From: Ferruginibacter lapsinanis
GTDB taxonomy: Bacteria; Bacteroidota; Bacteroidia; Chitinophagales; Chitinophagaceae
Direction: 5' to 3'
DNA length: 64,000 bases
Assembly (NCBI RefSeq): GCF_020783315.1
Contig: NZ_CP086063.1
Location: 1,662,501-1,726,500 of the forward strand
Positions within the stretch are counted from its first letter, which is position 1; the number at the start of each line of letters is the position of its first letter. The notes under the pieces were generated by a model. The model was not told the DNA's origin. It saw only the letters and a program-made list of their open reading frames with translations, and did not search any database. The position numbers and the translations under genes are program-made. Shown one piece after another: positions 1 through 64,000 of this stretch.

Positions 1-2477
<2,477 letters not shown>

Positions 2478-2595
2478 ATTTTTTTTTACTCTAATTTTCA
2501 ACTTTCCCAATATGTACATTATTATAATGTTGACATGTAACGCTAATAGAATTAATTCTTGAAGCATCTTGTTACAGACTTAGCATTAACCGTCT

Positions 2596-2706
2596 TATGG
2601 TGGTTTTGCCAAGGGTGTTCACCTCTTCCCATACCGAACAGAGAAGTTAAGCCCCTTATGGCCGATGGTACTGGTATTCCAACTGGGAGAGTAGGTAGCT
2701 GCCATA
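2596..2706 (+). rRNA. rrf: 5S ribosomal RNA
   Basis: About 110 nt. The 5' arm TGGTGGTTTTGCCAAGGG can pair with the 3' arm ending in GGTAGCTGCCAT. The internal landmark CCCATACCGAACAGAGAAGTTAAGC is the most conserved part of 5S rRNA. It lies about 120 nt after 23S, with no tRNA in the spacer, and is followed directly by a strong terminator. Ends are good to a few bases. Confidence 0.96.
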
Positions 2707-2713
2707 TTCATTG

Positions 2714-2744
2714 AAAGCCCTCGATTTATCGAGGGCTTTTTTAT
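2714..2744 (+). terminator. Intrinsic terminator of the rRNA operon
   Basis: Perfect 11-bp stem AAAGCCCTCGA / TCGAGGGCTTT with a TTTA loop, running into a T tract. It sits 8 nt after 5S and closes the rRNA transcript. Confidence 0.9.
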
Positions 2745-2810
2745 TGCCCATATCTCTCACTTTTATATTGATTTGGATAGATACCTTATTTTCATTTTCT
2801 TTATAGTGAT

Positions 2811-3662
2811 ATGTCATTTGATAAGAATATTGCCATTTATGTAAACCCCGCTGCAGGTAAGGGTAAGAGCTTGGAACTACTTACAGTTATCGAGCTTTTG
2901 CTGAACAAAGAGAATACTAAGTTTACCACTTTTATTAAAGATTGGCCAAAGGATTATGCAGAATTTTCTGAAGCATGGATCATCGGTGGCGACGGCACAC
3001 TTAATTACTTTCTCAATTATTTTCCTGAAATAAATATCCCGTTGGTTTTGTTTAAAGGTGGAACCGGCAATGATTTTGCCTGGAAATTATACGGAGATAT
3101 TTCACTGAAGGAACAATTGGAATTGGTATTACACTCAAATCCAAAAGCTGTTGATGCTGCAAGATGTAATGATAAAATTTTTATAAATGGAGTGGGAATT
3201 GGGTTTGATGGAGAAGTATTGAAATCAATGGGAGCTATTCGTTTATTTGGAGGGCATCTTGGGTATTTAATAGTTGTATTAAGAAAGATTTTTACTTTCA
3301 AAGAATATAGTTTTAATATTAGAAATGACATGCTTGCAATGAAGGATAGATTTCTTTTATTGATGATCAGTAACTCTTCCAGAACGGGAGGCGGTTTTCA
3401 TGTATCACCATTGGCGAATATAACCGACGGGTTATTGAATTTAGTTTTATGTAATAAGTTATCAATTGCTAAACGATTACAGTATTTGCCGGTAATTGAA
3501 AAGGGCAAGCATTTAGGTTTATCTTTTATTAAACATTTTACCGGAAGATCATTTGAAGTGGAATGTGATGTGGAAGTTCCGGCTCAATTGGATGGAGAAC
3601 TGATAAGTGCCAGGAAATTTGTAATCGAAGTATTACCTGCCAGGTATCTTTTCAAATACTGA
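2811..3662 (+). CDS. Diacylglycerol/lipid kinase family protein (YegS/DagK-like)
   Basis: A cytosolic ATP-dependent lipid kinase of the DAGK catalytic family, which phosphorylates diacylglycerol or a related lipid headgroup in phospholipid turnover. The 283-residue length fits the family. Visible motifs are the N-terminal NPAAGKGKS (residues 12-20), the nucleotide-binding GGDGTLN (59-65) and GGTGNDF (83-89). The C-terminal half is the beta-sandwich domain, with a PAQLDGEL segment. There is no signal peptide. The ATG at 2811 is the first in frame after the 5S terminator. The true lipid substrate cannot be read from sequence; YegS-like phosphatidylglycerol or sphingoid-base kinases share these motifs. 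Confidence 0.9.
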   Translation: MSFDKNIAIYVNPAAGKGKSLELLTVIELLLNKENTKFTTFIKDWPKDYAEFSEAWIIGGDGTLNYFLNYFPEINIPLVLFKGGTGNDFAWKLYGDISLKEQLELVLHSNPKAVDAARCNDKIFINGVGIGFDGEVLKSMGAIRLFGGHLGYLIVVLRKIFTFKEYSFNIRNDMLAMKDRFLLLMISNSSRTGGGFHVSPLANITDGLLNLVLCNKLSIAKRLQYLPVIEKGKHLGLSFIKHFTGRSFEVECDVEVPAQLDGELISARKFVIEVLPARYLFKY

Positions 3663-3672
3663 TAAAAATTAA

Positions 3673-3703
3673 GCCTCGTTTATGTTGACGAGGCCTTGTT
3701 TTG
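3673..3703. terminator. Possible terminator between convergent genes
   Basis: A 7-bp stem GCCTCGT / ACGAGGC with an 8-nt loop is followed by CTTGTTTT on the plus strand, 10 nt after the lipid kinase stop and ahead of the convergent DUF4476 gene. The stem is short and the T tract imperfect. Confidence 0.45.
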
Positions 3704-3722
3704 ATAGGGAATAAAGATATTC

Positions 3723-4436
3723 TTATTTTTTTTGTATGAATTCCAACAATTCGTTTTTATTGCTGCTGAAAATAAATGCATCCAATAACGTGTAGTAATT
3801 ATTCTTATCTATCGTGTATTTGTAAGCATACTTGGCAATTGCCAGTTTGTTATCTTCAAACACAAATAACTGAAGTATTTGTTTGATTTGATCAGTAGAA
3901 AAATAATTAGTTGAAACAACCTGTTTTGCAAGAGAAAGTTTTGTGTCTTCAAAGACCTCCCTTTTTATAGCCTGTTTCAAATTTTCGAAATCCGCAGTAT
4001 TAATCGCCTGATAATTTGAGTAGCTCCAATTGTTGTCCTGATAGTTCCAATTATTATCGTAATTATTCCAATCGTCATTATTATTTCCGGTATTCAATTG
4101 TTCATCGATAAATACTTTTCCAAAGCGGCTAACAATGATGTCTACATCATACCTTGGCTTTATATAAATACTATTGTTATAAATTAACTGGAGATTGCTG
4201 TTGGGCAGATTCATTCTTCTTCCGCTTCGTTGCTGATAGATCTTTATCGAATGGTAACCTTCGGGTAAATTATCGATTGTAACGTAATTGTTGTTTGCCT
4301 TGTACTTTGCACCGTTTATAACTACCATAATCGTATTGTTGCCGGTAGTTGAAACAGTTATCGTTGATTGTTTCGGGTAGGCGTACATTGCTACAGATAG
4401 TAACAGTGTAACTAATAGTGTAAATGTCTTTTTCAT
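3723..4436 (-). CDS. Secreted DUF4476 domain protein
   Basis: A predicted exported protein of unknown function, 237 residues. The start is placed at the ATG ending at 4436, not an upstream one, because AAAGGAGA lies at a proper distance (4445-4452) and the product then begins directly with a signal peptide (MKKTFTLLVTLLLSVAMYA). The middle part is rich in Asn, Trp and Tyr (residues about 115-150) and looks like a flexible linker. The last 90 residues match DUF4476, built from repeated short helical units of the type F-x-D-x-K-L-x-x-A-K. DUF4476 is found mainly in Bacteroidota and has no known activity. It is divergent from the alpha-2-macroglobulin gene, with about 190 bp between them. Confidence 0.85.
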   Translation of the reverse strand: MKKTFTLLVTLLLSVAMYAYPKQSTITVSTTGNNTIMVVINGAKYKANNNYVTIDNLPEGYHSIKIYQQRSGRRMNLPNSNLQLIYNNSIYIKPRYDVDIIVSRFGKVFIDEQLNTGNNNDDWNNYDNNWNYQDNNWSYSNYQAINTADFENLKQAIKREVFEDTKLSLAKQVVSTNYFSTDQIKQILQLFVFEDNKLAIAKYAYKYTIDKNNYYTLLDAFIFSSNKNELLEFIQKK

Positions 4437-4630
4437 AATTTGTTTCTCCTTTGATACACTAAATTCAAATGATATGCCGTAGTGCCAAATTTCAATCATA
4501 ATAAAAAGTTAAAGAAAAAATCATCTTTGCTTTTATGTAAATCAACCTTACTTTACATCAAGGAAATGAGGGCATTTCAATACAACCCTTTACAAAAAAA
4601 ATTGTATCTTATAAATAAAATCAGTAGATC

Positions 4631-7600
4631 ATGCTTTTAAAAAAAATAGTTCTGTTATTTATAATAACAATAATAACATCAATGGGTATAGCACAAACGA
4701 AAAATGATTTTGTAGCAAATTGGAAGAAAGTAGAAGCGTATGAAAAAAAGGGTTTAACCAAAAGTGCCTTGAAAGAAGTGTTGGTTATTTATACTCTTGC
4801 TATAAAAGATAAAAATGATGCTCAGCAAATTAAAAGTTGCATGTATCAAATCAAGTATAGAAATATGATGGAAGAAGATAGCCGGGAGAATAATATTTTC
4901 TTGATAGATACATTGATAGCAAAAGCTAAAGCTCCTGCAAAAAATATTTTACAAAGTATGCAGGCTGAAATGTTTTGGCAATATTTACAAAACAATCGCT
5001 GGAAATTTTACAGCAGAACAAAATTGGCGGAAGAAAAAAGCAATGATATAACCACCTGGAGTATTGATAAGATACATGCAACGATCTCTGAATTATATAT
5101 ATCCTCGATTGCAAATGATGCTTTGCTGAAAAAAACGAGATTAGAGGGATTGGAAGCAATTATTATTAAAGGAGAAAATACCAGACAACTTCGTGCTACT
5201 TTATTTGATTTTTTAACTCACAGAGCTTTGAGTTATTTTATGACGGATGAAAATGATTTGACAAAACCAGCTTATCAATTTGAAATAAAAGATGCAAAAG
5301 TATTTGCTCCGGCAAATGAATTCATACATGCTTCTTTTATCACGAAAGATACTATGAGTATGCATCACAGAGCTTTGTTGCTGTTGCAAAATGTTTTACA
5401 GTTTCACATAAATGATACAAAACCGGACGCATTATTAGACGCAGACCTGATCAGGCTGGATTTTGTGAATCAGTATGCTGTAAATGAAAATAAAGAAAAA
5501 TTGTATGAGGCAGCATTAAAAAGTATTGAACGCAAATATGGAGATAATTCTGTGTCAGCGCAGGCAAGTTATTTAAGAGCACAAATTTATTTTAACAAAG
5601 GACAGGATTTTGATCCTATCATAAAAACTGACAATCAATATGAAATAAAAAGAGCTAAAGAGATCTGCGAAGCCACGATCAATAAATTCCCAAAAAGTGA
5701 AGGAGGAATAAATTGTAAAAATTTACTCAATCAGATATTACAGCCATCTCTTAATCTTGAAAGCGAGAAAGTAAATATTCCGAATCAGCCATTTCGGACG
5801 TTGGTTAAATATAAGAATTCAAAGAATGTTTATTTCCGTATCATAAAAACCAGCAGAGATGAAATAAAAAAAATGGATAGAAGGGACTACGAAAAATTAT
5901 GGAAGGATGTGGCTTCAATAAAATACGAAAAAAATTGGAGTGTAACTTTACCTGATCCTGCAGATTATCAAGATCATAGTGTAGAGGTAAAAGTTGAGGG
6001 GTTGCCGTTAGGGACTTATTTTATTTTAGCCAGCCTGGATGAAAAGTTTTCTGTATCAAAAAATATTTTAGCCAGACAACTGGTATATGTAAGCAACATA
6101 AGCTATATCAGTAACAATAAAAAAGAGTTTTATGTTTTAAATAGAGATAATGGTTTTCCACTAGCTGGTACCGAAGTGCAACTATGGGAAAGTAGGTACA
6201 ACTACAGCAAGAGTGAATATGAAGACACAAAGGCCGAGAAGTATGTAGCGGATAAAAACGGATCATTTACTATTAAAAAGGCAACAGCCTATCGTAATTT
6301 TTTATTACAGCTTAAAAATGGCAATGATGAATTGTTTATGGATGACAATCAATATGATAATGTTTACAATAGTTATGTAGAAGAACCAAAGCCGACTACC
6401 TTTTTATTTACCGACAGAAGTATTTATCGTCCGGGCCAAATAATTTATTTCAAAGGGATTGTTGTACAAAATGGAACTGAAGTTTCAGATAAAAAAATAG
6501 TATCATCATTTGTTTCAGATGTTCAATTAAAAGACGCTAACGGTCAAAAAGTTGGTAATATAACGATGACCACAAATGAATATGGCTCTTATCATGGGTC
6601 TTTTAAATTACCTGTAGGAGGGTTGGGTGGTCAATTCAGTTTGGAGGATATGACAACAGGAAGTTTAGCATATTTCAATGTAGAAGAGTATAAGCGGCCT
6701 AAATTTTTTGTTGAAGTAGAAAAACCTAAAGGAACTTATCATGTAAATGACAGCATTCATGTTACAGGTACAGCTAAAGCATATGCCGGAAATAATGTAG
6801 ATGGAGCAACTGTAAAATATCGTGTAGTAAGAAAAGTAAGATATCCTATTTGGTGGGGTTGGGGTGGATATATTCGTAAAGGTCGTGGAGGTTATCCCAT
6901 GGGAAGAAATGAAGAAATGGAAATTGCCAATGGGGAATTGGTTACAAATGCCAAAGGAGAATTTGTAATTGATTTTAAAGCATTACCAGACGAAAGTATC
7001 AATAAAAAAAATCAGCCAACTTTTTATTATGAAGTGAATGCTGATGTTACTGATATAAATGGTGAAACGAGAAGTGCGGAGACTTCAATGGCTGTAGCGT
7101 ATCAGGCGCTGAAAATTGATATTGTAACTGCGGAGAAACTGCAAGCCGATAGTTTAAAAAATATACAGATCAGCAGCACTAATATCAATGATATATTTGA
7201 AAAGGCTACGGTAAATGTTACCATTTATAAAGTGCAAAGCCCAGATAAAATTTTCAGAGAGAGGTTTTGGGGTCAGCCGGATCAGTTTATAATGAGTAAG
7301 GATGAATATTATACGATCTTCCCATATGATGTATATAAAGATGAAGATCAGATGAAGGCTTGGGAGATAAAAGAGAAAGTGGTGGATATTACTGATACTA
7401 CGAGTGAAAATTCAACATTCAACATTCAGCATGTGAAATTGTCTTTAGGTTGGTACAAAATAATTGCCATTGCAAAAGATAAATATGGGGAAGATGTAAA
7501 AGCTGAAAAATATATTGAGGTTAGTGATGGACGACTGACGACGGATGTCAGAACTGCGATAACAATCGATAGTAAAAAAACTTCTGTAGAACCAGGAGAA

Positions 7601-10600
7601 AAAATACAATACAATATTAAAACTGGTTTTGATAATATCTGGCTGATACATACAATCAGTAAAATGGATAAGACTGTTTTGCCATCTTATCTCAGTGTAA
7701 ATAATAATCAACCTTACCAGAATGAAATTGTTACAACAGAAAATGATCGGGGAGGGATTGGGTTGAATTATGTTTTTGTAAAACACAACAGAATATACAC
7801 CGGTAGTGAAAATTTTACTATCCCATGGAGTAATAAAGAACTGACAATTTCTTATTCTACATTCAGAGATAAATTATTGCCGGGTGCTAAAGAAAAATGG
7901 ACTGTAAAAATAAGTGGTAACAAAGGTGAAAAAATTGCAGCGGAAATATTAGCTGGTATGTATGATGCTAGTCTCGATCAATTTAAACCACATAACTGGA
8001 ATAAATTAGATATCTGGCCAAATCTGTATAATACGATCGATTGGACAAGTACCGGATTCAGGTCAGTATATGCTGAGCTTTACAACAAAGCAGAAAGGGA
8101 AGATATTACTCAATTACCAAAATCTTACGACAGGTTACTCTCTTTTGGGAATGAATATGTAAGATCTTATAGAGAACGGATGTATAAATCAGCAAGGAGT
8201 GAATCAAGTAAAGAAGCTAAGTTAGAAGATGCACTAGCAGCACCATCTATAACATCATCAAAATATACCCCAGCAAAAATTGTAAAAGATGAGGATGTTG
8301 CGGCGGCGGATTCTTCAAAACCACTCTGGTGGATCAATCCTTTAGATTATGCTGCTAGCGAGCTAAAGAACAAAGCTAATGAAGCTTCGGTTCAAATTCG
8401 AAAAAACTTCAACGAAACAGCCTTCTTCTTTCCTGATCTTACAACAGATGTAGACGGAAACGTATCATTCAGTTTTGCCATGCCGGAAGCATTAACGAAA
8501 TGGAAGTTGATGACATTTGCACACAACAAAAATCTTGCAAGTGCATATAGTGAAAAATCAGTGATCACACAAAAACCATTAATGGTACAACCTAATGCTC
8601 CTAGGTTTTTGAGAGAGGGAGATAAAATTGAATTCAGCGCTAAAATTGTAAATATGCTGGATACTTTTTTTGCAGGAAAAGCAACATTGGAACTATTTGA
8701 TGCAGTTACAAATGAACCAGTAAATAAATTGTTTAAGAATATTTCTTTCACGCAAAGTTTTCTTACATGGCCAAAACAAAGTGCGTTAGTTAAATTCCCG
8801 ATAGAAATACCATCTAATTTCGGAAGACCTTTGTTATACAGGATTAAAGCAGAAGCTGCAGTCCCAAATTATCAAAATGGAGAAACGTTTAGTGATGGCG
8901 AAGAGATGGCACTGCCCGTATTAACTAACAGGATGTTGGTAACAGAAACAATGCCGATCAATCTGCGGAGCACAACAAAAAAAGATTTCAAATTCGAAAA
9001 ATTATTGGGTAGCGGAGTTAGTTCAACAATCAGTAATAATTCACTTACTGTAGAGTATACCAGTAATCCTGCATGGTATGCTGTGCAGGCATTGCCTTAT
9101 TTGATGGAGTATCCTTATGAATGTGCCGAGCAAACATTCAATCGTTTTTATGCAAATACACTGGCAACACATATCAGTAACTCAATGCCAAAGATAAAAG
9201 CGGTATTTGAAAAATGGAAAAATGTAGATACAGCTGCATTGATGAGCAATCTTCAAAAAAATGAAGAATTAAAATCTGCATTGTTACAGGAAACGCCGTG
9301 GGTAATGGAAGCACAAAATGAATCTCAACAAAAAAAGAATATTGCGTTGTTGTTTGATATGGTTAAGATGAGCACTGAAGCGGAGAAAGCGATTGCCAAA
9401 TTGAAAGAAATGCAAAGCAGTAATGGTGGTTTTGTGTGGTTTAAAGGAGGACCGGATGACAGATATATTACTCAATACATTCTTACCGGTATTGGCCATC
9501 TGAAAAAATTGAATGCTTTGCCGGTAGAAGAAAATAGGGAGGCATTATTGATCGTAAGCGAAGCGATTCCTTACCTGGATAAAAAGATAAAAGAAGAGTA
9601 TGAATACCTGGTTAAACATAAAGTAAACCTTGCACAGAATAATCTTAGTTATACGGCTATTCAGTATTTATATATGAGGAGTTTTTTCTCTGAGTATAAA
9701 ATTTCGGCGAATGTTCAAACAGCTTACACCTATTACCGTGATCAATCGAAAAAATATTGGCTGGGACAAACGAAATATATGCAGGCTATGATCGCATTGG
9801 CATTGCACCGGGGGGATGATGCGGTTACTCCAAAAGCCATCATTAAATCGTTAAAAGAAAATGCCATAACCAAAGAAGAGATGGGTATGTATTGGAAAGA
9901 ATGGACAACTGGCGGGTACTGGTGGCATCAGGCACCGATTGAAAGTCAGGCGTTGATGGTAGAAGCATTTACAGATATTGATAAAAATGCAGCTACTGTT
10001 GATGATTTGAAAACATGGTTATTAAAGCAAAAACAAACACAAAACTGGAAAACCACCAAAGCTACAGCAGAAGCATGTTATGCATTGTTATTAGGAGGTA
10101 GTAACTGGTTGGCAGAAGAAAAGGAAATAACTATTCAGTTGGGTAACACTACGATCAGAAGTACCGATGCATCAACAGAGGCCGGTACAGGTTATTTCAA
10201 AAAAAGAATTGAAGGGAAAGATGTAGTGCCTCAAATGGGGAATATTTCTGTATCATCAAACTCTTCGAAAGTTCCCCCTTTAGAAGGCGGGGGGGGTAGT
10301 ACTAGTTGGGGGGCTATATACTGGCAATACTTCGAAGACTTAGATAAGATCACTCCTGCAGCAACTCCTTTAAAATTGGTCAAAAAATTATTTGTGGAAA
10401 GAAATACAGAACGAGGCCCGGAATTAGTTGCGATCAAAGATGGTGATGCTATTAAGGTTGGAGATAAAATAAAAGTACGTATCGAATTAAGGGTAGATAG
10501 AGATATGGAATACATCCATATGAAAGATATGAGAGCGGCTTGTATGGAGCCTGTAAATGTTATCAGTGAATATAAATGGCAAGGCGGTTTGGGGTATTAT

Positions 10601-10786
10601 GAAAGTACTAAAGATGCCAGCACTAATTTCTTTTTTAATTATTTAAACAGAGGAAGTTATGTTTTTGAGTATCCTATGTTTGTAACACATAGCGGTAATT
10701 TCAGTAACGGCATCACAACGATACAGTGTATGTATGCACCGGAGTTTACAAGTCATAGCGAAGGAGTTAGGGTAAACGTACAGTAG
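4631..10786 (+). CDS. Giant bacterial alpha-2-macroglobulin family protein with thioester motif
   Basis: A 2,051-residue envelope protein expected to trap attacking proteases through a reactive thioester. A signal peptide covers residues 1-21 (ends IAQ). A long helical N-terminal region (about 25-375) is unlike E. coli YfhM. An MG2 domain with the typical R-S-I-Y-R-P-G-Q stretch begins near 594, and the A2M core (FFPDLTTDVDG) near 1266. The thioester motif C-A-E-Q starts at Cys1498, inside the alpha/alpha thioester domain (about 1490-1830). Residues 1882-1889 are PPLEGGGG, encoded by what looks like an inserted repeat with a run of eight G. There is no lipobox, so periplasmic or surface location is inferred from the signal peptide alone. 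No penicillin-binding protein 1C gene is adjacent, unlike the classic yfhM-pbpC pair. Confidence 0.92.
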   Translation: MLLKKIVLLFIITIITSMGIAQTKNDFVANWKKVEAYEKKGLTKSALKEVLVIYTLAIKDKNDAQQIKSCMYQIKYRNMMEEDSRENNIFLIDTLIAKAKAPAKNILQSMQAEMFWQYLQNNRWKFYSRTKLAEEKSNDITTWSIDKIHATISELYISSIANDALLKKTRLEGLEAIIIKGENTRQLRATLFDFLTHRALSYFMTDENDLTKPAYQFEIKDAKVFAPANEFIHASFITKDTMSMHHRALLLLQNVLQFHINDTKPDALLDADLIRLDFVNQYAVNENKEKLYEAALKSIERKYGDNSVSAQASYLRAQIYFNKGQDFDPIIKTDNQYEIKRAKEICEATINKFPKSEGGINCKNLLNQILQPSLNLESEKVNIPNQPFRTLVKYKNSKNVYFRIIKTSRDEIKKMDRRDYEKLWKDVASIKYEKNWSVTLPDPADYQDHSVEVKVEGLPLGTYFILASLDEKFSVSKNILARQLVYVSNISYISNNKKEFYVLNRDNGFPLAGTEVQLWESRYNYSKSEYEDTKAEKYVADKNGSFTIKKATAYRNFLLQLKNGNDELFMDDNQYDNVYNSYVEEPKPTTFLFTDRSIYRPGQIIYFKGIVVQNGTEVSDKKIVSSFVSDVQLKDANGQKVGNITMTTNEYGSYHGSFKLPVGGLGGQFSLEDMTTGSLAYFNVEEYKRPKFFVEVEKPKGTYHVNDSIHVTGTAKAYAGNNVDGATVKYRVVRKVRYPIWWGWGGYIRKGRGGYPMGRNEEMEIANGELVTNAKGEFVIDFKALPDESINKKNQPTFYYEVNADVTDINGETRSAETSMAVAYQALKIDIVTAEKLQADSLKNIQISSTNINDIFEKATVNVTIYKVQSPDKIFRERFWGQPDQFIMSKDEYYTIFPYDVYKDEDQMKAWEIKEKVVDITDTTSENSTFNIQHVKLSLGWYKIIAIAKDKYGEDVKAEKYIEVSDGRLTTDVRTAITIDSKKTSVEPGEKIQYNIKTGFDNIWLIHTISKMDKTVLPSYLSVNNNQPYQNEIVTTENDRGGIGLNYVFVKHNRIYTGSENFTIPWSNKELTISYSTFRDKLLPGAKEKWTVKISGNKGEKIAAEILAGMYDASLDQFKPHNWNKLDIWPNLYNTIDWTSTGFRSVYAELYNKAEREDITQLPKSYDRLLSFGNEYVRSYRERMYKSARSESSKEAKLEDALAAPSITSSKYTPAKIVKDEDVAAADSSKPLWWINPLDYAASELKNKANEASVQIRKNFNETAFFFPDLTTDVDGNVSFSFAMPEALTKWKLMTFAHNKNLASAYSEKSVITQKPLMVQPNAPRFLREGDKIEFSAKIVNMLDTFFAGKATLELFDAVTNEPVNKLFKNISFTQSFLTWPKQSALVKFPIEIPSNFGRPLLYRIKAEAAVPNYQNGETFSDGEEMALPVLTNRMLVTETMPINLRSTTKKDFKFEKLLGSGVSSTISNNSLTVEYTSNPAWYAVQALPYLMEYPYECAEQTFNRFYANTLATHISNSMPKIKAVFEKWKNVDTAALMSNLQKNEELKSALLQETPWVMEAQNESQQKKNIALLFDMVKMSTEAEKAIAKLKEMQSSNGGFVWFKGGPDDRYITQYILTGIGHLKKLNALPVEENREALLIVSEAIPYLDKKIKEEYEYLVKHKVNLAQNNLSYTAIQYLYMRSFFSEYKISANVQTAYTYYRDQSKKYWLGQTKYMQAMIALALHRGDDAVTPKAIIKSLKENAITKEEMGMYWKEWTTGGYWWHQAPIESQALMVEAFTDIDKNAATVDDLKTWLLKQKQTQNWKTTKATAEACYALLLGGSNWLAEEKEITIQLGNTTIRSTDASTEAGTGYFKKRIEGKDVVPQMGNISVSSNSSKVPPLEGGGGSTSWGAIYWQYFEDLDKITPAATPLKLVKKLFVERNTERGPELVAIKDGDAIKVGDKIKVRIELRVDRDMEYIHMKDMRAACMEPVNVISEYKWQGGLGYYESTKDASTNFFFNYLNRGSYVFEYPMFVTHSGNFSNGITTIQCMYAPEFTSHSEGVRVNVQ
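10274..10296. repeat. REP-like palindromic repeat inside the alpha-2-macroglobulin gene, with G8 run
   Basis: CCCCCTTTAGAAGGCGGGGG is close to the end of the intergenic element at 38691-38715 (CCCTTTAGAGACGGAGGGGT) and, inverted, to 38604-38620. Here it is translated in frame as PPLEGGGG. Eight consecutive G lie at 10289-10296. Confidence 0.6.
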
Positions 10787-10812
10787 ATATTTAAAAATTC
10801 TTGTATCTTTCA

Positions 10813-10845
10813 GAAGATCAAGGGCTTTTTCAGCCCTTGATCTTC
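10813..10845 (+). terminator. Perfect 14-bp hairpin between A2M and GH73 genes
   Basis: GAAGATCAAGGGCT (10813-10826) pairs perfectly with AGCCCTTGATCTTC (10832-10845) around a 5-nt loop. It is 27 nt after the A2M stop and ends 10 nt before the next start codon. The downstream sequence is ATATAAAAT, not a T run, so it may be a weak terminator, an RNA 3' stabiliser, or a structure affecting translation of the following gene. Confidence 0.55.
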
Positions 10846-10855
10846 ATATAAAATC

Positions 10856-11359
10856 ATGCGTATGGTAAATAAGCAAAGTTTGTTGAATGCTGCAATGAGA
10901 AGGAGCCTAAGGGTTGCTTTCACTTTTGTTGTGCTGGTTACCATTTCCGGATATGCATTTTCCCAGACAAAATACATTAAACAATACCGATCAGTTGCTG
11001 ATTCTTTAGGGAAAGTTTACGGTATTCCTGCCGCTGTAATATTAGGAGTGGCAATTATAGAATCTTCAGCCGGTACAAGTAAAAACTGTCGTTTGCTGAA
11101 TAATCATTTTGGGATTGTAGGTAAGAACCACATGCTAAAATCAAAAGGCATCAGAACACGCTATAAATATTATCCTTCCGGAACGGCATCTTATATTGGA
11201 TTTTGTGAATTGCTGAGTAAGAGAAAATTTTATCCAAAACTTAAAAAAAACTTAAATTATAATTTATGGGTGGATGCGATTAGTAAAAGCGGTTATTCTG
11301 AAGTACCTTCCGTTTGGAAACAGAGAGTGCTTTCAACTATTAAAAAGCACAGGCTATAA
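10856..11359 (+). CDS. GH73-type glucosaminidase (peptidoglycan hydrolase)
   Basis: A small exported muramidase-like enzyme (167 residues) of the mannosyl-glycoprotein endo-beta-N-acetylglucosaminidase / FlgJ family, which cleaves the glycan strand of peptidoglycan. A hydrophobic signal or anchor spans about residues 19-36. The catalytic region begins near 45. Glu69 in AIIESSAGTS is the expected general acid, and NNHFGI (82-87) is the family's second landmark. The protein lacks SH3, LysM or CW modules. It leads a tight run with the SGNH and MBOAT genes (15 bp to the next start), hinting at work on the same wall glycan. Confidence 0.87.
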   Translation: MRMVNKQSLLNAAMRRSLRVAFTFVVLVTISGYAFSQTKYIKQYRSVADSLGKVYGIPAAVILGVAIIESSAGTSKNCRLLNNHFGIVGKNHMLKSKGIRTRYKYYPSGTASYIGFCELLSKRKFYPKLKKNLNYNLWVDAISKSGYSEVPSVWKQRVLSTIKKHRL

Positions 11360-11374
11360 TAAGATTTACCTAGC

Positions 11375-12736
11375 ATGAATACCGATCGGCGTATTGTTGT
11401 TTTTGTACTAAGCAGTATTACTCTTTACTTGCTCATTTCTTTTTTTGCTATTGCTTTTAATTTTAATGAAGGGTTCATTAAAAGAATTAATCTGATAGGA
11501 GATATTGTTTCTTCCGATTCAACAGCGGTGTCTGACAAGTTGCAAAATGATAGTATTGAGAATAATGCACCCATTGTTTTGGCCGTTACACCGGAAAAGA
11601 AATTTGATCTATATACCCGTCCGGACTATATCACAGCTTTTCATAAAGATACAATGCAGCCTTCGTTGGCATTTTTTGCAAGCAAATTACATGAGTTAAA
11701 AAAAGGGAAGAAAAGAAAAATTCGTATTGCTTATTTTGGAGACAGTATGATCGAAGGGGATCTGTTATCTAAAACTTTACGTGAGTTATTGCAAAAAGAA
11801 TTTGGTGGTGCAGGAGTAGGTTTTGTACCGATCACTTCCGCGGCATCTAAGTTCAGACAAACTGTAATTGATAATTATTCTGCAGGTTGGCTAGATGAGA
11901 ATTTTAAAAATTCGCCTAAGAATAATAGATTGTTTTTATCGGGTCATCTTTTCAGAGGGAATAATGATTGGGTTGAAATGTCCGATAGGACTGTTAGAGA
12001 CAGTGCGACTGTTCTTGAAAAAATATTATTTTATGGATCGGCAGATACTGTAGTTTCGGTTAAGGTGAATAATAATGATATTCTTGTAGAAGCCAAAAAA
12101 CCTTTCAATACAGCGTTGATTGGTAAAGATCTGAGCAAGTCAGTAAGGCTTTCTGTAGCAAATAATAATTTGCCTTTATATGGTATCAGTCTCGAATCTG
12201 AGTCGGGAGTGATAGTTGACAACTTCTCTTTCAGAGGGATTTCCGGAACAGAGTTTGCTTCTATTGATACCACATTATTAAACAGTATTGCAGAAGCGAA
12301 TCTGTACGATCTGTTTATTTTTCAGTATGGTGTAAATGTATTGTATCGTCCGAATGATGTTAATTTTAACTGGTATGCCCGTACATTATTGCCTGCGGTA
12401 AAAAAACTAAGAAAGAGTTTTGCTAATACTGATTTTCTGATTGTAAGTACTGCTGATAGAGCATTTCGCTATGATGATGAATACAAATCTGCGATAGGGA
12501 TAGACTCTCTTATTAAAATACAGGCAACGGTGGCATATCAAACCGGTAGTTGCTTTTATAATCAATTTGCATCAATGGGGGGGCACAATTCAATAGTAGA
12601 CTGGGCAGATAGAAAACCTTCGCTGGCAAATAAAGATTATGTGCATCCAAATGATCGTGGAGCGGTAATACTTGGGCATTATTTTTTTGATGCTATCATG
12701 AAAGATTATAAAAAATACACCAACAATATAAAATAG
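11375..12736 (+). CDS. Membrane-anchored SGNH/GDSL hydrolase-family protein
   Basis: A 453-residue protein with one N-terminal membrane segment (residues about 8-30) and an extracytoplasmic SGNH fold. The nucleophile block is FGDSMIEGD, with Ser124. The C-terminal D-x-x-H dyad is Asp421/His424 in YVHPNDRGA. A middle domain (about 175-290) is consistent with the beta-rich insert of AlgX/PatB-like O-acetyl transferases and esterases. It is 15 bp after the glucosaminidase and 17 bp before the MBOAT gene, so most likely part of one transcript. By analogy with AlgI/AlgX-like systems, the MBOAT would export acyl groups that this protein transfers to a glycan; simple esterase activity is the alternative. 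Confidence 0.82.
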   Translation: MNTDRRIVVFVLSSITLYLLISFFAIAFNFNEGFIKRINLIGDIVSSDSTAVSDKLQNDSIENNAPIVLAVTPEKKFDLYTRPDYITAFHKDTMQPSLAFFASKLHELKKGKKRKIRIAYFGDSMIEGDLLSKTLRELLQKEFGGAGVGFVPITSAASKFRQTVIDNYSAGWLDENFKNSPKNNRLFLSGHLFRGNNDWVEMSDRTVRDSATVLEKILFYGSADTVVSVKVNNNDILVEAKKPFNTALIGKDLSKSVRLSVANNNLPLYGISLESESGVIVDNFSFRGISGTEFASIDTTLLNSIAEANLYDLFIFQYGVNVLYRPNDVNFNWYARTLLPAVKKLRKSFANTDFLIVSTADRAFRYDDEYKSAIGIDSLIKIQATVAYQTGSCFYNQFASMGGHNSIVDWADRKPSLANKDYVHPNDRGAVILGHYFFDAIMKDYKKYTNNIK

Positions 12737-12753
12737 GCAATCAGCCTCAACAT

Positions 12754-14394
12754 ATGCCATCCTTTAATATCGATGCCTTCTTAGAACAATTTTTATATGA
12801 TCCTAAAAATCCATTATTATTTAACAATGGTTTTTTTGTATTATTTTTTGCATTGTTCATCGCACTGTATTATTCTTTCAGGAACAATTTTACTGTAAGG
12901 CGTTATATTTTCTGTTTTTTCTCTTTATATTTTTTTTACAAAGCAAGTGGTGTTTTCGTAGTGTTTGTGATCATCTCTGCTATTGTTGATTTTGTTTTAT
13001 CTAATGCTATTTTTCGCCAGGAAAATAAGCATAAAAGGCTTTTGTTATTGCTTTGCAGCATTGTTTTTAATCTTGGCTTATTGTTTTATTTTAAGTATAC
13101 CAATTTCTTTATTTCTATTTATAATAGTTTTGGCACCAGTACTATTCATCCGTTAAATATACTGTTGCCTGTCGGTATCTCGTTTTACACTTTTGAAAAC
13201 CTGAGTTACACTATTGATATCTATCGTAAACAATTTGAGCCGGCCCGTAAGTTTAGTGACTATTTGTTATTTCTTTCGTTTTTTCCAAAGCTGGTGATGG
13301 GCCCCATTGTAAGAGCACATGATTTTGTACCGCAGATCAATAAACCATTGCATGTGTCGGAAAGTGATTTTGCCAAAGGGTTCTATTTGATCATATCCGG
13401 CTTGTTTAAAAAATTGATCATATCGGATTACATTACACTAAACTATGTAGATTATATATTTGATGATCCTATGCGGTACACCGGCATGGAAAATCTGTTT
13501 GCTGTATATGGCTACGCTGCAGTTATCTATTGCGACTTCAGCGGATACAGTGATGTTGCCATTGGTATTGCAAAATGGCTTGGATTTAGTATCCCCACTA
13601 ATTTCTTATCTCCTTATCAAAGTAAAAGTGTTACAGAATTCTGGAGAAGATGGCATATCTCTTTGTCCTCTTGGTTAAAAGATTATTTATACATTCCATT
13701 GGGAGGTAATCGTAAGGGAACTGTTGCAACTTATTTGTTTGCTACGGTATTTTTTATCGGCATTTTTATTACAGGTACCCACCTGTTACAATTGTCTTAT
13801 GCCTGGTCGGCTGCAATAAGCGGCTCTGTATTGCTCCTTTTCATTTTGCCCGCTATCATAAAAAAAGAAAAAGCAGGTGTTGCATCAGGATTTAATTTAA
13901 TGACAACTATGTTGCTGGGTGGATTCTGGCATGGTGCAAGCTGGAATTTTATTATATGGGGGGCATTGCATGGAGTAGCGCTGGCTATACACAAAACATG
14001 GACATTGTTAACGGGCAAAGCTTTTGAAAAAATTGGTCAATCTAAAGTGTATAATGCGATCGCCGTTGTTATTACATTTCATTTTGTTTGTTTTTGCTGG
14101 ATATTTTTTAAAGCAGAGAACTTTACGATTGCAGGCAATATGATACATCAGATCTTATTTGATTTTGGAGCTGATGTATGGCGAGCCTTTTACTATAACT
14201 ACAAACTTGTATTATGGATGATCGTAGGGGCATTTGTAATACACGCTATCTCGGACGATCTGGCTGATCGTGTTATTGGTAAATTTCAAAAAATCCCGCT
14301 GGCAGGGTATATTGCAATCTTCTTTTTATTTGTGATCGTATACGGATTTTGCAAATCTTCCGAACAGGTATTGCCTATCTATTTAAAATTTTAG
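12754..14394 (+). CDS. MBOAT family O-acyltransferase (AlgI/PatA/DltB-like)
   Basis: A polytopic inner-membrane protein of 546 residues that moves acyl, usually acetyl, groups across the membrane for cell-surface polymer modification. The signature block starting at Phe296 (F-W-R-R-W-H, then SLSSWLKDYLYIPLGGNR) is the family's re-entrant loop. The invariant histidine is His406 in IIWGALHGV, with the conserved FWHGASWN just before it. About ten or more hydrophobic segments cover the chain. It follows the SGNH gene by 17 bp. Its last 12 bp overlap the tail of the convergent second SGNH gene. The acceptor polymer cannot be told from sequence; peptidoglycan is plausible given the glucosaminidase upstream. 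Confidence 0.92.
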   Translation: MPSFNIDAFLEQFLYDPKNPLLFNNGFFVLFFALFIALYYSFRNNFTVRRYIFCFFSLYFFYKASGVFVVFVIISAIVDFVLSNAIFRQENKHKRLLLLLCSIVFNLGLLFYFKYTNFFISIYNSFGTSTIHPLNILLPVGISFYTFENLSYTIDIYRKQFEPARKFSDYLLFLSFFPKLVMGPIVRAHDFVPQINKPLHVSESDFAKGFYLIISGLFKKLIISDYITLNYVDYIFDDPMRYTGMENLFAVYGYAAVIYCDFSGYSDVAIGIAKWLGFSIPTNFLSPYQSKSVTEFWRRWHISLSSWLKDYLYIPLGGNRKGTVATYLFATVFFIGIFITGTHLLQLSYAWSAAISGSVLLLFILPAIIKKEKAGVASGFNLMTTMLLGGFWHGASWNFIIWGALHGVALAIHKTWTLLTGKAFEKIGQSKVYNAIAVVITFHFVCFCWIFFKAENFTIAGNMIHQILFDFGADVWRAFYYNYKLVLWMIVGAFVIHAISDDLADRVIGKFQKIPLAGYIAIFFLFVIVYGFCKSSEQVLPIYLKF

Positions 14395-15609
14395 GGCTCT
14401 GCTGCGTATATAGTCGTTATAACCTTTTGCTATAGCACTTAGCAGTAACTGGCCTTGTATTTTATAACCGGCAGAGGTAAAATGAACTTTGTCTTTATTC
14501 AGTAATCCTTTTTTAAACCAGTTTTTCGCTGAACCATATCCGTTAGTTACCTTATATAGATCCCAGATAGCAATATTGTTTTGTAAACAAAAAGTTGATA
14601 ACGTGAAATTTAATTTTTTCATTATACGGTTAGAGGTCTCTCCTTTATACGAATCCTGAGGAGTGGTCACCAGAATAGATGCTTCAGGGGAAATGGTCTT
14701 TATATTTTGAATGAATAATTGTACCTGGTTAATAAACGCACTATCTGTGTAATCATCTTTTTGAGCTTCATTAGTGCCCAATGAAATGATATAGAGATCG
14801 GCTTTTAATGCCGGCAATTGTTTCCAGAAAAGCGGGGTATTATTATATTGTTCGTACCGGGCACCGTTTACACCGATTGTATGATACAAAACACCGGGCT
14901 GACCATTTTCCATCGATACGCCATAAAAGGACTGCATCTCTCCTGTTGTTTTTGCAGACAAAGTAAAACTGCTTAACTCTTTTTGAAATGACACTTCTTT
15001 ATATGTGATGCTGTCTGATGTTTCGGTACTGATGATAGAAAGTTGCTCCCCATTATCAGTTTGCAATAACCATGAAGCAACAGTGTCTGTAAAGAACTTT
15101 AGTTTATTGAAATATTGCGGACCATATTCATTTGCTTTTAACGACAAATTTATTGTGGCACCGGGGCGATTTGTCTGAATACAAAAACCGGTAATGCCAT
15201 TACTAATTGGAATCTCGGGATGTGCTAGTCTGTTATAACTCCAGTTTATATTTGATGTACTGTTGATATCACCCGGACCATTTGACTTTGCCAGTTGGTA
15301 AGGAAAAGTAAGCCCACGGCCGGCATTGCCAAAAAATTGTTGTAATCCGTTACGCACAACTGATGACATAAAATCTGCCTGGATATGTGAATCGCCAATA
15401 TGCACAACGTTGATCGTTCCATTCTTACGCTGTTTTACCTGTAAAAGCTTATCATAGAAAAAATCCATTTTGCCATTGGCAATCCTGTTAAGTGCAATAT
15501 TAATGTGGGGGATATTTTTTGTTGGAACAGGTACTTTGAATTCTATTGGTTGGGCAAAGCCGGCAGTTACATATAATAAGGTGCCGGCAATAAAAATTAC
15601 GATCTTCAT
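14383..15609 (-). CDS. Secreted SGNH/GDSL hydrolase-family protein
   Basis: A second SGNH protein, convergent with the MBOAT gene. Block I is HIGDSHIQAD (nucleophile Ser74 from the chosen start), a later block reads SLGTNEAQ, and the D-x-x-H dyad is in DKVHFTSAG near the C-terminus. The start at 15609 gives a clean signal peptide (MKIVIFIAGTLLYVTAGFAQ). An in-frame ATG at 15627 is disfavoured because a TAnnTTTG -7 box at 15636-15643 would put the transcript start at or beyond it. No membrane anchor remains after cleavage, so this is the soluble counterpart of the anchored SGNH protein and could act as transferase or de-O-acetylase in the same pathway. Confidence 0.82.
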   Translation of the reverse strand: MKIVIFIAGTLLYVTAGFAQPIEFKVPVPTKNIPHINIALNRIANGKMDFFYDKLLQVKQRKNGTINVVHIGDSHIQADFMSSVVRNGLQQFFGNAGRGLTFPYQLAKSNGPGDINSTSNINWSYNRLAHPEIPISNGITGFCIQTNRPGATINLSLKANEYGPQYFNKLKFFTDTVASWLLQTDNGEQLSIISTETSDSITYKEVSFQKELSSFTLSAKTTGEMQSFYGVSMENGQPGVLYHTIGVNGARYEQYNNTPLFWKQLPALKADLYIISLGTNEAQKDDYTDSAFINQVQLFIQNIKTISPEASILVTTPQDSYKGETSNRIMKKLNFTLSTFCLQNNIAIWDLYKVTNGYGSAKNWFKKGLLNKDKVHFTSAGYKIQGQLLLSAIAKGYNDYIRSRALKF

Positions 15610-15635
15610 TGGTATTGATGCATGCATGTATACAT

Positions 15636-15643
15636 CAAATATA
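15636..15643 (-). promoter_or_regulatory. Bacteroidota -7 promoter element for the SGNH gene
   Basis: TATATTTG on the minus strand fits TAnnTTTG. It lies about 26 nt before the chosen start. No convincing TTG -33 element was found at the usual distance. Confidence 0.5.
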
Positions 15644-15963
15644 CTTGATTAATTTTATTGGTGATTTACAGAGAAAGATAGAATAGGCATAAAAAAAGAA
15701 CCACCAAGTTCCGTCCATATATCAGTTCACACTTTTATACTTTCTAACCCGATGGTCCCTTCGCTACATTTCCTCCATAATAGATTTTTTGTAGCCTTTG
15801 AAAACTTTCTTTTTGTTACCAAATTTTCTGCTTTCAATTGTAACTCTAAGATACTTTCAAGAATATTTTTTTGCAAATTTTTTGCCTCATTGTTTAGCAC
15901 ATGTTAGGCACATAATTATGCACCAGCGTGTGCATAATTATTAGGGAAATGGTGTTGTAATTG
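15644..15963. other. Non-coding stretch with a 12-bp palindrome
   Basis: About 320 bp between two minus-strand genes with no credible gene. ATAATTATGCAC (15912-15923) and GTGCATAATTAT (15930-15941) form a perfect stem with a 6-nt loop, 20 bp after the M36 protease stop. No T run follows on the minus strand, so a transcript-end stabilising hairpin is as likely as a terminator. The rest shows no recognisable structure. Confidence 0.55.
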
Positions 15964-18900
15964 CTACCTGATAATTATTAATTTTTTGTTACACATATAT
16001 CCCTTTTCATTTGTAGCTGTTACATAATATACTCCCGGCGATAATGTGTTGGTATGAACCCTTGTATTGCCATTTGTCTTTTTTGTCATGACCAATTTTC
16101 CTGTGCCATCAAATATATTGATCGTGGTATTGAGTGCATCGGTATTGAAGATAATATCGGCATAATTATGAGCAGGGTTGGGAGATAAAGTAATAAAGTC
16201 TTTTAGGCGTTTATTAAAATTGATCATCCTGATAGCGGAATATGTAAAGCTTCCATCTTTTTCAATTATTTTGATTCGATAATAATTAGCACCATCAGCA
16301 GGATCATTGTCAAAATAATTATAGCTACTCATTCCTGTTTGTGTAATCGTATACAGCGGTTCCCATATATGTTGATCGGCGCTGTGCTCAATAATATACT
16401 GCCCGATATTGGTTTCATTTTCTACGTTCCAGTATACTTTCACTTTTTGCTGATCAGCCACTTCGTTTATGATGAAATCTTTTAACAGCACAGGGAGTAT
16501 TGCTGTCGATTTTATAAATGCAACAGTTTTGCCTGTATTTATTATTGCCGGAACAGCATTGAAAATGTAAGTTGGATTTTTAACACCACAACCGTTGATC
16601 AACTTTATATCGTCTACATACCATCCTTCTACTGTTGTTGAATTTCCGACATCAGTTGTGAAGCGAAAGCGTACCATAATACTTTGGCCTGTGTAAGCAG
16701 ATAGGTCAATAAGTGTGTGTGTAAAAGTTGCACCGTTGTAACCAGTAAATGCTTGTCTGCCAGCAATAGTTGTCGAAGCGTCCATAGTGCCCGTATAATA
16801 GCCTTTAATGATCTTTGTACCAAGGTCTTGCCAGCTGCTGCCGGCATTGGTAGATATTTCAACTACGCCACCATCAAAAGTAGTCTCTGTATTAAAATAA
16901 TGACGGAAGCTCAATACTGCTGCGTTAGCAGTAAGAGTTATAGCAGAAGATGTTAATGTTTTATTGGCGGCTGTGGTAGGTTCAGATGCGAACCAAGAAG
17001 AAGCCGGGCTGTAAGATTTTGCAGAAGATACAGCCCATCCACCTGCAGTTGTAAAACCTCCGATGGTACTGCCATTTCTATTATCATTGATAGGATAGGT
17101 GATATTACAACCGGCTGAAGTTACCTGTGCATTTATTGTAAAACTCAGTGTTTGTTGTGCCTGTGTAAAATTCAATGGAATAGTTACTACATTCCCGTTT
17201 GCTGTACCTGCCGAACTGCTGATAAAATTCATGCCCACCGGCAGAGAGTCTACTATTTTTAAATTTGCAGGAACCGTACATCCGCAGGTAGCACTAACGG
17301 TATAGGTTATGTTATTTCCTGAATTGGTAGAATCAACAGAAGCCACTTGTTCAATACTGTTGCTCGACGGAAGATCGAAAGCAACGACCTGATCGGAGGT
17401 GCTGTTACTACTGCCTTGTGAAGCACTTAGTCCCATGCCCCGGCGAGCAAATGCATTCCATATAGCACATGCATGACTGCCATTGTAGAGTATGGTATCT
17501 GCTTTTAAAATAGCATTCCTGGAATCAATAAAACCCGGGCTGCAAACCTGTAATTTTAATCCTGTCATTACAATATTCAAGGCAATAACATTGCCTCCCG
17601 AACTTGCAGCATTATATATATTCGGTTCTATCGTTCCTTCCTGTTGGATGATCCTCCAGGTCATATCCCATAATGCACTAGCCCATACTTCACCAATATT
17701 ATGCACCTCACTGCCTGAAGCGGTTCCGTTCAGGTCTGCATAAGTATGCGGATTGATTGTTTTGCTCAATGAATATGGATAATTACGTATTCCGCTTCCG
17801 GTAGTATTTTGATTAAAAACATATGTTCCAATTGAGCGTTTCATCAGGCTATCAGCCAACGTTGTTGTGCTCCAGTCTTGTGTGGTCATTAAAGCCAGGT
17901 AATCACTCCAGCCTTCGCCTCCCTGTTCTGCATTTGCAAGGCAACTAGTATTAGCTGCTCCTCCGGTTAACCTGTTAGAGATACCATGCATGTATTCATG
18001 TGCAATGATACCGTTATCATAATCACCATCAAGTGCAACAGATGGATTTAATGTAAGAGATACACCGCCGGAAATTTGCGGCACTATTGTAGCACCATCT
18101 GCCTGGCTGATCATAAATGCAGGTATGGTGATCGTATTATCTGTACCCGACATAGAAAAGGGTGCAGATGCAACATTATTAATTACTACAACAGCAATAG
18201 CTCCGGCATTTTGTGCATTTTTTATTTTTGGAGCAAAATTGCAACTCCCTCTATCGATAAATGCTATCTTACCTGTCAATGTATTGGCCGGTGCGCCGCA
18301 GGCTAAATGTGTAGTGCCACCTGCATCATCATTATAATAAACAGCAGTGCCGGTAAGCGGTGTAGTTAAAATATTATTTGTGCTTACTCCGCCCTCAACA
18401 CTATTGTAATTGCCTGCAATAATAACAGGGCTATTTACTGTTAGTGAGCTGGAGCCACTCCATAAATACATTTGCATTGTAGGGGCCTGGCCATCGGGTT
18501 GAGTGCTCATATTTGCATTGTTACTGCCGCCTCCATCCTGTGCCTGTGCTTTTAATGCATCATTACCAACACCGCCTCTGCTATTGTTATTCACCTGAAA
18601 ATTGCCCGAGGCTTCATCAAATCCATATTGATAAGTAATGTCGTGTATGATATTAGTAGCGTAAAATAAATTTGTAGTGGCCGCTCTCATGTTATTGGTA
18701 ACAGTAGGGGGCAATGTAAAGTTGGGCACTTTACTGAATGTAAAATTTGGCGATGCAGTAGATGATGTATCATAACGGCCCGGCGCATTTGTATTTGCTC
18801 TGTCATCATAAGCAGCAACATTATTTCCACGGGTATAATTGTATTCATTGGTGCCATCAGAATGCCAGCCAAAAACGGTAACCGGATTGCTAACTCCTGC

Positions 18901-19737
18901 ATTTAACCAGGGGTTGTTAACTGTTGTCAAAGATCCGAATGTTGGCGCTTCTAAGGGGAAAGGTAATACATAGTAAGCCGCATTGGCAACCGCATTGGGT
19001 TGATTGGTATTCTCAATTGTTATTTCTTCTGTTTGTTTATTGGAGACAGGTTGCTGTACATTAGTTTTTTTTTCAGCATTATTTTCATACACGGTACTGT
19101 TGTCTGCATCAATGATATTTCCTGTCACAGCATCAACCCTTACATTCATAAAATCAGCACTGTTCAACACATCGATAGTAATGTTCCATACTAATTTTAC
19201 AGCGTTGCCATCATCAACACTGGCCCACATTAAAGAGGCTATAATATTTTGCTTTGCAATACCTGCCGGAGAAAATACAATGTATTTATTGGTGTTGTTG
19301 ATATCAGGAACAATCTTCAAATCAACAGGGTTGCTTAATGTAAGATACGCTGCCGCTTTTGTTACGGCATCAGCTGCAGTAATGGATGGGGTTGCAACTG
19401 TCGTTTTTTTTTCTATCCCGGCTACAAAATTGCTTTTATTACTCAGCAATGTGCCATCACTGTTCAGACAAATAGAATAGACAGCATTATGCACTTTTAA
19501 TCCTTTATAGATCTGCTGTGCATAGACAAATGTTAATTTATTGGCAGTAGTATAATTGTTGGTGATAAGCAGTTCAGACAGATCGATGTCACTTAAATGA
19601 AGTGTTTTTGCATTCTTAGTGATCCATTGTTTTATGAATTCGTTTTCTTTTTTTTGGGCAAAGGCAGGCATATTTATTATGCCCAGAGAAAAAAGGATGA
19701 CAAAAAAATATTGTATTTTTTTTTGCATAAACTTCAA
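15964..19737 (-). CDS. Secreted M36 (fungalysin-type) metallopeptidase with PA domain and T9SS sorting signal
   Basis: A 1,257-residue extracellular zinc protease. The signal peptide covers residues 1-27 (ends AFAQ). An FTP-like propeptide follows (about 40-210). A PA domain (about 460-555) is inserted ahead of the active site, where His580 and His584 of HEYMH with Glu608 of GEGWSD are the zinc ligands and Glu581 the catalytic base. Downstream come a DUF11/CARDB-like segment (about 805-890), a jelly-roll domain of the immune-inhibitor-A type (about 905-1060), and a C-terminal sorting domain (about 1185-1257: LSPNPAHNYADI to KLIIIR). That tail directs export by the type IX system, so the enzyme probably digests protein outside the cell. 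It has its own transcript. Open frames on the opposite strand are shadows. Confidence 0.93.
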   Translation of the reverse strand: MKFMQKKIQYFFVILFSLGIINMPAFAQKKENEFIKQWITKNAKTLHLSDIDLSELLITNNYTTANKLTFVYAQQIYKGLKVHNAVYSICLNSDGTLLSNKSNFVAGIEKKTTVATPSITAADAVTKAAAYLTLSNPVDLKIVPDINNTNKYIVFSPAGIAKQNIIASLMWASVDDGNAVKLVWNITIDVLNSADFMNVRVDAVTGNIIDADNSTVYENNAEKKTNVQQPVSNKQTEEITIENTNQPNAVANAAYYVLPFPLEAPTFGSLTTVNNPWLNAGVSNPVTVFGWHSDGTNEYNYTRGNNVAAYDDRANTNAPGRYDTSSTASPNFTFSKVPNFTLPPTVTNNMRAATTNLFYATNIIHDITYQYGFDEASGNFQVNNNSRGGVGNDALKAQAQDGGGSNNANMSTQPDGQAPTMQMYLWSGSSSLTVNSPVIIAGNYNSVEGGVSTNNILTTPLTGTAVYYNDDAGGTTHLACGAPANTLTGKIAFIDRGSCNFAPKIKNAQNAGAIAVVVINNVASAPFSMSGTDNTITIPAFMISQADGATIVPQISGGVSLTLNPSVALDGDYDNGIIAHEYMHGISNRLTGGAANTSCLANAEQGGEGWSDYLALMTTQDWSTTTLADSLMKRSIGTYVFNQNTTGSGIRNYPYSLSKTINPHTYADLNGTASGSEVHNIGEVWASALWDMTWRIIQQEGTIEPNIYNAASSGGNVIALNIVMTGLKLQVCSPGFIDSRNAILKADTILYNGSHACAIWNAFARRGMGLSASQGSSNSTSDQVVAFDLPSSNSIEQVASVDSTNSGNNITYTVSATCGCTVPANLKIVDSLPVGMNFISSSAGTANGNVVTIPLNFTQAQQTLSFTINAQVTSAGCNITYPINDNRNGSTIGGFTTAGGWAVSSAKSYSPASSWFASEPTTAANKTLTSSAITLTANAAVLSFRHYFNTETTFDGGVVEISTNAGSSWQDLGTKIIKGYYTGTMDASTTIAGRQAFTGYNGATFTHTLIDLSAYTGQSIMVRFRFTTDVGNSTTVEGWYVDDIKLINGCGVKNPTYIFNAVPAIINTGKTVAFIKSTAILPVLLKDFIINEVADQQKVKVYWNVENETNIGQYIIEHSADQHIWEPLYTITQTGMSSYNYFDNDPADGANYYRIKIIEKDGSFTYSAIRMINFNKRLKDFITLSPNPAHNYADIIFNTDALNTTINIFDGTGKLVMTKKTNGNTRVHTNTLSPGVYYVTATNEKGYMCNKKLIIIR

Positions 19738-19924
19738 TTAGCTTGAAAAGGAAGGTTTAGTTATATAGTAGTAATACCGCAATTTATGTTATTTTGATAA
19801 TACCTTGTCCGATGCGCTCAAATCAATGTAAACATCAGCCAATACGGATTGTAGGCAATTCAGGTTCTGATGAAAATCATCTGTGTTTATTATCTCAATC
19901 ATATCAGTGTAAAATTTGCAGGTT

Positions 19925-19932
19925 TACATTTG
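19925..19932 (+). promoter_or_regulatory. -7 promoter element immediately before hemN
   Basis: TACATTTG matches TAnnTTTG and ends 4 nt before the hemN ATG. Transcription would begin at or next to the start codon, suggesting a leaderless mRNA. No TTG -33 element is evident. Confidence 0.5.
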
Positions 19933-19936
19933 CACA

Positions 19937-21310
19937 ATGACTAAAGGCATTGATAACTTACTGGTAAAGAAGTATAATCTACCCATACCAAGGTATACCA
20001 GTTACCCAACCGTACCCGTTTGGAAAGAGGGAATTGATAAAGAACAATGGAAGCAAGTGTTTAATAATCAATTCAGTCTGAAAAATCAACAACAGGGGAT
20101 AAGCCTTTATCTGCATCTGCCTTTTTGTGAATCATTGTGTACCTACTGCGGATGCAATAAAAAGATCACTACCAATCACTCTGTTGAGGAAGAGTATATA
20201 GCTGTTATTTTACGAGAGTGGAAGATGTACAGAGAATTGATGTCGGAAAAACCAATTATCCGTGAAATCCATTTGGGCGGAGGTACCCCTACTTTTTTCT
20301 CTCCCAAAAACCTGGCGTATTTACTTAATACCATTTATGCTGACAGTATTATTCATGCTGAGCATGAGTTTAGTATTGAAGGGCATCCCAACAACACAAC
20401 AGTAGAACATCTGCAAACATTGTACGATCTGGGGTTCAGAAGAATAAGTTATGGAGTGCAGGATAATGACCCTGAAGTGCAACGTATCATCAACAGAATA
20501 CAGCCTGTAGAAAATGTACAAAGAGCCACAGATAATGCAAGAAAAATTGGCTTCCGATCAGTAAACTTCGATCTGATCTATGGCTTGCCTTTGCAGAATA
20601 TGGAGCGAATGAAAAAAACCATTGAGCAGTGTATTGCTATGAGGCCCGACAGGATCGCTTTTTATAGTTATGCCCATGTGCCCTGGACAAGCAGAGGACA
20701 ACGCTTGTTTGATGAGAATGATCTGCCAACAACGCAGCAAAAAATGGAATTGTATCAATTAGGGAAACAACTCTTTTCAGAAAATGGTTACCATGATATT
20801 GGTATGGATCATTTTGCATTGGCATCAGATGATCTGTATAAAGCCTGGCAGGAAGGGTGGCTGCATAGAAATTTTATGGGCTATACCACACAGCGCACAG
20901 CCATGTTGCTTGGGTTAGGAGTGTCGAGTATCAGTGATGCCGGTGTTGCATTTGCTCAAAATGAAAAAACAATACATGATTATTATGCTGCGGTAAATAA
21001 TAATGAACCAGCTGTTTTTCGTGGATACTTTTTAAATAAAGAAGATATTGCTTTCAGGAAATATATATTAGATATCAGTTGTCAGAATAAAACAGTTTTT
21101 CAGGAAGAAAATCTTGCAACATTAAAAGAATGCAGTTTTCCTGTTTTGGAAAAATTGGCAGCAGATGGTTTGATTGAATGGGACGAAACCTGTTTGCAGG
21201 TAACTCCATTGGGCAGAAATTTTATACGTAATATCTGCAGTGCATTCGACCTGTATCTAATACGTGATCAATCGAACAGTAATAAGCCAACATTTAGTAA
21301 AGCGATATAA
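19937..21310 (+). CDS. hemN: Oxygen-independent coproporphyrinogen III oxidase (radical SAM)
   Basis: Converts coproporphyrinogen III to protoporphyrinogen IX without oxygen, in the haem pathway in the cytosol. The radical-SAM cluster motif is C-x3-C-x2-C-x-C in FCESLCTYCGC (Cys64, 68, 71 and 73 from the chosen start), and HLGGGTPT binds S-adenosylmethionine. The N-terminus has the KYNxxxPRYTSYPT block typical of true HemN as opposed to HemW. The start is set at ATG 19937, giving 457 residues, the usual length. An in-frame start at 19916 would add seven residues upstream of the conserved N-terminus and precede the promoter element. It stands alone between a protease and a DinB-like gene. Confidence 0.95.
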   Translation: MTKGIDNLLVKKYNLPIPRYTSYPTVPVWKEGIDKEQWKQVFNNQFSLKNQQQGISLYLHLPFCESLCTYCGCNKKITTNHSVEEEYIAVILREWKMYRELMSEKPIIREIHLGGGTPTFFSPKNLAYLLNTIYADSIIHAEHEFSIEGHPNNTTVEHLQTLYDLGFRRISYGVQDNDPEVQRIINRIQPVENVQRATDNARKIGFRSVNFDLIYGLPLQNMERMKKTIEQCIAMRPDRIAFYSYAHVPWTSRGQRLFDENDLPTTQQKMELYQLGKQLFSENGYHDIGMDHFALASDDLYKAWQEGWLHRNFMGYTTQRTAMLLGLGVSSISDAGVAFAQNEKTIHDYYAAVNNNEPAVFRGYFLNKEDIAFRKYILDISCQNKTVFQEENLATLKECSFPVLEKLAADGLIEWDETCLQVTPLGRNFIRNICSAFDLYLIRDQSNSNKPTFSKAI

Positions 21311-21352
21311 TTCAGAGCGGACAGGGCAGAGGAGTATTTTCTCTATTGAAAT

Positions 21353-21877
21353 TTACTGCTGTAATATTTTCAAATACTGCACCCAGGGGCCAACTTCGGC
21401 CTTGTATTGCTTTGCCATTACCCGGGAGATCTGAGCGATATGGTTAAGATCGTGTACAACCCATGTAGCCAGAAGTTGGGATAAGGTGATCTCTCCAAAA
21501 GCAGGGTGGATGCCTTTTTTATTGCTGTTTTCTTCTGTGATCTTTTTTGAACGCAACTGATCAATATTCGTAGAACGTAATTTTTTAAATTCTTCTAAAA
21601 GTTGCGACAACGATTTTCCTTTACTTTCTTCAAATTGTGCAAAGCGGTCAAAAGGCTCAAATGTTTTGTCTGTTTTATCCGAAAGAATAATTTCCATTCT
21701 GGGAATCCAATCTGTTTTTTCGCCATGAATAAGATGGCCAATAATATCATATACACTCCATGTTTCAGCGCCTTCGTTATTTGAGGTCCAGTCGGTGGAA
21801 ATGTGTTGTACCATAGTAATAAGCACTTCCGGTGTACGCTCAAGTATCTCTATTGATTTTGATAAAGAAAAATTCAT
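21353..21877 (-). CDS. DinB-family protein (DUF664-like four-helix bundle)
   Basis: A 174-residue cytosolic protein of the DinB/YfiT superfamily of metal-binding four-helix bundles, members of which include thiol transferases and damage-induced proteins of unknown role. Candidate metal-binding histidines appear in the first conserved helix (DIIGHLIHGEKTDW) and near the C-terminus (WVVHDLNHIAQISR), the usual positions. No partner gene is obvious; it is convergent with hemN. Confidence 0.82.
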   Translation of the reverse strand: MNFSLSKSIEILERTPEVLITMVQHISTDWTSNNEGAETWSVYDIIGHLIHGEKTDWIPRMEIILSDKTDKTFEPFDRFAQFEESKGKSLSQLLEEFKKLRSTNIDQLRSKKITEENSNKKGIHPAFGEITLSQLLATWVVHDLNHIAQISRVMAKQYKAEVGPWVQYLKILQQ

Positions 21878-22054
21878 TGTTTGTTTTCTTTGTTAATTAT
21901 ATAGCTAAAGATAAAATTAAATTAGTTGTTTGCCTCACTGAAATTTATGTTGAACGGCTCGTTGGCATGCTTAAGCGGAATAAAACAGATGGAAAATAAA
22001 CCTTATATTTATTCTTTTTCAAATTAGCTCCCGTCGTTAACCAACCTTACTATC

Positions 22055-24484
22055 ATGACCAAAAGTTATAAGCTTTTTATTGCCCTCTTGTTTTTACTGA
22101 ATCTGACAATGCTGAACTTGCATGCCCAGGTAAAAATTTATGGAGTAGTTACAAGCAATACTGACAAGCCACTTCAAGGTGTCAATGTTTTATTATTGAA
22201 CAAAACAGATTCTGTCTTAGTGAAGGGAACTATAGCTGCATCAAACGGTACTTTTAATTTTGAAAATATAAATGCCGGCAGATATATAATTTCAGCATCT
22301 TTCAATGGATATACAAGCTATTATAGCAATGAAGTGATTGTTGCAAAAGAAGATGTAAATATTGGAGTGATAAAATTAAAAGGGGAAGAAAAATTATTGT
22401 CTGATGTTACAGTGGTGGCACGTAAACCAATGTTTGAACAAAAGATAGACAGGATGGTCATCAATGTAAAGAACAGCATTACCTCTGCAGGCGGCACAGC
22501 ATTGGAAGTATTGGAAAAATCACCGGGTGTGGTGGTTAACAGGCAAAGTAATTCTATCGGATTGAACGGGAAAAGTGGTGTAGTGGTAATGATCAATGGA
22601 AAGATATCCAGAATGTCTTCTGATGCTTTGGTGCAAATGCTTTCGGGTATGAATGCATCTAATATTGACCGAATAGAATTAATAACCACACCGCCGGCTA
22701 ATTTTGATGCAGAAGGCAATGCAGGCTTTATCAATATCATTTTACTTTCAAATCCAAACAAAGGATTGAATGGTTCTTTTTCTTCTACTATCGGTTATGG
22801 GAAAGGCTATACTACGGCAGGCTCGGTCAACTTTAATTATCGCAATAAAAAAATAAATCTCTTTGGTGATTACTCTTTTAACTGGAACAACCAGGAGCAG
22901 GATTTCAGGTTTTTCAGAAGTTATATCAATGAAGGAGTGGTAACAGATAATTATACTGTATCACTTCGGCATCCGAAAGAAGGAGGACAGAATGCAAGGC
23001 TGGGGATCGATATTCAGGTAACACCTAAAACGGTGATAGGTGCATTGGTTTCCGGCTACAATACAAAATGGCAAATGAATGCAGATAATTCGTTGGCTAC
23101 TTCAAAAAATAATATTCCTGATACCAATATTACTGTGCTTAATCATGAATTGAATCAGTGGAAACATATCATGGGGAATATTAATTTCTCACATACCTTC
23201 AAAGAAGGAGAGGTTATTACTGCAGACCTTGATTATTTGTATTACAAGGATAATAACCCCAATGATTACGATAATAAATATTTTAACAGCGCCGGCACCT
23301 TATTGAGTGAGGAGCAAACAAGAAGCGGCAAACTTACCCCATTGAGTTTTTGGGTAGGTAAGATCGATTATACAAAAAAGCTCGGCAAAAAAGTGAACCT
23401 GGAGGCAGGGGCTAAATTGGCATTGTCGAAATTTTCTAATAGTGTATCGGTGGAAAACGGAGGCGCCGGCAATTGGGTGAAAGATCCTGAACTAACGGCA
23501 GATTATAAATTGAAAGAAAATATAGGAGCGTTGTATACTTCACTGAGTATTGAAGCTTCTGCCAAAACAAGCTTAAAACTGGGGTTGCGGTACGAGCAAA
23601 CTGCATCCAACCTGGGTAGCAATACGCAACAAAATATTGTGGATAGAAAATACGGACGGTTATTCCCCAGCATTTATATCAATCAAAAACTGGATGATAA
23701 AAACGCTGTCAATGTATCTTACAGCCGCCGTATCACCAGGCCAACATTCAATGATATGGCACCTTTTGTGATCTTTATGGATCCTTATACATTCTTCTCG
23801 GGCAACAGTGCATTGCAACCTGCATTCTCTGATATTTATAAAGCTGATTACATGTATAAGAGTTTTGTGTTGTCTGTTTCTTATACAAAAGAAGATGGGT
23901 CGATCGCAAATTTTCAGCCGAAATTATCAAAAGATAATAAGCAGATATATACTTCTGAAAACCTGGATAATATAAAAACGGTCAACATCAGTTTAAGTAT
24001 TCCTGTTACCGTTACTAAGTGGTGGACCATGCAAAACAATATACAGGGAAACTGGCAACAGATAAATACTATTTATAAGAATGGCCCTTTTAGTATTGAA
24101 CAGAAAAATTATAGTTTGAATAGTTCACAAAGTTTTACGTTACCCAATAAATATAGTGTTGAATTGTCCGGGTTCTATTTGTCTAAATATTTATATGGGG
24201 CAGCTGTTAGTAAAAGTTTTAAGATGGTAGATGTTGGGATACAAAAAAAGTTTGGTGCAAATAATAATAAACTTCGCTTCGCCATTTCCGACGTCTTTAA
24301 TGGAGGAGCATGGAGAGCTATCACCGATATACCCGCCGAAAATATTTATGTAGATTATAAATTACGTTTTGGTTACCGTACGTTTAAACTCACCTATACG
24401 CAAAGCTTTGGTAATAAAAAGCTAAACGCCAATCGTAGCCATAACTCGGCTTCGGATGAAGAGCAAAACAGGATGAGAAAATAA
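22055..24484 (+). CDS. TonB-dependent receptor-like outer-membrane protein (OMP_b-brl_3 type)
   Basis: An outer-membrane barrel of 809 residues. The signal peptide is residues 1-25 (ends HAQ). A carboxypeptidase-regulatory-like domain follows (about 26-110), then a plug-like domain (about 115-225, with LEVLEKSPGVVV and IDRIELITTPPANFDAEG), then a long barrel of the family that includes F-N-D-M-A-P and G-N-S-A-L-Q-P motifs. The C-terminus is polar and lacks a terminal aromatic. There is no SusD partner, so it is not a classical SusCD uptake pair. The ligand is unknown. Confidence 0.88.
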   Translation: MTKSYKLFIALLFLLNLTMLNLHAQVKIYGVVTSNTDKPLQGVNVLLLNKTDSVLVKGTIAASNGTFNFENINAGRYIISASFNGYTSYYSNEVIVAKEDVNIGVIKLKGEEKLLSDVTVVARKPMFEQKIDRMVINVKNSITSAGGTALEVLEKSPGVVVNRQSNSIGLNGKSGVVVMINGKISRMSSDALVQMLSGMNASNIDRIELITTPPANFDAEGNAGFINIILLSNPNKGLNGSFSSTIGYGKGYTTAGSVNFNYRNKKINLFGDYSFNWNNQEQDFRFFRSYINEGVVTDNYTVSLRHPKEGGQNARLGIDIQVTPKTVIGALVSGYNTKWQMNADNSLATSKNNIPDTNITVLNHELNQWKHIMGNINFSHTFKEGEVITADLDYLYYKDNNPNDYDNKYFNSAGTLLSEEQTRSGKLTPLSFWVGKIDYTKKLGKKVNLEAGAKLALSKFSNSVSVENGGAGNWVKDPELTADYKLKENIGALYTSLSIEASAKTSLKLGLRYEQTASNLGSNTQQNIVDRKYGRLFPSIYINQKLDDKNAVNVSYSRRITRPTFNDMAPFVIFMDPYTFFSGNSALQPAFSDIYKADYMYKSFVLSVSYTKEDGSIANFQPKLSKDNKQIYTSENLDNIKTVNISLSIPVTVTKWWTMQNNIQGNWQQINTIYKNGPFSIEQKNYSLNSSQSFTLPNKYSVELSGFYLSKYLYGAAVSKSFKMVDVGIQKKFGANNNKLRFAISDVFNGGAWRAITDIPAENIYVDYKLRFGYRTFKLTYTQSFGNKKLNANRSHNSASDEEQNRMRK

Positions 24485-24520
24485 TTGGTGGTGTATAGTG
24501 GCTATCGGAAAATGTATCTA

Positions 24521-24742
24521 CTATATTACCTTAATAATGTTCACCGGGCAATCCTGTGCAATGGTACGTGTGAGTGCTGCAGCAAACTCCGGTATCTGCA
24601 GAATGTAGATGCCTTTTTTTTCGACAGCGTTTAATAATGTGGCTTTACCATCTTTTTTAGAAAGCCTCCAGTAGTCCGGTTGCTTTTCATAGCAGATGTT
24701 GCAGCCAATGCACTTATGACGGTAATGGATAATTTTAGGCAT
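24521..24742 (-). CDS. Small 4Fe-4S ferredoxin
   Basis: A 73-residue single-cluster ferredoxin. Ligands are Cys11, Cys14 and Cys17 (CIGCNIC) with Cys65 before proline (DCP), the arrangement for one 4Fe-4S cluster. It starts 3 bp after the U32 peptidase-family gene and is surely cotranscribed with it, suggesting it serves as that enzyme's electron donor or cluster partner. Confidence 0.9.
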   Translation of the reverse strand: MPKIIHYRHKCIGCNICYEKQPDYWRLSKKDGKATLLNAVEKKGIYILQIPEFAAALTRTIAQDCPVNIIKVI

Positions 24743-24745
24743 CGG

Positions 24746-25984
24746 TTACAAAACTATTTTATACAATTTATCCTTTGCTGTTACTTTTGTTGCAAAAGGA
24801 AAAGTGATCTTATCTCCCCTGCCTGCTTCTTCAGCAATCTCTCCATTCACATACAGTTGTTCTCTTGTTTCTTTTACCATGCCACATGCAGGACCGGTAA
24901 CCATAATGGTATCACCTTTTTTTAGTGAGCCGCTTTCTATCGTAAATTCTCCTACTTGCTTTTTAGGATAATAATTGCTGCCTTTACCCAGGTAAATTTT
25001 CTTTTCTGTGGCGGCGCTGCCGGGGCTCTCTGTCCATTCTCCCAACTTACGACCAAGGTAGTAACCTTCCCAGAAACCACGATTGTACACTTTTGTCAAT
25101 TCAGTTTTCCAGCCTTCAATTTTTTCCTGTGTATAAGTGCCGTTGATAACAGCTTCGGCGGCTTCACGATAGCATTTGGTGGTGGTGTAAACATAATCGG
25201 GGCCTTTACTTCTGCCTTCAATTTTTAATACAGTAACACCGGCGTTAATTACCTGGTCTAAAATATCGATGGTGCAAAGATCTTTCGGCGACATAATGTA
25301 TTCGTTGTCTATCTCCAGTTCTATTCCTGTTTCAAGATCGGTTACTTTATAAGGCCTGCGGCAGTTTTGAGTGCAGGCGCCGCGGTTGGCTGATGAGTTT
25401 TGTGTATGCAGGCTCATAAAACATTTACCCGAAACAGCCATACACAAAGCACCATGTACAAATATTTCTATTTGCAAAGGTTTGCCGGAAATACCCCGTA
25501 TATCTTTTCGGGTGATCTCTGCCGTTATATCGCTTACCTGTTTCAACGTAAGTTCTCTTGCCAGCACCACTACATCGGAGAGAGGAGCAAAGAATTTCAC
25601 CGCTTCTATATTGCTTACATTGGCTTGTGTACTGATGTGCAGGGGTATCTGCATTTGCCGACACATTTCTATAACAGCAAAGTCGGCAGCGATAGCGGCA
25701 TCAATACCTGCAGCTTTCACTTCTGTAAGTATGGTACGCAACAGTTGCAGGTCATGCTGATACATCACGGTATTGAGCGTTATATATGCTTTGATATGAT
25801 GTGCCTTGCATTTTTCCGCAATGGTCTGTATATCTGCAATGGTAATAGGATCGCTCGATTTAGTACGCATGTTCAGTTGCTCTACGCCAAAGTAAATGGC
25901 ATCGGCTCCGGCATTGATAGCTGCCTGTAAAGATTCAAAAGATCCTACGGGAGCAAGGATCTCAGGGGTTGAGTTGTTTTTCAC
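24746..25984 (-). CDS. trhP: U32 family protein, TrhP/YegQ-like tRNA hydroxylation factor
   Basis: A U32 'collagenase-like' family member. The TrhP/YegQ branch is known for prephenate-dependent 5-hydroxylation of U34 in tRNAs. Family landmarks are PEILAPVGSFESL, AGADAIYFG, EIFVHGALCMAVSGKC and the cysteine-rich NRGACTQNC block, whose cysteines probably bind an Fe-S cluster. The start is set at GTG 25984, giving 412 residues beginning just before the conserved P-E-I-L-A-P-V. A longer TTG start at 26005 would lie within a -7 promoter element. A ferredoxin gene follows 3 bp later. Assignment to TrhP rather than RlhA or UbiU/V rests on length and context. Confidence 0.82.
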   Translation of the reverse strand: MKNNSTPEILAPVGSFESLQAAINAGADAIYFGVEQLNMRTKSSDPITIADIQTIAEKCKAHHIKAYITLNTVMYQHDLQLLRTILTEVKAAGIDAAIAADFAVIEMCRQMQIPLHISTQANVSNIEAVKFFAPLSDVVVLARELTLKQVSDITAEITRKDIRGISGKPLQIEIFVHGALCMAVSGKCFMSLHTQNSSANRGACTQNCRRPYKVTDLETGIELEIDNEYIMSPKDLCTIDILDQVINAGVTVLKIEGRSKGPDYVYTTTKCYREAAEAVINGTYTQEKIEGWKTELTKVYNRGFWEGYYLGRKLGEWTESPGSAATEKKIYLGKGSNYYPKKQVGEFTIESGSLKKGDTIMVTGPACGMVKETREQLYVNGEIAEEAGRGDKITFPFATKVTAKDKLYKIVL

Positions 25985-26002
25985 GTTGATTCGATAAGGG
26001 TA

Positions 26003-26010
26003 CAAAGGTA
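26003..26010 (-). promoter_or_regulatory. -7 promoter element for the U32-ferredoxin operon
   Basis: TACCTTTG on the minus strand matches TAnnTTTG. A transcript start about 7 nt on falls near 25996, which favours the GTG start at 25984. Confidence 0.5.
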
Positions 26011-26137
26011 TTATTTATTGAGGATTGGCAGAGAATGAAGTGGCAGGAGGGGCTTCAATTTTACAAGCTGTCAGGCAGAGCTTGTTAAAGCCGGGTTAGT
26101 ATTATTTCTCCCTTTACATTATGTCTTTGTTCATCTT

Positions 26138-27382
26138 CTACTTTGTTCTTTTCAGCGCATACATATTACCATCAAGAGAGGTAAATATGATCTGATCATC
26201 AGTGATTGCAGGAGTAGAAAAGATACCTCCAAGTGTTATGTACATACTCAGGAAATCTTCATTTTTTTTGATGACAGTACCGAAAATATTTTCTTTGAGT
26301 TCATCTCTATCGGTGAAGAATGTTGACCTGTTTTTTTTATAGCCGGGGGTGGAAAAGGACCATTCAATATTGCCGGTTTTTTCATCTAAAGCAAAAAGCT
26401 TACCCATTAATGTGCCGAAGTAAAGCATGGAACGGGTGAAAGAGGTTGACCCGAAGATATTGAACTTAACATTCGTCTTCCATTTTGACAAACCTGTAGC
26501 CGGATCTATAGCATGCATTTCGTAGTCGTCGGAAGTGCCGACGAATACTACTGAGTTGTTGAATGCTGGCGACCCCATAGCCCAACCCTTCGGGAATTTT
26601 CTGTTCCATTCACAATAACCGCCTGTTTTGTTGATGCCATACAAATTATAATCGCGGCTGCCTACAACAATCACATCATTCACTACCAGGGGTGTGCCCT
26701 GCATTTCGCCTTTGGGAAAATACTTGTATCCAACTGATTTGAATTTCCATGCAAGGTCTCCTGTTTTTTTATTTACTGCATAAAAAAAGCCATCGAATGA
26801 TCCAACATATAAGAAGTTACTATCCAGCGCAGGCGTTGCATGAACAACCGCTCCTGTAGCATATTTCCAAACCAATGAGCCATTGTTTGCATTCAGTGCA
26901 TAAATGCTGCCATCGCCTGAACCAAAATACAGCAGCCCATCATTATAAACCGGCGAAGATTGTACATAGTCGGCAAAGCTATACAACTCATATTGTTTCT
27001 CACCTGCTGTAGCAAATTTCCACTTAACAGATCCGGAGTGCCGGTTTACACAATAGCATAACCCATCGCCACTTAAGAAATAGACATCATCGCCGCTAAT
27101 GCAGGCGGTTGATCTTATTTCTCCGCCCGTTTTCAATTTCCATTTTATCGTTCCCTTAGCGGTATTCAGCGCATACATATTGCTGTCGCAACTACCAAAA
27201 AAAACAATACCATCGCTTACTTGCGGCGAACTGTAAATGGGTTTGCCTGTGGCGAATGTCCAGTTAAGTACCGGCTTAGAAGTGAAATCGGCAATACCTT
27301 TTTCTGTTTTGGGTTGACTATAAAGCGGAGTAAAAAAGATCGAATTAATAAAGATGAGTAAGAGAGCGTATCTGGTGTACAT
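26138..27382 (-). CDS. Secreted PQQ-type beta-propeller protein (BamB-like fold)
   Basis: A 414-residue exported protein with a signal peptide (residues 1-23, ends LYSQ) and seven to eight repeated blades of the form W-x-F/Y-x-T-G, V/S-S-P, D-G-x-V/L-Y-F-G-S, D-G-x-x-Y-A-L. These are PQQ/quinoprotein repeats. No lipobox cysteine, no dehydrogenase motifs and no catalytic cap are visible, so it is more likely a scaffold or ligand-binding propeller than a quinoprotein enzyme. True BamB proteins are lipoproteins, which this is not. No functional neighbour. Confidence 0.85.
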   Translation of the reverse strand: MYTRYALLLIFINSIFFTPLYSQPKTEKGIADFTSKPVLNWTFATGKPIYSSPQVSDGIVFFGSCDSNMYALNTAKGTIKWKLKTGGEIRSTACISGDDVYFLSGDGLCYCVNRHSGSVKWKFATAGEKQYELYSFADYVQSSPVYNDGLLYFGSGDGSIYALNANNGSLVWKYATGAVVHATPALDSNFLYVGSFDGFFYAVNKKTGDLAWKFKSVGYKYFPKGEMQGTPLVVNDVIVVGSRDYNLYGINKTGGYCEWNRKFPKGWAMGSPAFNNSVVFVGTSDDYEMHAIDPATGLSKWKTNVKFNIFGSTSFTRSMLYFGTLMGKLFALDEKTGNIEWSFSTPGYKKNRSTFFTDRDELKENIFGTVIKKNEDFLSMYITLGGIFSTPAITDDQIIFTSLDGNMYALKRTK

Positions 27383-27487
27383 ATCTATTAATTTAATGCT
27401 GCTAAATTAATTATATGGTTGTAGTGTGTGGTACCGCTTAAATAATATTTTGACGTTACGATCGATCTTTTCTGATTAACATCTATA

Positions 27488-27516
27488 ATAGGTGCAGGAT
27501 GAAGTCCTGCACCTAT
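27488..27516. repeat. REP-like perfect hairpin
   Basis: ATAGGTGCAGGA and TCCTGCACCTAT form a 12-bp perfect stem around TGAAG. No T run follows on either strand, so it looks like a dispersed palindromic element rather than a terminator. It sits about 100 bp from the PQQ gene's start side. Confidence 0.65.
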
Positions 27517-27618
27517 ACATTACTAAATTAATGACTAAAGTGATGATACTTTAGTAACTCCCCGGCCGCAGGAAAGAGTCTTGCGCCTACCGGAGACGCT
27601 TCCATATAATGTAGATTT

Positions 27619-28164
27619 CTTGCTTTGGGTTGTGGGAGGCTTTCTACCTAATGTAGATTTGTTGCTTTGTGTTGTGGGAAGCTTTCTACCTGATGTAGAT
27701 ATGTTGCTTTAAGTTCTGGGAAACTTTCTACCTAATGTAGATGCGTTGCTTTGGGTTGTGGGAAGCTTTCTACCTGATGTAGATTTGTTGCTTTGGGTTG
27801 TGGGAAGCTTTCTACCTAATGTAGATTTGTTGCTTTGGGTTGTGGGAAGCTTTCTACCTAATGTAGATTTGTTGCTTTGAGTTGTGGGAAGCTTTCTACC
27901 TAATGTAGATATGTTGCTTTGTGTTGTGGGAGGCTTTCCGCTATAAGCGGATGTGTTGCTTTGGGTTGTGGGAAGCTTTCCGCTATAGGCGGATGAGTTG
28001 CTTTGAGTTGTGGGAAGCTTTCCGCAATAGGCGGATGTGTTGCTTTGGGTTGTGGGAAGCTTTCCGCTATAAGCGGATGTGTTGCTTTGAGTTGTGGGAA
28101 GGTTTCCGCTATAAGCGGATGTGTTGCTTTGGGTTGTGGGAAGCTTTCCGCTATAGGCAGATGT
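27619..28164. repeat. 42-bp tandem repeat array, 13 units in two blocks
   Basis: Thirteen contiguous 42-bp units, plus a partial at the left (27595-27618) and a degenerate one at the right (28165-about 28206). Each starts GTTGCTTTGGGTTGTGGGAA, then AGCTTT, then a hairpin. Units 1-7 (27619-27912) carry TCTAC...GTAGA; units 8-13 (27913-28164) carry TCCGC...GCGGA. Two base pairs change in both arms, so pairing is kept. On the minus strand the unit reads as 14 residues (TTQSN-x-S then variable then K-L-P), open from 28215 to 27709 with no signal peptide or recognisable fold. Other frames are also open, so coding is doubtful. Confidence 0.92.
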
Positions 28165-28305
28165 GCTGTTTTGGGTTACAGGAAGCTTTCCGAGACCCAA
28201 GGTAAGTGTCATCACTGATCGACGATGAGTGGGGGAGTACCAAACAAGGTTAAAGCCCCGCCGGGATGGAATTTATTATGATCTTTTTTAGATGTATTTA
28301 CTTCG

Positions 28306-28330
28306 GTTGTTGGTAAAAAACACCAACAAC
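28306..28330. repeat. 9-bp inverted repeat, REP-like
   Basis: GTTGTTGGT and ACCAACAAC are separated by 7 nt of mostly A. It resembles palindromes scattered between Bacteroidota genes. It lies inside a spurious minus-strand frame (28212-28469). Confidence 0.5.
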
Positions 28331-28484
28331 GGCAGGAAGGAGATTGAATTTCTATTATTGTGACAGCTTTAGTTATAGGCCGCAACGTCCCTACCCACGC
28401 ACAATGCTTGAAGAGGAGACGTTGCTGGTAAGAAAGAGCAACTTTTATTTGGTTTTTTACACAGTTCATGTTGTGCGGTCGTTT

Positions 28485-28841
28485 TTAGTCTCGTAATTCT
28501 GTTTCCCATTTTAATTGTCCATTTTTTTTATTACAAATTCCAATTGAACCCATTCCATAGTCGTAGCCTAAATAGTAAATAATTTGTTTGTTCTTAATGA
28601 AGTCAGCTAATTCGTTGGAAGTGTCAACCATTTTTGAGAACAAAGATTTGATGTCATTTAGTTCAGTCAATGCCGATTGTCGTGTTACATTCTCTAAAAG
28701 AATATTGTTTGTCCAACCTGAAACAGAAAAATTTGTTTTGTCTCTGCAACCAAAGGTTAAGTCTCCAACTTTCAATGAATGTCCGTCAGCAAGTAAAATA
28801 AGGGCATTGTTAATTCTGTGTTTTAATTCTTCTGTGTCCAT
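28485..28841 (-). CDS. Hypothetical protein, second gene of an orphan pair
   Basis: A 118-residue soluble protein I do not recognise. There is no signal peptide or membrane segment. The first 60 residues look helical then beta-rich (DLTFGCRDKTNFSVSGWTNN); the C-terminus contains YYLGYDYGMGSIGICN. The start at ATG 28841 is one base after the stop of the upstream gene (TAAAATG), a sign of translational coupling; a TTG at 28850 is less likely. With its partner it forms a two-gene transcript in a repeat-rich island, so a small accessory or immunity-like pair is possible, but nothing in the sequence proves it. Confidence 0.6.
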   Translation of the reverse strand: MDTEELKHRINNALILLADGHSLKVGDLTFGCRDKTNFSVSGWTNNILLENVTRQSALTELNDIKSLFSKMVDTSNELADFIKNKQIIYYLGYDYGMGSIGICNKKNGQLKWETELRD

Positions 28842-28842
28842 T

Positions 28843-29142
28843 TTAATCAATTGTCACGTTCCCAATAATTATAAAGTCAAAGTCGTCTGAATTTTCTTTG
28901 ATGAGTCCACCATTTACTGTTACTGAATAATTTTGGGTCAACGGTTTAAATGTTTCGTCTTTAAAACGTGGTGTCAATTCAATTATGTCGCTTGAAAACG
29001 TTTTACCCTTTATAATCTTTGTCAATTTAATTTTTAGCTTTTGTCCACCACGGTCAGAAAGAATTGTCCCAAATAAATTCCCATAGTCCCATTCAAATGG
29101 TTCTGCTACAACAATTCTTACAGTCTGTCCTTGTAAACTCAT
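28843..29142 (-). CDS. Hypothetical protein, first gene of an orphan pair
   Basis: A 99-residue soluble protein of unknown function, predicted to be mostly beta (MSLQGQTVRIVVAEPFEWD, NYSVTVNGGLI, FDFIIIGNVTID). A good promoter (TTG-N20-TATATTTG, 29180-29210) lies about 40 bp upstream, supporting a real gene. It is followed one base later by the second orphan. Both are bounded by repeats on each side, which is how recently gained accessory DNA often looks. Confidence 0.6.
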   Translation of the reverse strand: MSLQGQTVRIVVAEPFEWDYGNLFGTILSDRGGQKLKIKLTKIIKGKTFSSDIIELTPRFKDETFKPLTQNYSVTVNGGLIKENSDDFDFIIIGNVTID

Positions 29143-29179
29143 TTATGTGTAGGATGTCATTTTAAAATGCCGCATAACT

Positions 29180-29210
29180 CAAATATATACGCAAGATTTG
29201 AAATACGCAA
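29180..29210 (-). promoter_or_regulatory. Promoter of the orphan gene pair
   Basis: On the minus strand, TTG (29210-29208), a 20-nt spacer, then TATATTTG (29187-29180): a full match to the Bacteroidota -33/-7 consensus, about 38 nt before the start codon. Confidence 0.65.
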
Positions 29211-29255
29211 ACTTTTAAACCATTAATTATCAGTTAGTTATTGTTTTATAAATCC

Positions 29256-29298
29256 GCGTTTTTTGTATTGTCAGTTTAATTGACAATATAAAAAACGC
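29256..29298. repeat. 18-bp inverted repeat
   Basis: GCGTTTTTTGTATTGTCA (29256-29273) and TGACAATATAAAAAACGC (29281-29298) pair at 17 of 18 positions around GTTTAAT. It lies upstream of the orphan pair, with T/A runs inside the stem. It could be an operator, a bidirectional terminator or the end of an inserted segment. Confidence 0.6.
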
Positions 29299-29423
29299 AA
29301 GTTTATTTCTTCAAAAGCCAGTGCCCAATAGGTTGTATAACCTTTGCTTATTAGGTTACCATGTCTGTCTGGTATAGTATAAAACGGATGGGCGAACTAT
29401 TTAAATAGTTGATTTATAGACAG

Positions 29424-29549
29424 TTGCCCATTGCTCATTGCTCATTGCCCATTGCCTATTGCTCATTGCCTATTGCTCATTGCCTATTGCTCATTGCCTA
29501 TTGCTCATTGCCCATTGCCCATTGCCCATTGCCCATTGCCCACAGCCCC
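29424..29549. repeat. 7-bp tandem repeat, 18 units, upstream of rpsF
   Basis: Eighteen uninterrupted units of TTGCCCA, TTGCTCA or TTGCCTA. The middle section alternates CTCA and CCTA, giving a 14-bp higher-order period; the last six or so units are uniform CCCA. The array ends about 45 bp before the -7 box of the ribosomal-protein operon. Frames read through it on the plus strand are artefacts. The remaining gene-free DNA around it (29143-29662) otherwise holds only the promoters and inverted repeat listed separately. Confidence 0.93.
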
Positions 29550-29594
29550 CCAAAAATTATCCATTATCAGCTTTCAATTATCAATTAAATGCCT

Positions 29595-29602
29595 TACCTT
29601 CG
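29595..29602 (+). promoter_or_regulatory. Probable -7 element of the rpsF operon
   Basis: TACCTTCG is one mismatch from TAnnTTTG, 60 nt before rpsF. The resulting leader can form CCC/GGG pairing in CCCCAAATCC..GGAGGCGGG. Confidence 0.4.
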
Positions 29603-29662
29603 CAGCCCCAAATCCACTAAGGAGGCGGGATAAACAATTTTTTAACACACAAAACAAGGGAA

Positions 29663-30016
29663 ATGAACAATTACGAATTGATGGTGATTTTTACCCCTGT
29701 GCTTTCTGAAGAGGAGTTTAAAGCTGCTCAAAAGAAATTTGCTGCTATCGTTACAGACAACGGTGGTGAAGTAGTGCACAGTAACCCATGGGGACTGAAA
29801 TCACTGGCCTATCCCATTGCCAAAAAAACCACCGGTTTATATTGGGTAATGGAGTATAAAGCGCCATCCGACTTCAATGAAAAGTTGAAAACTCAACTTT
29901 TACGTGACGAATCAGTTATGCGTCACATGTACACTGTACTCGATAAATACGCCGTCGATTACAACAACAAAAAGAGAAGTGGCGGTAAATTTACTAACGA
30001 AAAAACGGAAGCATAA
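29663..30016 (+). CDS. rpsF: 30S ribosomal protein S6
   Basis: A primary small-subunit protein of 117 residues that binds the 16S central domain as a heterodimer with S18. The typical opening [17 protein letters not shown] and the [23 protein letters not shown] core are present. It is 2 bp from rpsR, the classic S6-S18-L9 order. The C-terminus ends in a basic tail ([18 protein letters not shown]) longer than the structured domain. Confidence 0.98.
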
Positions 30017-30018
30017 CC

Positions 30019-30282
30019 ATGGCAAAGAATGAGATAAAATATCTTACAGCTATTAAAGCTGAAAAGCGTCCAAAAAAATATTGTCGCTTTAAGAAAATGG
30101 GTATCCGTTATATCGATTATAAAGATGCCGATTTCTTGAAAAAATTCTTAAACGAACAAGGTAAATTATTGCCACGTCGTCTTACAGGAAACTCTTTGAA
30201 GTTTCAACGTAAAGTGAGTGATGCAGTGAAAAAAGCCCGTCAAATGGCTATTTTACCTTACGTTACAGATCTTTTAAAATAA
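30019..30282 (+). CDS. rpsR: 30S ribosomal protein S18
   Basis: A basic 87-residue protein and partner of S6 on the 30S platform. The [29 protein letters not shown] block is diagnostic. It follows rpsF by 2 bp. The single cysteine (KKYCRFKK) is the remnant of the position used for zinc in some S18 proteins; no full CxxC set exists. Confidence 0.98.
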
Positions 30283-30356
30283 ACAATTTCAATCACCACC
30301 CTAACCTTTCAGTAGGGAAAGCAGCGGTTAACGCAGTTGGGTAAAAATGCAAAATC

Positions 30357-30803
30357 ATGCAGGTAATATTAATACAAGATGTAAATAACCTAGGCGGTAT
30401 CAATGAATTGGTAACCGTAAAAAATGGTTACGGTCGTAACTTTTTAATTCCTAAAAAATTCGCTGTAGAAGCTAGTCCTTCTAACGTGAAAATGATGGAA
30501 GAAAAAAAGAAGCAACAAGCTAAGAAAGAAGCTAAATTATTGGCTGAGATCAACAGCGTTATTGCTACTTTACAAGCCGGTCCGTTAAAGATCGGTGCTA
30601 AAACCGGTACCAGTGGTAAGATCTTCGGTAGCGTAACTTCAGTTCAGATTGCTCGTGCGATCAGAGAACAAAAAGGATACGAGATCGATCGTCGCAGAAT
30701 TACCATCTTAGACGAGGTTAAAGAATTAGGAAGCTTTAAAGCTAAGATCGATTTCAGTAACGGTAACGAAACTGAAGTTGAATTTGAAGTAGTAGCTGAG
30801 TAA
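30357..30803 (+). CDS. rplI: 50S ribosomal protein L9
   Basis: A 148-residue two-domain L1-stalk-base protein. The N-terminal domain MQVILIQDVNNLGG..VTVKNGYGRNFLIP is diagnostic, followed by the long connecting helix (about 45-75, rich in Lys and Glu) and the C-terminal rRNA-binding domain (TGTSGKIFGSVTS). The 74-bp gap after rpsR contains CCCTA...TAGGG pairing but no clear regulatory motif. An intrinsic terminator follows. Confidence 0.98.
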   Translation: MQVILIQDVNNLGGINELVTVKNGYGRNFLIPKKFAVEASPSNVKMMEEKKKQQAKKEAKLLAEINSVIATLQAGPLKIGAKTGTSGKIFGSVTSVQIARAIREQKGYEIDRRRITILDEVKELGSFKAKIDFSNGNETEVEFEVVAE

Positions 30804-30826
30804 TTTCTTGCAAATACTTTTTATAG

Positions 30827-30854
30827 AACGCCCCGAATTTTCGGGGCGTTTTTA
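30827..30854 (+). terminator. Intrinsic terminator after rplI
   Basis: A 10-bp stem AACGCCCCGA / TCGGGGCGTT with a short AT loop, followed by TTTTATTT. It ends the rpsF-rpsR-rplI transcript. Confidence 0.9.
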
Positions 30855-30900
30855 TTTGGGCATACTGATGGAAGTCATCTAAAATGGAACGTGTAAATAG

Positions 30901-30908
30901 TAGCTTTG
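30901..30908 (+). promoter_or_regulatory. Probable -7 element of the L,D-transpeptidase gene
   Basis: TAGCTTTG matches TAnnTTTG, 33 nt before ATG 30942. No -33 TTG is apparent. Confidence 0.4.
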
Positions 30909-30941
30909 GATGGTATTCGTTACCGGAATAAAAATCCTGCT

Positions 30942-32552
30942 ATGCGATATAAAATATTTTTAGGATGTGCCCTTATTTGTATGTCATTTATTTTGGGTGA
31001 TTGTCATGCCGATAATTCTGCCCGTCTCCAAACCAACAAAGATTCTTTATTAGATACCTATCGAAAAGATATTACTATACCCGGTGGTTTTACGGCATCT
31101 GCCAATATCACTTTCGACAGCAATGCGGTGATATTATTCATAGATAGTTTTCCGGCGTTTAAAAATATTCGTAGTGATCTTACAAAGTTTTATCAGCGCA
31201 GAAATTTTTCTTATGCCTGGTTTGATGGAAAAGGTTTGATAGAACAGGCGGATAATTTACTGAACAAGATCAGGAATATGAATGAAGATGGTGTAACTGC
31301 TGCACCGCCTTATGCCGACAGGCTGGAGGCATTGTTAGAAAACAGTAATGCAATAAAACCCACTGCTACACTGGAATTGATGCTGACCGCTCAATATCTT
31401 ACCTATGCAAAAAACGTATGGGCGGGCATGAGTGAAGAACAAAGCCTGGCATTGAAATGGTTTTTGCCCAGAAGAAAAGTATCGTATCAACAACTGCTGG
31501 ATTCATTGCTTGCAGGAAAAAATATTTTAGATAATACACCTTTATACAGGCAATACGATCTGCTTAAAAAGCAATTAAAAATTTATACGGATATAAAAAA
31601 CAAAGGAGGGTGGCCTGTAGTATCAGCAACGAAGAAAAGTTATAAGCAGGGAGATGCTGCTTTGGAAATTGTTGCAATCAGAAAATGTCTTTTTTTAATG
31701 GGTGATGTGGCCACTGATAATGGCAGTGCAATTTTTGATGCTGCATTAACCGCCGGCGTTAAAAAAATGCAGCATCGGTTTGGCTATAAAGAGGATGGAA
31801 TTGTGGGAACGAAATTAATTGCTGAACTGAATTATCCTATTGAAAAAAGAATAGAGCAGATAATGGTGAACATGGAAAGATGCAGATGGCTGCCGGAAAA
31901 AATAGGTAAGAATTATTTCATGATCAATATTCCGGAATTCAAATTGCATATTTATGAAAATGATTCTTTGGCCTGGAGCATGAATGTAGTGGTTGGAAAA
32001 TCGCAGCACCAAACGGTGGTATTTAACGGAGAGTTGAAGTATATTGTTTTTAGTCCTTACTGGAATGTGCCGTCAAGTATTTTGCATAACGAGCTATTAC
32101 CGGCTATGCGGCGCAGCAGGCATTACCTGGCAAGACATAATATGGAATGGAATGGTGGTAGTGTTCGCCAACGGCCCGGTCCGGATAATGCACTGGGGCT
32201 GGTAAAGTTCTTATTTCCCAATAGTCATAATATTTATATGCATGATACCCCTGCCAAATCTTTGTTCAATGAAGATAAAAGGGCTTTCAGTCATGGATGT
32301 ATACGGTTGGCGGAAGCAAGGCGACTGGCGCTTTACCTGTTAAAAGACGATCCCGAATGGGATGATATTAAAATAGATTCAGCTATGAACAGCCGTGTGG
32401 AGCAATTTGTTACGTTAAAAAACCGGATACCTGTCTATATTACCTATTTTACCGCATGGGTAAATGATGCCGGGGAGCTGTGTTTCAGGAATGATATTTA
32501 TCAAAGAGATGGCAGATTGGCAGCAATGTTGCTCGAAAAAGCAGCTTTATGA
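30942..32552 (+). CDS. L,D-transpeptidase of the YcbB/LdtD type
   Basis: A periplasmic peptidoglycan cross-linking enzyme of 536 residues. The YkuD catalytic motif is SHGCIR with Cys453 as nucleophile; the upstream IYMHDTP supplies the conserved His. An N-terminal scaffold domain (about 40-230) and a peptidoglycan-binding module (about 240-300, MQHRFGYKEDGIVG) give the YcbB architecture. ATG 30942 is chosen because a signal peptide follows at once (MRYKIFLGCALICMSFILG); a longer TTG-initiated frame at 30906 overlaps the promoter box. Cys22 sits in an imperfect lipobox (LGDC), so lipid attachment is uncertain. Confidence 0.92.
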   Translation: MRYKIFLGCALICMSFILGDCHADNSARLQTNKDSLLDTYRKDITIPGGFTASANITFDSNAVILFIDSFPAFKNIRSDLTKFYQRRNFSYAWFDGKGLIEQADNLLNKIRNMNEDGVTAAPPYADRLEALLENSNAIKPTATLELMLTAQYLTYAKNVWAGMSEEQSLALKWFLPRRKVSYQQLLDSLLAGKNILDNTPLYRQYDLLKKQLKIYTDIKNKGGWPVVSATKKSYKQGDAALEIVAIRKCLFLMGDVATDNGSAIFDAALTAGVKKMQHRFGYKEDGIVGTKLIAELNYPIEKRIEQIMVNMERCRWLPEKIGKNYFMINIPEFKLHIYENDSLAWSMNVVVGKSQHQTVVFNGELKYIVFSPYWNVPSSILHNELLPAMRRSRHYLARHNMEWNGGSVRQRPGPDNALGLVKFLFPNSHNIYMHDTPAKSLFNEDKRAFSHGCIRLAEARRLALYLLKDDPEWDDIKIDSAMNSRVEQFVTLKNRIPVYITYFTAWVNDAGELCFRNDIYQRDGRLAAMLLEKAAL

Positions 32553-32569
32553 TTTTTTGTGGAAAAACA

Positions 32570-32598
32570 TTGTTTTTTTAAATAAAACCCTACATTTG
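32570..32598 (+). promoter_or_regulatory. Strong Bacteroidota-type promoter of the RRM gene
   Basis: TTG (32570-32572), an 18-nt spacer and TACATTTG (32591-32598): a full consensus match. It predicts a leader of about 120 nt before the start at 32723, long enough for post-transcriptional control as in cold-inducible genes. Confidence 0.7.
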
Positions 32599-32722
32599 TA
32601 TAGCTCTAATGGTTTTAGTATTTCGAATTTGGCTGACAGAACGCTTAAAAAAGTAGGATTCAGTTCATTGTAGTTCACTAAGTCATTAAGTTTTTTATTT
32701 AATATTTTAAACAGTTTTTACA

Positions 32723-33136
32723 ATGAACATTTATGTAGGAAATCTTAGTTGGTCTATGACTGATGACGATTTATTGAACCTCTTTACTCAATTCGGCAGC
32801 GTTACAAGTGCTAAAATTTTGAAAGACAAAATGAACGGCCGTTCAAAAGGTTTTGGTTTTGTTGAAATGGAAGATGATGAAGCAGCTAAAACTGCTATCT
32901 CTAACTTAAACGAAACTGAAGTTCAAGGTCGTAAATTAATCGTTAACGAATCTCAACCACGTCCTGAAGGATCAGGTGGCGGCGGTGGATTCAAAAAACG
33001 CAGCTTTGGCGGCGGCGGCGGTGGCAGCAGAGGCGGTTACGGCGGCGGCGGTGGTAACAGAAGCGGCGGCGGCTACGGTGGTGGCGGCGGCAGAAGCGGC
33101 GGTTACGGCGGCGGCGGAAGAGACAGAGATTATTAA
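32723..33136 (+). CDS. Glycine-rich RRM RNA-binding protein
   Basis: A single RNA-recognition motif (residues 1-80) with RNP2 IYVGNL (3-8) and RNP1 KGFGFVEM (42-49), both carrying the aromatic residues that stack on RNA bases. Residues 83-137 are a Gly-rich tail with Arg, Ser and Tyr (repeats of GGYGGGGG and GGGRSGG). This build is common in Bacteroidota and cyanobacteria, where such proteins are abundant and often cold-induced; an RNA chaperone role is inferred. It is monocistronic, with a strong promoter, a long leader and its own terminator. The tail's GGC/GGT repeats make the gene locally GC-rich. Confidence 0.93.
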   Translation: MNIYVGNLSWSMTDDDLLNLFTQFGSVTSAKILKDKMNGRSKGFGFVEMEDDEAAKTAISNLNETEVQGRKLIVNESQPRPEGSGGGGGFKKRSFGGGGGGSRGGYGGGGGNRSGGGYGGGGGRSGGYGGGGRDRDY

Positions 33137-33159
33137 TCAATTCTTTTTCTATAAAAAAG

Positions 33160-33187
33160 ATCCTTCACTTTTGTGAAGGATTTTTTT
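33160..33187 (+). terminator. Intrinsic terminator after the RRM gene
   Basis: A 9-bp stem ATCCTTCAC / GTGAAGGAT with a TTTT loop, followed by a T run. Confidence 0.9.
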
Positions 33188-33210
33188 ATGTCTGTACGTT
33201 GAGATTTTTT

Positions 33211-33627
33211 TTATTTGCTATCAATAATAATAGCATCAATGATAACCACATCCATCAGGTAGCCGGTGCAAATACCCTTAAGTGTAACAGTGGCGCCGGT
33301 TGTAGCCGTGGTGTTGTTGTTTTGCAGGGTGCAAATTACATTTGACATATTATCTGCTCCATTAAGTGTGAGCACCATTTTCCCATTCTGATTTTTCTTT
33401 ACATCACCAACAATGCCTGTTACCTGAATAATTTTATTCAGATATTTTTTATTGGCACTATCCTCATTGTTTTGAAATTCTTTTACAATATCAGCAGCAT
33501 TGATACCGATATATTTTTCAACGGTGATATCCCGTTTGTAATGCGTAGGACGGTAAAAAATAAAATACCAGATACCTGCTACTGCTACAACTGCTATAAT
33601 AAGTATTGCGCTGATGACCTTTTTCAT
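33211..33627 (-). CDS. Membrane-anchored OB-fold protein (tRNA_anti-like family)
   Basis: A 138-residue protein with an N-terminal membrane anchor or uncleaved signal (residues 4-26, MKKVISAILIIAVVAVAGIWYF) and a C-terminal OB-fold of the 'tRNA_anti-like' family (VTGIVGDVKKNQNGKMVLTL..VTLKGICTGYLMDVVIIDAII). Despite the name, the family is extracytoplasmic and has no proven nucleic-acid role. It is the last gene of the five-gene CxxCH/YceI operon, 28 bp after the barrel gene. Confidence 0.8.
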   Translation of the reverse strand: MKKVISAILIIAVVAVAGIWYFIFYRPTHYKRDITVEKYIGINAADIVKEFQNNEDSANKKYLNKIIQVTGIVGDVKKNQNGKMVLTLNGADNMSNVICTLQNNNTTATTGATVTLKGICTGYLMDVVIIDAIIIDSK

Positions 33628-33655
33628 TGTGTAGTTTTTAGTGTAACTAAAATAG

Positions 33656-34552
33656 TTAACTATTTTTCTTTTTTATATTAAAGATCCTGGATACGTTAAA
33701 TCCGAAATGAATATCTCCGTTGTCCCACTTACCCGTGGTTTGATGAATAAATGATGGGGCTGTCATACCGGTTGAGTTGGTGAGATGCAGTTGAAAAACA
33801 TGTCCGCCGGTTTCAATATCTACCCCCAGCGCTAATGAATTGGTATAGCCTGAAAAATTATTCGTTTGGTAATAATATTCTGCGTTTACACTTACCCGAT
33901 GCGATACTTTCTGTCTTACCCCCATGCCGATAGAAAACAGATTGTTGGGGTCATCTAATCCCGGAACCATATTGAAATGCACAAATGTTGGCATTACTTG
34001 TAATGAAAAATTTTCACTGAATTTCCTGGCAATGATCAATTGAGCAGTGTAGGCCATCCTGTCGCTTACTGTTTTTTTATACACAGAATCTGTTTGCTTG
34101 CCGGTTCTGAGCGTAGCAGCGGTCATTAAGGTTACTGATATTGGCATGGATATCTTGCCGGTACTTTGCCGGAGCAATTTATATTTAGCAAAAGTTTCCA
34201 GTTGCTTTAAGTAACTGCTTCGGCTGAAGCCGATCATTAATCTGTCGGTTAGTCCAAAATCAAATCCAATATAGGTTATGGCATTATCCAAACCAAAGAG
34301 ATCATTTACACCCTGATTTAAATACCCGAACCGATGGTGAATACGAAAGTCCATTAAGCCCCTGCCAACTGTTTCTATAGAATGCCCATTGATCAATCTT
34401 GAATTTTTAAAAGTGGCAATGGTGTATACGGTTTTATTTTTCAGGTCATTTTCGGCTTCTTTTTTAGCTGAATTAAAGATGTCTTCTTCCTGCCCGAAGC
34501 CGGCCAATGAGGAGGTTATAAATAGAATGAAACAAATGATGGAACGATTCAT
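33656..34552 (-). CDS. DUF5777 family outer-membrane beta-barrel protein
   Basis: A predicted outer-membrane barrel of 298 residues with a signal peptide (1-21, ends GFGQ). Repeated amphipathic strands run throughout (FRIHHRFGYLNQG, GFDFGLTDRLMIGFSRS, YTAQLIIARKFSENFSLQVMP, VSVNAEYYYQTNNF). Sequence features match DUF5777, a Bacteroidota barrel of unknown function. It lies 49 bp after yceI and 28 bp before the OB-fold gene in the same operon, so it may be the outer-membrane component of that module. Confidence 0.82.
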   Translation of the reverse strand: MNRSIICFILFITSSLAGFGQEEDIFNSAKKEAENDLKNKTVYTIATFKNSRLINGHSIETVGRGLMDFRIHHRFGYLNQGVNDLFGLDNAITYIGFDFGLTDRLMIGFSRSSYLKQLETFAKYKLLRQSTGKISMPISVTLMTAATLRTGKQTDSVYKKTVSDRMAYTAQLIIARKFSENFSLQVMPTFVHFNMVPGLDDPNNLFSIGMGVRQKVSHRVSVNAEYYYQTNNFSGYTNSLALGVDIETGGHVFQLHLTNSTGMTAPSFIHQTTGKWDNGDIHFGFNVSRIFNIKKKNS

Positions 34553-34601
34553 TATAGGTTAGTTTAGGCTTGTCAATATAAATTAATAATGTTAAAACAG
34601 C

Positions 34602-35138
34602 TTATTCGTAAATAGCATTGACCGCTATTTTTATGGTCTTTGCAATTTTGCTTCCGATATAATTTCCTTTTATTCCATAATCTTTTACATTAATGGAAAA
34701 AGAAGTTTTTGCTGTTATTTTATTTTGCTTGATGTTGATCTCTACCTGCGTTTTGATGTTGTTCTTTACTCCATGAATTTCAAGGGAGCCTTCCACATTT
34801 GCAGTATACGTACCATCTTTTGAAAAATTTATATCAGCAAGGTTAGTGATATTTCCCATAAAGATAGCTTTGGGAAATTTATCACTTTCCATATAGTTCT
34901 CATTAAAATGCTCCTGCATCAAACTGTTTTCAAAAACAAAACTCCTGATGGCGATCATCATTACCACTTGTCCGTTGGTACTAAGTTTGGAGCTTCCTTC
35001 ATTATTGGTAGCTTCAATATTTTGTAATGGTGTTGACGAAAAGAAACTGATTTTTGCTGATTTTGTCTGATATACTTTTTGTGAGAAAGATACAACAGTA
35101 AGCAGGCAACAACAAAGTATGATGAATATTTTTTTCAT
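34602..35138 (-). CDS. YceI-like lipocalin-fold periplasmic protein
   Basis: A 178-residue exported protein with a signal peptide (residues 1-19, ends SFSQ). Mature features are those of YceI: TKSAKISFFSSTP at the start, SLMQEHFNENYMESDKFP in the middle, and LEIHGVKNNIKTQVEI then FSINVKDYGIK at the end. YceI proteins form an eight-stranded barrel that binds long polyisoprenoid or similar lipids, such as quinones. It lies 9 bp after the CxxCH lipoprotein and 49 bp before the DUF5777 gene. In this setting it might carry a quinone or isoprenoid for a redox step, which is inference. Confidence 0.9.
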   Translation of the reverse strand: MKKIFIILCCCLLTVVSFSQKVYQTKSAKISFFSSTPLQNIEATNNEGSSKLSTNGQVVMMIAIRSFVFENSLMQEHFNENYMESDKFPKAIFMGNITNLADINFSKDGTYTANVEGSLEIHGVKNNIKTQVEINIKQNKITAKTSFSINVKDYGIKGNYIGSKIAKTIKIAVNAIYE

Positions 35139-35147
35139 GGTATATGT

Positions 35148-35528
35148 TTAATTATTAGGATATCCGTTATTGATCCATATTCTTATTTTGGCAATATCAC
35201 AATCAGAAAGTTTTGGCGCATTTTTGGGCATCGGATTGGCTCCCGATGCCTCAGATACATTATCAAAAAGCACGCCATTAGCTGCCCAAAAGCTCAAGCC
35301 GGCATAATTATCCAATGCAACACCTCCTCCCAAACTATTGGCAACGCCTGTGGCATGACATGAATTGCAGTTGGCATTGATGATATTGGTTATTGGCCCT
35401 GTATATCTTACATCAGAAGAGTCGCAACTTTTGGCGCCATACATCAGAATTTCCTTTTTAGATTCGCAACTGCTATTGATGATCGCAACAATAAAAAAAA
35501 TGAGTAAAAGCAGGATATTGTTTTTCAT
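35148..35528 (-). CDS. Small lipoprotein with one c-type haem motif
   Basis: A 126-residue lipoprotein. The lipobox is INSSC with Cys21 as the lipid site. A single CxxCH (Cys54, Cys57, His58) in NANCNSCHATG suggests one covalently bound haem c. A Met in NPMPKNAP could be the axial ligand, and DIAKIRIWINNGYPNN is the typical end of short planctomycete-type cytochrome domains. It lies between choice-of-anchor V and YceI genes with gaps of 19 and 9 bp. A role as an electron carrier at the periplasmic face is inferred. Confidence 0.85.
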   Translation of the reverse strand: MKNNILLLLIFFIVAIINSSCESKKEILMYGAKSCDSSDVRYTGPITNIINANCNSCHATGVANSLGGGVALDNYAGLSFWAANGVLFDNVSEASGANPMPKNAPKLSDCDIAKIRIWINNGYPNN

Positions 35529-35547
35529 GATCTTATAGGTAATGTTA

Positions 35548-36363
35548 TTAGTTAGTAATATTTAAGTCTCCGTTTACGTTCAATTTCTTTCCTGTCTTTA
35601 CGGTTAGTTTGGCGCCGCCACCTACATGTTGTACCTGTCCTGCATTGAAAAGACATTGGCCGCCTGACAAGGGGTCAATAACTATTTCAACATTTCCTGT
35701 AACAGTGGTGGGAGGAATCAAATTGCCACTCCAATTGGAAGCAGTGTTCCAGCTTCCATTTCCCGTAAAAGTATATACAGAAGGAGAGTAGTTTACTGTT
35801 GTAGCATCTGCATAAATATAATCGCCGGAACTTGTAGAATTTCCGTTTGCAGCATTGGCTACATAATAAAAAATAATGGTTTGATCATTTGGGCCAGGAG
35901 CTGCCGGTGCTGTCCAATGCAGGTTGGTATAGGTGTAAGTAGAGGCCGAAGTGGTTCCTACAGCATCAAAGTGGCTGAGTTCACTGCCATTGATCTGTGC
36001 GTTATTATTAGTAGAGGAGAATGTGCCCACAGGTTGATTTGCACTGTTTCTTGCAGCTATCGAGAACCCCCATTTTTTTCTATCTTTTGCACTATGTGTA
36101 GCGATAATACTGAAATCGTATTTTGTGCCGGCGGTATAAGTACCTAAGGGTAATCCTTGTGCTACCACCGATCCTCCCGGATTATTAACCGAATTAGTAC
36201 TGTGACAATCATTACAGTAAAGCTCTGGTGTAGTGCCTGTATATCCTTCGGGAGGTTGGGCTGCATGTAATGGATGATGTGTATTAGGCACAGTTAGGCC
36301 AACGGCACTAAATGCAATAATGCAGATCAGTAAAAGACTAACAATTGATACATTTTTTTTCAT
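35548..36363 (-). CDS. Choice-of-anchor V protein with CxxCH
   Basis: A 271-residue exported protein and first gene of a five-gene operon. The signal segment covers residues 5-25. Cys50-x-x-Cys53-His54 (YCNDCHST) is a c-haem-type motif at the front of a reelin-like/choice-of-anchor V beta-domain (about 65-195, KWGFSIAARNSANQPVGTF to YIYADATTVNYS). Residues 200-271 (GNGSWNTASNWSGNLIPP..) resemble a short beta-helix strand segment, not a full T9SS sorting domain. Such proteins are frequent in Bacteroidota but uncharacterised. Confidence 0.8.
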   Translation of the reverse strand: MKKNVSIVSLLLICIIAFSAVGLTVPNTHHPLHAAQPPEGYTGTTPELYCNDCHSTNSVNNPGGSVVAQGLPLGTYTAGTKYDFSIIATHSAKDRKKWGFSIAARNSANQPVGTFSSTNNNAQINGSELSHFDAVGTTSASTYTYTNLHWTAPAAPGPNDQTIIFYYVANAANGNSTSSGDYIYADATTVNYSPSVYTFTGNGSWNTASNWSGNLIPPTTVTGNVEIVIDPLSGGQCLFNAGQVQHVGGGAKLTVKTGKKLNVNGDLNITN

Positions 36364-36671
36364 GAATGGCAGGAATTAAGATTTGATGATACTTTGTGCC
36401 GACTCTTTAGTAACAGAAAAGGAGTAGTACACATCAACCATATTTAGGTATCGGCTCATTTTTATGCCGCTAATTACCTTACGCAAAAAAATGTGTTTTC
36501 GTTGCCTCGAAACTTCTAAAGTACCCGATTTTTTTTCGGCTGACTGTTATCCTGTGGTTAACGATAGTAGCTGAGCATTTGCTTAAAAGTAAGTAGTTGT
36601 GATCTATGTTAACGGTTTGTATTTTTTCTCCACCGAAAATCGGGTAGGGGTGTACGGTATACCAGGTAAAT
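36364..36671. other. Gene-free spacer between the CxxCH operon and sucD
   Basis: About 310 bp upstream of the five-gene operon. The promoter must lie here, but no TAnnTTTG box on the minus strand convinced me. A minus-strand frame at 36479-36688 has no family features and overlaps the sucD terminator, so I treat it as chance. Confidence 0.6.
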
Positions 36672-36697
36672 AAAAAGCCCCTCAACATTTGAGGGGC
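36672..36697 (-). terminator. Intrinsic terminator after sucD
   Basis: On the minus strand GCCCCTCAA..TTGAGGGGC forms a 9-bp stem with a 3-nt loop, followed by TTTTTATTT. It lies 23 bp beyond the sucD stop. Confidence 0.9.
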
Positions 36698-36719
36698 GTA
36701 GAAAAAAAAGTATATAAAA

Positions 36720-37595
36720 TTATTTTTTTAGCGCTTCTGCCATAGTCTTTCCGATATCTGCAGGACTTGCTACTACATGGATACCGCATTCTGCCATGAT
36801 CTTCATTTTAGCAGCTGCTGTATCATCAGCACCACCAACAATAGCACCGGCATGTCCCATACGACGGCCCGGAGGCGCTGTTTGTCCGGCGATAAAGCCT
36901 ACAACAGGTTTTTTATTTCCGGTAGATTTGATATAGTTAGCTGCATCAGCTTCCATACCACCACCGATTTCACCGATCATTACGATCGCATCTGTATCAG
37001 CATCATTCATAAATAATTCAACTGCTTCTTTAGTGGTTGTTCCGATGATTGGATCACCACCAATACCAATAGCTGTAGAAATACCCAACCCAGCTTTTGC
37101 CACTTGGTCAGCTGCTTCATAAGTAAGTGTACCACTTTTTGATACGATACCAATTCTTCCTTTTTTGAAAATAAAGCCAGGCATGATACCTACTTTACAT
37201 TCTTCAGCAGTGATAACACCAGGACAGTTTGGTCCAATCAAACGGGTGGTTCTTCCTTTTAAATAGTTTTTCACTTTAACCATATCCTGAACCGGAATGC
37301 CTTCAGTGATACACACCACTAATCCAATACCGGCATCAGCAGCTTCCATAATTGCATCTGCTGCAAATGCAGGAGGTACAAATATGATACTTACATCAGC
37401 GCCTGTAGCTGCAACAGCATCAGCAACAGTGTTAAAAACTGGTCTTTCCAAATGAGTGCTTCCACCTTTTCCCGGAGTAACGCCCCCAACTAACTGGGTT
37501 CCGTATTCGATCATTTGTGTAGCATGAAAAGTTCCTTCTGTACCGGTAAAACCCTGTACAATTATTTTTGAATTTTTGTTAACTAAAACCGACAT
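36720..37595 (-). CDS. sucD: Succinyl-CoA synthetase, alpha subunit
   Basis: A TCA-cycle enzyme that couples succinyl-CoA cleavage to NTP formation, as a complex with SucC. At 291 residues it has the usual length. The CoA-binding Rossmann region ([16 protein letters not shown]), the ligase region (GPNCPGVI) and the phosphohistidine motif [10 protein letters not shown] (His248 from the chosen start) are all present. MSVLVNK at 37595 is preferred to an ATG two codons earlier because it matches the family N-terminus. sucC is not in the window, so the two subunits are unlinked here, as is frequent in Bacteroidota. Confidence 0.97.
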
Positions 37596-37629
37596 GTGCA
37601 ATCTTGATTTAAAGATGAGAATTGGTGCG

Positions 37630-37637
37630 CAAAAATA
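37630..37637 (-). promoter_or_regulatory. -7 promoter element of sucD
   Basis: TATTTTTG on the minus strand fits TAnnTTTG, about 35 nt before the start. No -33 TTG is evident. A short palindrome CCCGAGAATCGGG lies further upstream near 37692-37704. Confidence 0.45.
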
Positions 37638-37791
37638 AGGGTAAAATCTTGAGTATAAAAGAGAGAATTTAAGATTAAATGCGGCAACGTTCCCGAGAAT
37701 CGGGACACATAGAAGGTGAATCAGGCTGATTTTACAGCTGAATAGGGCATACAGCGTAAAAACAGATGCGATCTTGCTTTTGTATGGAATT

Positions 37792-38601
37792 TTACTTTAA
37801 TAGGTCGTCCATATTCCTGTCGTCACTGATCTTGCCTTTGGCTTCCAGCATACGCATATCCTTGGCATCATGTAAGAATTCAGAAGCAAATATAAAGTCA
37901 TTCAGTAGTTCATTCTTAGAGAAAATGATCTCCTGATTATTACCACTCCACTCTTTTTTACCCTGGTACAGGTACAGGATATTTTCCCCTATTTCCATTA
38001 CACTGTTCATGTCATGGGTATTGATTATGGTGGTCATGTTGAATTCTTTGGTAATATCGTAGATCAACTTATCTATCACCATTGAGGTTTGAGGGTCCAG
38101 TCCGGAGTTAGGTTCATCACAAAATAAAAACTTAGGGTTCAATACAATTGCTCTGGCAATACCTACACGTTTTTTCATTCCTCCACTTACTTCAGCAGGA
38201 TATTTTTTATTGGCATCCACCAGATTTACTCTTGCCAATACCTCATTCACCCTTTTTTGTTTTTCGGCGTAATTCATTGTAGAAAACATATTCAGCGGGA
38301 ACATTACATTTTCTTCTACGGTCATACTATCAAAAAGTGCAGATCCCTGGAAGAGCATACCAATTTGCTGGCGCAGATCTTTTCTCTCATCATCTGTCAT
38401 ATCAGTAAAACTTACGCCATCGTAAATGATTTCCCCCTTGTCAGGCTCAAATAATCCTACCAAACACTTTTGTAAAACGGTTTTACCGCTTCCGCTGGTA
38501 CCAATGATCAGATTGCACTTGCCGGTCTCCATAACGTGACTTACATCATTTAGTACCTGCTTTTCGCCAAAACTTTTTTCTATGTTTTTGAATTCGATCA
38601 T
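37792..38601 (-). CDS. mlaF: ABC transporter ATPase, MlaF type
   Basis: The cytosolic ATPase of a Mla/MCE-type phospholipid transporter, 269 residues. It has Walker A GTSGSGKT (34-41), signature VSGGMKKR, Walker B FLFCDEP followed by NSGLDPQTS, and the switch His in INTHDMNS. The signature variant and D-loop are typical of MlaF. It follows the permease gene after a 118-bp spacer with a REP-like element. No MCE-domain (MlaD) gene occurs in the window, so the substrate-binding subunit is encoded elsewhere. Confidence 0.9.
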
Positions 38602-38603
38602 CT

Positions 38604-38716
38604 TTACCCCAACCCCCTAAAAGGGTTTTCTTTTGTTATGGTTAAAAATTAGTTTAAGTGCCTTCTGTTGAATTTAATAATACTCTTCGTAGTTCTCCCT
38701 TTAGAGACGGAGGGGT
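38604..38716. repeat. REP-like inverted-end element between mlaE and mlaF
   Basis: ACCCCAACCCCCTAAAAGGG at one end and CCCTTTAGAGACGGAGGGGT at the other are inverted relatives, enclosing about 70 bp of AT-rich DNA. The same sequence family occurs inside the alpha-2-macroglobulin gene. It lies between two genes that should be cotranscribed. Confidence 0.6.
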
Positions 38717-38719
38717 GTT

Positions 38720-39457
38720 TTACAACAACAACGCCGCCAAAATATAATCCGCACATAATATCATCACACAACTCACCACCACGCTTTTTGTACTGCTTCT
38801 TCCTATTTCCAATGCACCACCCTTTACATGATATCCATAATAAGCAGGAATACTACTGATTATAAAGGCGAATGTATAGGCTTTTGCCAGTGCAAAGACG
38901 ACATTATATCCCAGGAAATTTTCGAGTAATCCTTTGTCGAAGGTATCAGTAGATAATATTTGTGAAGCAGAACCGGCAAAACGGCCACCCCAGATACCCA
39001 ATACCATTGAAATAACTACTAATGCAGGAATAGTGATCAAGGCCGCCAAAATCTTTGGCATGATAAGGTAGCTCTTTGTATTGATGCCCATTATTTCCAG
39101 TGCATCTATTTGTTCGCTAACTCTCATATTCCCCAATTCACTGGCTATCTTACTGCCAACCACACCGGCTAATACAATACAAACCAACGTGGGAGCAAAT
39201 TCTAAGATAACGGTATCTCTAACGATCTGAGCAATAGTGGATTTAGGAATAACAGGACTTACCAGCTGATATGCAGTTTGCACAGCACTCACCGCTCCCA
39301 TAAAAACAGATATGATACTTACAATACCTAATGAACCAATGCCTATTTCAGCGCATTGATGCATAAATTCTTTCCAGTATACCTTCATGTTTTCCGGCCT
39401 GGTAAACATGCCCCTGATCATTAAAATATACCGGCCGAAATGAGTGAATACATTCAT
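38720..39457 (-). CDS. mlaE: ABC transporter permease, MlaE family
   Basis: An inner-membrane permease of 245 residues for intermembrane phospholipid traffic. Five or six hydrophobic segments and the family block LVCIVLAGVVGSKIASELGNMRVSEQIDALEIMGI are diagnostic, as is the N-terminal amphipathic helix (THFGRYILMIRGMF). It is upstream of the ATPase gene in the same direction. Confidence 0.92.
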   Translation of the reverse strand: MNVFTHFGRYILMIRGMFTRPENMKVYWKEFMHQCAEIGIGSLGIVSIISVFMGAVSAVQTAYQLVSPVIPKSTIAQIVRDTVILEFAPTLVCIVLAGVVGSKIASELGNMRVSEQIDALEIMGINTKSYLIMPKILAALITIPALVVISMVLGIWGGRFAGSASQILSTDTFDKGLLENFLGYNVVFALAKAYTFAFIISSIPAYYGYHVKGGALEIGRSSTKSVVVSCVMILCADYILAALLL

Positions 39458-39628
39458 TTACCTGATTTGGAAATTTGATGATTAATTAATTTTACTAATG
39501 ACAGCATCTCTGTCTGTTACACCTGCTACAAAGTAACAACCAATATTTTGTTCGGCAGTCACTTTGCAGCTATTTTTCATTTTTCAATATTATACTTATC
39601 AAATCATCTAATGATCAAATTGCCAATA

Positions 39629-41971
39629 TTATAATTCATGAGACGTCTTTTTAAAACGTTTCCATCCCTTTTCCTTTTTTATTTCTTCCTGGGTATTTGA
39701 CTTTCCTTTTATTTGTGCATCCACTACAGCTATCAGTACCATGTTAAAAATTGAACGGATTGAGCTGCCTAATTGTAATACATGCACCGGTTTCTTCAAT
39801 CCCAATAAGATAGGACCTATAGAATCAGCACCACCAACTTCCTGCAATAAGTTATAAGCGATATTGCCTGCAGCCAGATTAGGGAAGATAAGTGTATTTA
39901 TTTCGCCGTCTAATAATTCAGAGAACGGATAGTTTTCTTTTAAGATCTCTTTGTTGAATGCAACAATACCTTGTACCTCTCCATCACAAACCAATGTAGG
40001 ATCTTTTTCTTTTACAATTTCTCTTGCCTTTCTTACTAAAATAGCTTCGGCAGAATCGCTGCTGCCAAAATTAGAGTAAGAGAGCATTGCAATACGTGGT
40101 ACTACACCAAAGGATTTGATCTCTTTAGCGGTTAATAAAGTGATCTCCGCTAATTCTTCGGCGGTAGGATTGAAATTGATAGTAGTATCCGCCAAAAACA
40201 ATGGTCCCTTTTTGGTGAACATAATATACATCCCGGCAATTTGACGAACACCGTCTTCTGTACCGATTGTTTGTAAAGCCGGTCGTATGGTATCCGGGTA
40301 ATTACGGGTGATGCCACTGATCATACAATCAGCATTACCGGTTTCTACCATCATACAACCAAAATAATTTCTATCTCTTAAAAATTTATTGGCTTCATGC
40401 CTGTTAACCCCTCTGCGCTGACGTTTAGCAAAAAATAATTCAACAAATTCTTTCCTCAGTTCAACTGTATTTTCTCCCTTAGGGTCAAATATGGGCATGT
40501 CATCAATATCAATACCATTTTCTCTCGCAATTTTATTGATCCTTGTTTCATCTCCCAACAAGATCGGATATCCAACACCTTCTTCTTGTACCAGCTGAGC
40601 TGCTTTTAATATTTTAATATTTTCGGCGTCAGCAAAAACAACTCTCTTAGGATCTCTTCTGGCTTTGCTGCCAATTGCTCTGCTTAATTGATTATCTAAT
40701 CCAAGTCGTTTATTTAATTCAACCTCATACGCATCCCAGTCTGTGATTGGTTTTTTAGCCACACCGCTTTCCATTGCCGCTCTTGCTACAGCAGGAGCTA
40801 CCGTTGATAACAAACGAGGATCAACAGGTTTTGGAATGATATAGGTAGAACCGAATGTAATGGTCTGGTCATTGTAAGCCATGTTTACAATGTCCGGCAC
40901 AGGTGTTTTGGCTAATTCTGCCAGTGCTTTTACAGCTGCCAGCTTCATTTCTTCATTAATAGTGGTAGCTCTAACGTCGAGGGCACCACGAAAAATGTAA
41001 GGGAATCCCAATACATTGTTTACCTGGTTAGGATAATCACTACGGCCGGTAGCCATGATCAGGTCTTTACGGGCTCCGATCGCTTCTTCATATGAAATCT
41101 CCGGATCAGGATTTGCCATGGCAAAAATGATAGGATTTTTTGCCATGCTTTTCACCATTTCAGGTGTAAGTATATTGCCTTTACTTAGTCCGATAAAAAC
41201 ATCGGCGTCTTTCATTCCTTCTACAAGGGTAGTGTCTTTAGAATCTGAAATGAATTCTTTTTTCATTTCATCCAGGTCAGTTCTATCTCTGCTGATCAGC
41301 CCTTTACTATCATACACTTTTATATTTTCTCTTCTGGCTCCTAAGCTGATATATAATTTAGTACAGGATACAGCTGCCGCACCGGCTCCATTCACCACAA
41401 AATGTACTTTTTCTATTTTCTTTTTTTGAATTTCCAATGCATTTAACAAAGCAGCCGCTGAAATAATTGCAGTGCCATGCTGATCATCGTGCATTACAGG
41501 GATCTTCAACTGTTCCTTTAGCTTTTGTTCGATATAAAAACATTCCGGTGCTTTTATATCTTCCAGGTTAATGCCGCCAAATGTTGGCTCTAAAGCTTTA
41601 ACTATCTGAACAAATTTTTCGGGATCGGTCTCATTTATTTCAATATCAAATACATCAATATCTGCGAAGATTTTAAACAATACTCCCTTTCCTTCCATCA
41701 CGGGTTTACCTGCTTCCGGTCCAATATTTCCCAAACCTAATACGGCAGTTCCGTTACTGATCACACCCACTAAATTTCCTTTGGCGGTGTATTTATAAAC
41801 ATCTTCAACATTGGCAGCAATTTCTAAACATGGAGCAGCTACACCGGGAGAATAAGCAAGAGAAAGATCTCTCTGTGTTTTTGCTTCTTTGGTAGGGATC
41901 ACTTCGATTTTTCCGGGACGGCCTTTGGAATGATATTCCAAAGCCTGTTGTTTTCTTAACTCTTTTGACAT
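39629..41971 (-). CDS. maeB: NADP-dependent malic enzyme with C-terminal phosphotransacetylase-like domain
   Basis: A 780-residue cytosolic enzyme that oxidatively decarboxylates malate to pyruvate with NADP. The N-terminal half (about 1-430) has malic-enzyme blocks: [40 protein letters not shown] and the nucleotide-binding [11 protein letters not shown]. The C-terminal half (about 435-765) is a phosphotransacetylase-like domain ([31 protein letters not shown]) that in MaeB proteins is regulatory and not catalytic, typically sensing acetyl-CoA. Length and order match MaeB. It stands alone, with spacers of about 90-170 bp each side. Confidence 0.95.
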
Positions 41972-42061
41972 GCTAATTTGTTTTAGTTCTTGGTTTTTAC
42001 TCTTTAGTCAGAAGTGGATCAACTATAAAAAGAAAGAACAATTTTTAATTTTTAATTCAGC

Positions 42062-43246
42062 CTATCCTTGTGCACCGAGCAAAGCCATCATTCCGATACC
42101 TATCTCAATGGCATTTTCATCAATATTAAATGTAGGGGTGTGCACACCGCTTGTAATTCCTTTTGTTTTATTGCCTGCACCTAATCTGAAAAAACATCCG
42201 GGTACCTGGTGAGAATAGTAACCAAAATCTTCTGCACCCATTCTTAATTCGGTCTCTTCTACATTTTCTTTGCCCAAATATTCTTCTGCTTTTGTTCTTG
42301 CAGTTGCAGATAGATTTTCGTCATTCAATACAAAAGGATACCCTACATCAATTTTTATATCTATTTGTGCTCCCATGCTTTCTACTAATTGGGTAGCTTG
42401 TTTTCTTATTAATTCATGCGCTTTAAAACGCCATTCCTCATTCATCGCTCTGAAAGTTCCCATCAACTTCACTTCTGAAGGAATGACATTTGTAGTGTTT
42501 CCTCCCTGAACAGAAGTAATGCTTAATACAGAAGGGTTGAATGGATTATTGTTTCTGCTTACAATTTGTTGCAGGCTTACTACCAACTGCGACGCAATTA
42601 AAATGGTGTCGGCAGTTAAATGTGGTGCAGCAGCATGGCCGCCTTTACCTTTAATTGAGATATAAATTTCGTCAGCGCTGGCCATTACCATTCCGCCACG
42701 AAAACTTAGTTTACCTGTTTCTAATCCGGGATGAACATGCAAAGCGTATATACTTTGCGGAGCAGGGTTTTGTAAAACTCCTTCTTTGATTAATATGCTG
42801 GCACCTCCTGGATTTTTTTCTTCTCCCGGTTGAAAGATCAATTTCACTGTACCTTCCCAACTGTCTTTTGTTTCCTGTAAAATTTTTGCAGCGCCTAATA
42901 AACAAGTTGTATGTACATCATGTCCGCAGGCATGCATAATGCCGGGTTTGGTAGATTTATATGAAATGTCATTTTCTTCTGTGATCGGTAATGCATCCAT
43001 ATCCCCACGTAATGCTATGATCCTGCTTTCAGGATTTTTGCCTTTAATTAAACCAACAACTCCTGTGGTAGCTTTAATGTCGAAAGGAATATTCAGCTCT
43101 GTTAATTTTTGCTGAATGAATGCAGATGTTTCAAATTCTTTATAACTTAATTCGGGATTGGCGTGCAGATGGCGACGGATGGCAATAAACTCTTCTGCAT
43201 ATTTATGTGCCAGATTTTTTATAGTAAGTTGTAATGAATCACCCAC
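42062..43246 (-). CDS. M20-family amidohydrolase (N-acyl-amino-acid deacylase type)
   Basis: A cytosolic zinc peptidase-fold hydrolase of 394 residues. Metal-binding residues are seen in HACGHDVHT (Cys107, His109), GEEKNPGGA and LHVHPG, and in MGAEDFGYY near the C-terminus. The use of Cys at position 107 and the lid domain place it in the amidohydrolase/hippuricase branch (M20D), acting on N-acyl or aryl amino acids. No signal peptide. It is 13 bp after the SPOR protein gene, so the two are probably cotranscribed, although no functional tie is clear. Confidence 0.9.
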   Translation of the reverse strand: MGDSLQLTIKNLAHKYAEEFIAIRRHLHANPELSYKEFETSAFIQQKLTELNIPFDIKATTGVVGLIKGKNPESRIIALRGDMDALPITEENDISYKSTKPGIMHACGHDVHTTCLLGAAKILQETKDSWEGTVKLIFQPGEEKNPGGASILIKEGVLQNPAPQSIYALHVHPGLETGKLSFRGGMVMASADEIYISIKGKGGHAAAPHLTADTILIASQLVVSLQQIVSRNNNPFNPSVLSITSVQGGNTTNVIPSEVKLMGTFRAMNEEWRFKAHELIRKQATQLVESMGAQIDIKIDVGYPFVLNDENLSATARTKAEEYLGKENVEETELRMGAEDFGYYSHQVPGCFFRLGAGNKTKGITSGVHTPTFNIDENAIEIGIGMMALLGAQG

Positions 43247-43259
43247 AATATTATTTTTA

Positions 43260-43748
43260 TTACTTATTTTCTTTTTCTTTTTCCTTGTCCTTCTGGTTAT
43301 CTACTTTTACTTCTACCATTTCTGGTATTACATAAATATTAGTAGTTATCAGTTTAGTACGGGCAATTTCATTTTTGAATTTTTCCGCATCTGTTTTTTC
43401 AACAAAGTTCCCGAATTTTAATTTAAGATAAGGCGCCTGAAAACTCATGTAAATTTTTTGGTCGGGGTAGCGTTGTAATAATTGTGCTCTTATATTCATC
43501 GCCATTGCTCTGTCGCTGGTACTAAGTAACATTAACCTGAATCCTTTCATGGCATAAGTTCCGTTGGGCAGTAATTTAGAGTCGTTAAACTCCGCTTCTT
43601 TTTTTGCCAAAATATCCATGCGGCTATCCTTATAAACCGTAACCGTGCCCATTGCCTCTTCATTTGCAGAAAGATCAGTGCTTAAAGTATCCTGCGAATA
43701 GGCTTGTAGTGAAATTATAATAGAAAATAATAATACTCCGATTTTCAT
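43260..43748 (-). CDS. Exported SPOR-domain-like protein
   Basis: A 162-residue protein with a signal peptide (residues 1-18, ends AYSQ) and a SPOR-like domain (about 65-145): GFRLMLLSTSDRAMAMNIRAQ, YMSFQAPYLKLKFGNFVEKTDAEKF. SPOR domains bind glycan strands stripped of stem peptides at division sites. The tail is a charged Lys/Glu stretch. It is between the truncated ALDH gene (11 bp) and the M20 gene (13 bp). Confidence 0.8.
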   Translation of the reverse strand: MKIGVLLFSIIISLQAYSQDTLSTDLSANEEAMGTVTVYKDSRMDILAKKEAEFNDSKLLPNGTYAMKGFRLMLLSTSDRAMAMNIRAQLLQRYPDQKIYMSFQAPYLKLKFGNFVEKTDAEKFKNEIARTKLITTNIYVIPEMVEVKVDNQKDKEKEKENK

Positions 43749-43759
43749 TAACTGCTTTT

Positions 43760-44662
43760 TTAATATCCTGCTTTTGCTCCGCCGATATTTTCTATCGGGT
43801 GCCAGGTTGTTTTTATTTCCTGCAAATCTGTGATAAAATAAGGAGACTGACCGTTATCAGTTAGCCAATTTTTTTTATCATACTGAATTACCCGTTTCAC
43901 ATTTTGTGCGGCTTTCGTTTGTATCATCTTTTGTAACTCAACATCTTTTTCACAAAAAACAACGGCATTTACATCCATGTGATCTGCAAAAAACGGTGCC
44001 AGTTCACTTATCTTTCCGGTAAGGATATTTACCACGCCACCCGGCAGGTCGGATGAATTCAATACTTCTGCAAAGGTAACTGCACAAAGTGGTTTTTGGT
44101 AAGATGCCAGAACAATACAAGTATTGCCCCCGGCAATGATCGGTGCTATTATTGATACCAAACCCAATAGGGAAGTGTCTTGTGGGGCAATAGCCGCTAC
44201 CACTCCTGTAGGTTCAGGTACAGAAAAATTAAAATGTGATGAGGCCACCGGGTTAACGGAGCCAAATAGTTGTTGGAATTTGTCACACCAGCCACTGTAA
44301 TAGATCAATCTGTCTATTGAGAGATTCACCTCTTTTTCGGCAGCAGCTCTCGTTACATCTTGTTTTATTAATTCATCAATGAACTGCGCTTTTCTGCCTT
44401 CCAGCATTTCAGCAATACGGTAAAGTATCTGTCCTCTGTTGAAAGCAGCTCTTCCACTCCAGCCACCAAAAGCATTTCTGCTATTGCTTACAGCGTCTCT
44501 GAAATCTTTACGGGAGGATAGGCACATATTAGCTAATGGAGCACCTTTAGCATTCGTTGCCACATAATATCTACCCGATTCTGTACGTGGGAATTGTCCT
44601 CCAATATATATTTTATAAGTTTTCAAAACTTCGAGTCTTGTATCGTTTGTTATAGTTGCCAT
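43760..44662 (-). CDS. Truncated aldehyde-dehydrogenase-like protein lacking catalytic residues (pseudoenzyme)
   Basis: A 300-residue protein made of the N-terminal coenzyme-domain region of an ALDH and a short different C-terminus. Where active ALDHs have PWN and KPAE, this has APQD (near residue 155) and LASY, so the key Asn and Lys are lost. The region that would hold the catalytic Glu and Cys is absent altogether. The coding frame ends cleanly (GGAKAGY), only 11 bp before the SPOR gene, so no missing half follows. It lies 57 bp after a complete ALDH. The pair resembles the two halves of ALDH16, whose C-terminal domain is a non-catalytic ALDH-like unit; a structural partner role is inferred. 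Confidence 0.85.
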   Translation of the reverse strand: MATITNDTRLEVLKTYKIYIGGQFPRTESGRYYVATNAKGAPLANMCLSSRKDFRDAVSNSRNAFGGWSGRAAFNRGQILYRIAEMLEGRKAQFIDELIKQDVTRAAAEKEVNLSIDRLIYYSGWCDKFQQLFGSVNPVASSHFNFSVPEPTGVVAAIAPQDTSLLGLVSIIAPIIAGGNTCIVLASYQKPLCAVTFAEVLNSSDLPGGVVNILTGKISELAPFFADHMDVNAVVFCEKDVELQKMIQTKAAQNVKRVIQYDKKNWLTDNGQSPYFITDLQEIKTTWHPIENIGGAKAGY

Positions 44663-44719
44663 GTTTACTATGTCGTTTAAATCGTTTAACGTTTAATGGT
44701 TATGCACAGAGATAATATA
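44663..44719. repeat. CGTTTAACG-type repeats between the two ALDH genes
   Basis: Contains CGTTTAACG at 44683-44691, with partial copies on each side. The same word in both orientations fills the spacer at 46202-46316. Confidence 0.5.
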
Positions 44720-46201
44720 CTAGACTAAATCTAAATACGCTCCCAAACCATGCAATCCACCTTCTCTGCCATATCCACTTTCTTTGTAACCGCCGAAAGG
44801 AGAGGTAGGGTCGAATTTATTATAAGTATTTGCCCAAACAACACCAGCCCTTAATTTGGTGGTCAGGTTAAATATTTTAGAACCCTTATCTGTCCATACA
44901 CCAGCAGATAAGCCGAATGGTGTATTGTTAGCCTTTTCAATTACTTCATCATCTGTTCTGAAAGTCTGGATGGTTAATACCGGTCCAAAAATTTCTTCCT
45001 GAGCAATTCTGTTGGACTGAGCTACGTTGGTGAAAATGGTTGGTCTGCAGAAAAATCCTTTACGAGGGATAGCACATGAACTTTGATACATTTCAGCACC
45101 TTCTTTTTTACCAATGGCCAAATATTTTTCGATGGTAGCTAATTGTTCTTTGCTGTTGATAGCACCGATATCAGTATTCTTATCTAATGGATCACCAACG
45201 ATCAATGTTTCCATTCTGTCTTTTAATTTTTGTATCACTTGTTTAGCAACAGACTCTTGTACAAACAAACGGCTACCGGCACAACATACATGTCCTTGGT
45301 TAAAAAAGATCCCATTGATAACACCTTCAACAGCCTGATCCAGCGGAGCGTCATCAAAAATGATATTGGCTGCTTTTCCACCTAATTCAAGTGTGGCTTT
45401 TTTATTAGTACCTGCAATAGCACGTTGTATGATCTTGCCAACATTGGTACTACCGGTAAAGGCTATCTTATTAATATCGGGGTGATTAACGATTGCAGCA
45501 CCTGTATCTCCGGCACCGGTAATAATATTTACCACACCGGGCGGAAGGTCTGCTTCCTGGATGATTTCAGCCAACTTTAACGCTGTTAAGGGTGTGGTTT
45601 CCGCAGGTTTTAAAATTACTGTATTGCCTGTAGCTAATGCCGGTGCAATTTTCCATGCAGCCATTAGTAGAGGAAAGTTCCATGGAATGATTTGTCCGGC
45701 TACACCTAAAGGATTTGCAGTACGATTCGGAAATGCATATTCTAATTTATCAGCCCAGCCTGCATAGTAGAAGAAATGATTTGCTGCAGTTGGCACATCA
45801 AAATCACGGCTTTCTCTGATTGGCTTACCTCCATCTAATGTTTCAATGATGGCAAATTCTCTTGCTCTTTCCTGCACCATACGGGCAATTCTGTAAATAT
45901 ATTTTGCCCTTTCTTTCGCAGGCATCTTTTTCCATGTCTTGTCGTATGCATTTCTGGCAGCAACCACCGCTTTGTTTACATCCGCAGCATTTGCATCTGC
46001 CACACTGGATAATTTTTCTTCTGTTGCAGGATTGATTGTGTCAAAATATTTCTTTGATGTCGGCTTTTCAAATTTGCCGTTGATGAATAAATCATACTGC
46101 GGATTTATTTTGGCAGCACTCTTGCTTTCGGGAGCCGGCGCAAGGTTTCTTGCACTATCAAATTTCAATTTTATTGTATTGTTTTTAACTGCTTTTGCCA
46201 T
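44720..46201 (-). CDS. Aldehyde dehydrogenase, catalytically complete
   Basis: An NAD(P)-dependent aldehyde oxidase of 493 residues in the cytosol. Active-site residues are all visible: Asn in PWNFP, Lys in KPAET, Glu in LELGGKAA and the nucleophile in GHVCCAGSR. NTPFGLSAGVWT and PFGGYKESGYGREGG complete the family signature. The start is taken as ATG 46201 (MAKAVKNNTIKLKF); an ATG 8 codons upstream lies in the repeat spacer. It is placed between deoC and a non-catalytic ALDH, all on the same strand. This suggests oxidation of the acetaldehyde released by DeoC, or of a related sugar-derived aldehyde. Confidence 0.95.
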   Translation of the reverse strand: MAKAVKNNTIKLKFDSARNLAPAPESKSAAKINPQYDLFINGKFEKPTSKKYFDTINPATEEKLSSVADANAADVNKAVVAARNAYDKTWKKMPAKERAKYIYRIARMVQERAREFAIIETLDGGKPIRESRDFDVPTAANHFFYYAGWADKLEYAFPNRTANPLGVAGQIIPWNFPLLMAAWKIAPALATGNTVILKPAETTPLTALKLAEIIQEADLPPGVVNIITGAGDTGAAIVNHPDINKIAFTGSTNVGKIIQRAIAGTNKKATLELGGKAANIIFDDAPLDQAVEGVINGIFFNQGHVCCAGSRLFVQESVAKQVIQKLKDRMETLIVGDPLDKNTDIGAINSKEQLATIEKYLAIGKKEGAEMYQSSCAIPRKGFFCRPTIFTNVAQSNRIAQEEIFGPVLTIQTFRTDDEVIEKANNTPFGLSAGVWTDKGSKIFNLTTKLRAGVVWANTYNKFDPTSPFGGYKESGYGREGGLHGLGAYLDLV

Positions 46202-46316
46202 GAGATATTCGTTTAAGTCGTTCAACGATTACATCGTTTAACGTTATCACCATTTATTTAATTTTTTTTCTGATTCGTTAACGTTAAACCTTAAATGATT
46301 TAAACGTTAAACGATT
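46202..46316. repeat. CGTTTAACG/CGTTAAACG repeat cluster between deoC and ALDH
   Basis: CGTTTAACG (46235-46243) and its inverse CGTTAAACG (46305-46313), with degenerate copies CGTTTAAG, CGTTCAACG and CGTTAACGTTAAACC between. The copies could pair into several alternative hairpins in the mRNA. Confidence 0.6.
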
Positions 46317-47240
46317 TTAGTCTAATGAGAAATAATCTTTTCCCTGATAAACGCCGGTTTTTTGCTTCATGATCTGCATTAATACATCATTTGCCAAACT
46401 GCTTGCACCAAACCTGAACCATTCGTTGTTCATCCATTCCTCACCTAATACTTCATTCAACATTACTAAGTAATGCAATGCTAGTTTGGCCGTGGAAATA
46501 CCTCCGGCAGGTTTCATTGCAATTCTTTTACCTGTTTTATAATAGAAATCTCTGATTGCTTCTAACATTACCAATGTAACGGGCATTGTAGCGGCCGGGG
46601 AAATTTTTCCGGTAGAAGTTTTAATGAAGTCAGCACCTGCATACATAGCGATATCGCTGGCACGACGTACTTTGTCATAAGTAACCAGTTCGCCTGTTTC
46701 TAAAATTACTTTTAGTCTTGCATCACCGCATGCTTCTTTGATCGCAGCTATTTCATCAAATACAAAATTGTATTCTCCTTCTAAAAATTTACCACGACTG
46801 ATCACCATGTCAATTTCATCAGCACCATTTTGTACAGCAAATTTGGTGTCACGAATTTTGACATCATGAGGAGCTTGTCCGCTAGGGAAAGCGGTTGCTA
46901 CAGCCGCCACTTTAACACCGGAATTACCCAGCGCTTTTTTTGCAGTAGCTACCATTGAAGGATATACGCAAACTGCTGCTACTGTTGGTAAGCCAGGATA
47001 AGCATCATGTAAATGCTGGGCTTTGTAGCACATTTGTTTTACTTTCCCCTGTGTATCTTTTCCTTCCAGTGTGGTTAGGTCGATCATATTAAGGGTAAGC
47101 AGTAAACCATTCATCTTGGTTTCATTCTTAATGCTGCGTTTGGTAAAACGAGAAGCTCTTTCTTCAATACCTACCTGATCAATACGAGGAGAGCTGCTGA
47201 AATCGGGTAAATAACTAATAATCTTTTTTTCTGTTGCCAT
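46317..47240 (-). CDS. deoC: Deoxyribose-phosphate aldolase, long form
   Basis: Cleaves 2-deoxyribose 5-phosphate to glyceraldehyde 3-phosphate and acetaldehyde in deoxynucleoside catabolism. The Schiff-base lysine is in GADFIKTSTGK; the second conserved lysine is in AMKPAGGIS and the Asp in ADEIDMVIS. At 307 residues it is longer than E. coli DeoC, with an N-terminal extension of about 60 residues (ends near TKMNGLLLTLNMIDLTTLEG). It probably leads the ALDH operon; a -7 box lies just upstream. Confidence 0.95.
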   Translation of the reverse strand: MATEKKIISYLPDFSSSPRIDQVGIEERASRFTKRSIKNETKMNGLLLTLNMIDLTTLEGKDTQGKVKQMCYKAQHLHDAYPGLPTVAAVCVYPSMVATAKKALGNSGVKVAAVATAFPSGQAPHDVKIRDTKFAVQNGADEIDMVISRGKFLEGEYNFVFDEIAAIKEACGDARLKVILETGELVTYDKVRRASDIAMYAGADFIKTSTGKISPAATMPVTLVMLEAIRDFYYKTGKRIAMKPAGGISTAKLALHYLVMLNEVLGEEWMNNEWFRFGASSLANDVLMQIMKQKTGVYQGKDYFSLD

Positions 47241-47259
47241 ACAATCTTATTGTAAATAT

Positions 47260-47267
47260 CAAATTTA
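47260..47267 (-). promoter_or_regulatory. -7 promoter element of the deoC-ALDH operon
   Basis: TAAATTTG on the minus strand matches TAnnTTTG, 19 nt before the deoC start codon. Confidence 0.45.
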
Positions 47268-47302
47268 AGGTTTTCTTTCACTTTTTCTGCAAAAAATGCA
47301 AT

Positions 47303-47342
47303 AAATGAATAGCCCCCGACTTATATCGGGGGCTATTCATTT
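47303..47342 (-). terminator. Long-stem terminator after secA
   Basis: A 17-bp perfect stem AAATGAATAGCCCCCGA / TCGGGGGCTATTCATTT with a 6-nt loop, 16 bp beyond the secA stop. The T-rich stretch after it on the minus strand is interrupted (TATTGCATTTTTT). It separates secA from deoC. Confidence 0.8.
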
Positions 47343-47358
47343 ATTATTATTCAAATTC

Positions 47359-50300
47359 TTAAGCTTCTTTTCCGTGGCATTGTTTGTATTTTTTGCCACT
47401 ACCACAAGGGCAAGGTTCATTTCTACCTGGCATTTTTTCTACTCTGATAGGTTCATGCTTTTGAATCGGATCAGACGGATCGAAATAATCTCTTTCATTA
47501 GCTGCATAATCAGCACCTACAGCATCAACCTGAGCTTTATTTACATTCATCTTGCTCATATCAGTTTTTTGCTCTCTGCCTTCTTTTATTTTTCCTGCAT
47601 TGGTTTCTTCAACTGGAATTGAGCAATGACAAAGGAAGCTTACGATATCTTTATTCACCTGGTCATCCATTTGCTTGAATGCGTTGAATGCTTCTATCTT
47701 ATAAATAACCAACGGGTCTTTTTGTTCGTAGCCTGCTGTTTGTACGCTGTGACGCAGATCATCCATAGCACGTAGATGTTCTTTCCAGGCATCATCAATC
47801 AAACCTAATGTGATACTACGTTCCAAGGCATTGGTAAGTTCTGCTCCTTCAGTAGCAATTGTTTTATCCAGATTAGCCAATGCTTGCATCATTTTTTTAC
47901 CATCAGTAAAAGGCACAGCTACATTTTCTATATGACTGCCTTGTTCTTTACGGATATTTTTAATGATCGGATAGGTTTGCTCTGCAATAGCTTTTGTTTT
48001 TCTGTTATAATTGGTCTTTGATTCGCTATACAATTTCTCTGCGATCATATTGATATCGCCTTTTTCTAACTCTTCAGCAGTTACAGTGGTATCAATACCG
48101 AAATTTAAAATTACAGCCAGTTTAAAATCATCGTAGTTGCCACTTTCTCTGAACGAATAAATAAGCCCTTCTGCAACAGAATAGAAAGCATTATCAAGAT
48201 CTAATGCTAATCTTTCTCCAAACAAAGCATGGTTACGTTTACTGTACACCACATTACGTTGTTTGTTCATCACATCATCATACTCCAGCAATCTTTTACG
48301 AATACCGAAGTTATTTTCTTCTACTTTTTTCTGTGCTCTTTCAATAGATTTAGAGATCATGCTGTGCTGAATTACTTCACCTTCTTTGTATCCCATTCTG
48401 TCCATCAATCCGGCAATACGTTCGCTGCCGAACATACGCATCAGGTCATCTTCCAGACTCACAAAAAATTGTGTGCTACCAGGATCTCCCTGACGACCGG
48501 CACGACCACGTAACTGTCTGTCAACACGACGACTCTCATGTCTTTCTGTACCAACGATGGCCAAACCACCTGCGTCTTTTACACCAGGTCCGAGTTTGAT
48601 ATCCGTACCACGGCCAGCCATATTGGTTGCAATGGTAACAGCTCCTGCCAAACCTGCTTCAGCAACTACTTGTGCTTCTTTAGCATGTTGTTTCGCATTT
48701 AATACATTGTGAGGGATATTTTTTTGTTTCAACATTCTGCTTAATAATTCACTTACTTCAACAGATGTTGTACCAACCAATGAAGGTCTGCCGGCAAGGC
48801 GTAAACGCTCTATTTCATCAATAACCGCTTTGTATTTTTCTCTCTTGGTTTTATATACCAGGTCTTGTTCATCTTTACGGATAGCTTTCAGGTTAGTTGG
48901 AATAGTTACCACATCTAATTTGTAGATATCCCACAACTCAGCTGCTTCTGTTTCTGCAGTACCTGTCATACCACACAGTTTGTGATACATCCTGAAATAA
49001 TTCTGTAAAGTAACAGTAGCGTAGGTTTGTGTAGAGGCTTCGATCTTTACATTTTCTTTTGCTTCAATCGATTGATGTAAGCCATCACTATATCTACGAC
49101 CATCTAAAATACGACCAGTTTGTTCATCAACAATTTTAACAGCACCATCCATTACCACATACTCCACGTCTTTTTCAAATAAGGTATAGGCTTTTAATAA
49201 TTGTTGGATGGTATGTATTCTGTCTGCTTTCAAAGAATATTCATTCAATAAAATTTCTTTGCTATGTAATTTTTCTTCTGCACTCAAAGATGCTTTTTCA
49301 ATATCAGCTAACTTAGTAGCGATATCAGGAAGGATAAAGAATTCAGGATCTTCTCCGGCGCCGGTGATCAGGTTAATACCTTTATCAGTAAGATCCACCT
49401 GATTATTTTTTTCATCTATGTGGAAATACAATTCCTGGTCTACTTTAGGCATTTCTTTTTGTTGATCTGCCAGGTAGTAGTTTTCACTTTTCTGTAATTT
49501 CACTCTCATTCCCGGTTCACTCAGGAATTTGATTAAAGCACTGTTCTTTGGCAACCCTCTGTGGGCTCTCATCAATGCTAAGCCACCGTCTTTAGGATCA
49601 TCATTGCCTTCGGCAATTTTCTTTTTTGCTTCAATTAAAAATTGATTGGTTGCTTTTTTCTGCGCCTCTACTAATTTTTCAATACGAGGTTTCAGATCAA
49701 AGAATTGTTGGATATTATCATTGTGTCCGATCGGTCCACTGATAATTAAAGGCGTACGGGCATCATCTATCAATACACTATCCACCTCATCCACCATCGC
49801 AAAATGATGTTTGCGCTGTACCATTTCATCGGGACTGTGTACCATGTTATCTCTCAAATAATCAAAGCCAAATTCGTTATTAGTTCCGTAGGTGATATCT
49901 GCATTGTATGCATCTCTTCTTGCATCACTATTTGGTTCATGTTTATCAATACAATCAACAGTGATACCTAACCATTCAAAGATCGGTCCGTTCCATTCGC
50001 TATCCCTACGGGCCAGGTAATCATTCACTGTAACAATATGTACTCCCTCGCCAGCTAATGCATTTAGATAAGCAGGCAAAGTACTTACCAGCGTTTTACC
50101 CTCACCGGTAGCCATCTCGGCAATTTTTCCGGAGTGTAAAACCGCACCACCGATCAGCTGAACATCATAGTGAACCATGTTCCAGGTAACTTCACCACCT
50201 GCAGCCAACCAGGTATTTTTATAAATAGATTTATCCCCTTCAATAGAGATATGTTGTTTTTTTACGGCTAACGTTCTGTCTAATTCTGTTGCGGTTGCTT

Positions 50301-50688
50301 CAAGCGTAGAATTTTCTTTAAAACGACGGGCAGTTTCTTTTACTACGGCAAAAGCTTCCGGCAAGATCTCATTCAGGATCTCTTCGATCTGTTTGTCTTT
50401 GTCTTTTTTAAGTTTATCTATTTCCTGATAAATGATATCACGGTTATTGATCTCTTCTACAGGTAAATTTTCTGCTGCTTCTTTTTTAGCATTGATCTCA
50501 GTTTCGATTGCATTCAGGTATGCTTTAATGCGACCACGAAACTCCTGAGTCTTATTTCTCAATTCATCATTGGATAGAGATTGGTATTGAGAAAAATGCT
50601 GATTTATGACAGCAATTTGCGGAGTTATTTTTTTTATGTCTTTCTCACTTTTATTACCTCCGAATAATTTCGATATAAAGCCTATCAT
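47359..50688 (-). CDS. secA: Protein translocase ATPase SecA
   Basis: The motor of the Sec export channel, peripheral at the inner membrane. Walker A is MATGEGKT (192-199), the DEAD-like box is DEVD, and GRAGRQGDPG marks the second helicase domain. The C-terminus carries the zinc site CPCGSGKKYKQCHG. At 1,109 residues it is about 200 longer than E. coli SecA. Some 90 of these are a charged, helix-rich insert near residues 60-150, ahead of the first nucleotide-binding domain, as is normal in Bacteroidota; additional length lies in NBD1/NBD2. Single gene with its own promoter and terminator. Confidence 0.98.
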   Translation of the reverse strand: MIGFISKLFGGNKSEKDIKKITPQIAVINQHFSQYQSLSNDELRNKTQEFRGRIKAYLNAIETEINAKKEAAENLPVEEINNRDIIYQEIDKLKKDKDKQIEEILNEILPEAFAVVKETARRFKENSTLEATATELDRTLAVKKQHISIEGDKSIYKNTWLAAGGEVTWNMVHYDVQLIGGAVLHSGKIAEMATGEGKTLVSTLPAYLNALAGEGVHIVTVNDYLARRDSEWNGPIFEWLGITVDCIDKHEPNSDARRDAYNADITYGTNNEFGFDYLRDNMVHSPDEMVQRKHHFAMVDEVDSVLIDDARTPLIISGPIGHNDNIQQFFDLKPRIEKLVEAQKKATNQFLIEAKKKIAEGNDDPKDGGLALMRAHRGLPKNSALIKFLSEPGMRVKLQKSENYYLADQQKEMPKVDQELYFHIDEKNNQVDLTDKGINLITGAGEDPEFFILPDIATKLADIEKASLSAEEKLHSKEILLNEYSLKADRIHTIQQLLKAYTLFEKDVEYVVMDGAVKIVDEQTGRILDGRRYSDGLHQSIEAKENVKIEASTQTYATVTLQNYFRMYHKLCGMTGTAETEAAELWDIYKLDVVTIPTNLKAIRKDEQDLVYKTKREKYKAVIDEIERLRLAGRPSLVGTTSVEVSELLSRMLKQKNIPHNVLNAKQHAKEAQVVAEAGLAGAVTIATNMAGRGTDIKLGPGVKDAGGLAIVGTERHESRRVDRQLRGRAGRQGDPGSTQFFVSLEDDLMRMFGSERIAGLMDRMGYKEGEVIQHSMISKSIERAQKKVEENNFGIRKRLLEYDDVMNKQRNVVYSKRNHALFGERLALDLDNAFYSVAEGLIYSFRESGNYDDFKLAVILNFGIDTTVTAEELEKGDINMIAEKLYSESKTNYNRKTKAIAEQTYPIIKNIRKEQGSHIENVAVPFTDGKKMMQALANLDKTIATEGAELTNALERSITLGLIDDAWKEHLRAMDDLRHSVQTAGYEQKDPLVIYKIEAFNAFKQMDDQVNKDIVSFLCHCSIPVEETNAGKIKEGREQKTDMSKMNVNKAQVDAVGADYAANERDYFDPSDPIQKHEPIRVEKMPGRNEPCPCGSGKKYKQCHGKEA

Positions 50689-50806
50689 AAATTCAGTATT
50701 ATTGGGTATTGTGTATGTTTATTATTTGATTTACTTGCATAGTCAAATTTGATGCTTAATTATAAATATAGCCAAATTGACAGCCTTGTCCCGTTTTGCG
50801 GGGCAG

Positions 50807-50814
50807 CAAAGGTA
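50807..50814 (-). promoter_or_regulatory. -7 promoter element of secA
   Basis: TACCTTTG on the minus strand matches TAnnTTTG, giving a leader of about 110 nt that contains CCCGCAAAACGGG, a small hairpin. secA is translationally regulated in E. coli; whether this leader does the same is unknown. Confidence 0.5.
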
Positions 50815-50951
50815 CAAATTTGTTGTTAGTTTACAGGTAGTGATTAAAGATGGGTTTGGAGGAAATTCTTATGCAGTAGGTTGATACTCAGATTTATGCT
50901 TTTGTTAACTTACTTTTTACGTTTTGTCTTATTAATTAATAAACCCTATAT

Positions 50952-51659
50952 ATGAATCGCAATACAATTATTCAAATTTTAGTTACCGGTATTTTATCAA
51001 TAGCTTTTGTTGGCTGTACCAGTAGTGAAATAGGTGAAAGCAAAGATGTGGCGCAGGATAAAATATATCAGCAATACAGTGTAAGTTATAATCAAGGTGA
51101 GCAAAGCGTTGGAGTTTTTTCGCAGTTCAGGTTTGCAGGCGAAAAGGGGACTACATTGGTACTAACCACCCCTAGTAAGGTTGAATTAGATGGAACTCCT
51201 ATACAAGTAGATAGTAGCGATTACAGTGGAGCATTTTACAGAACCGATGAGCCGGTTAATAGGTTTTATGGCAAACATCATTTTATTTTCACTGATATCA
51301 ACAATAAAAAATTTGAAAATGAATTTTCTTTTGATCAGTTTAAGTTGGTAAATGTGCCTGTTACTGCAGAAAAAAAACAGCCTTTGATCATACAATATGA
51401 AACACCGCCTTTATCAGGGGAGGATTACATAAAATTGGCTTCTGCCAATACTGACTCAAGCTTCAGTATTACACATAGTGCCGTAGATGCACCCGGAACC
51501 ATTACAATTCCAGTTCTTCAGCTATTGCGTCAAAAAGGCAAAACATTATCAATTTCGGCCACTCTTTATCGTAGAAGGCAACTCCAGCAAAATACCACTG
51601 AAGGGGGAAAATTGACCATTAGTTATGCGTTAAATCCGGTAACGATCACCTTGAAGTAG
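50952..51659 (+). CDS. Hypothetical lipoprotein
   Basis: A 235-residue protein of unrecognised family. The lipobox is AFVGC with Cys22 as the lipid site, giving an envelope lipoprotein. The mature part is predicted beta-rich throughout (SVGVFSQFRFAG, TTLVLTTPSKVELDG, KHHFIFTDINNKKFENEFSF, LTISYALNPVTITLK), consistent with one or two Ig-like or carbohydrate-binding-like sandwiches. It is divergent from secA and about 100 bp upstream of atpG, which has its own promoter. Confidence 0.8.
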   Translation: MNRNTIIQILVTGILSIAFVGCTSSEIGESKDVAQDKIYQQYSVSYNQGEQSVGVFSQFRFAGEKGTTLVLTTPSKVELDGTPIQVDSSDYSGAFYRTDEPVNRFYGKHHFIFTDINNKKFENEFSFDQFKLVNVPVTAEKKQPLIIQYETPPLSGEDYIKLASANTDSSFSITHSAVDAPGTITIPVLQLLRQKGKTLSISATLYRRRQLQQNTTEGGKLTISYALNPVTITLK

Positions 51660-51710
51660 GTTTATTGCCAACATTTGTTCAATTTATACCTGATTTTACA
51701 TATTTTGCCC

Positions 51711-51718
51711 TACTTTTG
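51711..51718 (+). promoter_or_regulatory. -7 promoter element of atpG
   Basis: TACTTTTG fits TAnnTTTG, 44 nt before the start codon. No clear -33 TTG at the correct distance. Confidence 0.5.
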
Positions 51719-51761
51719 CACCCCGAAAGCTAAGTATTAATTTTTTAACAAGGTATCAGAT

Positions 51762-52643
51762 ATGTCAGGTGCATTAAAAGAAGTACGTAACCGAATTAAA
51801 AGTGTTCAGAGCACACAGCAGATTACTAAAGCCATGAAAATGGTGAGTGCTGCAAAATTGCGTAGAGCACAAGATGCTATTACTCAAATGCGTCCTTATG
51901 CTCAAAAGCTGCAGGAAATGCTGAGCAATATTATCAGTGGAGGAGATGGAAATGTGGATATCTCCCTGGCAGCAGAAAGATCGGTTGAAAAAGTATTGAT
52001 CATTGTTGTTACCAGTGATAGAGGTCTTTGCGGTGGTTATAACAGTAACCTGATAAAATTGGCCAAACAAACCATTAAGGACAAATACAGTACCCAAAGT
52101 GCAAAAGGAAATGTTCAAGTATTGCCGATAGGGAAGAAAGGGTATGAGCATTTTACAAAAAACGGATTTAAAGTAGTTGATAAATACTGGGATATTTTTA
52201 CAGGCTTAAGTTTTGATAAAGTGCAGGCCGCTGCAAAGTATGCAATGGATGCTTTTGCCAATAAAGAAATTGATGCGGTAGAATTGGTGTACAGTGAATT
52301 TAAAAATGCTGCAACACAAATGTTCATTGCTGAATCTTTCTTACCTGTTCAAAAAGTGGCACAGCAATCAGGAGAGAAAAAATCAGATTTTATTTTTGAA
52401 CCGGGCAAAGAGGTGTTGATCGCAGAGTTGATGCCTAAGATATTGAATACACAATTGTTTAAAGCAGTGTTGGATGCCAATGCCAGTGAGCATGGAGCAA
52501 GAATGACAGCAATGGATAAGGCAAGTGACAATGCAAACGAATTGTTGAAATCTTTAAAGATCAGTTACAACAGAGCAAGACAAGCGGCTATTACAACAGA
52601 GTTGACAGAAATTGTGAGTGGAGCAGCAGCACTGAATGGATAA
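51762..52643 (+). CDS. atpG: F1 ATP synthase gamma subunit
   Basis: The central rotor shaft of F-type ATP synthase, 293 residues. The N-terminal helix SGALKEVRNRIKSVQSTQQITKAM and the C-terminal helix RARQAAITTELTEIVSGAAAL form the coiled coil inside the alpha/beta ring. The TSDRGLCGGYNSNL block is diagnostic. No other atp genes adjoin it, so atpG is split from at least some of the operon or lies at its end with the rest outside. The immediate neighbours (lipoprotein, scpB) are not ATP-synthase genes. Confidence 0.97.
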   Translation: MSGALKEVRNRIKSVQSTQQITKAMKMVSAAKLRRAQDAITQMRPYAQKLQEMLSNIISGGDGNVDISLAAERSVEKVLIIVVTSDRGLCGGYNSNLIKLAKQTIKDKYSTQSAKGNVQVLPIGKKGYEHFTKNGFKVVDKYWDIFTGLSFDKVQAAAKYAMDAFANKEIDAVELVYSEFKNAATQMFIAESFLPVQKVAQQSGEKKSDFIFEPGKEVLIAELMPKILNTQLFKAVLDANASEHGARMTAMDKASDNANELLKSLKISYNRARQAAITTELTEIVSGAAALNG

Positions 52644-52648
52644 AACTA

Positions 52649-52701
52649 ATTTGAAAATTTGGAGATTTGGGAATTGAGCAATTATCTCCAAATCTTCAAA
52701 T
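52649..52701. repeat. 18-bp inverted repeat between atpG and scpB
   Basis: ATTTGAAAATTTGGAGAT (52649-52666) pairs with ATCTCCAAATCTTCAAAT (52684-52701) at 17 of 18 positions. It starts 5 bp after the atpG stop. No T run follows, so it may be a dispersed element or a 3'-end stabiliser. Similar ATTTGGAAATTTG text lies upstream of mlaE near 39463-39478. Confidence 0.55.
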
Positions 52702-52723
52702 CTTTAAATCACCAAATTAATAC

Positions 52724-53500
52724 ATGGAACTTTCTCAAATTATACCACATATTGAAGCCTTGATATTTGCAAGCGATAAGCCATTGACCAATGTTGAGTT
52801 AACGGAGTTGCTGAATAATGCCATGGGATTCATAGATGACAGAGCAACTGCTGAACAGGTAGATGCTGCTATTGAGGGTATATATGAAAAGTATAATGCC
52901 GAATTCTACGCTTTTGAATTGAAACAAAGCGGTGGCGGGTGGCAGTTTTTGACCAAAAAAGAATACCACAAAACCGTAGCGCAATTAAACGGCGATAAAT
53001 TTTTAAAACGGCTGTCCATTGCAGCGTTGGAAACGCTTGCTATTATTGCCTATAAACAACCGATCACTAAAAGTGAGATAGAGTCGATTCGTGGTGTAAA
53101 CTGTGATTATGCTGTTCAAAAGTTATTGGAAAAAGATCTGATCGTTATTTCCGGAAGAAATGAAGATGCTGTAGGTAAGCCACTGATCTACGGCACATCA
53201 AAATCTTTTATGGACTATTTTGGAATTAACAGTACAGATGATCTGCCTAAAATAAGTGAAGTATTGATGGAAGAGTTAGTGCAGGCTACCGTGGTAAATA
53301 ATAGTGGAGAAGAAGTTGTGGCTGCCGAGGAAACAATTATCGAAACTGAAGGAAGTGCCGACGAAGTTATAGAAGCACCTACAGAAGAGGAAGTTGTAAT
53401 AATAGAAGAAGAAACAGTATTGGCGGTAACTACCGAAGGTGAAATTATTGAAGAAGATAAACAGATAAAGGATAAGGAAGAGGATCAATCCGAATCATAA
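52724..53500 (+). CDS. scpB: Segregation and condensation protein B
   Basis: A winged-helix partner of ScpA that loads SMC condensin onto DNA. The first 165 residues hold two winged helices with the typical LAIIAYKQPITKSEIESIRGV and LLEKDLIVISGR..KPLIYGTSKSF blocks. Residues about 195-258 are a very acidic Glu/Val/Ile-rich tail without fold, an addition seen in many Bacteroidota ScpB proteins. scpA is not adjacent. Confidence 0.96.
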   Translation: MELSQIIPHIEALIFASDKPLTNVELTELLNNAMGFIDDRATAEQVDAAIEGIYEKYNAEFYAFELKQSGGGWQFLTKKEYHKTVAQLNGDKFLKRLSIAALETLAIIAYKQPITKSEIESIRGVNCDYAVQKLLEKDLIVISGRNEDAVGKPLIYGTSKSFMDYFGINSTDDLPKISEVLMEELVQATVVNNSGEEVVAAEETIIETEGSADEVIEAPTEEEVVIIEEETVLAVTTEGEIIEEDKQIKDKEEDQSES

Positions 53501-53526
53501 ACTTATGTATATAAAGAATGTAAACT

Positions 53527-53560
53527 AAGGTATGAAACGGAAACTTTTCATACCTTTTTT
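53527..53560 (+). terminator. Intrinsic terminator after scpB
   Basis: An 11-bp stem AAGGTATGAAA / TTTCATACCTT with an 8-nt loop, followed by TTTTATT. Confidence 0.8.
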
Positions 53561-53596
53561 ATTAAGAAAAAAAATAACCATTTAACCATTAAAAAA

Positions 53597-54805
53597 ATGT
53601 CAAAAAAACTAACACATCAACAGTTAATTGAGATCGCAAACGAGTTTGGAACCCCTGTGTACATCTATCATGCAGAAAAGATTGCAGAACAATATAATAA
53701 ACTGAAGAAGGCATTTAAAGGTTGTGATGCACATTTTTTTTATGCATGTAAATCTTTGACCAATATTAATGTTTTAAAATATATCCAGTTATTAGGAGCT
53801 TCATTGGATTGTGTAAGTGTCAACGAAGTTAAACTGGGCTTAATGGCAGGCTTTGATAAAGCTAATATTTTGTTTACACCTAATTGTGTTGATTTTGAAG
53901 AGATCGTAGAGGCAAAAGAATTAGGAGTACATATCAACATTGATAACATTTCGATCTTGGAACAGTTTGGCAACAAATTCGGAGATAGCTATCCTGTGTG
54001 TATTCGTTTGAATCCGCATATTATGGCTGGAGGTAATTACAAGATCAGTACCGGGCATATTGATAGCAAATTTGGTATCTCTGTGCATCAAATGAGGCAT
54101 ATTGAAAGGATTGTAAAAACAACCAAACTGAATGTTACCGGCATACATATGCATACGGGAAGTGAGATCAAAGACATCAATGTTTTTCTGGAAGGATTGG
54201 AAGTAATGTTTGGTATTGCCACCCATTTTCCTGACCTGAAGTTCATTGATCTTGGAAGTGGATTTAAAGTGCCGTATCAACCCGGAGATGCAGAAACAGA
54301 TGTAAATACTTTAGGAGAAAAAGTTTCTATTGCATTGGCAGAATATGAAAAAGAAGCAGGTAAAAAATTACAGATATGGTTTGAGCCTGGTAAATATCTG
54401 GTAAGTCAGTGTGGTTATCTGGTAACAAAAACAAATGTGATCAAACAGACACCGGCAGCGCTTTTTGCAGGAGTGAACAGCGGTTTTAATCATTTGATTC
54501 GTCCGATGATGTATGATGCGTATCATCATATTGAAAATGTAAGTAACCCTACCGGCGCAGAAAGAATTTACACTGTGGTAGGTAATATTTGCGAAACAGA
54601 CACATTTGCATGGGATAGAAAATTACATGAAGTAAGAGAAGGTGATTACCTGGTATTCTACAATGCTGGTGCTTATGGTTTTGAAATGTCATCTAATTTT
54701 AATTCAAGATTAAAACCTGCAGAGGTATTAGTAGTTGATGGAAAAGCAAAATTGATTCGAAAAAGAGATGTGTTTGAAGATCTGTTAAAAAATCAAGTAG
54801 TATAA
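53597..54805 (+). CDS. lysA: Diaminopimelate decarboxylase
   Basis: The last step of lysine synthesis, converting meso-diaminopimelate to lysine with PLP, in the cytosol. 402 residues, normal length. The PLP lysine is Lys52 in FFYACKSLTN. HMHTGSEI, DLGSGFKVPY, EPGKYLV and the substrate-binding VGNICETDTFAWDR are the expected blocks. A hairpin terminator follows. Confidence 0.97.
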   Translation: MSKKLTHQQLIEIANEFGTPVYIYHAEKIAEQYNKLKKAFKGCDAHFFYACKSLTNINVLKYIQLLGASLDCVSVNEVKLGLMAGFDKANILFTPNCVDFEEIVEAKELGVHINIDNISILEQFGNKFGDSYPVCIRLNPHIMAGGNYKISTGHIDSKFGISVHQMRHIERIVKTTKLNVTGIHMHTGSEIKDINVFLEGLEVMFGIATHFPDLKFIDLGSGFKVPYQPGDAETDVNTLGEKVSIALAEYEKEAGKKLQIWFEPGKYLVSQCGYLVTKTNVIKQTPAALFAGVNSGFNHLIRPMMYDAYHHIENVSNPTGAERIYTVVGNICETDTFAWDRKLHEVREGDYLVFYNAGAYGFEMSSNFNSRLKPAEVLVVDGKAKLIRKRDVFEDLLKNQVV

Positions 54806-54826
54806 ATATATCAACAAACAGAAAGG

Positions 54827-54868
54827 AAGCTATGTGTGATTTTATATCATACATAGCTTTTTTATTTT
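54827..54868 (+). terminator. Intrinsic terminator after lysA
   Basis: A 14-bp stem AAGCTATGTGTGAT / ATCATACATAGCTT (one G-T pair) with a 5-nt loop, then TTTTTATTTT. Confidence 0.85.
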
Positions 54869-54945
54869 GTATCTACCCTCAAATTTTGTAGATTACTTAA
54901 TCAAAAACGTTATTTTCAAATAAGAATAAATTTAAATTTTTTGCT

Positions 54946-56520
54946 ATGCCTTTAGAAATGGTAGACGATCCACAGGATCAAAAGGATTATAACGATAATG
55001 ACAGTAACTCCGGTGGCGGAGGAAAAGGAGGCTTTACCGGTGGCGGCGGAGGCTTGTTAAATTTTATTCCGTTACTATTTAGTTTGTTTCGGGGAGGTGG
55101 CAAAGGTATCATCTGGATACTATTGATCGTTGCTGCCGGATATTTTATGATGAATAGTAAATCATGTTCGGGGGTCAGTGAGGTGGTATCGCAGTTTACA
55201 AAAGGAGGAAAACTGGATCCGAACGAGTTTAAAAAGGCCAGCGTTTACGAAGGATTGGAAGATGACAATACAAAAAATCCTTTGCCCGAAAGAGTTTCTT
55301 TAGAAAGGTTTGCACCAGACAGAAAAAATCAGGGAAAACAAGGTAGTTGTGTTGCCTGGAGTAGCGGCTATGCTGCCCGTACTATCATAGAAAGCAGTAG
55401 TAAATTGCAGGATCCTAATTCTGTTGCATTTAGTCCGGCATTTTTATATAATCAGATCGGGTTAGATGGTTGTCAGGGGTCATATATTATAAAAGCGATG
55501 GAATTTATGACACAAAAAGGTGCTGTGCCATTTGACCAGTTTCCTTATGATGAAAATGATTGTTCCAGAGGGGCCAGTCAGAACTTATGGAATTTCGCCG
55601 CACAAAATAAAATGCATGGCTTTAATAGGTTAACAGAAGATGATGGTGTAAGTAACCTGAATCTCAGGGCCATCAAAGAGCATTTGGCAAAAGATGCCCC
55701 GGTAGTAATTGGGATGATGGTGGGAGGCAGTTTTATGGAAGGCATGCTGGGGCAAAAAGTATGGCATCCTAACAGTGATGATTATTCGCAAATGGGTTTT
55801 GGCGGGCATGCGCTGTGTGTGATAGGTTATGATGACGGATTAGAAGGTGGTGCTTTTCAGATAATGAATAGCTGGGGACATGAGTGGGGTGAAAATGGAA
55901 TCGGCTGGGTAAAATATGGCGACTTTAAACAATTCGTTAGAGAGGCGTATGGAGTTGATCCAATGCCAAAATCAGGAGCTGCATTGAATGTAGATTTTGA
56001 ATGTAGTGTGGGCTTGGTAGATAATGACACCAAGCAAAATATACCATTAAGAGTAAGCAGCGGCAATACTTTTGCAACCACATCTCCCATCAAAAAAGGA
56101 ACTAAATTTAAAATAGAAATTAAAAATGCCATCGAGTGTTATATCTATTTATTTACACCAAAAGCAGATGGCAGCAGCTTTGTGTTGTTTCCCTACAAAC
56201 CAATTCACTCGCCCTATTGTGGCATTACTGGTACAAGATTATTTCCACGTAAAGAATCGATCAGAGCCGATGAAGTGGGAAATAAAGATTTTATGGGAGT
56301 GGTGGTGAGTAAACAACCTCTCGATTATAATGCGTTGAACACAGCTATTAATTCAAGTACACAATCAAGTTTTGCCGGTAAATTAAATGAAGTGATCAGT
56401 TCTGCATCTATCAAAAATGTAAAATATAACAGTACCAATACAGGCGCTATATATTTTAAAGCCGATGCATCTGAAAAGAATAATGTAGTGGGATGTGTAG
56501 TGGAGATTGATAAGCAATAA
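54946..56520 (+). CDS. Membrane-anchored papain-family (C1) cysteine protease
   Basis: A 524-residue protein. The first 50 residues are acidic then Gly-rich (GGGGKGG, TGGGGG); one membrane helix follows (about 54-69, IIWILLIVAAGYFMM). The C1A peptidase domain (about 112-345) has the full active site: Gln132 and Cys135 in NQGKQGSCVAW, His288 in GGHALCVIGYDDG and Asn308 in MNSWGHEWGE. The C-terminal 170 residues (about 350-524) resemble a DUF4384-like beta-domain (FKIEIKNAIECYIYLFTPKADGSSFVLFPY). There is no obvious inhibitory prodomain. It is followed by a DUF4442 gene 13 bp later. Confidence 0.9.
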   Translation: MPLEMVDDPQDQKDYNDNDSNSGGGGKGGFTGGGGGLLNFIPLLFSLFRGGGKGIIWILLIVAAGYFMMNSKSCSGVSEVVSQFTKGGKLDPNEFKKASVYEGLEDDNTKNPLPERVSLERFAPDRKNQGKQGSCVAWSSGYAARTIIESSSKLQDPNSVAFSPAFLYNQIGLDGCQGSYIIKAMEFMTQKGAVPFDQFPYDENDCSRGASQNLWNFAAQNKMHGFNRLTEDDGVSNLNLRAIKEHLAKDAPVVIGMMVGGSFMEGMLGQKVWHPNSDDYSQMGFGGHALCVIGYDDGLEGGAFQIMNSWGHEWGENGIGWVKYGDFKQFVREAYGVDPMPKSGAALNVDFECSVGLVDNDTKQNIPLRVSSGNTFATTSPIKKGTKFKIEIKNAIECYIYLFTPKADGSSFVLFPYKPIHSPYCGITGTRLFPRKESIRADEVGNKDFMGVVVSKQPLDYNALNTAINSSTQSSFAGKLNEVISSASIKNVKYNSTNTGAIYFKADASEKNNVVGCVVEIDKQ

Positions 56521-56533
56521 TAATATTATTATT

Positions 56534-57022
56534 ATGATAGATGGCAGACAATATTTCATAGACCTTGTAAAACATCCAATTAAATTCAGGCTATTTCTAT
56601 TTTCTAAATTGCCTTCCGCATTTTTCAGCGGCGTAAGCGTATTAGGTATTTCCAGAGAAAAAGCAATAGTAACGGTGCCGTATAAATGGTTTTCACAAAA
56701 TCCTTTTAAATCAACTTATTTTGCCTGCTTGGCAATGGCTGCAGAGTTGAGCACAGGTTTGTTAGCCATGATGAACACGTACAAAAGAAAACCTGCTGTA
56801 TCAATGTTAGTGGTAAGTATGGAAGCTAATTATTTTAAAAAAGCTATAGGGCCCACAGCATTTATTTGCGAAGATGGAAAATTGATTGCAGAAACGGTTG
56901 ACGAAGCTATACAAACCGGCGAAAGCAGGATTGTTAAAGTAAAGTCAACGGGTAAAAATAGTGCAGGAGAATTGGTGGCAGAGTTCTATATTACATGGTC
57001 ATTCAAAGCCAAGAAAAATTAA
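56534..57022 (+). CDS. DUF4442 hot-dog-fold protein (thioesterase-like)
   Basis: A 162-residue cytosolic protein resembling DUF4442, a hot-dog-fold family related to acyl-CoA thioesterases. Conserved-looking features are the central NPFKSTYFACLAMAAELSTG helix and the strands around VSMEANYFKKAIG and VKVKSTGKNSAGELVAEFYITW. The start is set at ATG 56534; a TTG at 56507 would overlap the protease gene. Probably cotranscribed with the protease, but no shared function is apparent. The substrate is unknown. Confidence 0.8.
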   Translation: MIDGRQYFIDLVKHPIKFRLFLFSKLPSAFFSGVSVLGISREKAIVTVPYKWFSQNPFKSTYFACLAMAAELSTGLLAMMNTYKRKPAVSMLVVSMEANYFKKAIGPTAFICEDGKLIAETVDEAIQTGESRIVKVKSTGKNSAGELVAEFYITWSFKAKKN

Positions 57023-57100
57023 TAGCATACAAAAGTTATTGATAATATAATTGTGATGCTGGCATAAAAAATCGTGTAACAAACAATTAAATAATTAACG

Positions 57101-58504
57101 ATGAAAATAGCTTTCCATGGTGCAGCAAGAACTGTAACAGGTTCCAAGCATCTGCTTTCGCTTAGTAATGGTAAAAAATATTTATTGGATTGTGGTATGT
57201 TTCAGGGCATGGGTAAAGATACCGATGGCATGAATCGTCATTGGGGTTTTGAGCCGGGAGAAGTAACGCATCTTATTTTATCACATGCACATATAGATCA
57301 TAGTGGTCTTATTCCGAAATTAATAAAAGATGGTTTTGGCGGAAAGGTATTTTGTACTCCTGCCACTAGGGAATTGACAGCAGCGTTGCTCGAAGACTCT
57401 GCAGGTATACAGGAAAATGATGCCAAGTATGAAAATAAAAAAAGAGCACAACAAGGGTTGCCTTATGTGAAGCCTTTATATGAAACAATTGATGCACTCA
57501 ATGCAATGGATGCTTTTGTAGAAGTACAGTATGATACATGGTTTAAGATCGATGAGAATATAGAAGTGATGTACACTGATGCAGGCCATATTATAGGTAG
57601 CGCTGCAGTACATTTAAAAGTTACGGAAAACGGCAAAACAAAACGATTGACTTTTAGCGGTGATGTGGGCAGATACAGAGATGTGATCTTAAAATCACCG
57701 AAGGAATTTTCACAGGCAGATTACATCATTATAGAATCTACTTATGGAAATAGTTTACACGATGAAACACACACCACTCCTGATCAATTATTGGAGTGGA
57801 TCGAAAGATCCTGTCTTCAAAAAAAAGGGAAATTGATCGTTGCCGCATTTAGTGTGGGGCGAACACAAGAAATATTATTTGCTCTGAATCAACTAGAATT
57901 GGAGAATAGGTTACCCGAACTAGAATATTTTGTCGATAGCCCGTTGAGTATAAAAGCCACAGAAATTGTAAAACATTACCCTCAATATTTTAATAAAAAA
58001 ATTCAAAAAGTATTGGAGACCGATAGGGATCCGTTTGGTTTCAGGGGGTTGAAATATGTGAAGTCTGTAGAGGAGTCAAAAATGCTTAACTATAAAAATG
58101 GTCCATGTGTGATCATATCTGCAAGTGGTATGGCTGATGCCGGTAGGATCAAACATCATATCAGTAATAATATTGAAAGTAGCCGGAATACTATTTTGCT
58201 AACAGGTTATTGTGAGCCTCGTTCTTTAGGAGGAAGATTGATGCAGGGAAATAAAGAGGTGAGTATTTTTGGCGTATTGCATGAAGTGAATGCAGAAATA
58301 GGAGCAGTGCGTAGTATGAGTGCTCATGGAGATTATGATGACCTATGCCAATTTTTAGCCTGTCAAAATCCTAAAGAAGTTGACAAGCTGTTTTTGGTAC
58401 ATGGTGAATATGAAGTGCAATTAGATTTCAAAACGAGGCTAGCCAGAAAAGGCTTTACAGATATTACTATACCTGAAAGACATTTTGAAGTAGGGTTGAC
58501 TTAA
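57101..58504 (+). CDS. Beta-CASP metallo-beta-lactamase-fold ribonuclease
   Basis: A 467-residue zinc-dependent nuclease of the YSH1/CPSF73-like branch in bacteria. Metal motif 2 is HAHIDH (His62, His64, Asp66, His67), the third metal His is in DAGHIIGS, and the Asp in FSGDVGR. The beta-CASP insert covers about residues 205-390 with IIESTYGN, AFSVGRTQEILFAL and VIISASGMADAGRIKHH. MSAHGDYDDL and LVHGE are the C-terminal His motifs. The substrate is RNA by family. Confidence 0.92.
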   Translation: MKIAFHGAARTVTGSKHLLSLSNGKKYLLDCGMFQGMGKDTDGMNRHWGFEPGEVTHLILSHAHIDHSGLIPKLIKDGFGGKVFCTPATRELTAALLEDSAGIQENDAKYENKKRAQQGLPYVKPLYETIDALNAMDAFVEVQYDTWFKIDENIEVMYTDAGHIIGSAAVHLKVTENGKTKRLTFSGDVGRYRDVILKSPKEFSQADYIIIESTYGNSLHDETHTTPDQLLEWIERSCLQKKGKLIVAAFSVGRTQEILFALNQLELENRLPELEYFVDSPLSIKATEIVKHYPQYFNKKIQKVLETDRDPFGFRGLKYVKSVEESKMLNYKNGPCVIISASGMADAGRIKHHISNNIESSRNTILLTGYCEPRSLGGRLMQGNKEVSIFGVLHEVNAEIGAVRSMSAHGDYDDLCQFLACQNPKEVDKLFLVHGEYEVQLDFKTRLARKGFTDITIPERHFEVGLT

Positions 58505-58510
58505 ACTTCG

Positions 58511-59083
58511 TTAAGCAATTCCTTCCTGTGCACAATGCCTGCATCTTGGCTCATAAATATCTTTTTCGCCTAGTAGTACTTGGCCACTCTGTGCTGTCTT
58601 ACGGTAGCTGATATTGGCAATGTTTCCGCATTTAACGCAGATAGCGTGTAGTTTGGTAATATAATCTGCTTTCGCCAGGAGATTAGGCATTTGTCCGAAA
58701 GGATTACCCAAGTAATCCATATCCAATCCGGCCACGATCACTCTTATTCCCCTGGAAGCCAATTGTTCACACACATTAGCGATCTCAGCATCAAAAAATT
58801 GAGCCTCGTCAATACCTACTACATCTACATCTTGTGCCAACATAAGAATTTCCTGAGAATTTTTTACAGGAACGCTATGAATTGAATTGGCATCATGACT
58901 TACGATCTTTACCTCATCATACCTTACGTCTATAGCCGGCTTGTAAATCTCCACTTTCAAATTAGCGATCTTCACTCTTTTCAGCCTTCTTATCAATTCC
59001 TCTGTTTTTCCACTAAACATGCTACCGCAAATAACCTCGATCCAACCACGTCTTTCGCCTTTTAAATTTGGTTCTATAAACAT
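58511..59083 (-). CDS. tdk: Thymidine kinase (class II)
   Basis: A salvage enzyme phosphorylating thymidine with ATP, 190 residues. The P-loop is GSMFSGKT (20-27), DEAQFFD carries the catalytic Glu, and the lasso region has zinc cysteines in HAICVKCG and PRCRHCAQ. Convergent with the beta-CASP gene, with 6 bp between stop codons and no room for separate terminators. Confidence 0.97.
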
Positions 59084-59194
59084 TTATATATTTTTTTTAA
59101 ATTCAGTTAGTAACTTTAAGCCTATAATTGCAAAGATTATAGTTTTGGCTCATTAACCAAAACTAATTTTGGAACAAACAATTAACAGTGTTTT

Positions 59195-59923
59195 ATGGAC
59201 AGAGTGGAAACTCTTTTACAAAAGCTACAACAGCAATTTAAGGACGGCGCTTCGCCTGCTCAGCTTTTGCTTACTGTACAGATGATGCAGCATGAATTAA
59301 TGCATCTGCAAACCTCAGGAGGAGTGAGCGAATCTGTGTCTGTGTCTATGCCTGTAGGAGTGAATCCTGAACCCATTCAGCAGCCGGCAACTCCTGTGGA
59401 AGAAGAAAGAACTGTAGAGGTTTTACAGGTAAATGAAGAGGAAATTGAAGCGGAACTGGAAGAGATAAAAAGAAATGCAGCAAATATTCAACAGATAACT
59501 GTACATAGCAAACCTCAGTTGTTATTTGAGTCAATAGACGAGGAGGCTCCTACATTACGTCAACATAGTAATCAATCACAGCCTGAAAAGAAAGAGATTA
59601 ACCAGGCGGTAGCTAAAGAATCGGTATCGGTTAATGATGTTTTAAAAATAGAAAAGATAGAATTAAGTGAGAAATTAACAGATGCGCCGGTAAAAGATCT
59701 GAAAAAGGCGATCGGTGTTAACGACAGATTCTTATACATCAATGAATTGTTCAGAGGAGATGAGGCTATGTACGAACGTAGCATAAAAACAATTAATAGT
59801 TTTTCTATCTGGCCGGAGGCCGAATATTGGATACGCAGGGAATTAAAAACAAAACTGGGGTGGAGCGATAGCCAGGAAACTGTGAAGCAATTCGATCAAT
59901 TGGTTAAAAGACGGTTTTTGTAA
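59195..59923 (+). CDS. Conserved hypothetical protein with disordered Glu/Val-rich middle
   Basis: A 242-residue cytosolic protein I cannot name. Residues 1-40 form a helix (METLLQ-type heptads, MDRVETLLQKLQQQFKDG). Residues about 45-165 are low-complexity, rich in Glu, Val, Pro and Gln, likely unfolded. The last 75 residues form a helical domain (DLKKAIGVNDRFLYINELFRGDEAMYERSIKTINSF) of a kind that recurs at the C-terminus of many Bacteroidota proteins. A TAGTTTTG box at 59140-59147 may be its promoter. Its last 28 bp overlap the convergent waaA gene. Confidence 0.78.
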   Translation: MDRVETLLQKLQQQFKDGASPAQLLLTVQMMQHELMHLQTSGGVSESVSVSMPVGVNPEPIQQPATPVEEERTVEVLQVNEEEIEAELEEIKRNAANIQQITVHSKPQLLFESIDEEAPTLRQHSNQSQPEKKEINQAVAKESVSVNDVLKIEKIELSEKLTDAPVKDLKKAIGVNDRFLYINELFRGDEAMYERSIKTINSFSIWPEAEYWIRRELKTKLGWSDSQETVKQFDQLVKRRFL

Positions 59924-61179
59924 ATATGATCAACGATCTTTTTAGTGGCCCCTGCATTTGAGTACACGTAGTTCTTTGCACACTCACTTCTCTTTTTTAT
60001 TTCAGTCTCATCTGAAAATAATTTATTAAATACATTTTCCAGTTCCAATGCATTATTGATGGTAATACCGCCTTCGGATTCGATCAGTTCTTCAGCTTCA
60101 AGATATTTTTCAAACTCAGGCCCGAAAACAACCGGCTTTCCATACACGGCCGCTTCCAGTACATTGTGTACCCCGTCATCACCAAAACCGCCACCAACGT
60201 AAGTTATATCAGCATATTTATACAATCTTGATAACATGCCAATATTATCTATGATCAATATATTGGTAGATCGTATCAAGTTATCTGATTGCAATTGTTG
60301 GTCTGCTAATACTAATTCAGAATAAAAAACAGCCCCTTTAAATTCTTTTTTTACGTCTTTTAAATTTTCGCTGTCAATTGAATGCGAAGCGATAATAAAT
60401 TTTATATTGGGATTAATTCTGACGTAATGGATCAATTCAGCCTCGTCTTCTTCCCAGGTGCTTCCTGCTACAATTACTTTACTGTCTTTACAAAATTTAT
60501 CGATAAGGCTTATTGGTTCAAATTTTTCTGCGATCGTTATTACTCTGTCAAATCTTGTATCGCCGCTTACTGTAATATTTTCTTTAACATTGATGGTGCT
60601 CAGAAGTTCTTTTGATTCTTCATCCTGAATAAATAAATGGTTAAAGCAGCTGAGCATTCTCTTCCATAATCCGCCATACCATTTAAAGAAAGGTTGGCTT
60701 GGTAAAAAAATGCCCGATATCAGTAGTGTAGGAATATTGCGTTTTTTTAATTCGTGCAGATAATAGAACCAATATTCGTATTTCACCCATAAAACAAGTG
60801 ATGGGTTGATATTGTCAATGAATTTTTTTGCATTAAAGGGAGAGTCTGAAGGGAGATAAAAAATATGATCAGCCCCTTTATATTCTTTCATTACCTCGTA
60901 TCCCGATGGGGAAAAAAATGTAAGAACAATTTTTAGTGAGGGGTCATTTCTTTTTAATTCTTCCAAAACCGGTCGGCCTTGTTCAAATTCTCCCAAACTG
61001 GCACAATGCATCCATACAGAAATCGGCTCTTTTACTACAGGGAACATTTTTCTGCCATTCACCCAAAGCTTGGCTTTAGTATTCCATAACGACGCAATTC
61101 TTATTCCCAACGAATAGAATAAAACAAACAAATTATATAGAAAAATACCCAATATGATGAAATTTACCCAAAAATACAC
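59896..61179 (-). CDS. waaA: 3-deoxy-D-manno-octulosonic acid transferase
   Basis: Adds Kdo to lipid IVA in lipopolysaccharide core synthesis, at the cytosolic face of the inner membrane. A 427-residue GT30 glycosyltransferase. A membrane-interacting N-terminal helix (1-27) is followed by WMHCASLGEFEQGRPVLEEL, which holds the catalytic Glu. The C-terminal donor-binding domain has TYVGGGFGDDGVHNVLEAA. The convergent 3' overlap with the upstream plus-strand gene is 28 bp. Confidence 0.95.
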   Translation of the reverse strand: MYFWVNFIILGIFLYNLFVLFYSLGIRIASLWNTKAKLWVNGRKMFPVVKEPISVWMHCASLGEFEQGRPVLEELKRNDPSLKIVLTFFSPSGYEVMKEYKGADHIFYLPSDSPFNAKKFIDNINPSLVLWVKYEYWFYYLHELKKRNIPTLLISGIFLPSQPFFKWYGGLWKRMLSCFNHLFIQDEESKELLSTINVKENITVSGDTRFDRVITIAEKFEPISLIDKFCKDSKVIVAGSTWEEDEAELIHYVRINPNIKFIIASHSIDSENLKDVKKEFKGAVFYSELVLADQQLQSDNLIRSTNILIIDNIGMLSRLYKYADITYVGGGFGDDGVHNVLEAAVYGKPVVFGPEFEKYLEAEELIESEGGITINNALELENVFNKLFSDETEIKKRSECAKNYVYSNAGATKKIVDHIYKNRLLTN

Positions 61180-61234
61180 TTATTACACTGTAAAAAGCCC
61201 GGAAATCATCCTTTATAAATAGCCGTGCAAATCT

Positions 61235-61242
61235 TATCTTTG
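61235..61242 (+). promoter_or_regulatory. -7 promoter element of the nucleotide-sugar operon
   Basis: TATCTTTG fits TAnnTTTG, 24 nt before the chosen start at 61267; an in-frame start at 61225 would lie upstream of it. Confidence 0.5.
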
Positions 61243-61266
61243 GCGCTTTATAAAAAGTTGAATATT

Positions 61267-62397
61267 ATGAGACCATTACAAATGGTTGATACTAAAACAC
61301 AGTATCAAAAGATAAAAAAGGAGGTAGATGCTGCTGTTATAGGGGTGCTGGAGAGTTCTCAATTTATTGGAGGTAAGGTAGTAAATGACTTTGCTCAGCA
61401 CCTGGCAACATATAATGGAGTTAAACATGTAATTCCATGTGCCAATGGTACTGATGCATTGCAAATTGCCATGATGGCCTTAGATCTTCAGCCCGGAGAT
61501 GAAATTATCAGCGCATCGTTTACATACATTGCTACTGTTGAGGCGGCGGCTATTCTTAAAGTAAAGCCCGTATTTGTAGAGGTTGATAAGCAAACTTTTT
61601 GCCTCGATGCGGAGGCGATCGAAAAAGCGATTACGCCAAAGACCAAAGCAATAGTTCCTGTTCATTTGTACGGACATGCTGCGGAAATGGAAAAGATCAT
61701 GGCTATTGCAAACAAGCATAATTTGTATGTAATTGAAGATAATGCACAGGCTATTGGCTGCGATTATACTTTCAGCGATGGTACGGTTAAAAAGACCGGA
61801 GGTATTGGTCATATTGGTACTACTTCCTTTTATCCATCTAAAAATTTAGGTGCTTATGGAGATGGAGGGGCTATCTTTACCAATGATGATGCTCTGGCAG
61901 ATAAGTTAAGGAAAATTGCCGCTCACGGTCAAAGCAAAAGATACTACCATGATCTGGTAGGGTGTAATTCCAGATTAGATGCTATACAGGCAGCTATATT
62001 GGATATAAAGTTGAATCATTTGGATGAGTATATTGCAGCACGAAGAAAGGCTGCTGATTTTTATGATAAGGCATTTGTCAATCATCCTAAAGTAACAGTT
62101 CCATACAGAGCTGCTTACAGCAAACATGTTTTTCATCAATACACATTAGTATTGGAAGGGGTAGACAGAGATGCATTAAGTGCATTTTTAGCCGAAAGAG
62201 GTATACCATCAATGATATATTATCCTGTGCCGTGTCACAAACAGCAGATGTTTGAGGCTTTTGGTGGCAGCAGTTATAATTTAGAAATTACCGATTGGTT
62301 GACAGAAAGAGTGATCTCTTTGCCCATACATACAGAATTGGACGAAGAACAGCAGAATTTTATTGTAGAAAATGTTTTAGAATTTATTAATAAATAA
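61267..62397 (+). CDS. DegT/DnrJ/EryC1/StrS family PLP aminotransferase
   Basis: A sugar aminotransferase of 376 residues that makes amino-sugar nucleotides for surface glycans. The PLP lysine is in SFYPSKNLGAYGDGGA; the family blocks ANGTDALQIAMMAL, GDEIISASFTYIATVEA, EDNAQAIG and GCNSRLDAIQAAIL are all present. MRPLQMVDTK at 61267 matches the family start. It is 12 bp from ugd in the same direction. The keto-sugar substrate is undetermined; C3 or C4 amination of a UDP- or dTDP-sugar is possible. Confidence 0.92.
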   Translation: MRPLQMVDTKTQYQKIKKEVDAAVIGVLESSQFIGGKVVNDFAQHLATYNGVKHVIPCANGTDALQIAMMALDLQPGDEIISASFTYIATVEAAAILKVKPVFVEVDKQTFCLDAEAIEKAITPKTKAIVPVHLYGHAAEMEKIMAIANKHNLYVIEDNAQAIGCDYTFSDGTVKKTGGIGHIGTTSFYPSKNLGAYGDGGAIFTNDDALADKLRKIAAHGQSKRYYHDLVGCNSRLDAIQAAILDIKLNHLDEYIAARRKAADFYDKAFVNHPKVTVPYRAAYSKHVFHQYTLVLEGVDRDALSAFLAERGIPSMIYYPVPCHKQQMFEAFGGSSYNLEITDWLTERVISLPIHTELDEEQQNFIVENVLEFINK

Positions 62398-62409
62398 CAA
62401 ATATTAGAG

Positions 62410-63732
62410 ATGAAAATAACAGTAGTTGGAACAGGATACGTAGGATTAGTTACCGGAACATGTTTTGCTGAAACTGGCAATAAAGTTACTTGTGTTGATA
62501 TAGACAAAAGTAAAGTTGACAAACTATCATCCGGGCAGATCACTATTTATGAACCCGGACTTGAGAAAATATTTTTGCGTAATCAAAAAGAAGGCCGTTT
62601 GCATTTTACCACTTCATTGGCAGATGGTATCAAAGGTGCTCAGATAATTTTTCTTGCTTTGCCTACACCTCCGGGAGAAGATGGGAGTGCAGATTTGAAA
62701 TATATTCTTGGGGTGGCTGCAGAATTAGGTAAACTAATTCAACCTGATGATTTTAAAGTTATCATTGATAAAAGTACTGTGCCTGTTGGAACTTCAGATA
62801 AGGTGCATGCAGCGTTAATTGCCAATGGTGCGGATGAAAAATCGTTTGCGGTAGTAAGTAATCCGGAGTTTTTAAGAGAAGGGGTAGCAGTAGATGATTT
62901 TATGAAACCGGACAGGGTGGTAATAGGAACATCATCTGAAAGAGCGAAAGAAATCTTAAATGAATTATATGCTCCTTTTGTAAGGCAAGGCAATCCGATC
63001 ATTTTTATGGATGAAAGAAGTGCGGAGCTTACTAAGTATGCGGCCAATTCATTTCTGGCAACCAAAATTACGTTCATGAATGAAATAGCTCAGTTATGTG
63101 AATTGTTGGGTGCAGATGTTGATATGGTACGTAAAGGAATCGGTAGTGACGAAAGGATAGGAAAAAGATTTTTGTTCCCTGGTATAGGATATGGGGGAAG
63201 TTGTTTTCCTAAAGATGTACAGGCGTTAGCAAAATCATCTGCAGAAGTAAACTACGAGTTTAAAATATTAGATGCAGTAATGGATGTAAATGAAAAACAA
63301 AAATTACATCTGTTGCCTAAAATAAAAGCTTATTTCAATAATGACATAAGTGGAAAGAGAATTGCTTTGTGGGGGCTTGCATTTAAACCAAACACTGATG
63401 ATATCAGAGAAGCGCCGGCATTATATATAATTGATGAATTAGTGGCAGCAGGAGCTACTGTTGCCGTGTATGACCCTGAAGCAATGGCTAATGTAAAACA
63501 ATTGATCGGAGATAAAGTTACCTATGCAAATGATCAATATGCTGCACTGGAAAATGCGGATGTATTGGTAATTGCAACCGAATGGAGTGAATTCAGAACG
63601 CCTGATTTTGAGATGATATCATCAGCATTAAAAAACAAAGTGATTTTTGATGGCAGAAATCTTTTTGGATTGAAACAAATGGAAGACCTAGGCTATCATT
63701 ATGAAAGTATTGGTAGAAAAGTTGTAAAATAA
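62410..63732 (+). CDS. ugd: UDP-glucose 6-dehydrogenase
   Basis: Oxidises UDP-glucose to UDP-glucuronate with two NAD+. 440 residues. The NAD motif is [10 protein letters not shown] near the N-terminus; the catalytic Cys is Cys265 in [20 protein letters not shown] and [16 protein letters not shown] are standard. The next gene encodes a UDP-glucuronate decarboxylase-like enzyme, so the product is probably converted to UDP-xylose or a derivative. Confidence 0.96.
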
Positions 63733-63748
63733 TATAATAAAACCTCAA

Positions 63749-64000
63749 ATGAAAAAACGAATACTTATCACCGGGGCGGCGGGATTTTTAGGCTCACATT
63801 TATGTGATCGCTTTATTAAAGAAGGGTACCATGTAATTGCGATGGATAACCTGATCACAGGCGATCTTAAAAATATCGAACATCTTTTCCCTTTAGAAGA
63901 TTTCGAATTTTATAATCATGATGTAACAAAGTTTATACACATACACGGTGATTTAGATTATATCCTTCATTTTGCATCTCCGGCAAGCCCGATAGATTAT
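63749..64000 (+). CDS. UDP-glucuronate decarboxylase-like epimerase family protein, truncated by the window end
   Basis: The first 84 codons of an extended SDR nucleotide-sugar enzyme. The Rossmann motif is [10 protein letters not shown], and [15 protein letters not shown] and [11 protein letters not shown] are typical of UDP-xylose synthase (UXS), which decarboxylates UDP-glucuronate. It begins 16 bp after ugd, as expected for a pathway pair. The catalytic YxxxK lies beyond the window, so plain epimerase activity cannot be excluded. Confidence 0.85.

What the first reader, a model, noticed from the sequence alone, without database searches (positions are those of the whole stretch)
27619..28164. 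42-bp tandem array in which both arms of an internal hairpin switch together
Seen: units 1-7 hold TCTAC...GTAGA and units 8-13 hold TCCGC...GCGGA, so two base pairs change in both arms (T-A to C-G and A-T to G-C) while the rest of the unit stays the same. On the minus strand this swap alters four of 14 residues, so it preserves base pairing at the cost of any encoded peptide. That argues for selection on, or copying by way of, a DNA or RNA hairpin. There are no spacers, so it is not CRISPR.
Basis: seen in the sequence. Interest (0 to 1): 0.6.

Follow-up and report, generated by a model that had tools for sequence, protein, structure and literature searches.

The report
Species-specific hairpin minisatellite with two modules
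A bacterium carries three intergenic runs of a 42-letter repeat, each copy holding a small hairpin of one of two kinds; they look like an ordinary self-spreading spacer repeat whose hairpins are exchanged as whole blocks, with no shown RNA or protein function.

Summary
The array is real: 14 units of exactly 42 bp at window 27599-28186. One is a decayed 5' edge unit, 7 carry TCTAC-loop-GTAGA and 6 carry TCCGC-loop-GCGGA (the last has one broken pair). The statement that only two base pairs change is wrong: the loop changes too (4 of 5 letters), so 8 of the 11 letters between the constant outer pairs differ. This is a block swap of a whole hairpin, a single historical event with two changed pairs, which would stay paired by chance about once in nine times.

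The genome has two more arrays (9 and 15 units, all + strand). One shares both edges and the same TAC-to-CGC order, so it is a paralogous copy, not an independent switch. An unrelated family of 41-42-bp hairpin arrays occurs at 8 other loci; several of its arrays also switch hairpin type in blocks. No counterpart was found in 92 same-genus or 295 same-family genomes, phages, plasmids, viral contigs or GTDB contigs.

Folding is not strand-specific, stems are not significantly more constant than the rest, and the minus-strand ORF shows no sign of coding. Best reading: a lineage-specific, BOX-like hairpin minisatellite. Selection on an RNA or DNA hairpin is possible but not shown.

The parts
27599..27640 (+). 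Decayed 5' edge unit (TCCATATAATGTAGA), the same in array C
27641..27934 (+). Seven TAC-type units: TCTAC-CT[A/G]AT-GTAGA plus a 27-bp constant part
27935..28186 (+). Six CGC-type units: TCCGC-TATA[A/G] (once AATAG)-GCGGA; the last has GGCAGA (broken pair) and the variant GTTACAGG, and the matching last units of arrays A and C have GTTGCAGG
27592..28270 (+). Duplicated element shared with array C: 5' edge GGAGACGCTTCCATATAATGTAGAT, array, and about 80-90 bp 3' flank ending CCCCGCCGGGA
   Evidence: 88% identity over 91 bp of the 3' flank; alignments of both edges
28197..28222 (+). Small 3'-flank hairpin region (GTAAGTG-TCAT-CACTGATC); in array C GTCGGTG-TCGT-CACCGATC, so one pair changed on both sides and one pair was gained or lost
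   Evidence: alignment; pairing read by eye
27709..28215 (-). 168-aa GTG-started ORF through the array, judged non-coding

Best explanation
The array is a lineage-specific, non-coding hairpin minisatellite, one of three copies in this chromosome. Each 42-bp unit is a constant ~27-bp stretch plus a ~15-bp hairpin module. Units are gained and lost in tandem by recombination or replication slippage, and whole arrays have been copied to new intergenic sites. Two hairpin modules (TAC and CGC) exist. They were joined once in a mosaic array by exchange within the shared constant stretch, or by one multi-nucleotide replacement, and the joined array was then duplicated. So both arms change together because the hairpin moves as a block. 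That the modules are palindromic at all is best explained by DNA-level palindrome-restoring copying (template switching between inverted-repeat arms). If transcribed from neighbouring genes, the array would form a folded untranslated stretch, as in pneumococcal BOX elements. Shown: array anatomy, copy number, block order, paralogy of B and C, absence elsewhere. Inferred: exchange or template switching as the cause, and neutrality.
For: Three arrays only, all multi-unit, no solitary copies. B and C share both edges and the same TAC-to-CGC order and differ by gained or lost units; A is CGC-type ending in a TAC half-unit. The loop swaps with the arms. A second family of 41-42-bp hairpin arrays at 8 loci also has block changes of hairpin type inside arrays. 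In it the loop middles include three exactly inverted pairs (TCA/TGA, CAA/TTG, CGA/TCG); this is only suggestive: P=0.0006 with pooled letters but 0.11 with position-specific letters. Homogenised arms and inverted spacers are the recorded marks of template switching (PMC8604942; PMC8794818). Structure exceeds shuffles on both strands. Intergenic positions of the two hairpin families include co-directional, divergent and convergent neighbours. No array of this family in 92 genus and 295 family genomes.
Against: No template-switch event was caught, since no strain or sister species with the arrays is available. The loop-inversion test is not robust. The minus strand of the CGC type folds better than tandem shuffles (z=-4.5), which a purely neutral reading does not predict. 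All three F1 arrays lie upstream of a minus-strand gene and antisense to both neighbours.
Confidence: 0.6

Rival explanations
1. RNA hairpins under selection: the array is transcribed (most likely the minus strand, from flanking minus-strand genes) as a 5' or 3' untranslated region, and repeated hairpins protect, process or attenuate the message.
For: All three F1 arrays sit between minus-strand genes, 44-210 bp upstream of a minus-strand ORF. The minus strand folds better than tandem shuffles (CGC z=-4.5, TAC z=-2.5). In the second family single-sided intermediates at the one covarying pair are T-G wobbles on the plus strand (3 of 3). BOX elements do this in part (PMC3049150).
Against: Structure is also strong on the plus strand against ordinary shuffles. 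The second family lies in convergent and divergent gaps too. Stems are not significantly more constant than the rest (p=0.12). No Rfam match. The element is absent from all relatives searched.
Confidence: 0.2
2. DNA site array: 42 bp is four helical turns, and the palindromes (hairpin arms, AAGCTT core) are bound on one face by a nucleoid or segregation protein, or extrude as cruciforms.
For: Fixed 42-bp spacing in all 38 units, palindromes on both strands, and all three arrays in the same orientation relative to replication, mid right replichore (GC skew).
Against: Only three loci, not near origin (~0.95 Mb) or terminus (~2.65 Mb) by skew. The second family mixes 41 and 42 bp. No relative keeps it.
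Confidence: 0.1
3. REP-like palindromes spread by the genome's single Y1 (IS200/IS605-type) transposase.
For: One Y1_Tnp gene is present (1324331-1324675, E=1e-21); TAC hairpins contain GTAG.
Against: The transposase is flanked by different palindromes. CGC hairpins lack GTAG. F1 has no solitary units or alternating orientations.
Confidence: 0.05
4. A repetitive protein encoded on the minus strand.
For: One minus frame is open through both unit types in all three arrays (145, 168, 284 aa).
Against: N-termini unrelated, about a third of residues change between types, no clear third-position bias, no Pfam family above cut-off. BOX arrays also give such ORFs (PMC3049150).
Confidence: 0.03

Closest known systems
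BOX elements of Streptococcus pneumoniae (boxA-boxB(n)-boxC; PMC3049150)
   Same: Intergenic, dispersed, short unit in variable tandem number, stem-loop forming, defined edges in two copies (B, C), long ORFs by default, no known mobilising enzyme
   Different: Three loci, not dozens; no sequence relation tested or expected; array A lacks the shared flanks; effect on expression not tested
REP / BIME / REPIN palindromes and RAYT transposases (PMC3733652, PMC3116915)
   Same: Short extragenic palindromes, tandem clusters
   Different: No solitary copies, no alternating orientation, CGC units lack GTAG, transposase flanks differ
MIRU/VNTR minisatellites of mycobacteria (from memory)
   Same: Intergenic direct tandem repeats, tens of bp, several loci per genome
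   Different: Hairpin module in every unit with two alternative sequences; strain variation untested
Second 41-42-bp hairpin-array family in the same genome (F2, found here)
   Same: Period, hairpin next to a G/C-rich AAGCTTTC-like stretch, block change of hairpin type
   Different: Sequence similarity to F1 not significant (10-21 of 200 shuffles as good)

Membership tests
BOX-like modular repeat element | Tandem central modules between defined 5' and 3' end modules | tested here: inconclusive
   Arrays B and C share 5' edge and ~80-90 bp 3' flank; array A has neither
BOX-like modular repeat element | Dispersed intergenic copies with variable module number | tested here: met
   9, 14 and 15 units at three intergenic loci
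BOX-like modular repeat element | Forms stem-loops as RNA and affects co-transcribed genes | not testable with these tools
   Folding better than shuffles on both strands; no expression data
BOX-like modular repeat element | Sequence homology to streptococcal boxA/B/C | not tested
   Only architecture compared
CRISPR array | Repeats separated by unique spacers | tested here: not met
   Units abut at exactly 42 bp, no spacers
REP/REPIN mobilised by RAYT | GTAG tag at hairpin foot in all copies | tested here: not met
   TAC units end GTAGA, CGC units GCGGA
REP/REPIN mobilised by RAYT | Transposase gene flanked by the same palindrome | tested here: not met
   Only Y1_Tnp gene has different flanking palindromes
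Structured RNA under selection | Repeated independent compensatory changes | tested here: inconclusive
   F1: 2 pairs, one event; F2: one pair with both-sided change, outer arms at chance level
Structured RNA under selection | Match to an Rfam family | tested here: not met
Protein-coding repeat | Frame conserved with synonymous bias | tested here: not met
   changes at codon positions 1/2/3 outside the hairpin 8/14/20, with two hot columns (19, 30) that no single frame makes silent; non-conservative residue changes between types

The most novel reading that the evidence does not exclude
This chromosome carries at least two unrelated families of ~42-bp intergenic hairpin arrays in which complete hairpin modules are replaced while pairing is kept. 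It would be a bacterial case where template switching (arm homogenisation and loop inversion) drives covariation-like patterns that could be mistaken for RNA selection, or else a new class of tandem regulatory hairpins.
Probability: 0.2. Interest if true: 0.55.

Novelty: new member of a known kind. Interest (0 to 1): 0.3.

Why it matters
If the hairpin switch is a by-product of DNA copying, these arrays are a compact natural record of how palindromes keep both arms matched without RNA selection, and a warning against reading such 'covariation' as functional RNA. If selected, they would be a lineage-specific set of tandem regulatory hairpins. As it stands it is one more species-specific intergenic repeat family.

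Tried and rejected
Coding on the minus strand (codon-position test, Pfam). CRISPR (no spacers). RAYT/REP. Rfam families (the one weak E=0.28 IRES hit is far below its gathering score). Homologues in family, genus, plasmids, phages, viral contigs and GTDB contigs (exact-pattern scans miss diverged relatives). Homology between F1 and F2 (not significant). Two further period-42/45 arrays (249 kb, 2687 kb) do not fold better than shuffles and were set aside. Strand preference by wobble type: too few events. Stem-specific constraint: not significant.

Full report
What is there. The window lies at 1662501-1726500 of a single-contig 3,455,339-bp genome, with an LSU and 5S rRNA at its left end. TRF finds the array at 27607-28190, period 42, 13.9 copies. 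Split on the constant core, it has 14 units with spacing of exactly 42: a decayed edge unit (27599-27640), seven TAC units (27641-27934) and six CGC units (27935-28186). The core pattern has no matches in dinucleotide shuffles of the window.

The switch. Comparing consensus units, TAC is TTTCTACCTAATGTAGAT..., CGC is TTTCCGCTATAGGCGGAT.... Between the constant outer pairs the 11-letter stretch TACCTAATGTA versus CGCTATAAGCG differs at 8 positions, four of them in the loop. So it is not two compensating base pairs in an otherwise constant unit but the replacement of a whole hairpin. On 22 distinct units two pairs change on both sides and 97% of cells pair, but this is one event seen many times. 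With both sides changed at two pairs, chance keeps both Watson-Crick about once in nine (inference). Within a type, stems show 2 minority states in 350 cells, the constant part 17 in 875 (two hot columns left out), Fisher p=0.12; loops 20 in 175. Stem-specific constraint is therefore not demonstrated.

Other copies. The same genome has two more arrays on the same strand: A at about 1477.76-1478.15 kb, nine CGC-type units followed by a TAC half-unit; C at about 1806.03-1806.66 kb, a decayed edge unit, seven TAC and seven CGC units. B and C share their 5' edge and 88% of 91 bp of 3' flank, and unit order (for example the GATGCG unit, and the identical first CGC unit), so C is a paralogue. The last unit of all three carries a CAGG variant. 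No solitary units exist. By GC skew of sampled stretches the origin is near 0.95 Mb and the terminus near 2.65 Mb, so all three arrays are mid right replichore in the same orientation. All three lie between minus-strand ORFs.

A second family. Sampling the genome showed another family of 41-42-bp intergenic arrays (F2) at eight loci on both strands, with hairpins such as CTTTCGGTATCATACCGAAAG, CTTTCGGGTATTCCCGAAAC and CTTCCGGTACGATACCGGAAG. Several arrays hold a block of one hairpin type next to a block of another (3348 kb, 447 kb, 1445 kb, 2067 kb). The inner pairs are kept (one pair T-A to C-G with T-G intermediates, apical T-A to G-C), the outer arms are no better matched than after re-dealing (p=0.10). 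Loop middles contain three exact inverse pairs, which is unusual for pooled letters (P=0.0006) but not for position-specific letters (P=0.11), so suggestive only. F1 and F2 are not demonstrably homologous.

Structure. Against ordinary shuffles both strands of F1 and F2 arrays fold well (z -2.8 to -9.2), which tandem repetition inflates. Against shuffled units repeated in tandem F1 gives z -1.1 (plus) and -4.5 (minus) for CGC and -2.0 and -2.5 for TAC. A perfect 5-bp local hairpin arises in 1.8-3.2% of shuffled units. So the hairpin is probably not accidental, but no strand is singled out across families.

Coding. Only one minus frame is open in both types. The ORFs of the three arrays start in unrelated sequence, no family passes its cut-off, and variation does not clearly follow codon positions. 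Pneumococcal BOX arrays likewise produce ORFs on both strands (PMC3049150).

Distribution. No relative in 295 family genomes, 92 genus genomes, plasmids or phages, viral contigs, GTDB contigs; F2 is likewise private. TRF on 400 kb of one complete same-genus genome and 400 kb of ten others found no array of at least 2.5 copies with period 40-46.

Mechanism. The pattern fits a lineage-specific hairpin minisatellite that grows and shrinks in tandem, is copied as whole arrays, and exchanges whole hairpins through the shared constant stretch. Palindromy is plausibly restored by template switching, which homogenises arms and inverts spacers (PMC8604942; PMC8794818). Selection for an RNA hairpin remains possible, chiefly because the minus strand, the one that flanking genes would transcribe, folds best relative to tandem shuffles. 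The closest known kind by anatomy is the BOX element (PMC3049150); membership is not claimed.

Noticed in passing
29424-29542: 17 copies of the heptamer TTGCCCA just upstream of rpsF (29663); one of eleven same-genus loci (L065, upstream of rplI) has a different heptamer run (ATCCTGT) at the like place.
   Followed up: partly
27495-27596 and L011:7007-7115: A dispersed paired palindrome (GCAGGAC-GAGTCCTGCGCCTA type) borders array B and lies about 350 bp downstream of array C; seven matches in the genome.
   Followed up: partly
L061:6630-6792, L130:7960-8207, L114:7221-7439, L129:5952-6099, L120:14771-14963, L112:16927-17065, L118:6423-6565, L126:7015-7262: Second family of 41-42-bp intergenic hairpin arrays, with conserved flank TTTTCCCACT....GCCATTTT at about four loci and block changes of hairpin type.
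   Followed up: partly
L093:7029-7341 and L081:18909-19134: Two more intergenic tandem arrays (period 45 and 42) of unrelated sequence that do not fold better than shuffles.
   Followed up: partly
L151:1498-1950: The genome's only Y1 (IS200/IS605-type) transposase, flanked by its own palindromes (GAGCCCCGAAGGGGCGACATTT; GGCCCATAGGGCC), a possible REP/TIR system of its own.
   Followed up: no
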